Shown here: positions 1 to 37,400 of the stretch, piece by piece
Position numbering within the stretch: the stretch's first letter is position 1
Layout: the number at the start of each line of letters is the position of its first letter
Assembly: GCA_003604985.1 (NCBI GenBank)
Contig: QZIW01000055.1
Coordinates: 1 to 37,400 of the forward strand
Length of the DNA stretch: 37,400 nucleotides
Direction of reading: 5' to 3'
Source: Ammonifex sp.
Lineage (GTDB): Bacteria > Bacillota > Desulfotomaculia > Desulfotomaculales > Ammonificaceae
The notes under the pieces: generated by a model
Told to the model about the DNA's origin: nothing
Seen by the model: the letters and a program-made list of their open reading frames with translations, nothing else
Database searches by the model: none
Position numbers and translations under genes: made by a program

Positions 1-26
1 AGGGTTTTATCGAAGGGGTGGGAAAT

Positions 27-944
27 GTGGTTTACGACCTGGTAATCATCGGCGCGGGACCGGCAGGGCTTACGGCGGGTATATACGCGGCACGCGCCAA
101 GATGAATGCGCTGATCATTGAGCGGAGCGCTTCAGGCGGGAAAGCCCTGTCAGCGGACAAGATCGAGAACTACCCCGGTTTTCCGGAGCCAATCGCCGGT
201 GCCGAACTGGTGGAGCGGATGGAAGCGCAGATAAAGCGGTTGGGCGCCCGGTTAAAATCCACGGATGTGGCCGAAATCAGCCGGGACGGAGATAAGTTCT
301 TGCTGCGGACGACTCAGGAGGTTATCGAGGCCCGGGCGGTAGTGCTGGCTACGGGCAGCGGCCCGAGCCCTCTTGGGGTCCCGGGGGAAGAGCGGCTCCG
401 CGGGCGGGGCGTCTCCTACTGTGCAATCTGTGATGGTTTCTTTTTCCGGGACGAGAAAGTGGCGGTGGTCGGGGGCGGGGATGCGGCCGTCCACGAGGCG
501 CTTTATCTCACCCGCTTTGTTGACAAGGCGTATCTCTTGCACAACCGCGACTCTTTCCGGGCAACTAAGGTCCTCCAGGACCAGTTGTACGCCAACCCCA
601 AGATTGAAGTCATGTTGAATACCGGCGTCGTTGAAATCCTGGGAGAAGACCAGGTCGCAGGCTTGAAGATCGAAGACTTGCGCACGGGCGAGCAGCGGGT
701 GCTCGAGGTGAGCGGGGTCTTCGTCTATGTCGGTGTGAAACCGGCTTCTTATCTTGTCAGGGACTTGGCCGACCTTGACCCGCGAGGCTATGTTATTACA
801 GATAATAAAATGGCCACGCGAACCCCCGGTCTTTTTGCCGCGGGCGACGTCCGCGACAAACCCTTGCGGCAGATAGTAACCGCGGTGGCGGACGGCGCAA
901 TTGCGGCGGTGAGCGCCGACCGGCACCTGAGGGGCCAGGGGTAG
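27..944 (+). CDS. trxB: Thioredoxin reductase-like FAD/NAD(P) disulfide oxidoreductase
   Basis: Cytosolic flavoprotein of the low-molecular-weight thioredoxin reductase family, expected to move electrons from a reduced nucleotide or another donor through FAD to a redox disulfide. Visible are the FAD-binding GAGPAG near the N-terminus, the redox-active CAIC followed by DGFFF in the middle, a second Rossmann motif GGGDAA, and the C-terminal FAD motif GLFAAGDV. Total length is normal for the family (about 305 aa). GTG at 27 is preferred because an AAGGGG site lies 8 nt upstream; the in-frame GTG at 18 would overlap that site. The NADPH-phosphate motif, usually HRRxxxR, reads HNRDSFR here, so donor preference may differ. 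It is convergent with the SDR gene, with only 3 bp between their ends. Confidence 0.88.
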   Translation: MVYDLVIIGAGPAGLTAGIYAARAKMNALIIERSASGGKALSADKIENYPGFPEPIAGAELVERMEAQIKRLGARLKSTDVAEISRDGDKFLLRTTQEVIEARAVVLATGSGPSPLGVPGEERLRGRGVSYCAICDGFFFRDEKVAVVGGGDAAVHEALYLTRFVDKAYLLHNRDSFRATKVLQDQLYANPKIEVMLNTGVVEILGEDQVAGLKIEDLRTGEQRVLEVSGVFVYVGVKPASYLVRDLADLDPRGYVITDNKMATRTPGLFAAGDVRDKPLRQIVTAVADGAIAAVSADRHLRGQG

Positions 945-967
945 AACTTAAAAAGCCCGGCCGGACC
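945..967 (-). terminator. Short hairpin plus U-run at the end of the SDR gene
   Basis: Read on the minus strand, GTCC-GGCC-GGGC followed by TTTTT overlaps the last codons and stop of the SDR gene. The stem is only 4 bp with one G-U pair, so this is a weak candidate. A similar GGTCCGGCCGGGCC core forms a better terminator at 26409-26430. Confidence 0.35.
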
Positions 968-1871
968 GCAGCCCTTCGCGGAGGGTCTGGGGCCTGAAGC
1001 CGAAATGTTTATAGACGGCGTTCAGTTCCGTGGTGTTGTTCACTTCCATCTGCTTCAGTTCCACGGAGGTAACCGGGGGGTCGCGCATAATTCTTTCCAT
1101 CAGGGGAACCACCAGGCGCAAGAAGCCCACCGGCAGGGGAAGCTTTATGCGTCTTATTCTTTTTACGTCCAGGTAAACGTCCAGCATTTCGGCGTAGGTG
1201 AAGTGTTCCGGCCCCCCGATATCGTATGTCTGGTGGATGGTGCGCGGGTCTCCCAAGGCGGTTGCCACGCAGCGGGCGACATCAAGCACTGCAATTGGTT
1301 GAAACCGTGCTTTGCTCGCCGGGTAAGCAACGAAAGGCGGTGGGGAGGTCCTGATTGACTGGGCCATCCGGTCAAAAAAGCCGAAGCTTGGGCCGTAGAT
1401 CAGGGAAGGCCTTATTATCGTCCAATCAAGCCCGCTTTGCCGGACGGCCTCCTCCCCCAGCCATTTGGAGTGCGCGTACCTGTATGCCGGGCCCTCCTTG
1501 ACGCCCATGGCGCTCACGTGGATAAAACGCCGTGCCCCTCCCCCAACCGCCGCCCGGACGGTGTTCGCCGTCCCCTCAACGTTCACTTGCTGGAAGGTCT
1601 GGTCCGGCTTTTCACGGATGACCGCTACCAGGTGGACCACCGCGGAAACGCCGGTTGCCGCGCGGCGGAGCGATTCGTAGTCCGTTACGTCGCCCCGGAC
1701 GTATTCCACTTCTCCAGCCAGAATGGCCGGCGCCCGGCCGGGGTTGCGGACGAGGCACCGCACCTTGCTTCCGGCGGCGAGAAGCTCATCAACCACCGCC
1801 CGGCCGACAAGCCCCGTGCCGCCGGTCACCAGGATCGTTTTCGTCTTCCCTTCAATGGTGCCTGTATGCAT
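948..1871 (-). CDS. NAD(P)-binding atypical SDR, NDUFA9/complex-I-assembly-like
   Basis: Extended/atypical short-chain dehydrogenase of about 307 aa that probably binds NAD(P)H; the substrate is unknown. The N-terminus carries the Rossmann glycine motif TGGTGLVG, followed by GDVTD, and a Tyr-x3-Lys pair (YAHSK) in the middle. The IIRPSLIYGP stretch is typical of the NDUFA9-like/NmrA-like branch of the family. ATG at 1871 is chosen because it lies 1 nt after the stop of the upstream hydrolase gene (TGA-C-ATG), which implies translational coupling. A longer frame to 1916 would only add upstream-gene sequence. The function with its partner hydrolase is not evident. Confidence 0.82.
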   Translation of the reverse strand: MHTGTIEGKTKTILVTGGTGLVGRAVVDELLAAGSKVRCLVRNPGRAPAILAGEVEYVRGDVTDYESLRRAATGVSAVVHLVAVIREKPDQTFQQVNVEGTANTVRAAVGGGARRFIHVSAMGVKEGPAYRYAHSKWLGEEAVRQSGLDWTIIRPSLIYGPSFGFFDRMAQSIRTSPPPFVAYPASKARFQPIAVLDVARCVATALGDPRTIHQTYDIGGPEHFTYAEMLDVYLDVKRIRRIKLPLPVGFLRLVVPLMERIMRDPPVTSVELKQMEVNNTTELNAVYKHFGFRPQTLREGLRSGRAF

Positions 1872-1872
1872 G

Positions 1873-2730
1873 TCAGCACCGCTTTCCCAGAGGCAATTCA
1901 CGGCGCACGCGCGCAAGTCGTTCCAGGTCGATATCGGCGACGATGACCGCCTCTTCGGGGCCGGCGCGGGCGATTATCTCCGCCCACGGACTGACCACCA
2001 TGGAGTGGCCGAAGGCCACGTAATCGGCCCCGGGATCACGGGCCGGCGCGGCTCCCACGACGTAAACCTGGTTGTCGACCGCACGGGCGCGCAGCAGGAG
2101 TTCCCAGTGCGCAGGGCCGGTAATCATGTTAAAAGCCGCCGGGATGACCACTACCTGGGCTCCTTTTAGGGTCATCTCGCGGAAAAGGGCCGGAAAACGG
2201 ACGTCAAAACAGATGGCGACGCCGATGGTGCATAAAGGGGTGGCTACTACCGTAGCCGTGCTTCCCGGGCTCAGGGTGGCGGACTCTCTGAACGACAACC
2301 CTCCGGGCAGGTCCACGTCAAAAAGGTGGACCTTACGGTGGTGAGCGATGAGGTTGCCCAGGGGGTCAAAGATGAAACTGGCGTTAAACACCTGCTCGCC
2401 GTCGCGTTCGGGAACGCTCCCCCCGACGAGAAAGATGTTCTCCTCGCGGGCGGCGCGGGCGAGCATCAGGAAGGAATCGCCGCCGGCGCAGCTTTCCGCG
2501 TAGTTAGGGAAAAGCCTGGCGACGTAAGGGCAGATGAACATCTCCGGCAGGGCTACGAGCCGCGCCCCGGACCCCGCCGCGCGGTGAATGAACTCCCGGG
2601 CGCGGTCAAGGTTTTGTTTTTTTTCAGTGCCTATTTTGAACTGGCAGACCGCCATTTTAAACGTCGAAGGGGGGAGCCGGGAGCAGCCGTTTGCCGGGTC
2701 CGCCGCCTTCGTATGCAATTCGGAGGGCAT
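1873..2730 (-). CDS. Carbon-nitrogen hydrolase (nitrilase family, omega-amidase-like)
   Basis: Cytosolic nitrilase-superfamily amidohydrolase of 285 aa. All three catalytic residues are visible: Glu63 in LPEMF, Lys133 in HRKVHLFD and Cys174 in ICFDVRFP. The HLFDVDLPGG and FREMTLKGAQ stretches resemble the Nit2/omega-amidase branch, which removes amide groups from alpha-keto acid amides or cleaves deaminated metabolites; the exact substrate cannot be read from sequence. The first about 25 residues are an extension before the family core (KMAVCQFKIG). Start is ATG 2730, about 17 nt below a predicted extended -10 promoter. The SDR gene follows directly, so the two form a small operon. Confidence 0.87.
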   Translation of the reverse strand: MPSELHTKAADPANGCSRLPPSTFKMAVCQFKIGTEKKQNLDRAREFIHRAAGSGARLVALPEMFICPYVARLFPNYAESCAGGDSFLMLARAAREENIFLVGGSVPERDGEQVFNASFIFDPLGNLIAHHRKVHLFDVDLPGGLSFRESATLSPGSTATVVATPLCTIGVAICFDVRFPALFREMTLKGAQVVVIPAAFNMITGPAHWELLLRARAVDNQVYVVGAAPARDPGADYVAFGHSMVVSPWAEIIARAGPEEAVIVADIDLERLARVRRELPLGKRC

Positions 2731-2753
2731 GTTATCCCGCCCTTTTTTGTTCT

Positions 2754-2762
2754 ATTATAGCA
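2754..2762 (-). promoter_or_regulatory. Extended -10 promoter for the hydrolase/SDR operon
   Basis: On the minus strand TGC-TATAAT is a perfect -10 hexamer with an extended TGn element. No good -35 is seen at 16-18 nt, as expected for extended -10 promoters. The predicted start of transcription is about 17 nt before the ATG at 2730. Confidence 0.55.
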
Positions 2763-2911
2763 CTGGTTGTTGGTCTTGAATAAGTTTTAAGCTGCAGTTG
2801 TCGGCATCCCCGCATTCTTTGTGATTTCCTGGAAGGAAAAAGGGCGCCGCAAAGCGAAATAGATAGTGCTTCAGTCCGACGCGACATCGGGCTTGGTTCG
2901 GAGAACTGCGG

Positions 2912-2939
2912 TTGCGTTCATGAGCGCCGGTTATATTAT
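2912..2939 (+). promoter_or_regulatory. Possible sigma-A promoter for the LapA-domain gene
   Basis: TTGCGT (2912-2917), a 16-nt spacer and TATTAT (2934-2939) lie about 30 nt before the GTG start at 2969. Both hexamers deviate from consensus, so this is tentative. Confidence 0.35.
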
Positions 2940-2968
2940 CACTTTTGTTGGTTATAGGGGGTACAAAA

Positions 2969-3283
2969 GTGCAGCTTTACTTGATTCTCGGGCTTCTGTT
3001 TGCGCTTCTGGTCGCTGTTTTCGCCGTGCAAAACAGCACACCGGTCAACATCAGGTTCCTGGCATGGGAATTCAAAAACATCTCGCTGGCCCTGGTTGTT
3101 CTGGGGGCTGCTGCCGGGGGGGCTTTCATCGTTTTCATAATGGGCCTCGGACGTGAGGTCCGGCACGCGTGGAGGGCCAGGGACCTGTCAATCCAGAACC
3201 TCAGGCTTTCCCAGCGTCTTTCGCAGGTGGAAGCGGAGCGAAAGCGGGGCAGTTCTTCGCAGTTGGACGATGCCGATTCATAA
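2969..3283 (+). CDS. LapA-domain (DUF1049) small membrane protein
   Basis: Small integral membrane protein of 104 aa with two hydrophobic segments (about residues 2-20 and 41-62) separated by the signature AVQNSTPVNIRFL, which identifies the LapA/DUF1049 domain. The C-terminal 35 residues are charged and helical, probably a short cytoplasmic coiled coil, and end in a Ser/Asp-rich tail. The E. coli relative LapB/LapA pair regulates LPS; in Gram-positive genomes the role is unknown. GTG 2969 is selected because AGGGGGT lies 7 nt upstream; the TTG at 2945 has no ribosome site. It is followed by the dinG-like gene after a 74-bp gap. Confidence 0.82.
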   Translation: MQLYLILGLLFALLVAVFAVQNSTPVNIRFLAWEFKNISLALVVLGAAAGGAFIVFIMGLGREVRHAWRARDLSIQNLRLSQRLSQVEAERKRGSSSQLDDADS

Positions 3284-3357
3284 CCTCTTTGTGTATAAGT
3301 CAAACCCCTGTGCTCTTGACCGAACCCCGACCTAAGCGAATTCTTAAGGAGGAACTT

Positions 3358-6135
3358 TTGGCGGAAGTATACGTAGCTGTCGACGTTGAAACTACGGGCC
3401 TGGATACGTCACGGGACGAGCTTATCGAAGTGGGCCTCTGCCGGATTGCAAACGGCGCCGTTACGGAAAGGTTTTCTTCGCTGGTGCGTCCGGCCGGTGC
3501 CGTACCTCTCAGGGTAAAAAAACTCACCGGGATTACGGATGCCATGCTGGAGGCGGCGCCGACCTGGGAAGAAATAGCGGGTGCGGTCGCCTCCTTTATC
3601 GGCGACGCCCCGGTAATCGGACACAACGTGGCTTTCGACGCCGGCTTCCTTTCACGCTACCTTGGCAAACCTCTTCCCGGCATACTTTTAGACACCTGCG
3701 AACTGGCGCGGACCTTGCTCCCGCAAGCCCGGGGGTACAGTCTGGCCCTGGCCGCGGAAGCGCTCGGGGTGCCGTATGCGGTGCAGCACCGTGCGCTGGC
3801 TGACGCGGAGGCGACGGCGGTTCTGTTTGATGCTTTGCTCGCGCGGCTCGGAGAACTGTCGCCGCAGGTATTGTCAGGCGCCGCTTTCCTGCTCGACCGG
3901 GGCAACTCCAGCCTGGCGGGATTGTTCAAAGAGGCGCTGCGGCGGGCGACTAAGTTCCCCGGCCGGATTTCGAGTCCGGAGGCCTTTGTCGAGGCCAAGC
4001 CCAAGGAGCCCGAAGAGGCCGGAAACGAGCGGGTCAACCCGGAAGCCGTAACGTGTACGGAGTTGTTCGGTCCGGGAGGAAGACTCACCAGCGTCCTGCC
4101 GGGCTACGAGTACCGCGCCCAGCAGGAGGAAATGGCGGCGGCGGTAACCGGGGCCCTGGAGAACGGTTCCTACCTTCTCGTCGAAGCGGGGACCGGTATC
4201 GGCAAATCGCTGGCTTACCTCATACCACTGGTGCAAAAAGCCCTGAAGAGCGGCAAGCGGGTCCTCATTTCCACCCACACCGTCAACCTCCAGGAACAAC
4301 TGCTGCAAAAAGACATCCCATCAGTTAAGGCCGCGCTGGGCCTTGATTTTAACGCCGTATTGGTGAAAGGACGCCAGCATTACCTGTGCCTCCGGCGGTG
4401 GCAGCGTCAGTTGGAGGAAGCTCAGCACCCTGATGGACTGAATGCCGGGGAGGCGGCGGCCCGTTTTTACGCACGGGTTTTAATCTGGCTGGCCGCCACG
4501 GTTGCCGGCGACTTTGGTGAGTTGAGCCTTAACGAGCCGGAAAGAGAAGCCCAGGCGAGGATAGCGGCAGCGGCGGAGGGATGCTTCGGCAAAAACTGTC
4601 CCCTGTCGACACACTGCTTTGTGAACAACGCCCGGCGGCGAGCGGAGAAGGCTTTAGTGCTTATCACCAATCACTCACTCCTGCTCACCGATGCCTTTGC
4701 CGGCGGCGCGGTGCTTCCCGATTACGGCCCATTGGTCATTGACGAGGCGCACCACCTGGAAGACGTGGCCACCGAATGTTTGACCCGCAGCCATACGCGG
4801 CGGGAAGCGGTAAACTGGCTCTCGCGCCTGCGGCCGATTTTGGCCCGGGCGGGTCCTGCGCTCTACCAATTGCCGAACGGGGCGGCCGTGGATAAAAAGA
4901 TAAACACCTTGATCGAGGCCGCACGAAACGCGGCAGCAGAACTGTTTTCCTTCTTTAATAACTTACTCGCCGGGGCACCAAATTCCGGGGTTAACGGCGG
5001 CTTGCCCGCGCGGCGTCTAAAAGAAAAAGGGAGCCATTTGGTCCTGGACACGCCGGGCCGAAGCGTGTATTTGGGGCTGGTTGCGGAGTTCGAGACGCTC
5101 CTCGGCACCTGTCAAGGTATCGCGGAAGCGGGCGGGTGGACAGAAACCTGGGCCAGGGAGTTCGCCCTCTGGATTCAAGAAGGGCATGAAATTCGGGGAA
5201 CCCTCACCGGGATTATCGAAAATACCGACCCCGACCGGGTAGAGTGGATCGAAGGGCGGTTCTGGGCCGGCGAATTGCACGCGGTACTGAAATGCGCTCC
5301 CGTTTCCGTGGCGGAGGCTGTTTTCACGTCGGTGTTTTCGCGCCACCACGCTGCGGTGCTGACGTCTGCGACGTTGACCGTCGGCGGCCGCTTCGATCAC
5401 TTCATGAACCGGGTCGGGCTGCACCGCGTGCCGGCCGAACGCTTGACCTGCCAGGTGATGGGCTCGCCTTTTGCCTACGAAGAAAGGTCGTCCCTCTGCG
5501 TGGTCAGCGATCTGCCCCTCCCGCAGGAAGTGGCGGCCGAGGAGTATCTGCAATCGGTGGCGGACGCGCTGAGCCGGCTGGCTCTGGCGGCCGGCGGGAG
5601 GGTGCTGGTCTTGTTCACCGCCAACCGGATGATGCGCGAGGTCGCAATGCGGGTACGGCCGCGCCTTGAAACCGAGGACGTGGTCGTTTTGGCGCAGGGG
5701 GTGGACGGCGGGCGTACGCGGCTGCTCGAGGAGTTCAGGCATACGGAGCGTGCGGCGCTCTGCGGTACGGCGAGCTTTTGGGAGGGAGTCGACATATCCG
5801 GCGGGCTGTTGCGGATGGTGGTGATTGTCAAACTGCCTTTTCCTCCTTTTGAAACACCCGTGCTGGCGGCGCGGCGTGTACGTTTGTTAAACCAGGGTCA
5901 TGACGACTTCCAGACGCTGAGCTTACCGTACGCGGTCCTGCGTTTTAAGCAGGGTTTCGGGAGACTGATCCGCTCCCACCAGGACGAGGGGGTTGTAGTC
6001 GTCCTCGACCGGCGGCTGGTCAACAAAAGTTACGGTCCGACTTTTATTAAATCACTGCCGCCGCTGCCGGTAATTTCCCTGCCCTTGACCGACGCCTGCG
6101 CGTGGCTCCGGAGCCGTTTGGGAGACCTGGCATGA
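3358..6135 (+). CDS. dinG: DinG-family ATP-dependent helicase with N-terminal DEDD exonuclease
   Basis: DNA helicase/nuclease of 925 aa, acting in DNA repair or removal of unusual structures. Order of parts: DnaQ-like 3'-5' exonuclease domain (DVETTGLD at about 9-16, GHNVAFD, HRALADAEA), then an XPD/DinG-type superfamily 2 helicase with Walker A GTGIGKS (about 278-284), DEAH box (about 462-465) and motif VI QGFGRLIRS (about 865). Between Walker A and DEAH sit Cys344, Cys409, Cys414 and Cys420, placed as for a [4Fe-4S] cluster. TTG 3358 is the start because AAGGAGG lies 5 nt before it. An open frame reaching 3169 just runs through the LapA-domain gene in another frame. Confidence 0.9.
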   Translation: MAEVYVAVDVETTGLDTSRDELIEVGLCRIANGAVTERFSSLVRPAGAVPLRVKKLTGITDAMLEAAPTWEEIAGAVASFIGDAPVIGHNVAFDAGFLSRYLGKPLPGILLDTCELARTLLPQARGYSLALAAEALGVPYAVQHRALADAEATAVLFDALLARLGELSPQVLSGAAFLLDRGNSSLAGLFKEALRRATKFPGRISSPEAFVEAKPKEPEEAGNERVNPEAVTCTELFGPGGRLTSVLPGYEYRAQQEEMAAAVTGALENGSYLLVEAGTGIGKSLAYLIPLVQKALKSGKRVLISTHTVNLQEQLLQKDIPSVKAALGLDFNAVLVKGRQHYLCLRRWQRQLEEAQHPDGLNAGEAAARFYARVLIWLAATVAGDFGELSLNEPEREAQARIAAAAEGCFGKNCPLSTHCFVNNARRRAEKALVLITNHSLLLTDAFAGGAVLPDYGPLVIDEAHHLEDVATECLTRSHTRREAVNWLSRLRPILARAGPALYQLPNGAAVDKKINTLIEAARNAAAELFSFFNNLLAGAPNSGVNGGLPARRLKEKGSHLVLDTPGRSVYLGLVAEFETLLGTCQGIAEAGGWTETWAREFALWIQEGHEIRGTLTGIIENTDPDRVEWIEGRFWAGELHAVLKCAPVSVAEAVFTSVFSRHHAAVLTSATLTVGGRFDHFMNRVGLHRVPAERLTCQVMGSPFAYEERSSLCVVSDLPLPQEVAAEEYLQSVADALSRLALAAGGRVLVLFTANRMMREVAMRVRPRLETEDVVVLAQGVDGGRTRLLEEFRHTERAALCGTASFWEGVDISGGLLRMVVIVKLPFPPFETPVLAARRVRLLNQGHDDFQTLSLPYAVLRFKQGFGRLIRSHQDEGVVVVLDRRLVNKSYGPTFIKSLPPLPVISLPLTDACAWLRSRLGDLA

Positions 6136-6299
6136 ACGGCCATAGGTTTTAAGCAATTCTAACCGAAGACAGTGGTTGTTTGAACATTTCCTTTGCCAGC
6201 GGAATAAGATTTTATAAGTTAAAGCTTGCTTCGAGTTCGGGGTCAGTCACGAATTCAGATAAAAAGGTTTTATGATTCGCAAAAAGAGGAGGAGAGAGC
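6136..6299. other. AT-rich intergenic region before spoVM
   Basis: The 164 bp after dinG contain no convincing ORF. No clear terminator for dinG and no unambiguous sigma-E or sigma-A promoter for spoVM could be identified by eye. The sequence is visibly more AT-rich than the flanking genes. Confidence 0.6.
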
Positions 6300-6365
6300 G
6301 TGAGGGTCTATTTTATCAAACTTCCAGGTTTTTTGAGGGGATTATTAAGGCGTTTTATCCGATAA
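6300..6365 (+). CDS. spoVM: Stage V sporulation protein M (SpoVM), 21 aa
   Basis: Very short gene with a GTG start and a strong purine-rich ribosome site (AAGAGGAGGAGAG) just upstream. The peptide begins MRVYFIKLPGFLRGLLRR. This aligns without gaps to the start of Bacillus subtilis SpoVM (MKFYTIKLPKFLGGIVRA), keeping Tyr4, Ile6, Lys7, Leu8, the key Pro9, Phe11, Leu12, Gly14 and Arg17. SpoVM is an amphipathic peptide that recognises the convex forespore membrane and anchors SpoIVA for coat and cortex assembly. It is slightly shorter at the C-terminus than the 26-aa Bacillus protein. The family match is from memory of the B. subtilis sequence. Confidence 0.85.
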   Translation: MRVYFIKLPGFLRGLLRRFIR

Positions 6366-6382
6366 ACTCCATTTTACACCGA

Positions 6383-6412
6383 TTTACTTTTCTGATTGCG
6401 GTTTAGCATAAT
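6383..6412 (+). promoter_or_regulatory. Possible sigma-A promoter for the hdr-flx operon
   Basis: TTTACT (6383-6388), an 18-nt spacer and CATAAT (6407-6412) lie about 150 nt upstream of hdrC in the only sizeable non-coding gap before the operon. The match is moderate. Confidence 0.35.
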
Positions 6413-6561
6413 ACCCAGGAATTTTCCCCCGCCGAAAAGAGGAATTTCAGGCTGTTTTAGCGAATGGCAAAATTATATGAACAAGCAGTTCTTTTTTCTT
6501 TTTCAGGGGATTTGAGAAGTATATCGCGTAAGGATTATCATCCTAAAAAGGGGTTTTGCAG

Positions 6562-7149
6562 GTGATACTTCTCGGCGGGAAGAGCAGTACCGAACCCGAT
6601 TTTATAAGTGCGGTGGCCCGGGCAAGCGGTCATGCCACACTGTTGCATTGCTACCAGTGCGGGAAGTGTACGGCAGGATGTCCCCTGGCTTTCGGCATGG
6701 ACCATAAGCCGAACCAGATTATCCGTCTCCTCCAGTTAGGCCGTATAAAACAAGTCCTCGGTTCGCGTGCGATCTGGATTTGCGCCGGGTGTTGGACGTG
6801 TACCACACGCTGCCCGTGCGGCATTGACATCGCCCAGGTTATGGACAGCCTCCGGGTCCTCGCCCGGAACGAAGGGGAAACCGTACAGGGCAAGGACGTG
6901 GTCTCGTTTAACGAACTCTTTCTTCAGTCGGTGCGGCGCAACGGCAGGGTTTTCGAGTTCGGTGTGTTCATGGGGCGTAATTTACGGCGCAGGAAACCCT
7001 TCCTCGATGCGGATCTGGGAAGGTTTATGCTGACGCGGGGGAAACTCCGCCTCACCGCCGAGAGAATTAAGGGCACGAAAGAGGTAAGACGGCTTTTTTC
7101 CAGGCAAGGCGCGCCGGTGCGGAATCCCAAGGAAAGGACTAAAGAATGA
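6562..7149 (+). CDS. hdrC: HdrC-like heterodisulfide reductase iron-sulfur subunit
   Basis: Subunit C of a soluble heterodisulfide-reductase-type complex, 195 aa, passing electrons between HdrA and HdrB. Two [4Fe-4S] motifs are visible: Cys30-33-36-40 (CYQCGKCTAGCP) and Cys74-77-80-84 (CAGCWTCTTRCP). These are followed by the usual C-terminal helical region; there is no membrane segment. GTG 6562 is the start because AAAAGGGG ends 8 nt before it; the TTG at 6556 sits only 2 nt from that site. First gene of the seven-gene hdr-flx operon; its stop overlaps the hdrB start by 4 nt (ATGA). Confidence 0.9.
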   Translation: MILLGGKSSTEPDFISAVARASGHATLLHCYQCGKCTAGCPLAFGMDHKPNQIIRLLQLGRIKQVLGSRAIWICAGCWTCTTRCPCGIDIAQVMDSLRVLARNEGETVQGKDVVSFNELFLQSVRRNGRVFEFGVFMGRNLRRRKPFLDADLGRFMLTRGKLRLTAERIKGTKEVRRLFSRQGAPVRNPKERTKE

Positions 7150-8006
7150 AAATCGGATACTACCCCGGCTGTTCGCTTCAGAGCAGCGCCAAGGAATACG
7201 ACCGTGCCACCCGCTTGGTGGCGCGGCACCTGGGGATCCAGTTGCACGATATTAACGATTGGAACTGCTGTGGGGCCACCGCGGCCCACAGCATGGATCA
7301 TTTCCTCGCGGCGGCGCTCCCCGCGCGGAACCTGATCATCGCTGAGGAGATGGGCCTGGACGTGACCGTCCCTTGTGCCGCGTGTTACCAGCGGCTGCGT
7401 CTGGCCCACCGGGTACTTGCCGAAAACGAAGAAACGGCCCGGGATATCTCTCAGTTGATCGGTCGCCCTTATAAGGGCAAGGTGCGCATTTACTCCCTGA
7501 TTGAGACTATCGCGGGTATAGGGCTGGAGCAGCTTGCGGCGCAGGTCGTGCGGCCGCTTAAGGAGCTGCGGGTGGCCTGCTATTACGGTTGCCTCCTGGT
7601 GCGGCCCCCCGGTACCGGCTGCGACGACCCGGAGAACCCGCGGTTGATGGATGAGCTGTTGGAAGCCGCCAAGGCCGAGACGCTGGACTGGGGTTATAAA
7701 AACGAATGCTGCGGCGCTTCGCTGGTTTTCAGCGAACGCCGTTTGGCGCTGCACCTTATTCGCAACATACTGCGGAACGCGGTCGATGCCGGGGCCACAA
7801 GTATAGCGTGCGCCTGCCCGCTCTGTCAGAGCAACCTTGACACGCGCCAGGGGCAGGTTAATAAAGAGTTCGGGACAAGCTTTGCCATGCCGATTTTTTA
7901 CTTCCCTCAACTTTTGGGCCTGGCGATGGGTCTCAACCCCCAGGACCTGGGTCTGGGGATGCATTTCGTTGACCCGCAGCGGGCCATAAAGGCGGTAAGC
8001 GGCTGA
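7146..8006 (+). CDS. hdrB: HdrB-like heterodisulfide reductase catalytic subunit
   Basis: 286-aa subunit with two CCG domains. The first has Cys9, Cys41-Cys42 and Cys77-x2-Cys80; the second has Cys149, Cys188-Cys189 and Cys224-x2-Cys227. In methanogen HdrB this arrangement binds two non-cubane [4Fe-4S] clusters that cleave the disulfide. The natural disulfide substrate in non-methanogens is unknown; a DsrC-like protein or another small thiol is often proposed. The start overlaps the hdrC stop by 4 nt, indicating coupling. It is followed after 53 bp by hdrA, which has its own ribosome site. Confidence 0.92.
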   Translation: MKIGYYPGCSLQSSAKEYDRATRLVARHLGIQLHDINDWNCCGATAAHSMDHFLAAALPARNLIIAEEMGLDVTVPCAACYQRLRLAHRVLAENEETARDISQLIGRPYKGKVRIYSLIETIAGIGLEQLAAQVVRPLKELRVACYYGCLLVRPPGTGCDDPENPRLMDELLEAAKAETLDWGYKNECCGASLVFSERRLALHLIRNILRNAVDAGATSIACACPLCQSNLDTRQGQVNKEFGTSFAMPIFYFPQLLGLAMGLNPQDLGLGMHFVDPQRAIKAVSG

Positions 8007-8059
8007 TTTGCGGGTACGGCTCCAACCTAATTTAAAGGCAGTGTAAGAGGAGGAAAACC

Positions 8060-10045
8060 TTGCCGAGGATCGGCGTATTCGTCTGCTGGTGTGGATCCAA
8101 TATCGGAGGGGTGCTTGATTGTCCTGCCATCGCGCAGGAAGCGGCATCATTCCCCGGTGTGGTCTTTAGTACGGAGTATAAATACGTCTGCTCCGACCCG
8201 GGGCAGAAGCTTATTGTAGACGCCATCAAGGAGCACCGGCTCGAGCGGGTTGTTGTGGCCTCCTGCTCGCCAAGGTTGCACGAAGAGACCTTCCGGCAGG
8301 TGCTCAGGCGCAGCGGGCTAAACCCCTATTTTCTCGAGATGGCCAACCTGCGCGAACACTGTTCGTGGGTCCACCCGGATACCCCGGAGCAGGCGCAGCG
8401 GAAAGCGGTTGACCTTGTTCGCCGCGCCGCTGCCAAAGCCGCGCGGCTGGAACCTTTATTCCCCGGAAAAATCCCCGTTGTCAGGCGCTGCCTGGTAATC
8501 GGCGGCGGAATTGCGGGCATACAGACGGCGCTCGATGTCGCCGACGCCGGGCTTGAGGTTCTGCTGGTCGAGCGGGAGCCTACCATCGGGGGTAATATGG
8601 TCAAACTGGACAAGACCTTCCCCACGCTTGACTGCTCCGCCTGTATCAGTACCCCGAAAATGGTGGCGGCAGCCCAGCATCCCAATATTAAACTTTACAC
8701 GTACGCGCAGGTCGAAGAAATAACCGGCTATATCGGTAATTTCAAGGCCCGCATCCGCCAGAAAGCCCGTTTTGTAGACCATGCCAAATGCACCGGTTGC
8801 GGCACCTGCTGGACCAAGTGTCCGGTCAGCGTGCCGGACGATTTCAACCTCGGTCTCGGCGAGCGCGGGGCGATTCACATCCCGTTCCCGCAGGCTGTGC
8901 CCAACAAACCGGTAATTGATCTGGCGCACTGCCGCCGGTCCACAAGGGGGAAATGCGGCGCTTGCGCCAAGCTCTGTCCCGCCGGGGCGATTGATTACGA
9001 ACAGAAGGATGAATTTATCGAGGCCGAGGTCGGGGCGATTGTGGTAGCGACCGGTTACGGGCTGTTCCCCTGGGAGAAGGTTTACGGCGAGTACGGGTAC
9101 GGGCGGTTTCCCGACGTCATCACCGGCCTGATGTTCGAACGCATGGTGAACGCTTCCGGCCCCACGAGCGGGAAAATACAGCGCCCTTCCTCCGGGAAGG
9201 AACCCAGAACCGTGGTTTTCATCCAGTGCGTCGGCTCCCGGGACGAGGCCAGGGGGAAGGAGTATTGCTCCCGGTTCTGCTGCATGTACACCGCGAAGCA
9301 CGCGCACCAGGTTTTGGAGAAAATTCCCGGGTCCGAGGTGTACGTATTCTACATCGACGTCCGGACTTTCGGCAAAGGGTATGAAGAGTTTTACAGGCGC
9401 GTCCAGGACGAGGGCGCGGTTTACATCCGGGGGCGGGTGTCGAAGGTCTACCAGGACGGTTCAAAGCTGATCGTGAAAGGCGCGGATACCCTGCTCGGAG
9501 AGCAGGTGGAAATAGCGGCCGATATGGTGGTCCTGGCTACGGGAGCCGTGCCGGCGGCAGGGGCGGCGGATGTCGCCCGGATGATCGGCATTCCCCAGGA
9601 TAAAGACGGCTTCTTCCAGGAGGCGCACCCGAAGCTTCGCCCGGTGGAGACGCATACCGGCGGGGTTTTCCTGGCGGGGACCTGCCAGGGGCCCAAGGAT
9701 ATCCCCGATACCGTTTCCCAGGCGAGTGGCGCGGCGGCCAAAGTCTGCGGGCTCCTTTTAAAGGATGAACTCGAAACAAACCCGCTGGTGAGCAGGGTGA
9801 ACGAGGCGCTTTGCACCGGTTGTCTTGCCTGTCAGCCGGTTTGCCCTTACCGCGCAATCCAACCCGTAACCATCACCGAGCGCCTGCCGGGCCAGCCGCC
9901 GCGGGAAAGGGTGGTCGCCCGGGTCAACGAGGGGTTGTGCCAGGGATGCGGCGCCTGTACGGTCGCTTGCCGTGCGGGGGCCATTGACCTGAAAGGTTTT
10001 ACAAACAAGCAGTTGCTTGCGGAGGTTGACGCCCTTTGTCTGTAA
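8060..10045 (+). CDS. hdrA: HdrA-like FAD/iron-sulfur subunit
   Basis: 661-aa bifurcating core subunit of an Hdr complex. An N-terminal domain has CWCG (Cys9, Cys11) and a [10 protein letters not shown] stretch. The thioredoxin-reductase-like FAD fold has GGGIAG at about 148-153 and the HdrA-specific [15 protein letters not shown]. An inserted ferredoxin unit ([12 protein letters not shown] at about 243, then CGACAKLCP) and two C-terminal [4Fe-4S] motifs ([12 protein letters not shown] at about 585 and [12 protein letters not shown] at about 627) complete it. In known complexes the HdrA flavin splits electrons between ferredoxin and HdrB. TTG start preceded by AAGAGGAGG. The length is typical of single HdrA units, with no fused NfnB or second HdrA module. 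Confidence 0.93.
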
Positions 10046-10491
10046 ACGAACGCGACGTTGGGACCACTACGGAAGGCGCCGCCTGGGAGCCGAAGATTGT
10101 GGCGTTTTTATGCAACTGGTGCAGCTATGCCGGCGCTGATCTGGCGGGGGTAAGCAGGGTTAAATACCCGGCCAACGTTAGGATAATCAGGGTGCCCTGC
10201 TCGAGCCGCGTCAACCCGCAGTTTATCCTCCGGGCTTTCGAGCGCGGCGCGGACGGGGTTCTGGTTGCGGGGTGCCATCCGGGTGACTGCCATTACGTGA
10301 CCGGCAACTACTTTACCCGGCGCCGTCTTACGCTGTTTAAACGGCTTTTGGAGTACGTGGGGTTTGAACCGGAAAGGCTCAAGGTGCGATGGGTTTCAGC
10401 TTCGGAAGGGCAACGTTTCGCCGAAACGGTAAAGGAAATGGTAGACGGCATAAAGCACCTCGGTCCCCAAAAACGCATTGCCAGACTCTAA
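10036..10491 (+). CDS. flxD: MvhD/FlxD-type [2Fe-2S] electron-transfer subunit
   Basis: 151-aa protein of the MvhD/FrhD family that connects HdrA to its electron-input module. Conserved cysteines are visible in CNWC near the start, in [10 protein letters not shown], and in GCHPGDCHY in the middle. It overlaps the end of hdrA by 10 nt, using TTG 10036 with GGAGG 10 nt upstream inside hdrA. In methanogens the partner is the Mvh hydrogenase. Here no hydrogenase follows; instead flxC, flxB and flxA-type genes do, which fits the Flx (NADH-linked) form of the complex. Confidence 0.88.
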
Positions 10492-10595
10492 TTACCCAGC
10501 ACTCAATGCGGCTTTTAGAAGGTACTCTTAACCGTGAGCCATTAAATACCGAGACACCTTTTGTCTGTGCAATTAGCGATTTGAGTGCTGGGTAA
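10492..10595. repeat. 104-bp element bounded by a perfect 15-bp inverted repeat
   Basis: TTACCCAGCACTCAA at 10492-10506 is repeated as its exact reverse complement at 10581-10595, with 74 bp between. The left arm begins on the base after the flxD stop codon. No ORF lies inside. It could be a small non-autonomous mobile element or a long-range RNA stem between flxD and flxC. No obvious target-site duplication was seen. Confidence 0.7.
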
Positions 10596-10655
10596 GAGCT
10601 TGTCAGCCATAAGTCCGGAGACCGCGAAAAACGAGCATGGCGCGGAAGGCGTTGA

Positions 10656-10753
10656 GAAGTGGAATGTGAGAAGTTGGAAGTGAGAATAAAGGGTGGAATT
10701 CGCCAGGCGAATTCCTTCGGTCCTCTCACCTCTAATCTCACACTTCGCACTTC
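10656..10753. repeat. Long imperfect palindrome, about 48-bp arms
   Basis: A perfect 10-bp core palindrome (GGAATTCGCC-A-GGCGAATTCC, 10695-10715) sits at the centre. Outside it, further complementary blocks follow in order: GTGAGA/TCTCAC, TGTGAGA/TCTCACA and GAAGTG/CACTTC. The whole 98 bp can fold into one long hairpin. It lies between flxD and flxC and resembles a MITE- or REP-like intergenic repeat. Genome-wide copies would decide this. Confidence 0.7.
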
Positions 10754-10804
10754 CCAATTGTCAGGTGTCGTTTTGCAGCGGTTTTTCCGATGAGGGAGAT
10801 ATCA

Positions 10805-11770
10805 GTGAAAGAGATAACCGAAGTCCTGCAGCGGGTGGCAGCCCGACTTTTCAACGAAGGATTGGAAATGTTCATCGGTTACGAGTCCGGAAGCGGGCTT
10901 GCAAAGGCGCGGCCTTTTTTTGCCGCCGCGCAGGAAGAGACCGCGGCACTCGTTTTCAACCCGTTTTGCGTGCACAACCTGGCCAAATATCTCGTTCGTT
11001 TTCCCAAAGCGAAGATTGCGGTAGTGGTCAAAGGGTGCGACAGCGGCGCGGTTGAGAGACTTGTGCGGGAACGAAACCTCGACCGCACCAAGATAACCGT
11101 TATCGGCGTTCCGTGCGGGGGTATGCTTGCGCGGGAAAAGGTTATGGCCGAGTTGCCTCAGGACGCTGAGATTACGACGGTTACCGACCGGCGTGACGCC
11201 TTCGTCCTTCAAACCTCCAAGGATGAGCGCGTACTCGATAAAAAGGCCTACCTTCTGGAAAAGTGCCTGACTTGTTCCCAAAACAACCCGGTCGGGGTGG
11301 ACCTGATGCTCGGCAAGGAGGCGCCCCCCGTGGGTGAACCGGGTAAAGACCCATTTGCACGGCTAAAAGAAATTTCAGCGCTTGCTCCGCCCGCAAGAGC
11401 GGCTTTTTGGGACAGGTTGATGAAGCGCTGCCTGCGTTGTTATGCCTGCCGGGAAGTCTGCCCGGCTTGTAGTTGCACCGAGTGCTGCTTCGAGCAGGCG
11501 GTTCCGGGGTGGCAGAAGGGGGCGACCTGGCTGAGCAAGGCCATAACCCTGTCTGACAACTACCATTACCACCTGATACGGGCGTTTCACGCCGCGGGCC
11601 GGTGCACGGGCTGTGGGGAGTGCGAGCGCGTCTGCCCGGTGCGGATACCGCTGATGCTGCTCAATAAAAAATTGGCCGGGGATGTCGAAGAGCTGTTTGG
11701 TCCGGCGCCGCCGGATGCTCCATCCGCACTCTACACGTACTCGGCCGGCGATAAGGATGAATTTTCCTAA
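10805..11770 (+). CDS. flxC: FlxC-like 4Fe-4S protein of the Hdr/Flx complex
   Basis: Iron-sulfur protein of about 321 aa. Its N-terminal half resembles the F420-hydrogenase/dehydrogenase beta-type fold (VVKGCDSGAV, IGVPCGGM). Its C-terminal half is Cys-rich: CLTC, then CLRCYACREVCPACSCTECC, then CTGCGECERVCP, sufficient for two to three [4Fe-4S] clusters. It is assigned as FlxC by its place between flxD and flxB and by architecture. GTG 10805 has GGGAG 6 nt upstream, while ATG 10790 (5 residues longer) lacks a clear ribosome site; either could be used. The roughly 300 bp before it are repeat-rich, so its translation is not coupled to flxD. Confidence 0.75.
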   Translation: MKEITEVLQRVAARLFNEGLEMFIGYESGSGLAKARPFFAAAQEETAALVFNPFCVHNLAKYLVRFPKAKIAVVVKGCDSGAVERLVRERNLDRTKITVIGVPCGGMLAREKVMAELPQDAEITTVTDRRDAFVLQTSKDERVLDKKAYLLEKCLTCSQNNPVGVDLMLGKEAPPVGEPGKDPFARLKEISALAPPARAAFWDRLMKRCLRCYACREVCPACSCTECCFEQAVPGWQKGATWLSKAITLSDNYHYHLIRAFHAAGRCTGCGECERVCPVRIPLMLLNKKLAGDVEELFGPAPPDAPSALYTYSAGDKDEFS

Positions 11771-11864
11771 AAAACCTGCTGGTGCGGTTACCCCGGTGAC
11801 TAAAAGCCTTTGAGAAAAGTGATTTAGTCCTTGAATACGGTGGATTTACCTAAGGAGTTTGGAA

Positions 11865-12893
11865 ATGGATTCTAAAATCATTAAAAAAGAAAAGCTGCTG
11901 TCGCTTCTCGAGCGGTTCATCGCGGATTATCATGTGCTGGCACCCGTACGGGAAGACGGCGTGCTTTTCTACCGCCCGGTGGATATACCCGGGGATATCG
12001 AGCTGAACCCCGGGAGGAGCGTGCTGCCGCCTAAAGGCCGTCTCTTCCCCCAGACTGAAGCCCTCTATGGTTACCGCGTCGAAGGGGAAAAGCTTACGCT
12101 GAACGAGTACGTGGAGGAGGAGCGCCAGGTTGTCCTTTTCGGGGTTCACCCGTGCGATCTTCGCAGCTTTGCGGTGCTTGACGCGGTTTTCCTGGAGGAG
12201 CCGCGGGATGCGTATTTTGCCGCCCGCCGGAACAACACCGTGCTTGTAGGGGTAAGTTGTTCTTCCGTTCTGCCGGAGTGCTTCTGCACCACCTACGGGA
12301 TTTCGCCGGTTGAGGGTAACGGCGCGGACATTCACCTTACCGACGTCGGGGCGGGGGCTTACCTGGTCGAGATTTTGACCCCGAGAGGCAAGGATTTGCT
12401 GCAGAAATTCGAGAGCTTCTTCGAAGACAACGTGGCCGGGGCCGCGGAGGCCAAAAGGGCCAAGGAGGCGTCCCTTGTTAAAAAGATCAGTCTTCAGGTG
12501 AAAGTGGACGGCCTTCACGAAAAAATGGCGTCAATATTCGAAAATCCATACTGGGAAAAACTCAGCCGGCGGTGCCTTGGTTGCGGCGTATGCACTTACG
12601 TATGCCCGACCTGCCACTGTTTCGACATCATGGATGACGGCACAAAGGAGGAAGGGGAACGGTTCCGGTGTTGGGACTCGTGTCTTTTTCGCGAGTATAC
12701 GCTACACACCAGCGGACACAACCCCAGGCACGCGCTGGCCCAGCGCCTGAGAAACCGTTTCTTCCACAAACTGAGTTACAACAACCAGCGTTACAATACC
12801 GAGGGGTGCGTGGGCTGCGGCAGGTGCGTAGCACTCTGCCCGGTGAACATCGACATCCGAGAGGTTATCGGCACCGTAAGGGGGCTCGTCTAA
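11865..12893 (+). CDS. flxB: FlxB-like / AsrA-HydB family 4Fe-4S dicluster protein
   Basis: 342-aa protein related to anaerobic sulfite reductase subunit A and sulfhydrogenase beta subunit. The N-terminal domain contains GVHPCDL and GVSCS motifs. The C-terminal part carries CLGCGVCTYVCPTCHC and CVGCGRCVALCP, two ferredoxin-type [4Fe-4S] motifs. It would carry electrons between FlxA and the FlxC/FlxD side. ATG 11865 is used since TAAGGAG lies 7 nt before it. The stop codon is immediately followed by the flxA ATG (TAA-ATG), showing coupling. Confidence 0.85.
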   Translation: MDSKIIKKEKLLSLLERFIADYHVLAPVREDGVLFYRPVDIPGDIELNPGRSVLPPKGRLFPQTEALYGYRVEGEKLTLNEYVEEERQVVLFGVHPCDLRSFAVLDAVFLEEPRDAYFAARRNNTVLVGVSCSSVLPECFCTTYGISPVEGNGADIHLTDVGAGAYLVEILTPRGKDLLQKFESFFEDNVAGAAEAKRAKEASLVKKISLQVKVDGLHEKMASIFENPYWEKLSRRCLGCGVCTYVCPTCHCFDIMDDGTKEEGERFRCWDSCLFREYTLHTSGHNPRHALAQRLRNRFFHKLSYNNQRYNTEGCVGCGRCVALCPVNIDIREVIGTVRGLV

Positions 12894-13736
12894 ATGGGGG
12901 TATCCAACCCGCTTCTTCCCAGAGTGGCTACCGTGGTGGACATTATCCGGGAGACCGGTGACGTCAACACTTTCCGCGTGGTGTTTGACGACCTGGAGGA
13001 AATGGCCGCGTGGAACCACCGGCCGGGACAAGTGGCAATGCTTTCTGTCTTCGGTGTTGGGGAGGCGACGTTCTGCCTGTCTTCGTCCCCAACCTGCAGG
13101 GACTGGCTGGAATTCAGCGTTCGGCGCGCCGGGAAGGTTACCACGGCGCTGCACGAACTTGAACCCGGGGCCAAGGTCGGGGTCCGCGGACCTTACGGCA
13201 ACAGTTTCCCTTATGAGGCGATGCGCGGGAAGCACCTCCTTGTTATCGGCGGCGGTATCGGGCTTGCCCCTTTGCGCCCGCTGGTCAATTTTATGCTCGC
13301 CCCGGAAAACCGAAAAGATTACGGTAAAATTGAGATCATATACGGCGGCCGTTCTTATAACGACCTGTGTTACAAGGAAGAGCTTTTCCGTACCTGGCCC
13401 GAGGCGCCGGACGTCACGGTGTGGACGACCATCGACGTTGCGGAGGAAGCATGGCAGGGACACGTCGGGTTTGTGCCGGCGTACGTTGAGGAAGTGAAAC
13501 CCACACCCGAAGACAAATTCGTGGTTATCTGCGGCCCGCCGATCATGATCAAGTTTACGGTGAAAGCGTTGGAAAATCTGGGATTTGCGGCCGACCATAT
13601 TTACACTACGCTTGAAATGCGAATGAAATGCGGTATCGGCAAGTGCGGCCGCTGCAACGTAGGGGCAAGGTTCGTCTGTCGGGACGGCCCGGTTTTCAGT
13701 CTGACGGAGTTGAATCAACTGCCGCAGGAGTATTAG
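12894..13736 (+). CDS. flxA: FlxA-like FAD/NAD(P)H-binding reductase subunit
   Basis: 280-aa ferredoxin-reductase-type flavoprotein of the AsrB/HydG/PyrK group. An FAD-binding barrel comes first (RPGQVAML and LSSSP), then the NAD-binding domain with GGGIGLAPLRPL, then a C-terminal Cys-rich [2Fe-2S] site (KCGIGKCGRCN followed by Cys in FVCRDGP). It is the likely NAD(H) entry or exit point of the Hdr/Flx complex. In Desulfovibrio the Flx-Hdr proteins are linked to NADH oxidation with ferredoxin and disulfide reduction. It is the last gene of the operon, followed by a hairpin terminator. Confidence 0.88.
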   Translation: MGVSNPLLPRVATVVDIIRETGDVNTFRVVFDDLEEMAAWNHRPGQVAMLSVFGVGEATFCLSSSPTCRDWLEFSVRRAGKVTTALHELEPGAKVGVRGPYGNSFPYEAMRGKHLLVIGGGIGLAPLRPLVNFMLAPENRKDYGKIEIIYGGRSYNDLCYKEELFRTWPEAPDVTVWTTIDVAEEAWQGHVGFVPAYVEEVKPTPEDKFVVICGPPIMIKFTVKALENLGFAADHIYTTLEMRMKCGIGKCGRCNVGARFVCRDGPVFSLTELNQLPQEY

Positions 13737-13775
13737 CCAGTGGTTCGAACAAATTTGGCGTACCGATGATAATAA

Positions 13776-13807
13776 AAAATCCCGCCGTAGTCTCGCGCCG
13801 GGATTTT
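13776..13807. terminator. Bidirectional terminator between flxA and mrp
   Basis: AAAATCCCGCCG (13776-13787) and CGCCGGGATTTT (13796-13807) form a 12-bp stem with one mismatch and an 8-nt loop. On the minus strand it is followed by TTTTTTATT; on the plus strand by a short T-run. It separates the convergent flxA and mrp genes. Confidence 0.75.
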
Positions 13808-13838
13808 GTCTACTTATAACCGGAGTAATATTGTTAGC

Positions 13839-14723
13839 TTATTTCCCGAACAGCATCCGGGTCGTTTTGAACGAGGACTTGACACGACGGTCAAGTGTTT
13901 GAGACAGGTTTTCAAGTGACGGGGACACGTACTCCTCGATCCTGCCCGCATCGCCAAGCTTGCTCAGCTCCGGATCCAACGGTAAACTCGCCAGCAGTTG
14001 GATACCGTTTTCCTCGGCTACCTGCTGACCCCGCGGTTCACCGAAAACAAAGATCTTATCCCCGCACTTGGGACATGTTGTGTAGGTCATGTTTTCTATC
14101 AGTCCGATAATAGGGACGTTCATCATGCCGGCCATCTTGATGGCCTTCCGGACGATCATGACCGTCAGATCCTGAGGTGAAGACACGATTAAAACGCCGT
14201 GCAGGGGGAGCGACTGCATTACGGTCAATGGTACGTCCCCCGTTCCCGGCGGCAGATCAACGATCAGGTAGTCGAGTTTCCCCCACGCCACGCCGGACCA
14301 GAACTGCTTGACCACATTGCTGATGACCGGGCCGCGCCAGATTACCGGGTCGTCCTCCCGCTGGAGCAGCAGGTTCGCCGAGAGGACATAAATACCGAGC
14401 ACCCGCGACTTGGGGAGGTAGGCGCCGAAATCTCCCTCCCCTACCCGGTCCGTCACGCCGAACAGTTTGGGGATACTCGGGCCGGTCAGGTCGGCATCAA
14501 GGATACCCACCCGGTGGCCTTCACGGGCAAGAACGACGGCCAAAAGGGCCGCTACGGACGACTTACCCACACCACCCTTACCGCTCATCACCGCAATGAC
14601 GTTCCTCACCCGCGAGAGCTTGTGTGCCGGTGCCCTCAAATCATCCACGTGCTCACAGGTCGGGGTTTCGCCGCAGGTGCTGCATGTGTTTCCCGCTTTT
14701 TTCGACTCTTCGTTGTCAGGCAA
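13839..14723 (-). CDS. mrp: Mrp/ApbC (NBP35-type) iron-sulfur cluster carrier ATPase
   Basis: 294-aa cytosolic P-loop ATPase thought to hold and transfer [4Fe-4S] clusters to apoproteins. The deviant Walker A GKGGVGKSS is near residues 49-57, switch/Walker B are DADLTGPSIPK and DLPPGTGD, and the cluster-binding CPKC is near residue 210. The N-terminus has additional cysteines (CSTCGETPTC), reminiscent of NBP35-type extensions and common in clostridial Mrp. TTG 14723 follows a GGGAGTGA site. A Mrp-type maturation factor fits a neighbourhood so rich in iron-sulfur proteins. Confidence 0.9.
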   Translation of the reverse strand: MPDNEESKKAGNTCSTCGETPTCEHVDDLRAPAHKLSRVRNVIAVMSGKGGVGKSSVAALLAVVLAREGHRVGILDADLTGPSIPKLFGVTDRVGEGDFGAYLPKSRVLGIYVLSANLLLQREDDPVIWRGPVISNVVKQFWSGVAWGKLDYLIVDLPPGTGDVPLTVMQSLPLHGVLIVSSPQDLTVMIVRKAIKMAGMMNVPIIGLIENMTYTTCPKCGDKIFVFGEPRGQQVAEENGIQLLASLPLDPELSKLGDAGRIEEYVSPSLENLSQTLDRRVKSSFKTTRMLFGK

Positions 14724-14767
14724 GCTGAAATCACTCCCGCGTATTTATTAAACATATGTTCATTAAA

Positions 14768-14796
14768 GTTATAGCGCAGTTTTTCAGTCGTGTCGA
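14768..14796 (-). promoter_or_regulatory. Sigma-A-type promoter for mrp
   Basis: On the minus strand TCGACA (14796-14791), an exact 17-nt spacer and TATAAC (14773-14768) lie between the DUF1015 gene and mrp, about 45 nt before the mrp start. Each hexamer has one mismatch to consensus. Confidence 0.6.
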
Positions 14797-14806
14797 GACC
14801 CAATTA

Positions 14807-16078
14807 CTAGTCAAATGAATAAACAACCAACCCCGACGGGACTTTTGGGTAAAAATATGTTGATTTTTGCGGCATTCTTTCCCCTGCTTCGGCCACCGAG
14901 ACCAATTCGTCTATTCCCGGCGGGTTGAGGAAAAAGGCTAAGTCCCACTCACCCCGGTCGACCAGTACGCAGGCTTCAACCGGGTCGTGCGTATAAGCGA
15001 TTCTTTCCCCTGCGGTACATTCGCTTGGGCCGATGTGAAGATACCTGTCAAGTACAAGGGCGTGAAGCACCGCCACCTCGGATTTTTTCCATGCGGGCGG
15101 TTTGGAACCCGCCAACAGGCTGACCGGATCGAACTCTTCCTTTAAAGCCAGGTAGAAAGACTGATTTTTGCCGGCGTAAAGTCCAAAATTGTACCGGTGG
15201 CGCGGCAGCGGCGGTCCCCCTGAAAACTCCGTGACCCTGAAAAGCTCTTTTGCGGCGCCGGTTAATGCGCCCGGGTCCAAACCCGCGGGCGCTTTTACAA
15301 GCCGGTGCGTGGGAAGTATAACCAGTCCCGGGTCGTAAACGTTCACCAAAAGGGTAAGCACGTAATGGTAAGGCGCCGGTGCCGGCGTCTTTCGAACAGA
15401 CTGTTCGTTGAGACAATATTGAACGGCGGTCTCAAACCTGTGGTGGCCGTCGGCAATATAGACGCGGCGGTTTCCTAATAGAGACGTGGTCGCTGTAATG
15501 AGCGCCTGGTCGGTGACCACCCAGAGACGGTGGAACTGTCCTTCGGTGTCGGCGAACTTGTACGCCGGTTCAGTGCGGGAAACGACGCTGAAAAGGTCTT
15601 CCGAAATCCGCTCGGGATCGACATACAGCCCGAAAATGGGTGAGAAGTTCGCCCTGCACGTGGTGAGGAGTTGCATCCTGTCCTCCCTGGCAGCCGATAT
15701 GGTGTCTTCGTGGGGGAGGACGTTCTTCCCGTAAGGTTCAAGGCCGAGGCCGCAGAAGAACCCGCGGCGGGTTACAGCTTGACCGGCCAGGGAAAATACC
15801 TGCTCGTAAAAATAAAGCGCCGGGCGCTTGTCCCTGGCGAGGATGCCTTCCCGACGCCACCGGTTGAAATGCTCCGCGGCACGGGTATACCGGTTGTTGG
15901 TCCGGTCATCACCTGGCAGGGATGCGCCGTACTCCAACCTGATCATGTTCCACGGGTGGCGCGCGTATAACCCTTCCTGGGCGGATTGGTCGATAACGTC
16001 GTAAGGAGGCGTGATTATCAGTGCAAGATCCGGGCCGGTCTGGTAGCGCCAGCCCCTAATTGGGACGACATATGCCAC
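14807..16078 (-). CDS. DUF1015 family protein
   Basis: 423-aa soluble protein of the DUF1015 family, recognised by the N-terminal stretch around ITPPYDVID and PWNMIRLEYG and by the internal VYIADGHHRFETA motif. The biochemical role is not established. The conserved Asp/His residues in DGHHR suggest an enzyme active site, but the reaction cannot be assigned here. GTG 16078 is well supported by GGGGGAGG 8 nt upstream. It lies 37 nt downstream of the MazG-like gene in the same direction and is probably co-transcribed with it. Confidence 0.85.
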   Translation of the reverse strand: MAYVVPIRGWRYQTGPDLALIITPPYDVIDQSAQEGLYARHPWNMIRLEYGASLPGDDRTNNRYTRAAEHFNRWRREGILARDKRPALYFYEQVFSLAGQAVTRRGFFCGLGLEPYGKNVLPHEDTISAAREDRMQLLTTCRANFSPIFGLYVDPERISEDLFSVVSRTEPAYKFADTEGQFHRLWVVTDQALITATTSLLGNRRVYIADGHHRFETAVQYCLNEQSVRKTPAPAPYHYVLTLLVNVYDPGLVILPTHRLVKAPAGLDPGALTGAAKELFRVTEFSGGPPLPRHRYNFGLYAGKNQSFYLALKEEFDPVSLLAGSKPPAWKKSEVAVLHALVLDRYLHIGPSECTAGERIAYTHDPVEACVLVDRGEWDLAFFLNPPGIDELVSVAEAGERMPQKSTYFYPKVPSGLVVYSFD

Positions 16079-16115
16079 GAATTAATCCTCCCCCTAAGAA
16101 CCCGGCAATGGAAAC

Positions 16116-16433
16116 CTAATCCTTCCTTGTCCAGCGGTCACTATCGCGACGGCGATATTTTGCCATGGTGTTCGCAAAAGCTTTCTCCAGATCGATGCCG
16201 AGGGAGTTGGCGTAGCAAACGATGATAAACAAAATGTCGCCGATTTCGAGCGCCGCATCACCCGGCGGTTCTTCCGGTTTTTTGGGTTTCTCTCCGTAGA
16301 GGTGGTTCACCTCACGGGCGAGTTCACCGACTTCTTCAATCAAGCGGGCCAAAAGCGTAAGGGGGTGCCAGTATCCCTCTTCAAACTGGTTGATCCAAGT
16401 GTTTACTTCAGCCTGCATTTCCTGGATGTTCAT
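16116..16433 (-). CDS. MazG-like nucleotide pyrophosphohydrolase
   Basis: 105-aa all-alpha NTP pyrophosphohydrolase. The metal-binding EEVGE (helix 1) and LEIGD (helix 2) form the MazG/YpjD-type EExxE...ExxD signature. It probably hydrolyses non-canonical or excess (d)NTPs to the monophosphate and pyrophosphate; the specific nucleotide is unknown. A single MazG domain of this size resembles B. subtilis YpjD. ATG 16433 follows GGGAG with a 6-nt spacer. First gene of a minus-strand MazG-DUF1015 pair, divergent from the GGDEF gene. Confidence 0.85.
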   Translation of the reverse strand: MNIQEMQAEVNTWINQFEEGYWHPLTLLARLIEEVGELAREVNHLYGEKPKKPEEPPGDAALEIGDILFIIVCYANSLGIDLEKAFANTMAKYRRRDSDRWTRKD

Positions 16434-16522
16434 TATCGTCTCCCGAAAAAAACAATCAGCAAAATTCTAACACAAATATGGCTTACCGGAAAGAATCAGC
16501 GCGAAATACGAGTTAACGGTTA

Positions 16523-16551
16523 TTGAGTATTTAACCAAAAGTAATTACAAT
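16523..16551 (+). promoter_or_regulatory. Sigma-A promoter for the GAF/GGDEF gene
   Basis: TTGAGT (16523-16528), an exact 17-nt spacer and TACAAT (16546-16551) lie in the divergent region, about 105 nt before the GGDEF-protein start. Both hexamers are close to consensus. Confidence 0.6.
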
Positions 16552-16656
16552 ATTTGTAGGAAAAGGTCGGATTACCAGATAAAAACTGTTTTACCGGTGG
16601 CTTATTGTGAGATTTTTTGTTAAGGAAAAGGCTAAAAACCGCCGATATTAAGAGAG

Positions 16657-18651
16657 ATGAGTGCATTGGAAATTGCTCAACTTACCACTCAGCTTGCGGC
16701 CACCGAAGACTCCTCCCTTATCGGGGAGTTGGTCGCCAAGGCTGCTGTCGGCTTCACCGGCGCTACGGGTGCCAGGGTCTACCTGTTGAACCGGGCGGAA
16801 GGGCTGCTTGTTTCCCTTTTGGACAAAGGGGATAAAGCGCAGCAGTTGTCCCTCCACTCGGGCGGAACAGCGCTTCCCCTGCTTGCGCTGGATAGCCGCC
16901 GTTCTGTTCGCGCGGGTAGCGACCTTGCCGTTCCCCTTTCCTTTGCCGACCGGGAGGTGGGAGTGGTGGTAATCGAAGGGGTTGCAGATCTTGAAGCCGC
17001 TGAGCAAGAGATGAACAGGCTCAGGGGCGTGTTCGCCCTCGCTCTGGTACAGTTGGCAACCCGGCAGGAAATGTTGTACCAGTGGCGTTTTCTCGAAGTT
17101 ATTACCACACTGAACTGGCTGATCACCTCCGACCTTGAGAGCCGGGAGTTCTACGACGCTCTTCATCAATTGATTAAAGGGTTGATCGACTACGACTGGA
17201 TGAAGATTCTTGTGACGGAGCAAAACAGCGTGAAAGTGCTGGCCTTTTTCCGGGACGGGGAAGCAGTGGCGCCAGACGATGCGGTTCAACCCAGCGACAA
17301 AACACTGACGGCCCGGTTTGCCGCCGGGTACCCGGATATAATCGAGGATTTGCAGGCCATACCGGAGTTTGCCGGTGACGCGCTTTTAGGACAGGCAAAC
17401 CTGCGCTCGGTCCTCATGGTGCCCCTGGTCGCCAAAAGCGGTGTGATTGGCGGGCTCTGTTTCTACAGCCGGGAGAAAGGGAAATACGCGGAGAAGGACT
17501 CCCCCCTGGCGCAGCAGCTTGCGGGCCAGCTTGCAACCGTGATCGAGAACACCCTGCTCATAAGGGAAATGGCAAGAAAAAACCGGGAAATAGAAGAAAG
17601 CCACCGGAGGTTGGCCACACTAAACGCCATCGCTGAAACCCTTACCCGGTCCCTTGACCTGGAGTTGGTCCTGAGGGAAGTCCTGGGCAAGGTTATTGAG
17701 GTGGCCGACTGGGACGCGGGGGCCATCTTTTTGCAGCAACAAGACAAAAGTTTTGCGCTTTCAGTCTTCAAGGGCCTCTCAGATGGCCACGCGCAGCACC
17801 TTGCCGACGAACAAAACCGCGCTACAGGTATGGGTTACTTTCTTAAAAACGAACCGGTAGCGGTCACCGCTGACAATGCGCCTCCTTTTCTGAATGCGTT
17901 TTTTGTTCCCGGGGCTTTTTCCTTCGGTATTAGTGTGCCGCTAAAACACAAGAAAGAGGTCGGGGGTACGCTTTTGCTTTTTGACCGGGAAAAGCAGGAG
18001 TTGAGCCTTCAGGAGTGGGAGGTTTTAGAAGCGGTGGGCAATCAGATCGGCGTGGCGGTGGAGAACGCCCGGCTTTACCACAAAGTAAAGCTTATGGCCG
18101 AGCACGACGCGCTGACGGGGCTATTTAACCGGCACAAGTTCTTTAGCCTTTTGGACATGGAGCTCATGCGCTGTCAGCGTTACAAGGCTAAATGCGGCAT
18201 TCTGCTTTTGGACATTGATCACTTCAAAGATTACAATGATACCTTCGGCCACCCCGCGGGGGACGAGTGCCTCAAGCGGGCGGCCCGGATTTTCAAGGAC
18301 AGCGTCCGCAACACCGACGTGACTGCACGATACGGTGGAGAGGAGTTTGTTGTCTTGGTCGTGGAAACCAATGCTCAGGGGGTACTTGCGGTGGCCGAGC
18401 GGCTGCGACGGAAAATTGAGGCCGAAGGGCAAAACGAACCTTTCCCAACGGTAAGCATCGGCATGGCCATTTACCCCGACGATGCGATTTCCGCTCAGAA
18501 CCTTCTCCTTATCGCCGACAATGCTCTTTACACGGCTAAACGGCTCGGCAGAAACCGGACGGTATGGCGCGACACTGTTCAAACTATTACCGTTACGCGG
18601 GAAGTTAATGAGGGGTTTCCGGCCGTCGATCGGCGGAACCGGAATCTCTAA
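16657..18651 (+). CDS. Multi-GAF diguanylate cyclase (GGDEF)
   Basis: 664-aa cytosolic signalling protein without a signal peptide or membrane segment. Three GAF-like sensor regions occupy roughly residues 20-130, 150-300 and 320-470, with a helical linker near 305-320. A GGDEF domain occupies about 480-640. The active-site GGEEF is intact at about 559, and the inhibitory RxxD site (RNTD) lies exactly five residues before it, so both synthesis of c-di-GMP and product inhibition are expected. What the GAF domains sense is unknown. ATG 16657 has only a weak AGAG ribosome site. The gene ends 11 bp from the convergent metF. Confidence 0.88.
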   Translation: MSALEIAQLTTQLAATEDSSLIGELVAKAAVGFTGATGARVYLLNRAEGLLVSLLDKGDKAQQLSLHSGGTALPLLALDSRRSVRAGSDLAVPLSFADREVGVVVIEGVADLEAAEQEMNRLRGVFALALVQLATRQEMLYQWRFLEVITTLNWLITSDLESREFYDALHQLIKGLIDYDWMKILVTEQNSVKVLAFFRDGEAVAPDDAVQPSDKTLTARFAAGYPDIIEDLQAIPEFAGDALLGQANLRSVLMVPLVAKSGVIGGLCFYSREKGKYAEKDSPLAQQLAGQLATVIENTLLIREMARKNREIEESHRRLATLNAIAETLTRSLDLELVLREVLGKVIEVADWDAGAIFLQQQDKSFALSVFKGLSDGHAQHLADEQNRATGMGYFLKNEPVAVTADNAPPFLNAFFVPGAFSFGISVPLKHKKEVGGTLLLFDREKQELSLQEWEVLEAVGNQIGVAVENARLYHKVKLMAEHDALTGLFNRHKFFSLLDMELMRCQRYKAKCGILLLDIDHFKDYNDTFGHPAGDECLKRAARIFKDSVRNTDVTARYGGEEFVVLVVETNAQGVLAVAERLRRKIEAEGQNEPFPTVSIGMAIYPDDAISAQNLLLIADNALYTAKRLGRNRTVWRDTVQTITVTREVNEGFPAVDRRNRNL

Positions 18652-18662
18652 ACCCTGTAGTT

Positions 18663-19550
18663 TTAGAGGCCGGCCTTCGCCAGGATCTCGGGGACCACTT
18701 CCTCCTTGCCAATGGCCATAATGTGTACGCCGTCGCAGATGGCGTCTTTTTTCAAGGCGGCTATCATCCGGCCGGCGATTTCGATACCTTTATGGAGTGC
18801 CCTACCCCTTCCGGCGTTTGCCAGCTCATCAATGAGGTCCTGCGGCACCACAATACCCGGGATGTTGGCGTTAATAAACTTGGCCATACCAACCGATGTG
18901 AGCAGCACAATGCCGGCCAGAATCTTGACGGGGAACTGGCGGGCGTATTCCATGAATTTTGCGAACCTCTCAAGGTCATAAATCGCCTGCGTTTGAAAGA
19001 ACTCGGCTCCGGCCTCAACTTTCTTTTCAAATTTAATTAATTGCGGTTCAATCGGTGTTGCTTCGGGTGTTACCACGGCCCCCGCGCAAAAACTGACGCC
19101 GCCTTCAAGGTCGTTGCCCGCCATATCCTTACCGGCTTCCATTTGCCTGACTGCACGGAGCAACTGCACCGAATCCAGATCGAAGACGCCTTTGGCCCCT
19201 TTATGGTCGCCGACGATTACGGAATCACCCGTAAGGCATAAGACGTTGTTTATGCCCCTCGTATGCGCCAGCATCAGGTCTGCCTGGAGCGCAAGCCTGT
19301 TGCGGTCCCGGCACGTCATTTGGAGTACGGGCTCGCCGCCCTTCTCTTTCACGGAAAGGCATCCACCCAGAGAGGGAAAGCGCATTACGGAACTCTGGTG
19401 GTCGGTTACATTTAAGGCATCTACCCGGTACTTGAGCAAATCGACGTGGTGGAGCATCTGGGTGAGGTCGGTGCCTTTCGGTGGGCCGATTTCACACGTC
19501 ACCAGAAACTTTCCGGAATTAAGGGCCTCTTTGAACTTAGACACTGCCAT
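18663..19550 (-). CDS. metF: MetF of the MetFV-type methylenetetrahydrofolate reductase
   Basis: 295-aa FAD-binding TIM-barrel protein of the methylene-THF reductase family, interconverting 5,10-methylene-THF and 5-methyl-THF. Family features are the N-terminal CEIGPPKG (place of the catalytic Glu), NVTDHQ, and LCLTGDS with the Asp of the flavin site. It lacks the NAD(P)H-using bacterial form's usual length and pairs with MetV, whose gene overlaps it by 14 nt. This is the arrangement of acetogenic reductases that take electrons from a partner module. ATG 19550 has GAGGAGAA 5 nt upstream. Last gene of the operon with the NuoE/NuoF-like and FDH-like subunits. Confidence 0.9.
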   Translation of the reverse strand: MAVSKFKEALNSGKFLVTCEIGPPKGTDLTQMLHHVDLLKYRVDALNVTDHQSSVMRFPSLGGCLSVKEKGGEPVLQMTCRDRNRLALQADLMLAHTRGINNVLCLTGDSVIVGDHKGAKGVFDLDSVQLLRAVRQMEAGKDMAGNDLEGGVSFCAGAVVTPEATPIEPQLIKFEKKVEAGAEFFQTQAIYDLERFAKFMEYARQFPVKILAGIVLLTSVGMAKFINANIPGIVVPQDLIDELANAGRGRALHKGIEIAGRMIAALKKDAICDGVHIMAIGKEEVVPEILAKAGL

Positions 19551-20211
19551 CTTGATTCTCCTCACTCGTCCTAATTCTGACCGATTTCGGCCGGGGTGCC
19601 GTTTGATAGTTCTTGGGCGGGTGATATTTTCGCATCAGATCGAGCCGGCCCTGAAGTTTCAACCGGCGGTAAATCAGGGTCCAGGCGCAATCCTTTTCCT
19701 TGTCCACCTCGCACTTACCGTCGTTGGTCCCACCGCACGGTCCGTTTAAAAGTCCTTTATTACATTCACTAACCGGGCAAATACCGGCGGTTTCGCCCAG
19801 CACGCACTGGCCGCACTGGATACAGACCTCCCTGAAGTGGCCGGGCTTTTCTTCGAGGCCGATAAACAAGGTATCAAGTGCGGGGATGACCGGATTGTTG
19901 GTGTAGGTGCTTATGCGGTGTACGCCGAGCGCACACGCCATAACCAGAACGCAACCGGCGTTGCGTATGGGACGTTCGTTTTCTTTCATCGCCACTTCAG
20001 TCATCTCGTCGCAGGCGATGGGGATGACGGTCCAGCCGGTTATAGTCTTTTCCAGCCCCTCCAGGTAATCTCTCATCTCGAGTACCTGGTCCTTGCCCCC
20101 GGTCCTGGTCATGGTGGTGCAGGTGCCACAACCTAAGATATAAACATGGTCAAATCCCTTAAGGTATTGTTGTATTTCGTCAAGCGTTTTCCGTTTTGTG
20201 ATGGACCTCAT
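19537..20211 (-). CDS. metV: MetV, zinc/iron-sulfur partner of MetF
   Basis: 224-aa methylene-THF reductase C-terminal-domain protein. The Cys-rich part is characteristic: CGTC near residue 28, then CIQCGQCVLGETAGICPVSEC with NGPCGG and KCEVDKEKDC toward the C-terminus. In acetogens MetV forms the MetFV heterodimer and relays electrons to MetF. ATG 20211 has GGGGGG a few nt upstream. It starts 48 nt after the NuoF-like gene and overlaps metF, so all are one transcription unit. Confidence 0.9.
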   Translation of the reverse strand: MRSITKRKTLDEIQQYLKGFDHVYILGCGTCTTMTRTGGKDQVLEMRDYLEGLEKTITGWTVIPIACDEMTEVAMKENERPIRNAGCVLVMACALGVHRISTYTNNPVIPALDTLFIGLEEKPGHFREVCIQCGQCVLGETAGICPVSECNKGLLNGPCGGTNDGKCEVDKEKDCAWTLIYRRLKLQGRLDLMRKYHPPKNYQTAPRPKSVRIRTSEENQDGSV

Positions 20212-20259
20212 CCTTAATCCCCCCTGGGTGCGATTTGGTGGTGCTGCCCCTGCCTTTTT

Positions 20260-21885
20260 CTATACTTTTCGGCGCAGGGGGCGGCACTGGTTGGCAGGGC
20301 ACTTTTTCTTTTTTATGTGTGCCTCGTATTCATCTCTAAAGTAGCTTAACGTTGACAGTACCGGGTTCGGACAGGTCTGCCCCAGACCGCAGAGGGAGCA
20401 TTCCTTGACCGTCCTGGCTATTTCGTAAAGCGTGGCGATGTCGTTTTCTTTCCCTTTGCCCTTGGTGATTCGTGTGAGGATCTCCAGCATCTGCTTTGTT
20501 CCAAGGCGGCAGGGAACGCATTTCCCACAAGATTCCGCCTGGGTGAAGCTCAGGAAGTAGCGGGCCACCTCCACCATGCAGGTGGTTTCGTCCATAACCA
20601 CCATACCACCGGAGCCCATAATTGAACCCAGTAACGTTAAGGTTTCATAATCCACGGGGGTGTCCGGAAATCTGGCCGGAATACATCCTCCCGACGGTCC
20701 GCCTGTTTGCACCGCTTTCAAGCGTTTGCCGTCGGGGATGCCACCGCCGATGTCGAAAATGATGGTCGATAATGAAGTACCCATCGGCACCTCTACCAGT
20801 CCGCTGTTCAATATTTTACCGCTGAGCGCAAGTACTGTGGTTCCTTTGCTTTTTTCGCTGCCGATACCGGCAAACCAATCCGCACCGCGGTCAATAATCC
20901 TTGGGACGGAAGCCAGTGTTTTCACGTTGTTAATAGTGGTGGGCTTCCCGAAAAGGCCCGATTGGGCCGGGTAAGGGGGACGGGGGCGGGGCATACCCCG
21001 TTGGCTTTGAATGGAAGCGATAAGCGCGGTTTCCTCCCCGCAAACAAAAGCCCCGGCGCCTTCTTTCATGTGTATTTCAAAATCAAACCCAGAGCCCAAG
21101 ATGTTTTTTCCGAGCAAACCTCTTTCTCTGGCCTGCTCTATGGCAATATAGAGTCGTTTAACCGCTAAAGGATACTCGGCGCGAATGTAAAAATAACCGT
21201 CATTGGCGCCAATGGCGTAACCGGCAATAATCAGACCTTCAATTGCGGCGTGGGGGTCGGCCTCGAGGACGGATCGGTCCATGAAGGCGCCGGGATCACC
21301 TTCATCGGCGTTACAGACTACATATTTTTTATCACTGTAAGTATTGCGGCCAAACTCCCACTTGCGCCCGGTGGGGAATCCCGCGCCCCCACGCCCGCGA
21401 AGACCGGACTTTTTTATTTCGTCTATAACTTGTTGGGGCGCCATTTCCAACAGGACTTTATTAAGCGCACGGTAACCTCCCGCCGCAATGTAGTGGTCGA
21501 TCTTCTCGGGGTTGATATGCCCGCAATTATACAGGATGACGCGCCGCTGTTTCTTGTAGAAATTTATATCGCGGTAATACGATACGGCCTTACCGGTCGC
21601 GGGATCATGGTAGAACAACCGCTCCACCGGCTTTCCGTCCTTTAGGTGGGAGCCGGCGATTTCCGGTACGTCCTCCACCTTGACGTGGGTATAAAAAATG
21701 CCTTCCGGCTCAACGACCACAATGCCGCCTTTTTCACAAAAACCGTGGCAACCGGTAAAATCTACATCTACATTGCTTAGTCCGAGTTTGGCCACCTCGG
21801 CCTTAAGCTCCTCGTAGACCAGACCGGATTTACTTGAGAGGCATCCTGTTCCCTGACAGACGAAAATAGTAGACCGGTTTTGCAC
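20260..21885 (-). CDS. nuoF: NuoF/HydB-like NADH-binding flavoprotein subunit
   Basis: 541-aa FMN/NADH subunit. An N-terminal thioredoxin-like [2Fe-2S] domain has Cys10, Cys15, Cys46 and Cys50. The NuoF core has GRGGAGFPTG for NADH and NADEGDPGAFMDR for FMN, followed by a SLBB region. The [4Fe-4S] site is SCGKCVPCRLGT plus a later Cys in GLGQTCP. Many HydB/HymB relatives continue with a C-terminal 2x[4Fe-4S] ferredoxin domain; this one stops at CPANQCRPLRRKV, without it. GTG 21885 follows directly on the NuoE-like stop (TAG-GTG). In context it should connect NAD(H) to the MetFV reductase. Confidence 0.9.
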   Translation of the reverse strand: MQNRSTIFVCQGTGCLSSKSGLVYEELKAEVAKLGLSNVDVDFTGCHGFCEKGGIVVVEPEGIFYTHVKVEDVPEIAGSHLKDGKPVERLFYHDPATGKAVSYYRDINFYKKQRRVILYNCGHINPEKIDHYIAAGGYRALNKVLLEMAPQQVIDEIKKSGLRGRGGAGFPTGRKWEFGRNTYSDKKYVVCNADEGDPGAFMDRSVLEADPHAAIEGLIIAGYAIGANDGYFYIRAEYPLAVKRLYIAIEQARERGLLGKNILGSGFDFEIHMKEGAGAFVCGEETALIASIQSQRGMPRPRPPYPAQSGLFGKPTTINNVKTLASVPRIIDRGADWFAGIGSEKSKGTTVLALSGKILNSGLVEVPMGTSLSTIIFDIGGGIPDGKRLKAVQTGGPSGGCIPARFPDTPVDYETLTLLGSIMGSGGMVVMDETTCMVEVARYFLSFTQAESCGKCVPCRLGTKQMLEILTRITKGKGKENDIATLYEIARTVKECSLCGLGQTCPNPVLSTLSYFRDEYEAHIKKKKCPANQCRPLRRKV

Positions 21886-22368
21886 CTATGCTTCACCCTT
21901 TTTAAGCAACTGCTCGATCTTTTGGGTATCCATTTTACCGTAAACTTCCTTACCGATAACCACATTGGGAGCAAGAGCGCAAACACCAATGCAGGCCACG
22001 GTTTCAAGGGAATATTCCATATCTGCAGTAGTCTCGCCTTCTTTTATGCCAAGGCCGTTTTCCAACATTTCGAGAAGCGATTCACCTCCCCGAACGTGAC
22101 ACGCGGTCCCGCGGCATACGGTTATAACCTGTCTGCCGCGTGGTTTTGTGTAAAACTGCGCGTAAAACGAGATCACACCCTGTACCTGGCTGGGGAAAAT
22201 CTTCAGGCCAATAGCGATCACGTGAATCGCTTCGGGAGGAATGTACCCGAATTCGTTTTGGATTTTTTGGATCACGGGTATCAGGGCCCATTTATGCCCG
22301 CCACACTCCATGACAATTTCTCTAATTCGTTCCATGTTAATTACTTTGCTTGCTGCCGGCTTGTCCAT
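21886..22368 (-). CDS. nuoE: NuoE-like [2Fe-2S] subunit
   Basis: 160-aa thioredoxin-fold [2Fe-2S] protein of the NuoE/HydC/HymA family, with all four ligands: Cys85, Cys90, Cys126 and Cys130 (CRGTAC and CIGVC). The N-terminal helical part contains LIPVIQKIQNEFGYIP. It works with NuoF-like flavoproteins in NADH dehydrogenases, bifurcating hydrogenases and formate dehydrogenases. ATG 22368 (32-nt overlap with the upstream gene) has a modest AAGGA site; ATG 22335 directly after the upstream stop (TAA-C-ATG) is an alternative. Confidence 0.9.
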   Translation of the reverse strand: MDKPAASKVINMERIREIVMECGGHKWALIPVIQKIQNEFGYIPPEAIHVIAIGLKIFPSQVQGVISFYAQFYTKPRGRQVITVCRGTACHVRGGESLLEMLENGLGIKEGETTADMEYSLETVACIGVCALAPNVVIGKEVYGKMDTQKIEQLLKKGEA

Positions 22369-25054
22369 GGGAACCTATCCTTTCTATCTTTACGCTGACG
22401 CACTTAACAATAGGGGTCTTGCGTTCCAGGTCCAGGATGATGTCCAAAAGCTGACTGACCGGATTACAGGCGAGTGCAAAAGGCATAAAAACTACTCTCT
22501 CGGGCAGAGTATCGGAGATTCGGGCGGTAGCGACGATCTCGCTGGTAGAAGAAGCTATTCTTAACCTATCGCCTTCGCTCACTTCCAACTTTTCGGCATC
22601 CGCTTCCCCGATGTCGACGAAAGCGTCCAAGGAGTATTTCCGCAACCGCGGCGCCCGGGAGGTTCTCGTACCGCCGGCGAAATGGTACAGGTTGCTTCCT
22701 GTTAGGAGAAGGAATGGGTACTCCCCGTTCGTTCTATCCGGCGTTGCCGTCATGTGAACGAGATAAAAGCTGGGTATCCTATCCGGGCGTTTTCGGTAAA
22801 CAAGCGGCGATCTAAAACCACCTTTTGCCCGGACCTGGTCTAGGGGTTCCTCAGGCGAACCATAACCTATACCTTTATACAGCGGTACCAGTTTTCCGAT
22901 CTCCTCCCTCACCTCGCGTGGCGAGGAGTAAAACATCGCATGCCCCATCCTTGCCGCCAGCTTGATAACGATGTCCCAATCCGGTATGCTCTGTCCCGGA
23001 GGTTGTACAGCCTTCGTTAACCAGTTGACTCTTCCGTCGAAACTGGTGAACGTCCCCTCTTTTTCCGCAAAGCTGGCCGCGGGCAGAACGACATTAGACA
23101 ACTTTGCGGTTCTAGTCATAAACAGGTCCTGTACCACAAGAAAATTGAGTGAACTCAAAGCCTCGCTGACGAATTTGCTGTTCGGGAAAGAAGCCGCGGG
23201 GTTTTCACCGACTATGTACATCCCCTTGATAGTCCCTGCTTTGGCTCCTTTAATCATTTCGAACGCAGTCAAGCCGGCCGCAGCCGGTATTATTCCCCAA
23301 TAATCTTCGAATGTTCTTCTGGACTTTAAGTCGGAAACCTGTTGATATCCCGGGAGGAAATCCGGTAAGGCTCCCATGTCGCAAGCACCCTGTGCGTTGT
23401 TTTCTTTTTGCAGGGGGTAAATGCACGTACCCTTGCTACGGCTTCCGGTAAGTAGGGCAAGATTCGTGAGCGCCTTGATGGCGTCCGTCCCGTTGACGTG
23501 TTGTGTGATGCCGTGACCGTATACAATTGCCGCTTTTCCGCTGGTGGCGTATTCACGGGCTGCTTTAACGATCTCTGTGTATGGAACTCCGGTAGCCTTT
23601 TCCACGAATGCGGCAGTGTATGCAGACAGGCTTTTTGCAAATGCCTTGAAATCTATTGTCTCTTCGCTTATCTCCGCATCGTGTAAACCTTCGTCGATAA
23701 TAGCTTTAGCCATGCCGTTTAGAAGGATTAGATCTGTGCCGACCTTGGGTCGGAGCCAGGTTTCTGCAAACATGGATAGACGCGTTTCCCTCGGGTCAAT
23801 CAAGACCAGCTTTGCGTCCATGCATCTGACAGCGCGCTTGATGGTGTAACCGACAAGAGGCGCGGACACGGTGGGGTCCGCCCCGACCACGAGGATAACG
23901 TCCGCTTTTTCCATGGCGGTCAGGGAATTAGTGGCACCGAAAAATCCGCTTGCGGGGTCACAACTTGTCAGGCCGGGAGTACCGTACAACCGGCTGCCGT
24001 TGTCAATGTTGTTTGTGCCCAGTACACATCTGGCGAACCGCTGGAGGAGATAATTCTCTTCGTTGGTGCACTTGGATGAACCGAAAACGGCCAGGCTGTT
24101 GCTGCCATATCTACTCTTTATTCTTTTGAACTCTGCGGTAATAACATTGAAAGCCTCTTCCCAGGATGCGGCCTCAAAATGGTCGTCTACCTTTATCAAC
24201 GGGGTGGTGAGCCTGTCCCGGCTCTGGATGAAATCGAAACCATAGCTCCCCTTAACGCACAGGGTACCGCGGGTAACCGGGTCGTCGTTGTTCGGGATTA
24301 CCCGCACCACGCGTCCCTCTTTGACCTTAAGGCGAACGGTGCACCCACACCCGCAGAAGGGACAGGTCGTCGGGACGGAGGTTCCGGCCGTCCCCCTGTA
24401 CAGGGGTTCCGCTTCCATCAGCGCCCCGGTCGGGCACATCGCCACACAAGTGCCGCAGAAGGTACACTCCGATTCTTCCAAGGGGGTATCACCGGCCGTA
24501 GCCGGTCTGGCGACAAACCCCCGCCGGTAATAATCGACCGCCCCTTCAATAACAAGTTCCTGACAGGCTCTGATACATTTGGCGCACAAAATGCATTTGC
24601 TTAAGTTGCGTTTTATGAACGGGTTGGCGTCTGTGATCGTCGACATTAACGGAATTCGTTGAAATCTCACCAGACCGATACCCATATCGGCGGCTACCTG
24701 GCGCAGTTGACAGCGGTTGCCTTTCAGGCAGACCATGCAGGAATCCGGGTGGCTGGCCAGCATTAACTCCACGATTGTCCTTCGTCTTTCAAGAACACGT
24801 TGTGAGGCGGTATTGATTACCATGCCGGGGGTGACGAAGGCGCCGCACGAAGTTATCAGATTGCCGCTGCGTTCCTCCTCTACAATGCAGACCCGGCAGC
24901 TGCTGATTGAGGGGCAGCCGCCTGCCGGAGCCAAGTGCGGTTCATGACAGATCGTGGGGATGTGGACGCCCTCTCTTCGCGCCAGCTCAAGGATGGTCAT
25001 CCCGGGTTCAGCGGCTACTTCCCTGCCGTTCAGGGTAACAGTAAATTCTTGCAA
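22337..25054 (-). CDS. FDH/NuoG-like molybdopterin oxidoreductase subunit lacking Sec/Cys
   Basis: 905-aa subunit. N-terminal [2Fe-2S] domain (Cys36, extra Cys47, Cys53, Cys56, Cys70); His-Cys3 [4Fe-4S] site (His102, Cys106, Cys109, Cys115); two ferredoxin [4Fe-4S] motifs (Cys154-164 and Cys197-207); then a molybdopterin domain with Cys231, 234, 238, 266 and Lys268 as in formate dehydrogenase. The FDH active site aligns without gaps to RLYGTP: Tyr357 stands where E. coli FdhF has Sec140, and Gly358 where it has His141. The C-terminal molybdopterin-dinucleotide fold is present. Formate oxidation is therefore unlikely. It is first in an operon with NuoE, NuoF, MetV and MetF, so it may be a scaffold or electron-path subunit of a methylene-THF reductase. 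TTG start after AAAGGGG. Confidence 0.85.
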   Translation of the reverse strand: MQEFTVTLNGREVAAEPGMTILELARREGVHIPTICHEPHLAPAGGCPSISSCRVCIVEEERSGNLITSCGAFVTPGMVINTASQRVLERRRTIVELMLASHPDSCMVCLKGNRCQLRQVAADMGIGLVRFQRIPLMSTITDANPFIKRNLSKCILCAKCIRACQELVIEGAVDYYRRGFVARPATAGDTPLEESECTFCGTCVAMCPTGALMEAEPLYRGTAGTSVPTTCPFCGCGCTVRLKVKEGRVVRVIPNNDDPVTRGTLCVKGSYGFDFIQSRDRLTTPLIKVDDHFEAASWEEAFNVITAEFKRIKSRYGSNSLAVFGSSKCTNEENYLLQRFARCVLGTNNIDNGSRLYGTPGLTSCDPASGFFGATNSLTAMEKADVILVVGADPTVSAPLVGYTIKRAVRCMDAKLVLIDPRETRLSMFAETWLRPKVGTDLILLNGMAKAIIDEGLHDAEISEETIDFKAFAKSLSAYTAAFVEKATGVPYTEIVKAAREYATSGKAAIVYGHGITQHVNGTDAIKALTNLALLTGSRSKGTCIYPLQKENNAQGACDMGALPDFLPGYQQVSDLKSRRTFEDYWGIIPAAAGLTAFEMIKGAKAGTIKGMYIVGENPAASFPNSKFVSEALSSLNFLVVQDLFMTRTAKLSNVVLPAASFAEKEGTFTSFDGRVNWLTKAVQPPGQSIPDWDIVIKLAARMGHAMFYSSPREVREEIGKLVPLYKGIGYGSPEEPLDQVRAKGGFRSPLVYRKRPDRIPSFYLVHMTATPDRTNGEYPFLLLTGSNLYHFAGGTRTSRAPRLRKYSLDAFVDIGEADAEKLEVSEGDRLRIASSTSEIVATARISDTLPERVVFMPFALACNPVSQLLDIILDLERKTPIVKCVSVKIERIGSHGQAGSKQSN

Positions 25055-25122
25055 GGTGCGAATCCCCTTTTTTAGGAGAATTGATTAGTCAAGCAGAACC
25101 GGAGTACACATTTATTGGCGAT

Positions 25123-25151
25123 AATGTATCATCGTTCCTATTGCTAATCAA
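25123..25151 (-). promoter_or_regulatory. Sigma-A-type promoter for the MetFV/NuoEF operon
   Basis: On the minus strand TTGATT (25151-25146), an exact 17-nt spacer and TACATT (25128-25123) lie about 70 nt upstream of the operon's first start codon, in the divergent region with the second metF. Confidence 0.5.
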
Positions 25152-25292
25152 CAATTGGGAGGCGAGTGGATTGAAGTGAGGCCGGAGTGTCTTTTTTAGG
25201 AGTTTAAACGGTCGGAGCAAAGCGATAAAGTTCTTTCCTTAGGGCAAAATAGGGCACAGAGAGGTTCAGACTTAAACAGGAGGGCGAGGCCC

Positions 25293-26264
25293 GTGATAAA
25301 GGAGTTTTTCAATTACCGGCGACCGGTCGTGTCTTTCGAAATTTTTCCACCAAAAACAGAAGACAGGATGGAGATCGTTTCCAGGCTGGCTTCACAATTC
25401 AAGGAGCTTAATCCGTCTTTCATCAGTGTCACGTACGGTGCGGGTGGCACCACCCGGGACACGACGATCGAAGTCGCGACTTATCTTTCCCGGTTGGGAT
25501 TCGAGGTTATGGCCCACCTTACCGGCGTCGGTCACACGGCCGGTGAAATTGACGATATCTTAAGCCGACTTAAAGCCGGGGGAGTTGATGACATCCTTGC
25601 CCTGCGCGGGGACCCGCCGAAAGGGGTGGAAAACTTCGATTACGCCGCGGGTGATTTCAAGTTCGCGGTTGACCTTGTCCGGCACATCAGGCGCAGGGGC
25701 GGGTTTGGTGTAGCGGCCGCCGCCTATCCGGAAGGCCACATCGCTTCACCGCGCATAAAGCTGGACTGGATGCACTTGAAGGAAAAGGTCGACGCGGGCG
25801 TCGACTTTTTGATCACCCAGTTGTACTTTGACAACCGCGTTTTTTACAACTTTCTCGACAGCGTCCGGCGGCTCGGCATTGCGTGTCCCATCTCCGCCGG
25901 CATTCTTCCCGTTCTTAGCGCCGACGCGCTCAAACGCATGGTCACCCTTTGCGGTGCCGCCATACCGGCTAAACTGTGGGACATAATCGATAAGTACGCC
26001 GACGACCATGAAAGTCTGGAAAAAGCGGGGATCGAATACGCCACCGCCCAGGTGCACGACCTGGTGGAATACGGTGTTGACGGGGTGCACCTTTACACGC
26101 TCAACCGGGCGGAGTGGGTTGCCGCCGTATTGAAAGATACCGGCCTTGACCGCTATGAACATTTACCCGAGGCGTGGGAGTGGCAGCAGGTGCAGTATGG
26201 GGAGTTGCCTCCAGGGGGCCGGAATCCGGCGGTCTGGCAAGTCGTAGAACGAAGGGATTTATAA
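25293..26264 (+). CDS. metF: Methylenetetrahydrofolate reductase, classical NAD(P)H-type
   Basis: 323-aa FAD-dependent TIM-barrel enzyme reducing 5,10-methylene-THF to 5-methyl-THF, usually for methionine synthesis. Hallmarks are VSFEIFPPK with the catalytic Glu near the N-terminus, VTYGAGGTTRDTTIE, LALRGDPP, the AAAAYPEGH motif, and a QLYFDN stretch. It is longer than the MetFV-type protein nearby and carries a C-terminal segment after LYTLNRAEW. GTG 25293 is supported by AGGAGG 9 nt upstream. It is divergent from the MetFV operon, so two different methylene-THF reductases share one 238-bp control region. Confidence 0.92.
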   Translation: MIKEFFNYRRPVVSFEIFPPKTEDRMEIVSRLASQFKELNPSFISVTYGAGGTTRDTTIEVATYLSRLGFEVMAHLTGVGHTAGEIDDILSRLKAGGVDDILALRGDPPKGVENFDYAAGDFKFAVDLVRHIRRRGGFGVAAAAYPEGHIASPRIKLDWMHLKEKVDAGVDFLITQLYFDNRVFYNFLDSVRRLGIACPISAGILPVLSADALKRMVTLCGAAIPAKLWDIIDKYADDHESLEKAGIEYATAQVHDLVEYGVDGVHLYTLNRAEWVAAVLKDTGLDRYEHLPEAWEWQQVQYGELPPGGRNPAVWQVVERRDL

Positions 26265-26408
26265 CCCTGTGGAGCGCCTGAGAGCGGTCAGGAAAGACCT
26301 GCAAGCGACCAGCGCCGCAAGCGGGGAACAGTGGCGCGGCAGCCGTGGTTTTGTCAGACAACCGGCAAAAAATTAGTGGTTCGGTTTCGTTTTGTGAGGT
26401 AAGGCGAT
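26265..26408. other. GC-rich non-coding region after metF
   Basis: No credible ORF. Several short complementary segments (CCTGA/TCAGG, GGTC/GACC, GCGCC/GGCGC) could form structure in the metF 3' untranslated region. No known RNA family was recognised. Confidence 0.4.
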
Positions 26409-26430
26409 GGGTCCGGCCGGGCCCTTTTTT
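26409..26430 (+). terminator. Intrinsic terminator after metF
   Basis: GGGTCC-GGCC-GGGCCC (6-bp stem with one G-U pair) is followed by TTTTTT. It lies 145 nt after the metF stop. Confidence 0.75.
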
Positions 26431-26458
26431 ATTTCGGCGGCATCCAGATGTTATCGGC

Positions 26459-26487
26459 TTGACACTGTTCGTCCGAACCTATACAAT
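26459..26487 (+). promoter_or_regulatory. Near-consensus sigma-A promoter upstream of rny
   Basis: TTGACA (26459-26464), an exact 17-nt spacer and TACAAT (26482-26487): one mismatch in twelve hexamer positions. Transcription should begin near 26494, about 200 nt before rny. Confidence 0.8.
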
Positions 26488-26493
26488 ACAATA

Positions 26494-26668
26494 AACTTGG
26501 GAGAAAATAGAACGCGTACTGCCACGCAGGCGTTTTTGATAAAGAAGTGTGGGCGCAGCGCAGGTTTCTAAAGGATCTGGATTCCGTTACGGCCTCTTCT
26601 TGAGAGTTGGTTGCTTTCGTTGGTGTACAGGTTCTTTTTCTGCCGGGGTTTTCTCGGCTTTTTATTTT
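26494..26668 (+). ncRNA. Candidate terminator-ended leader RNA / 6S-like small RNA
   Basis: The region from the predicted start point to an intrinsic terminator is about 170 nt. The transcript folds on paper into a rod: 26502-26513 pairs with 26631-26641 (11 bp, one bulge), GTAC 26516-26519 with 26625-26628, and CCA-CG with CG-TGG just inside. An internal bubble of about 10+11 nt follows, then AAGAAG 26542-26547 with CTTCTT 26596-26601. A rod with a central bubble is the general shape of 6S RNA, but no sequence match is claimed. Alternatively it is an attenuator: GAGAAAA 26501-26507 can also pair with TTTTCTC 26649-26655 inside the terminator. Confidence 0.4.
26642..26668 (+). terminator. Intrinsic terminator between promoter and rny
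   Basis: GCCGGG-GTTTT-CTCGGC (6-bp stem with one G-U pair, 5-nt loop) is followed by TTTTTATTTT. It sits downstream of a strong promoter and 30 nt before the rny start, so it either ends a small RNA or attenuates rny. Confidence 0.7.
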
Positions 26669-26697
26669 GGGATTAATTGTAGAATGGGGGTGAAGTA

Positions 26698-28236
26698 TTG
26701 CCGGAGACGGTATGGATTATATCTTTGGGGATAGGCTTGGTCGGCGTTATAGTCGGCTATATTACCCGGAGATATATAGCCGAATTCAAGGTCGCAGCCG
26801 CTGAAGAGAGGGCCCGTCAGGTAATAGAAAAAGCCGTGAAAGAGGCCGAGGCGGCGAAACGAGAAGCGCTTTTAGAAGCGAAGGAGGAAACGCTCAGGCT
26901 TAAGAACGAAGCGGAACGCGAAAACCGGGAACGACGCCATGAACTCCAGCGGACCGAAAAGCGGATCAGTCAGAAGTCGGAAGCAATAGAATCTAAATTA
27001 GAAGCAATTCAAAAGCGGGAAGAGGGGTTAAGCCGCAAAGAGGCGGAAATCAACAACATCAAAATGGAACTCGAAAAAGTCCACGCCGCGCGGCTTGTTG
27101 AACTGGAACGGGTTTCAGGCCTTACTCCCGAGGAAGCACGCGAGTTGTTGCTGGCGGAGGTGGAAAAGGACATCCAGCAAGACGCGGCAAAGATCATCAG
27201 GGATATCGAGGCAAAGGCGAAGGAGGAAGGGGAGCGCCGCGCCAAGGACATTATCGCGCTGGGCATCCAGCGCTGTGCGGTCGACCAGGTCAGCGAGACC
27301 ACGGTTTCGGTGATCCCCCTGCCTAACGACGAGATGAAGGGCCGGATCATCGGCCGGGAGGGCAGGAACATCCGGGCTTTTGAAAATCTCACCGGGGTTG
27401 ATTTGATCATTGACGATACCCCGGAAGCAGTGATACTGTCCAGTTTTGATCCTGTCCGCCGCGAGGTGGCCCGCCTGTCTTTAGAAAGGCTCGTATTGGA
27501 CGGTCGTATCCACCCGGCCAGGATCGAAGAGATGGTGGAAAAGGCCCAGAAGGACGTTGACCGTCAGATATGGGAAGCGGGAGAACAGGCGGCGTTTGAG
27601 GCGGGAGTCCCGGGGCTGCATGAAGAACTCATAAAGCTGCTTGGCAGGCTGAAGTTCCGTACAAGCTACGGCCAAAACGTTTTGCGCCACTCGCTTGAGG
27701 TCATGTACATGGCGGGCGTGATGGCGGGTGAACTCGGGGTTAATGCGGTCCTGGCGAAACGCGCCGGGCTTTTACACGACATCGGCAAGGCCGTCGACAG
27801 GGAGATGGAGGGCCCGCACGTTGCCATCGGCCTGGAGTTGGCGCGGAAATACGGCGAGGACCCCGAGGTCCTCCACGCCATTGCCGCACACCATGGCGAC
27901 GAAGAGCCGACAACGGTGGAAGCGGTGCTGGTGCAGGCGGCTGACGCCATTTCGGCGGCACGCCCCGGCGCCCGCAGGGAAACGCTGGAGGCCTATATCA
28001 AGCGGCTGACGAAACTCGAGGAGATAGCCAACTCCTTCCAGGGGGTCGAGAAAGCATACGCGGTACAAGCCGGGCGTGAGATCAGGGTAATGGTCAAGCC
28101 CGAACGCGTGGACGACCTGACTATCGTTCGCCTGGCCCGGGACGTGGCCAAAAAGATCGAGGGCGAGATGGAGTACCCGGGGCAGGTAAAGGTGATCATT
28201 ATCCGCGAGACCAGAGCGGTTGAATATGCAAAGTAG
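26698..28236 (+). CDS. rny: Ribonuclease Y
   Basis: 512-aa membrane-anchored endoribonuclease that initiates mRNA decay. It has an N-terminal transmembrane helix (about residues 4-22), a long charged coiled coil (about 30-200), a KH domain with [13 protein letters not shown] (about 217-229), and an HD domain with the metal-binding HD pair at 360-361 (LLHDIGK) and AAHHGDEEP. Length and architecture are typical. TTG 26698 has GGGGG 7 nt upstream. It starts a cluster rny-ymdB-recO-glyQ-glyS, all on the plus strand, and is preceded by a possible attenuator. Confidence 0.95.
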
Positions 28237-28251
28237 GTAACGGGGCATCCC

Positions 28252-29031
28252 ATGCGCATCCTTATGATTGGTGATATCGTCGGGCGGCCCGGCCGCCGGG
28301 CGGTGAAAGAAAACGTGCCTGACCTCCGTAGGGAATTCGGCATCAGTTTTGTTATTGCCAACGGTGAGAATGCCGCCGGGGGGAACGGCATCACCCGGGA
28401 AACGGCGGCGGAACTATTCGACTACGGTATTGACGCGATTACCGGGGGAAATCATATCTGGGATAAAAAGGAGAGTTACAGTTTTATCTCTCAGGAGACC
28501 CGGCTGGTCCGTCCGGCCAATTACCCGCCGGGAGTCCCCGGCGCCGGTTATCGTGTCTTTCCCGTGGAAGACGTCAATATAGCGGTTGTGAACCTCTCCG
28601 GAAGAGTATTCATGCCGGACGTCGATTGTCCCTTCCGCAAAGCGGATGAGATTCTGGCTGAATTGGCCTCCCAGGCCGAGGTAATCATCGTAGACTTCCA
28701 TACCGAGACGACTTCCGAGAAGACAGCCTTCGGCTGGTACCTTGACGGGAAAGTAACGGCCGTGTTCGGTACACATACCCACGTTCAAACTGCGGACGAG
28801 TGTGTTCTGCCTGGAGGAACGGCTTACATCACGGATGTGGGGATGACCGGACCGCGGCATTCGGTGATCGGGGTTAAAACCGAAACCATTATTGAGAGGT
28901 TTCTGACGCAGCTGCCGAAGCGTTTCGAGGTTGCCGCCGGCCCTTACCAGTTCGACGCCTGTGTACTTACGGTGGACCCGGCTTCCGGCAAGGCGCTTGA
29001 CATCCGGCGGATTAAAAACTATGAGCTGTAA
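28252..29031 (+). CDS. ymdB: YmdB-type metallophosphoesterase
   Basis: 259-aa member of the TIGR00282 family, a dimetal phosphodiesterase. B. subtilis YmdB acts on 2',3'-cyclic nucleotides and affects biofilm/motility gene expression. Metal ligands are visible: Asp8 (GDIVGRPG), Glu39 and Asn40 (GENAAGG), Asn67 (GGNHIWDKKE), His150 (DFHTE), His175 and His177 (GTHTH). His68 fits the catalytic position. It starts 15 nt after rny, the same order as in Bacillus and many clostridia, supporting a shared transcript. Confidence 0.92.
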   Translation: MRILMIGDIVGRPGRRAVKENVPDLRREFGISFVIANGENAAGGNGITRETAAELFDYGIDAITGGNHIWDKKESYSFISQETRLVRPANYPPGVPGAGYRVFPVEDVNIAVVNLSGRVFMPDVDCPFRKADEILAELASQAEVIIVDFHTETTSEKTAFGWYLDGKVTAVFGTHTHVQTADECVLPGGTAYITDVGMTGPRHSVIGVKTETIIERFLTQLPKRFEVAAGPYQFDACVLTVDPASGKALDIRRIKNYEL

Positions 29032-29040
29032 CCGGCAATG

Positions 29041-29099
29041 AGCTGTCAGCTATCAGCTTAGTACAAACAGCAGGTTTAAGAACCTGGAGGCTGACGGCT
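29041..29099. repeat. Nested intergenic palindrome between ymdB and recO
   Basis: An outer pair, AGCTGTCAGC (29041-29050) and GCTGACGGCT (29090-29099), is complementary with one G-U pair. Inside it CAGGTT-TAAG-AACCTG (29071-29086) is a perfect hairpin. There is no T-run, so it is not a standard terminator; it looks like a small dispersed palindromic repeat. Confidence 0.6.
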
Positions 29100-29145
29100 G
29101 GTGGTTGATTATGCTGCCAAGGTAATAGGTGAATAACCACACAAA

Positions 29146-29898
29146 ATGAAATTCTTCCGTGCCGAAGCGGTGGTGCTCAAAGCGAGAGAGCACAAAGAAG
29201 CCGACCGGATTTTGACCCTGTTCTCCTTGGAACACGGTAAACTCCGGGTGATGAGCTACGGGAGCGCGCGGCCTTCAAGCCGAAAACGAGGCGCGGTACA
29301 GCCTTTTTGCCGTTCGCGCTTTTTTTTTACACGGAGCAGGGACCTTGCCCGGGTTGATCAGGCGGAATTGTTGGAATTCTTCCCGCAGATAGCGGCAGAT
29401 GTGGACCTGTTCGGCCTTGCGAGCTACTTTGCCGAATTAGTGGACGGGTTTACGGTAGACGAAGCGCCCAACAGGGCTCTTTACCACCTTCTGGTGGAAT
29501 CGCTGCGAATTCTCGACCGGGATTCGGGTGTACTCGCCCGCGCTTTTGAGATCCGCCTGCTGTCACTCACGGGTTTCGGCCCGGAACTCGCTTGCTGCGT
29601 TTCATGCCGGCAACCCGTCGGGTTAACGGGGCCGCCGGCTTTAAGTCCAAAGGCGGGAGGTGCCGTCTGCGCGGAGTGCCGGAAGGGTTACACCGACGCA
29701 CTGGGTTTATCTGCCGGGACGCTCCAGATGCTCCGGCGACTCGGTGAGGGTGACCTGCGGCGTGTTTTGACCCTGAGACCAAACCCACCGACCCGGCGGG
29801 AACTGAAACAAATCATGGCGAGGACGGTGGCGTTTCATTTGGGGCGCATGCCGCGGTCCCTCGGTTTACTTGAGGGATTGCAAAGAACCGATGCGTAA
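29146..29898 (+). CDS. recO: DNA repair protein RecO
   Basis: 250-aa recombination mediator of the RecFOR pathway, which loads RecA on SSB-coated DNA. The N-terminal OB fold begins with RAEAVVLKAREHKEADRI. A C-terminal helical domain includes a zinc-type four-Cys cluster (CVSC and CAEC). The length is normal. ATG 29146 is the first Met of the family's usual start; a clear ribosome site is not obvious. It lies between ymdB and glyQ, a common arrangement (recO-glyQS) in clostridia. Confidence 0.93.
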   Translation: MKFFRAEAVVLKAREHKEADRILTLFSLEHGKLRVMSYGSARPSSRKRGAVQPFCRSRFFFTRSRDLARVDQAELLEFFPQIAADVDLFGLASYFAELVDGFTVDEAPNRALYHLLVESLRILDRDSGVLARAFEIRLLSLTGFGPELACCVSCRQPVGLTGPPALSPKAGGAVCAECRKGYTDALGLSAGTLQMLRRLGEGDLRRVLTLRPNPPTRRELKQIMARTVAFHLGRMPRSLGLLEGLQRTDA

Positions 29899-29925
29899 GG
29901 AATTTTTTAACAGGGGAATAGGTAA

Positions 29926-30798
29926 ATGAACTTTCAGGAAATGATTTTGGCCCTCAACCGCTTCTGGTCGGGGCAGGGTTGCGTTATCCAGCAGCCTTAC
30001 GACATCGAAAAGGGAGCGGGGACAATGAACCCGGCCACGTTTTTCCGGGTACTCGGGCCGGAACCCTGGCGGGTCGCCTACGTGGAGCCGTCGCGGCGGC
30101 CCACCGACGGGCGGTACGGCCAAAACCCCAACCGCCTGCAGCACTACTACCAGTACCAGGTCATCCTTAAGCCCTCGCCTGACGACGTAACGGAAGTCTA
30201 CCTGGAGAGCCTCCGCTGTCTGGACATCGACCCGCTCAAGCACGATATCCGCTTTGTCGAGGACAACTGGGAGTCCCCCACTTTGGGCGCCTGGGGACTG
30301 GGGTGGGAAGTGTGGCTCGACGGGATGGAGATCACGCAGTTCACTTATTTCCAGCAGTGCGGGGGGTATGACCTGCGGCCGGTCTCAGCGGAAATCACCT
30401 ACGGGCTTGAACGCATCGCCATGTTCCTCCAGGGCAAAGACAGTGTTTTTGACATCGAATGGGCGGATGGTATAACTTACGGGGACGTTCACCACCAGGG
30501 CGAGGTGGAACACTCAGTTTATAACTTCAAAACGGCGGACACCGATTTTCTGTTTGCGCTGTTCGAAGGGTGCGAAAAGGAAGCCGGGAGGGCGCGGGAG
30601 GCAGGTTTGGTACTCCCGGCCTACGACTACGTCCTTAAGTGTTCGCACACGTTCAACCTCCTGGACGCGCGCGGTGCGCTGAGCGTTACCGAGCGTACGG
30701 GCTACATCGCCCGGATTCGGGCGCTGGCTCGTGCCTGCGCGCGGGCTTACCTGGACCACCGGGAAGCCTCCGGCTATCCACTTTTACAGAAAGGGTAA
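29926..30798 (+). CDS. glyQ: Glycyl-tRNA synthetase alpha subunit
   Basis: 290-aa class II aminoacyl-tRNA synthetase alpha chain, forming the catalytic part of the alpha2beta2 enzyme that charges tRNA-Gly. The signature is clear from the N-terminus: [24 protein letters not shown], shortened here to its recognisable parts FWSGQGC and [12 protein letters not shown], then [12 protein letters not shown] and FTYFQQ. ATG 29926 is 27 nt after recO. No T-box leader exists in the short gap; expression must come from upstream promoters. glyS follows after 5 nt. Confidence 0.97.
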
Positions 30799-30803
30799 GC
30801 GAG

Positions 30804-32900
30804 ATGAGGGACTTTTTACTGGAAATCGGCACCGAAGAGATCCCGGCCCGTTTCCTTCCCGGGGCACTGGTGGAACTGGCGGACAAAGCGGAAGCGCTCT
30901 TGGCGGGGGAAAGGCTTGGTTACAGCGCGGTGAGGACTTATGGTACGCCGCGGCGCCTTGTACTCTTCGTGACGGGAATACCGGAAAAGCAGGAAGCTCT
31001 GGTGCAGGAGGTCAAGGGGCCGCCCCGTCAGGCCGCCTTTGATGCCGCGGGGCAACCCACAGCCGCGGCCGTTGGTTTCGCCAGGAGCCAGGGGGTTGAC
31101 GTCGGCAGCCTGATTTTTCGCGGCGCGGGCAAGACGGAGTACGTCTTTGCGCTGAAGGAGGAACCGGGCAGGCCCTCGCCCGCGGTACTGGCCGAACTCT
31201 GCCCCCGCTTGATTACCGGACTCTACTTCCCCAGACCGATGCGCTGGGGCGACAAGGAGTTGCGTTTCATCCGGCCCATCCGGTGGCTTACGGCCCTGTA
31301 CGGAGATAAGGTAATCGATTTTAACATCGACGGGTTGAAATCCGGGCGCGATTCTCAGGGACACCGCTTCCTGGCGGCGGGCGCCGTACCGGTGAAAGAC
31401 CCGGCGGATTACTTTAAACGGCTGGCGGCCGGGTTTGTTATCGTGGACCCCGCAGAAAGGCGGCGGATAATCTGGGAGCAGGTGGAACGGCTCGCTGCGG
31501 CGGAAAAGGGTTTGGTCCGGAGAGATGAGGAGTTATTGGACGAAGTAGTCAATATGGTCGAGTATCCGACCGCTTTTCGCGGGAGCTTTCCCGAGCAGTA
31601 CCTCGATCTCCCCGCGGCGGTCCTGGTAACCGCGATGCGTGAGTACCAGCGGTACTTTCCAGTGTACGGAAAAAACGGGCGTTTGCTCCCGCGTTTCATC
31701 GCCGTGCACAACAGCACGCCGGAGCAAACGGCCGCAATCAGTGCCGGGAACGAGCAGGTGCTCCGGGCGCGGTTGGCCGACGCCTCCTTCTTTTACCGTG
31801 AAGACTGTAGCGTGCCGCTTGCCAGCCGGGTGGAGGGTTTGAAAAAAGTAGTGTTTCAAGAAGAGCTGGGAACCATGTACGACAAGACCGGGCGGCTCGG
31901 GAACCTGGTAAAGTACCTCGGTTCGCTCCTTAAAGTCGGCCCTCAAGACCAGAAAACGCTTTCCAGAGCAGCTTTTCTCGCCAAAGCCGACCTCCTGACG
32001 AACATGGTCTATGAGTTCCCGGAGCTTCAAGGGGTGATGGGCCGGGAGTACGCCCTGAAAGACGGCGAGTCGAAGGCGGTCGCGGAAGCCCTCTACGAGC
32101 AGTACCTGCCCCGGTTTGCCGGGGACGTTCTCCCGCAGACGCTGCCGGGGCGTCTTTTAAGTATCGCCGACAAGGTTGACAACCTCGTCGGGTGTTTCGG
32201 CATGGGGCTTGTGCCCACCGGGTCCCAGGACCCGTACGCCTTGCGGCGGCAGGCGCTCGGCATCTGCCACATCATTCTTGACGGTGGGTTGCCTGTATCA
32301 ATAGCTGATTTGATTGCGAGGGCCTACCGGGAATACGGCGACAGGCTGAAACATGGCGACCATGTGGTCCGGGACGAACTCCTGGAGTTCCTCCACCAGA
32401 GGCTCCGGGCCGTTTTTGGCGAACAGGGGATCCGGCCGGACGTAACGGAGGCGGTCCTGGCCGCCGGGGCCGACGACATCCACGCCGCCCGGTTGCGGGC
32501 GGAAGCCCTTCAGGATTTTGCGAGCAAGCCTTCTTTCGAGGACGTTCACACCGCATACACCAGAGCGGCCAACCTCTCCCGGGGAGCACCGGACACCGGA
32601 CCCGACCCCGCCTACTTCACGGACCCGGCGGAACAAAAGCTCTACGAAATAGTTACCGCGCTCCGAAAAGAGACGGCGCCCGACTTGAATAAAGGCGATT
32701 ACCGCCGGGTGCTGCAAAAACTGTCCGGGCTGCGCGGCCCGGTTGACGCCTTTTTCGATGCGGTTCTGGTCATGGATGAAGACCGCACCCTCCGTGAAAA
32801 CAGGCTCGCGCTCCTGCGGGCGGCGGCGGAACTGGTGCGCCTGGTGGCCGATCTGGGGAAGGTTACGGTCCACCTGCAGTCAAGAGACGAGGGAAAATGA
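30804..32900 (+). CDS. glyS: Glycyl-tRNA synthetase beta subunit
   Basis: 698-aa beta chain, which binds tRNA-Gly. It begins MRDFLLEIGTEEIPARF, the usual start of the family; other family stretches are MRWGDKELRFIRPIRWL and EYPTAFRGSFPEQYLDLP. The C-terminal anticodon-binding-like domain ends near LVADLGKVTVHL. ATG 30804 is chosen over the long open frame to 30639, which only overlaps glyQ. It is followed by an intrinsic terminator at 32995-33019, ending the rny-glyS unit. Confidence 0.96.
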   Translation: MRDFLLEIGTEEIPARFLPGALVELADKAEALLAGERLGYSAVRTYGTPRRLVLFVTGIPEKQEALVQEVKGPPRQAAFDAAGQPTAAAVGFARSQGVDVGSLIFRGAGKTEYVFALKEEPGRPSPAVLAELCPRLITGLYFPRPMRWGDKELRFIRPIRWLTALYGDKVIDFNIDGLKSGRDSQGHRFLAAGAVPVKDPADYFKRLAAGFVIVDPAERRRIIWEQVERLAAAEKGLVRRDEELLDEVVNMVEYPTAFRGSFPEQYLDLPAAVLVTAMREYQRYFPVYGKNGRLLPRFIAVHNSTPEQTAAISAGNEQVLRARLADASFFYREDCSVPLASRVEGLKKVVFQEELGTMYDKTGRLGNLVKYLGSLLKVGPQDQKTLSRAAFLAKADLLTNMVYEFPELQGVMGREYALKDGESKAVAEALYEQYLPRFAGDVLPQTLPGRLLSIADKVDNLVGCFGMGLVPTGSQDPYALRRQALGICHIILDGGLPVSIADLIARAYREYGDRLKHGDHVVRDELLEFLHQRLRAVFGEQGIRPDVTEAVLAAGADDIHAARLRAEALQDFASKPSFEDVHTAYTRAANLSRGAPDTGPDPAYFTDPAEQKLYEIVTALRKETAPDLNKGDYRRVLQKLSGLRGPVDAFFDAVLVMDEDRTLRENRLALLRAAAELVRLVADLGKVTVHLQSRDEGK

Positions 32901-32994
32901 ACGGGGATCGTTGACGGGCAACATTAGGAACACACCGCAGTATTTTCGCGATTTTCAAGGGTAAATATCGAAACCGGGTCTCCGGTAAGCGAAC

Positions 32995-33019
32995 AGGCAC
33001 CTCCAAGAGGTGCTTTTTT
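32995..33019 (+). terminator. Intrinsic terminator after glyS
   Basis: Perfect 7-bp stem GCACCTC-CAA-GAGGTGC followed by TTTTTT, about 100 nt after the glyS stop. Confidence 0.88.
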
Positions 33020-33308
33020 GACATTTTAACGGGTGGTTGCAGCGTAACTTTTTGGCAAGACTGTTGCGCGTTTAAGATTTTACTTCTGCAATACGATAAA
33101 GCTTTTGAAAACTTCTTCACCACAGCAGGAAAAATTCGTGTAACATAGTATCAATAATTTAACACGTTAATAGACCCCTAACAGAAAATAGTATGACATA
33201 GATAACGGAATTGAGCATAAATTATTGTAACCCTCCTGTTTAGGATCCGATTCCACTGGACAGTCGCGTACGTTTTTCTTAAGTTTAAAGTCGCTGGAGT
33301 GAGGTTTT
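33020..33308 (+). promoter_or_regulatory. Control region of the ccpN-ppsR-ppsA operon with CcpN-like boxes
   Basis: This 289-bp AT-rich region has no ORF. TATGACATAGA (33192-33202) matches 10 of 11 positions of the B. subtilis CcpN consensus TRTGHYATAYW as I recall it, and TGTAACATAGT (33139-33149) matches 9 of 11. A TTAAC-AC-GTTAA palindrome (33159-33170) lies between them. No confident promoter hexamers were found. The boxes suggest autoregulation by CcpN. Confidence 0.5.
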
Positions 33309-33944
33309 TTGGAGATAACCCAGAGACAACAAGCGATATTGGGGATTGTTAAGGCCGAGGGGCCAATCACCAGTGAGCAGATCGCGGAACGGCTGCATTT
33401 AACCAGGGCCACCCTCCGCCCTGACCTCGCGATCCTCATCATGGCCGGGCTCCTTGAAGCGCGGCCGCGCGTCGGTTATTATGTCAGCGGGAAGTCGGTA
33501 AACGACGTGATTGCGGCCAAAATAAGCCGCTTTACGGTAAGTGAGTTCCAGTCACGGCCCGTGGTCATAGGTGACCAGGCCTCCGTATACGACGCCATCA
33601 TAACCATGTTCCTGGAAGACGTCGGGACGCTTTTCATAGTACGTGAAGGAGGGTTTATGGAAGGCATCGTTTCACGTAAGGACCTCCTGAAGATGGCTTT
33701 CGCCGGACAGGATGTCCGCGACCTGCCGGTGAGCGTGGTCATGACGCGTATGCCTAACGTGGTAATGACTTCGCCGGAAGAGCCGGTACTCGAGGCCGCC
33801 CGCAAGATCGTCGTGCATGAAGTTGACGCGCTGCCCGTAGTGGAGCCGGGCGCCGGCGGGGCAAAAAACGAGTTCCTTGTCGTCGGCCGTTTTAGTAAAA
33901 CGAATGTGACCAGACTTTTTGTGGAGCTTGGCGAAAGGCGGTAG
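33309..33944 (+). CDS. ccpN: CcpN/YqzB-type HTH-CBS transcription regulator
   Basis: 211-aa cytosolic repressor. An N-terminal winged-HTH region (about residues 1-60, [23 protein letters not shown]) is followed by two CBS domains (about 78-135 and 140-205), which in this family bind nucleotides such as ATP/ADP. B. subtilis CcpN represses gluconeogenic genes (gapB, pckA) in the presence of sugar. TTG 33309 follows GGAGTGAGG. It lies upstream of ppsR and ppsA, so the same regulator and target pathway are physically linked here. The stop lies 7 nt before the chosen ppsR start. Confidence 0.92.
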
Positions 33945-33951
33945 AAAAGCA

Positions 33952-34785
33952 TTGGTTGTTTCACGGGAAAGCATAACACCGGTGATCTTCATCGTTTCCG
34001 ATTCAATCGGTGAAACGGCGGAACTTGTGGGACGGGCGGCGGCCAGCCAGTTTGACGCCGGCGCCGCGGAAATACGCCGGATCCCGTACGTAAACCACCC
34101 GGAGGAAATCCCGGAAATCGTGGCTCAAGCCGCAGCCGAAACGGCTATTATCATTTTTACCCTTGTCAGGCCCCACCTCCGGTCCATCCTCCTGGCCGAA
34201 GCGCAACGTCATGGCCTGCAGGCGGTCGATATTTTGGGTCCGGTGTTGGACGCGCTGAAAGCCATTACCGGTCACGAGCCGCGGTTTGAGCCGGGTCTTA
34301 TGCGCAAGGTCGACCAGGACTACTTCCGGCGCGTAGAGGCGATCGAGTTTGCGGTAAAGTACGACGACGGCAAGGACTTGCGCGGCATCGCCGGGGCCGA
34401 CATCGTGGTTTTTGGGGTTTCGCGTACGGGAAAGACACCGCTTTGCATGTATCTCGCGCATAAAAGGATCAAGGCGGCAAACATCCCGCTTGTCCCGGAG
34501 GTGCCGTTGCCCCCCGAGATATTTTCGCTGCCGCCGAACCGTCTTATCGGCCTGACTATCCAATCCGAATACCTGGGCTGGATCAGGCACGAGCGGTTGA
34601 AGAGCCTGGGATTGCCTTTTGACGCGGACTACGCAAGTACGGAACGGGTCCGTAAAGAGCTTGCTTATGCCGAGGAGGTGATGCGCCGGACCGGATGCAC
34701 GGTCATCGACGTTACCAGAAAAGCGGTTGAGGAGACGGCAAGCAAAGTGCTGGAGATTTATTATCGGGGTTTTCGCCACCGCTGA
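33952..34785 (+). CDS. ppsR: Pyruvate-phosphate dikinase/PEP synthase regulatory protein (DUF299)
   Basis: 277-aa bifunctional kinase/pyrophosphorylase that inactivates its target by ADP-dependent phosphorylation of a threonine near the catalytic His and reactivates it by phosphorolysis. Family features are [18 protein letters not shown] at the N-terminus and the P-loop [15 protein letters not shown] at about 155. TTG 33952 gives the usual N-terminus; an open frame from 33919 would overlap ccpN. The adjacent target gene is PEP synthase rather than PPDK, so the PEP-synthase type of regulation is inferred, although Firmicute relatives often act on PPDK. Confidence 0.9.
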
Positions 34786-34801
34786 GATAGGGGGAGGAAA
34801 A

Positions 34802-37150
34802 GTGGGATTAAGATTTATTAAATTTTTCACGGAGTTAAATAAGGGAGATGTCTCGCTTGTTGGTGGTAAAGGGGCTAACCTGGGTGAGATGACGGGTGCC
34901 GGTATCCTGGTCCCGCCCGGTTTTTGTGTTACCGCCCAGGCATACCGCTACTTTGTTGAGACCACAGGCTTGGCCGCGCAAATCAAGAAAATCATAAGCG
35001 ACACGGACGTGAACAACCTTGAACAACTATTGGGGAATACCGCCCGGATCCGCGAAATGATTTGCAGCATACCCGTACCGGCTGAAATAGCCACCGAAGT
35101 GATCGAGGCGTACCGGAAACTCGCGGAAAATGACCCGGCCTTAAAGGTGGCGGTGAGGAGTTCGGCAACGGCCGAGGACCTGCCGGAGGCTTCTTTCGCC
35201 GGGCAGCAAGACACGTATCTGAACGTGGTTGGGGACGAGCAGGTTTTGGAGTATGTCCGGCGCTGCTGGGCCTCGCTCTGGACGGCGCGGGCAACCGCCT
35301 ACCGTCAGGCCCAGGGCTTTGACCACGACACCGTTTATCTGAGCGCGGTCGTGCAGAAGATGATCCAATCGGAGCGCTCCGGCGTTGCCTTCACCGTGAA
35401 CCCGATCACCGGCGACCGGCGCGAGATGCTCATCAACGCCAGTTGGGGGTTGGGCGAGACGATCGTAGGCGGGAAGGTAACTCCGGACGAGTACACGGTC
35501 GACAAGACCGCCAGGCGTCTGAACGGCAAGATAATAACCGCCAAAAACGTGCTTATCGTTGCGGACCCGAACTCTACCAGCGGCACCATCGAAACCGAGG
35601 TAGCGCGGTTTTTGGGGCCGGAATTTGTTGAGCGACAGTGCCTGTCCGACGACGAAATTTTGACCCTGTCCGAACAGTTGATCAAGGTAGAAGAGCATTA
35701 CGGTTTTCCTCAGGATATCGAGTGGGGTTACGAAAACGGGACTTTTTACATACTCCAGTCACGGCCGATAACTACGCTTGGAAAAGAGGAGGCCGGGGCC
35801 AAAATGAGCAAGGCCACCAGTGCGGACGTGCTTATCCGGGGTATGGGTGCTGCACCGGGTACGGCCGTGGGAAAAGTCATTCTGGTTAAGAACTTTGATG
35901 ACGTGGTGCGCGTCAAGGAGGGCACGGTCCTGGTTACGGTAATGACCAACCCGGACATGGTGCCGGCGATGAAACGAGCGGCGGCGATCGTAACGGACGA
36001 AGGGGGCCGGACCTGCCACGCGGCGATTGTCTCGCGGGAATTGGGCGTTCCCTGCATTGTGGGCGCCAAAAACGCCACCGTCATTCTCGCCGAGGGAATG
36101 GAAGTTACGGTCGATGCGTCCCGGGGGGTAGTCTACCAGGGACGGGTAACGTTCGGCGACACGCCTCAGCCGGCTGCGGGGGCCGATGCCGGGCCGTTGG
36201 TCCAGGGGGCGCTCTGGCGGGAGTTCGCACCGGTTACCGGCACAAAGCTCTATATGAACCTCGGTGAACCAGAAGCCATTGCCCGGTACAGAGACCTGCC
36301 CTTTGACGGTATCGGGCTCATGCGCACCGAGTTCATTTTTACCGATCACGTCGGCGCTCACCCGATGTACCTTATTCGGACCGGGCAGCAGGATACTTTC
36401 GTCGAGCGCCTGTCGGAGGGAATTGCGACGGTAGCCCAGACTATATACCCCCGGCCTGTGGTAGTGCGCTTCAGCGATTTCCGGACCAACGAATTCCGGG
36501 GCCTCAAGGGCGGGGAAGACGTTGAGCCCGTGGAAAACAACCCGATGATCGGCTGGCGGGGCGTTTCCCGCTACATCTCCCCGGAATACGAGGCGGGGTT
36601 TCGCCTGGAATGCCGGGCGATGGTTAAAGTCCGGAAAGAATACCAGTTGACCAACGTTTGGGCAATGCTGCCGTTTGTGCGGACGACCTGGGAAGTCCGG
36701 CGCGCGCTGGACATTATGGCCATGGAGGGTCTATCCTCTAACCTGGACTTTAAGGTTTGGATCATGGCCGAGGTCCCATCGGTGATCTTCATGGCCGACG
36801 AGTTCAGCCCTTTGATAGACGGTTTCAGCATCGGGTCCAACGACTTGACCCAGTTGGTACTCGGCGCCGATCGTGATTCCGGTATCCTGGACGCCATGGG
36901 TTACTTCGACGAACGCAACCCGGCGGTGACCCGGGCGATCGCCCAACTGATAAAAACAGCACACCGGCACGGGAAGACGGTGTCCATCTGCGGGCAGGGA
37001 CCGTCGGTGTACCCCGACTTCACTGAGTTCCTGGTCCGGACGGGTATCGACAGCATAAGCGTGAACCCCGACACCGTCGCCAATACGCGCCGGTTGGTCG
37101 CGAGCGTCGAGCAGAAGGTAATGCTGGAGGCGCTACGCGAGCGCAAATAA
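34802..37150 (+). CDS. ppsA: Phosphoenolpyruvate synthase
   Basis: 782-aa enzyme converting pyruvate and ATP to PEP, AMP and phosphate, feeding gluconeogenesis. N-terminal ATP-binding domain (VGGKGANLGEM, AVRSSATAEDLPEASFAGQQ), central phospho-His domain with His406 in GGRTCHAAIVSREL, and C-terminal PEP/pyruvate barrel with GSNDLTQ and the catalytic Cys730 in CGQGPS. The Thr just before Cys405-His406 is the expected target of the regulatory protein encoded upstream. GTG 34802 has GGGGGAGG 4-5 nt upstream; the frame open from 34727 overlaps ppsR. The length fits PEP synthase, not the longer PPDK. Confidence 0.95.
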   Translation: MGLRFIKFFTELNKGDVSLVGGKGANLGEMTGAGILVPPGFCVTAQAYRYFVETTGLAAQIKKIISDTDVNNLEQLLGNTARIREMICSIPVPAEIATEVIEAYRKLAENDPALKVAVRSSATAEDLPEASFAGQQDTYLNVVGDEQVLEYVRRCWASLWTARATAYRQAQGFDHDTVYLSAVVQKMIQSERSGVAFTVNPITGDRREMLINASWGLGETIVGGKVTPDEYTVDKTARRLNGKIITAKNVLIVADPNSTSGTIETEVARFLGPEFVERQCLSDDEILTLSEQLIKVEEHYGFPQDIEWGYENGTFYILQSRPITTLGKEEAGAKMSKATSADVLIRGMGAAPGTAVGKVILVKNFDDVVRVKEGTVLVTVMTNPDMVPAMKRAAAIVTDEGGRTCHAAIVSRELGVPCIVGAKNATVILAEGMEVTVDASRGVVYQGRVTFGDTPQPAAGADAGPLVQGALWREFAPVTGTKLYMNLGEPEAIARYRDLPFDGIGLMRTEFIFTDHVGAHPMYLIRTGQQDTFVERLSEGIATVAQTIYPRPVVVRFSDFRTNEFRGLKGGEDVEPVENNPMIGWRGVSRYISPEYEAGFRLECRAMVKVRKEYQLTNVWAMLPFVRTTWEVRRALDIMAMEGLSSNLDFKVWIMAEVPSVIFMADEFSPLIDGFSIGSNDLTQLVLGADRDSGILDAMGYFDERNPAVTRAIAQLIKTAHRHGKTVSICGQGPSVYPDFTEFLVRTGIDSISVNPDTVANTRRLVASVEQKVMLEALRERK

Positions 37151-37184
37151 ACGGGTATCCTAGTAGCGCAGGAGTTTACGGTTC

Positions 37185-37400
37185 ATGGCAAAGTTGCGCC
37201 TTTTTTGGGCGGTTGCGCTCCCGGCGGCGGTGCGGGACTCACTGGCCGCCGTGCAATCGGAGTTTAAGGCTCTTTCCTTTGACGCCAAGTGGGTGGAGAA
37301 GCAAAACCTCCACATCACCGTGCGCTTTCTCGGAGACACCGACGAGACTCTGGCCGCCGAACTTTTAGCCGCTGCTCAGGAACTCTTGTCCGGTATGCGG
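37185..37400 (+). CDS. thpR: RNA 2',3'-cyclic phosphodiesterase (2'-5' RNA ligase family), 5' part
   Basis: The first 72 codons of a gene cut by the window end. The peptide starts MAKLRLFWAVALP and contains WVEKQNLHITVRFLG, whose HxT-x3-LG is the first of the two catalytic His-x-Thr motifs of the 2H phosphoesterase family (ThpR/LigT). ATG 37185 has AGGAG 10 nt upstream. It follows ppsA after 34 bp. The second HxTx motif would lie beyond the window. Confidence 0.85.
   Translation, partial: MAKLRLFWAVALPAAVRDSLAAVQSEFKALSFDAKWVEKQNLHITVRFLGDTDETLAAELLAAAQELLSGMR

Follow-up and report, generated by a model that had tools for sequence, protein, structure and literature searches.

A formate dehydrogenase-like protein that has lost its catalytic residues: a probable Fe-S wire of an NADH-linked methylene-THF reductase in Ammonifex sp.

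A five-gene cluster headed by FdhX

The window, a stretch of 37,400 nucleotides of Ammonifex sp. DNA, carries a compact operon in which genes for FdhX, NuoE, NuoF, MetV and MetF follow one another in this order, on one strand, with overlaps or gaps shorter than 50 bp (Table 1). FdhX, the first of these proteins, is a mosaic: its N-terminus matches the Pfam domains of NuoG (Fer2_4, NADH-G_4Fe-4S_3 and Fer4) and is followed by full molybdopterin oxidoreductase domains. The protein falls below the NCBIfam cut-offs of both equivalogs that it might be assigned to, formate dehydrogenase alpha (TIGR01591; 625.7 bits vs 666.25) and NuoG (TIGR01973; 329.5 bits vs 470.05), and no nuo membrane genes were found nearby among the window ORFs scanned.

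Table 1. Coordinates of the FdhX operon and its divergent neighbour in the window
Feature	Position	Strand	Details
FdhX (formate-dehydrogenase-alpha/NuoG-like)	22337..25054	-	905 aa; TTG start at 25054
Tyr357-Gly358 codons, at the FdhF Sec140-His141 positions	23982..23987	-	by alignment; counted from the TTG start at 25054
NuoE-like [2Fe-2S] subunit	21886..22368	-	PF01257; 160 aa; start overlaps FdhX end
NuoF-like FMN/NADH subunit	20260..21885	-	PF01512, PF10589; 541 aa
MetV, Fe-S subunit of methylene-THF reductase	19537..20211	-	NGPCGG motif; PF12225
MetF, flavin subunit of methylene-THF reductase	18663..19565	-	PF02219; overlaps MetV end
MetF2, canonical NAD(P)H-type MetF	25293..26264	+	TIGR00676 above cut-off

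The NuoF of the window is short. Its N-terminal region has [2Fe-2S]-type cysteines (C10, C15, C46 and C50 in the alignment), and the protein ends after the NADH_4Fe-4S domain, with neither a GltD domain nor a C-terminal ferredoxin domain (Fer4 absent by Pfam). Exactly there, NuoF of the other phyla examined carries a fused GltD/NfnB-like domain; the fusion is absent from the window protein and four relatives. A frameshift behind the short form was rejected: L120-L123 have the same C-terminus.

MetF2 is transcribed divergently from FdhX and is a conserved neighbour in three related loci (L120, L121 and L122). It is probably a separate enzyme; since it adjoins the FdhX cluster, the cells that carry these four loci would have two methylene-THF reductases. 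In clusters of the Desulfobacterota type (L042, L044, L057, L059 and L060), a further MetF paralogue (about 30% identical) is encoded on the FdhX strand, immediately upstream of FdhX.

Three catalytic residues replaced, Fe-S ligands kept

In a 94-row MAFFT alignment of FdhX, the real E. coli FdhF (NC_000913.3) and 92 homologues, FdhX residues 357 and 358 fall on Ec140 and Ec141, and the register continues without gaps from the active site through Gly391/Ec174 and Pro399/Ec182. A phmmer search of FdhX against solved formate dehydrogenases agrees with this register: the Tyr pairs with the Cys, and the Gly with the residue that follows. The first-pass annotation, which had put Tyr357 at Sec140 and Gly358 at His141 in a gapless downstream register, is thus borne out. 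The alignment adds a third loss: Arg333 of FdhF corresponds to Gln549. Sec/Cys, His and Arg, the three catalytic residues of formate dehydrogenases, are all replaced in FdhX, while the active-site His and Arg are highly conserved in all formate dehydrogenases (PMC7171172).

Could FdhX oxidize formate nonetheless? Formate dehydrogenase alpha subunits are its best match over the whole protein, but a working enzyme is barely credible: all three residues are gone, the TIGR01591 score is below the cut-off, and this genome has other formate dehydrogenase genes, which encode Sec-His or Cys-His. The earlier suspicion that automatic annotation would mislead here is supported. Neither the loss of Arg333 nor the NuoEF-MetVF operon, the context that decides what FdhX does, had been noticed in that annotation.

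Could the tyrosine instead be a new metal ligand? Among 19 close FdhX homologues, the window protein included, position 357 is Tyr in 16, Thr in L121, Trp in L120 and Cys in L007; L121 (FdhX 82% identical) and L120 both belong to the genus of the window. Position 358 is occupied by Gly, Ser, Asn or Asp, never by His (0/19), and the Arg333 position is Gln in 15 of 18. In the more distant, Desulfobacterota-type group, Ser, Ala or His stands at Ec140 and Gly at Ec141. Because residue 357 varies in this way, a conserved, fixed metal ligand is unlikely, judging from these sequences; as the usual residue, Tyr may still serve the structure or some other purpose. Cys365, proposed as a possible metal-site Cys, fares no better: it is unique to the window protein (1/19), and its counterpart in the 82%-identical relative is Ser.

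These substitutions bear directly on a second idea, that FdhX uses a bound Mo/W-bis-pterin to catalyse something other than the oxidation of formate, the metal being ligated by Tyr or by no residue at all; the first-pass annotation, too, had raised a Mo/W-pterin serving another reaction. Its complete fold, the many residues kept in the Mo domain and the prevalence of Tyr (16/19) are in favour. However, two of the three deviating residues at 357 occur within the same genus, L122 lacks five residues just after the active site, both His and Arg have been lost as well, the Mo domain shows relaxed evolution, and the neighbouring genes suggest no substrate. This reading is very unlikely.

What FdhX has kept is the wiring. 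All Fe-S ligands are present, including those of the [4Fe-4S] cluster of the Mo domain (C231, C234, C238 and C266), and Lys268, equivalent to Ec Lys44, is retained in the window protein, as had been claimed; part of the FdhX clade has Arg instead. Of the columns that are invariant in 59 catalytic formate dehydrogenases, FdhX matches 22/22 of those present in the N-terminus and 66/102 in the Mo domain. The Mo domain evolves faster than the Fe-S domain in the FdhX clade (divergence ratio 1.39; 1.50 in the Desulfobacterota type), a sign of relaxed evolution, and slower in true formate dehydrogenases (0.79). Yet it is still under constraint, with those 66 residues kept, and so may still bind pterin. 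With Fe-S ligands retained and the catalytic triad replaced, a role in electron conduction only, the other option offered at first pass, is the best-fitting one. The first [4Fe-4S] site, CxxCxxCxxxC, has residue 164 as its fourth ligand, and there a strict Cys/Asp toggle runs through the dead clade and the Desulfobacterota group as well as five true formate dehydrogenases; in these sequences Asp appears as if it were an accepted cluster ligand.

The AlphaFold2 model of FdhX has the formate dehydrogenase fold (mean pLDDT 78; TM-score to 1fdi 0.87 by target length), with pLDDT below 50 at residues 358-370. A Cys-containing formate dehydrogenase from the same genome (L083) was modelled as a control at equal alignment depth, and its equivalent residues, 346-356, are helical, with block means of 73-81. 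Since the alignments behind the two models are not of the same composition, the contrast serves as supporting evidence only.

Distribution, trees and a sister genus with a different module

In a scan of genome contigs and family genomes, the order FdhX-NuoE-NuoF-MetV-MetF is found wherever the contig is long enough, in 12/12 close loci; MetV is likewise present in 5/5 Desulfobacterota-type loci long enough to test. Loci without MetV are contig ends, or, in L012, a scaffold gap of N. The cluster occurs in Chloroflexota, Actinomycetota, Bacillota and Desulfobacterota. Within the window's phylum, a close FdhX is encoded by 1/398 evenly drawn genomes, the one being the window's own, but by 5/7 genomes of the same family. 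In the FdhX tree, the two dead groups form one branch (SH-aLRT 100) against 63 rows on the formate dehydrogenase side, which include a few independent losses of these residues, such as L053b with Ser-Asp. The MetV-MetF tree recovers the same grouping, with both groups together at 100/99. In L058, a 225-aa NuoG N-domain without a Mo domain precedes NuoE-NuoF-MetV; thus, the Fe-S part alone can occupy the position of FdhX.

The window genome is a metagenome-assembled genome, 73% complete, in which the search for PF12225 proteins found the window MetV and no other; the genome also has genes for acetyl-CoA synthase and formyl-THF synthetase. A respiratory sulfate-reducing lifestyle was considered and rejected, dsrA not being found in this 73% complete genome. 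The sister genus within this family (G007, L138) yielded no close FdhX, and its only MetV is 36% identical to that of the window and sits on another branch of the tree. That MetV is encoded in an HdrA-MvhD-MetVF cluster of the Moorella type, about 11 kb away from the gene for acetyl-CoA synthase. With HdrA-MvhD beside MetVF and no close FdhX in the sister genus, the FdhX-NuoEF module of the window stands in for the Hdr module. The window has an HdrCBA-MvhD set of its own (6556-10491), but on the opposite strand and apart from metVF, which follow NuoF. This set opens a cluster (6556-13736; HdrC-HdrB-HdrA-MvhD, then Fe-S proteins and a NAD-binding AsrB-like protein) that resembles the Hdr-Flox type; in L121 and L123, too, parts of it are found close to the FdhX cluster.

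Do these genes encode one enzyme or two? FdhX-NuoEF could be an NADH:acceptor oxidoreductase in its own right, reducing, for example, ferredoxin, and merely co-transcribed with metVF. There are precedents for each half of this argument: MetVF alone works as a ferredoxin-dependent enzyme in Clostridium ljungdahlii (PMC8515935), and the Stn genes of Sporomusa ovata adjoin metVF, yet the purified Stn complex is separate (PMC7483475). Against separate complexes stand the strict linkage and matching trees across several phyla, together with the replacement of HdrA-MvhD beside MetVF; this arrangement is therefore unlikely, though less so than a new reaction at the old active site.

A path for electrons from NADH to methylene-THF

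Gene order suggests that FdhX, NuoE, NuoF, MetV and MetF assemble into one complex, and their sequences suggest its function. With good confidence, FdhX descends from the alpha subunit of NAD-linked formate dehydrogenase, has lost catalysis and acts as the NuoG-like Fe-S wire in an NAD(H)-dependent methylene-THF reductase of five subunits. Because the catalytic residues are lost and the gene lies in an operon with NuoEF and MetVF, FdhX most likely does nothing but conduct electrons from NADH into CO2 fixation by the Wood-Ljungdahl pathway. By analogy with the layouts of R. capsulatus formate dehydrogenase and complex I (PMC7171172), NADH would reduce FMN in NuoF; electrons would then pass from the NuoF [4Fe-4S] cluster through the [2Fe-2S] and [4Fe-4S] clusters of FdhX to those of MetV; and the MetF flavin would reduce methylene-THF to methyl-THF, or run in reverse if acetate is oxidized. 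The Mo domain would persist as a scaffold or as a surface for docking, perhaps still holding an inert pterin.

The same complex could do more. In a flavin-based electron-bifurcating version, NADH would drive the reduction of methylene-THF and ferredoxin together; its probability is contained within that of the wire model, because only the mechanism differs, and it is a possibility rather than the expected case. NuoF of the window has bifurcation-type residues, GAFMDR and GGPSG (criteria of PMC7311640), that is, two of three, the placement of the third (T. maritima HydB position 367) being uncertain; among solved structures, it is closest to bifurcating BfuB/HydB chains (7t2r_B, 7q4v_B), and bifurcation by the X-type enzyme described below is speculated upon in PMC8515935. 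But the window NuoF and its four relatives have no C-terminal ferredoxin-type domain, which the Bfu definition demands (PMC9304861). A minimal bifurcating methylene-THF reductase can be imagined, in which a NuoF with neither ferredoxin domain nor GltD splits the NADH electrons, sending one to MetVF and the other through the clusters of the dead formate dehydrogenase to ferredoxin, with the formerly catalytic domain as a docking module; this specific form is somewhat more doubtful again.

How does the wire model relate to known systems? The closest is the X-type methylene-THF reductase, proposed in 2021 from NuoEFG homologues upstream of metFV in Dethiosulfatarculus sandiegensis, described as unstudied and possibly bifurcating, and said to occur widely among Desulfobacterales and Chloroflexi (PMC8515935). 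As in the window, metV-metF are immediately preceded by genes for NuoE, NuoF and a NuoG-like protein. The Desulfobacterota-type and Chloroflexota loci, which stand in for D. sandiegensis (itself absent from the MetVF tree), share one MetVF branch with the window, apart from the 6S type. The X-type differs in NuoF, short in the window's family and fused to the GltD/NfnB-like domain in the other phyla examined; the consulted part of PMC8515935 does not state the dead-formate-dehydrogenase nature of the large subunit. No later characterisation, measured NADH-dependent methylene-THF reduction included, was found in the literature searched. Sequence comparison adds to this proposal that (i) the large subunit is a formate dehydrogenase with a dead catalytic triad, whose branches match those of MetVF; (ii) the X-type extends to Bacillota and Actinomycetota, with a GltD-less NuoF variant in the window's family; and (iii) within one family, it and the Moorella-type Hdr-MetVF stand in for each other.

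Other relatives share only part of this plan. The Moorella-type (6S) enzyme, HdrABC-MvhD-MetVF, found in the sister genus (G007), also joins MetVF to an electron-input module, but the input is HdrA/MvhD, not NuoEF-FdhX. The Sporomusa-type Nfn (Stn/Nfn-Bfu) combines NuoE and NuoF with a GltD/NuoG-like subunit that carries a formate dehydrogenase annotation; its genes lie downstream of metVF in S. ovata (PMC7483475). This subunit, StnC, did not oxidize formate when measured. Unlike in the FdhX clusters, GltD is fused to StnC rather than NuoF, and Stn is an NADPH/NAD/ferredoxin transhydrogenase with no demonstrated action with MetVF (PMC7483475). R. capsulatus FdsABG (PMC7171172) has the same subunit plan and Fe-S chain, an alpha subunit with a NuoG-like N-terminus plus NuoF- and NuoE-like subunits; FdsA, however, has the metal-site Cys, His and Arg, of which FdhX has none. 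The formate dehydrogenase-like protein of Dehalococcoides (CISM, DET0187/OmeA) provides a precedent for a family member without catalytic Sec/Cys that is thought to transfer electrons (PMC5736913; PMC6258894), but it is close to FdnG-type enzymes and works in a membrane-bound dehalogenation complex with a hydrogenase and a reductive dehalogenase.

Which donor supplies methylene-THF reductase with electrons, and how the reaction is coupled to energy, is an open point in acetogen bioenergetics (PMC8515935, PMC8760232). The operon offers a concrete, expressible, five-gene version of a putative NADH-linked enzyme, and the family is a natural comparison because the sister genus uses the Hdr type. 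For annotation, the lesson is that a gene called "formate dehydrogenase" next to metVF in a genome of Chloroflexota, Desulfobacterota or Clostridia can wrongly suggest formate metabolism.

Two further loci show other combinations of these parts. L053 (13494-15974, minus strand) encodes a formate dehydrogenase-like protein beside NuoF, with Ser-Asp for Cys-His and Gln at the Arg position; it falls on the formate dehydrogenase side of the tree and represents an independent loss of catalytic residues. In L011 (7001-11250), MetV-MetF come straight after a Cys-His formate dehydrogenase, with no NuoEF, an arrangement that may be linked to formate.
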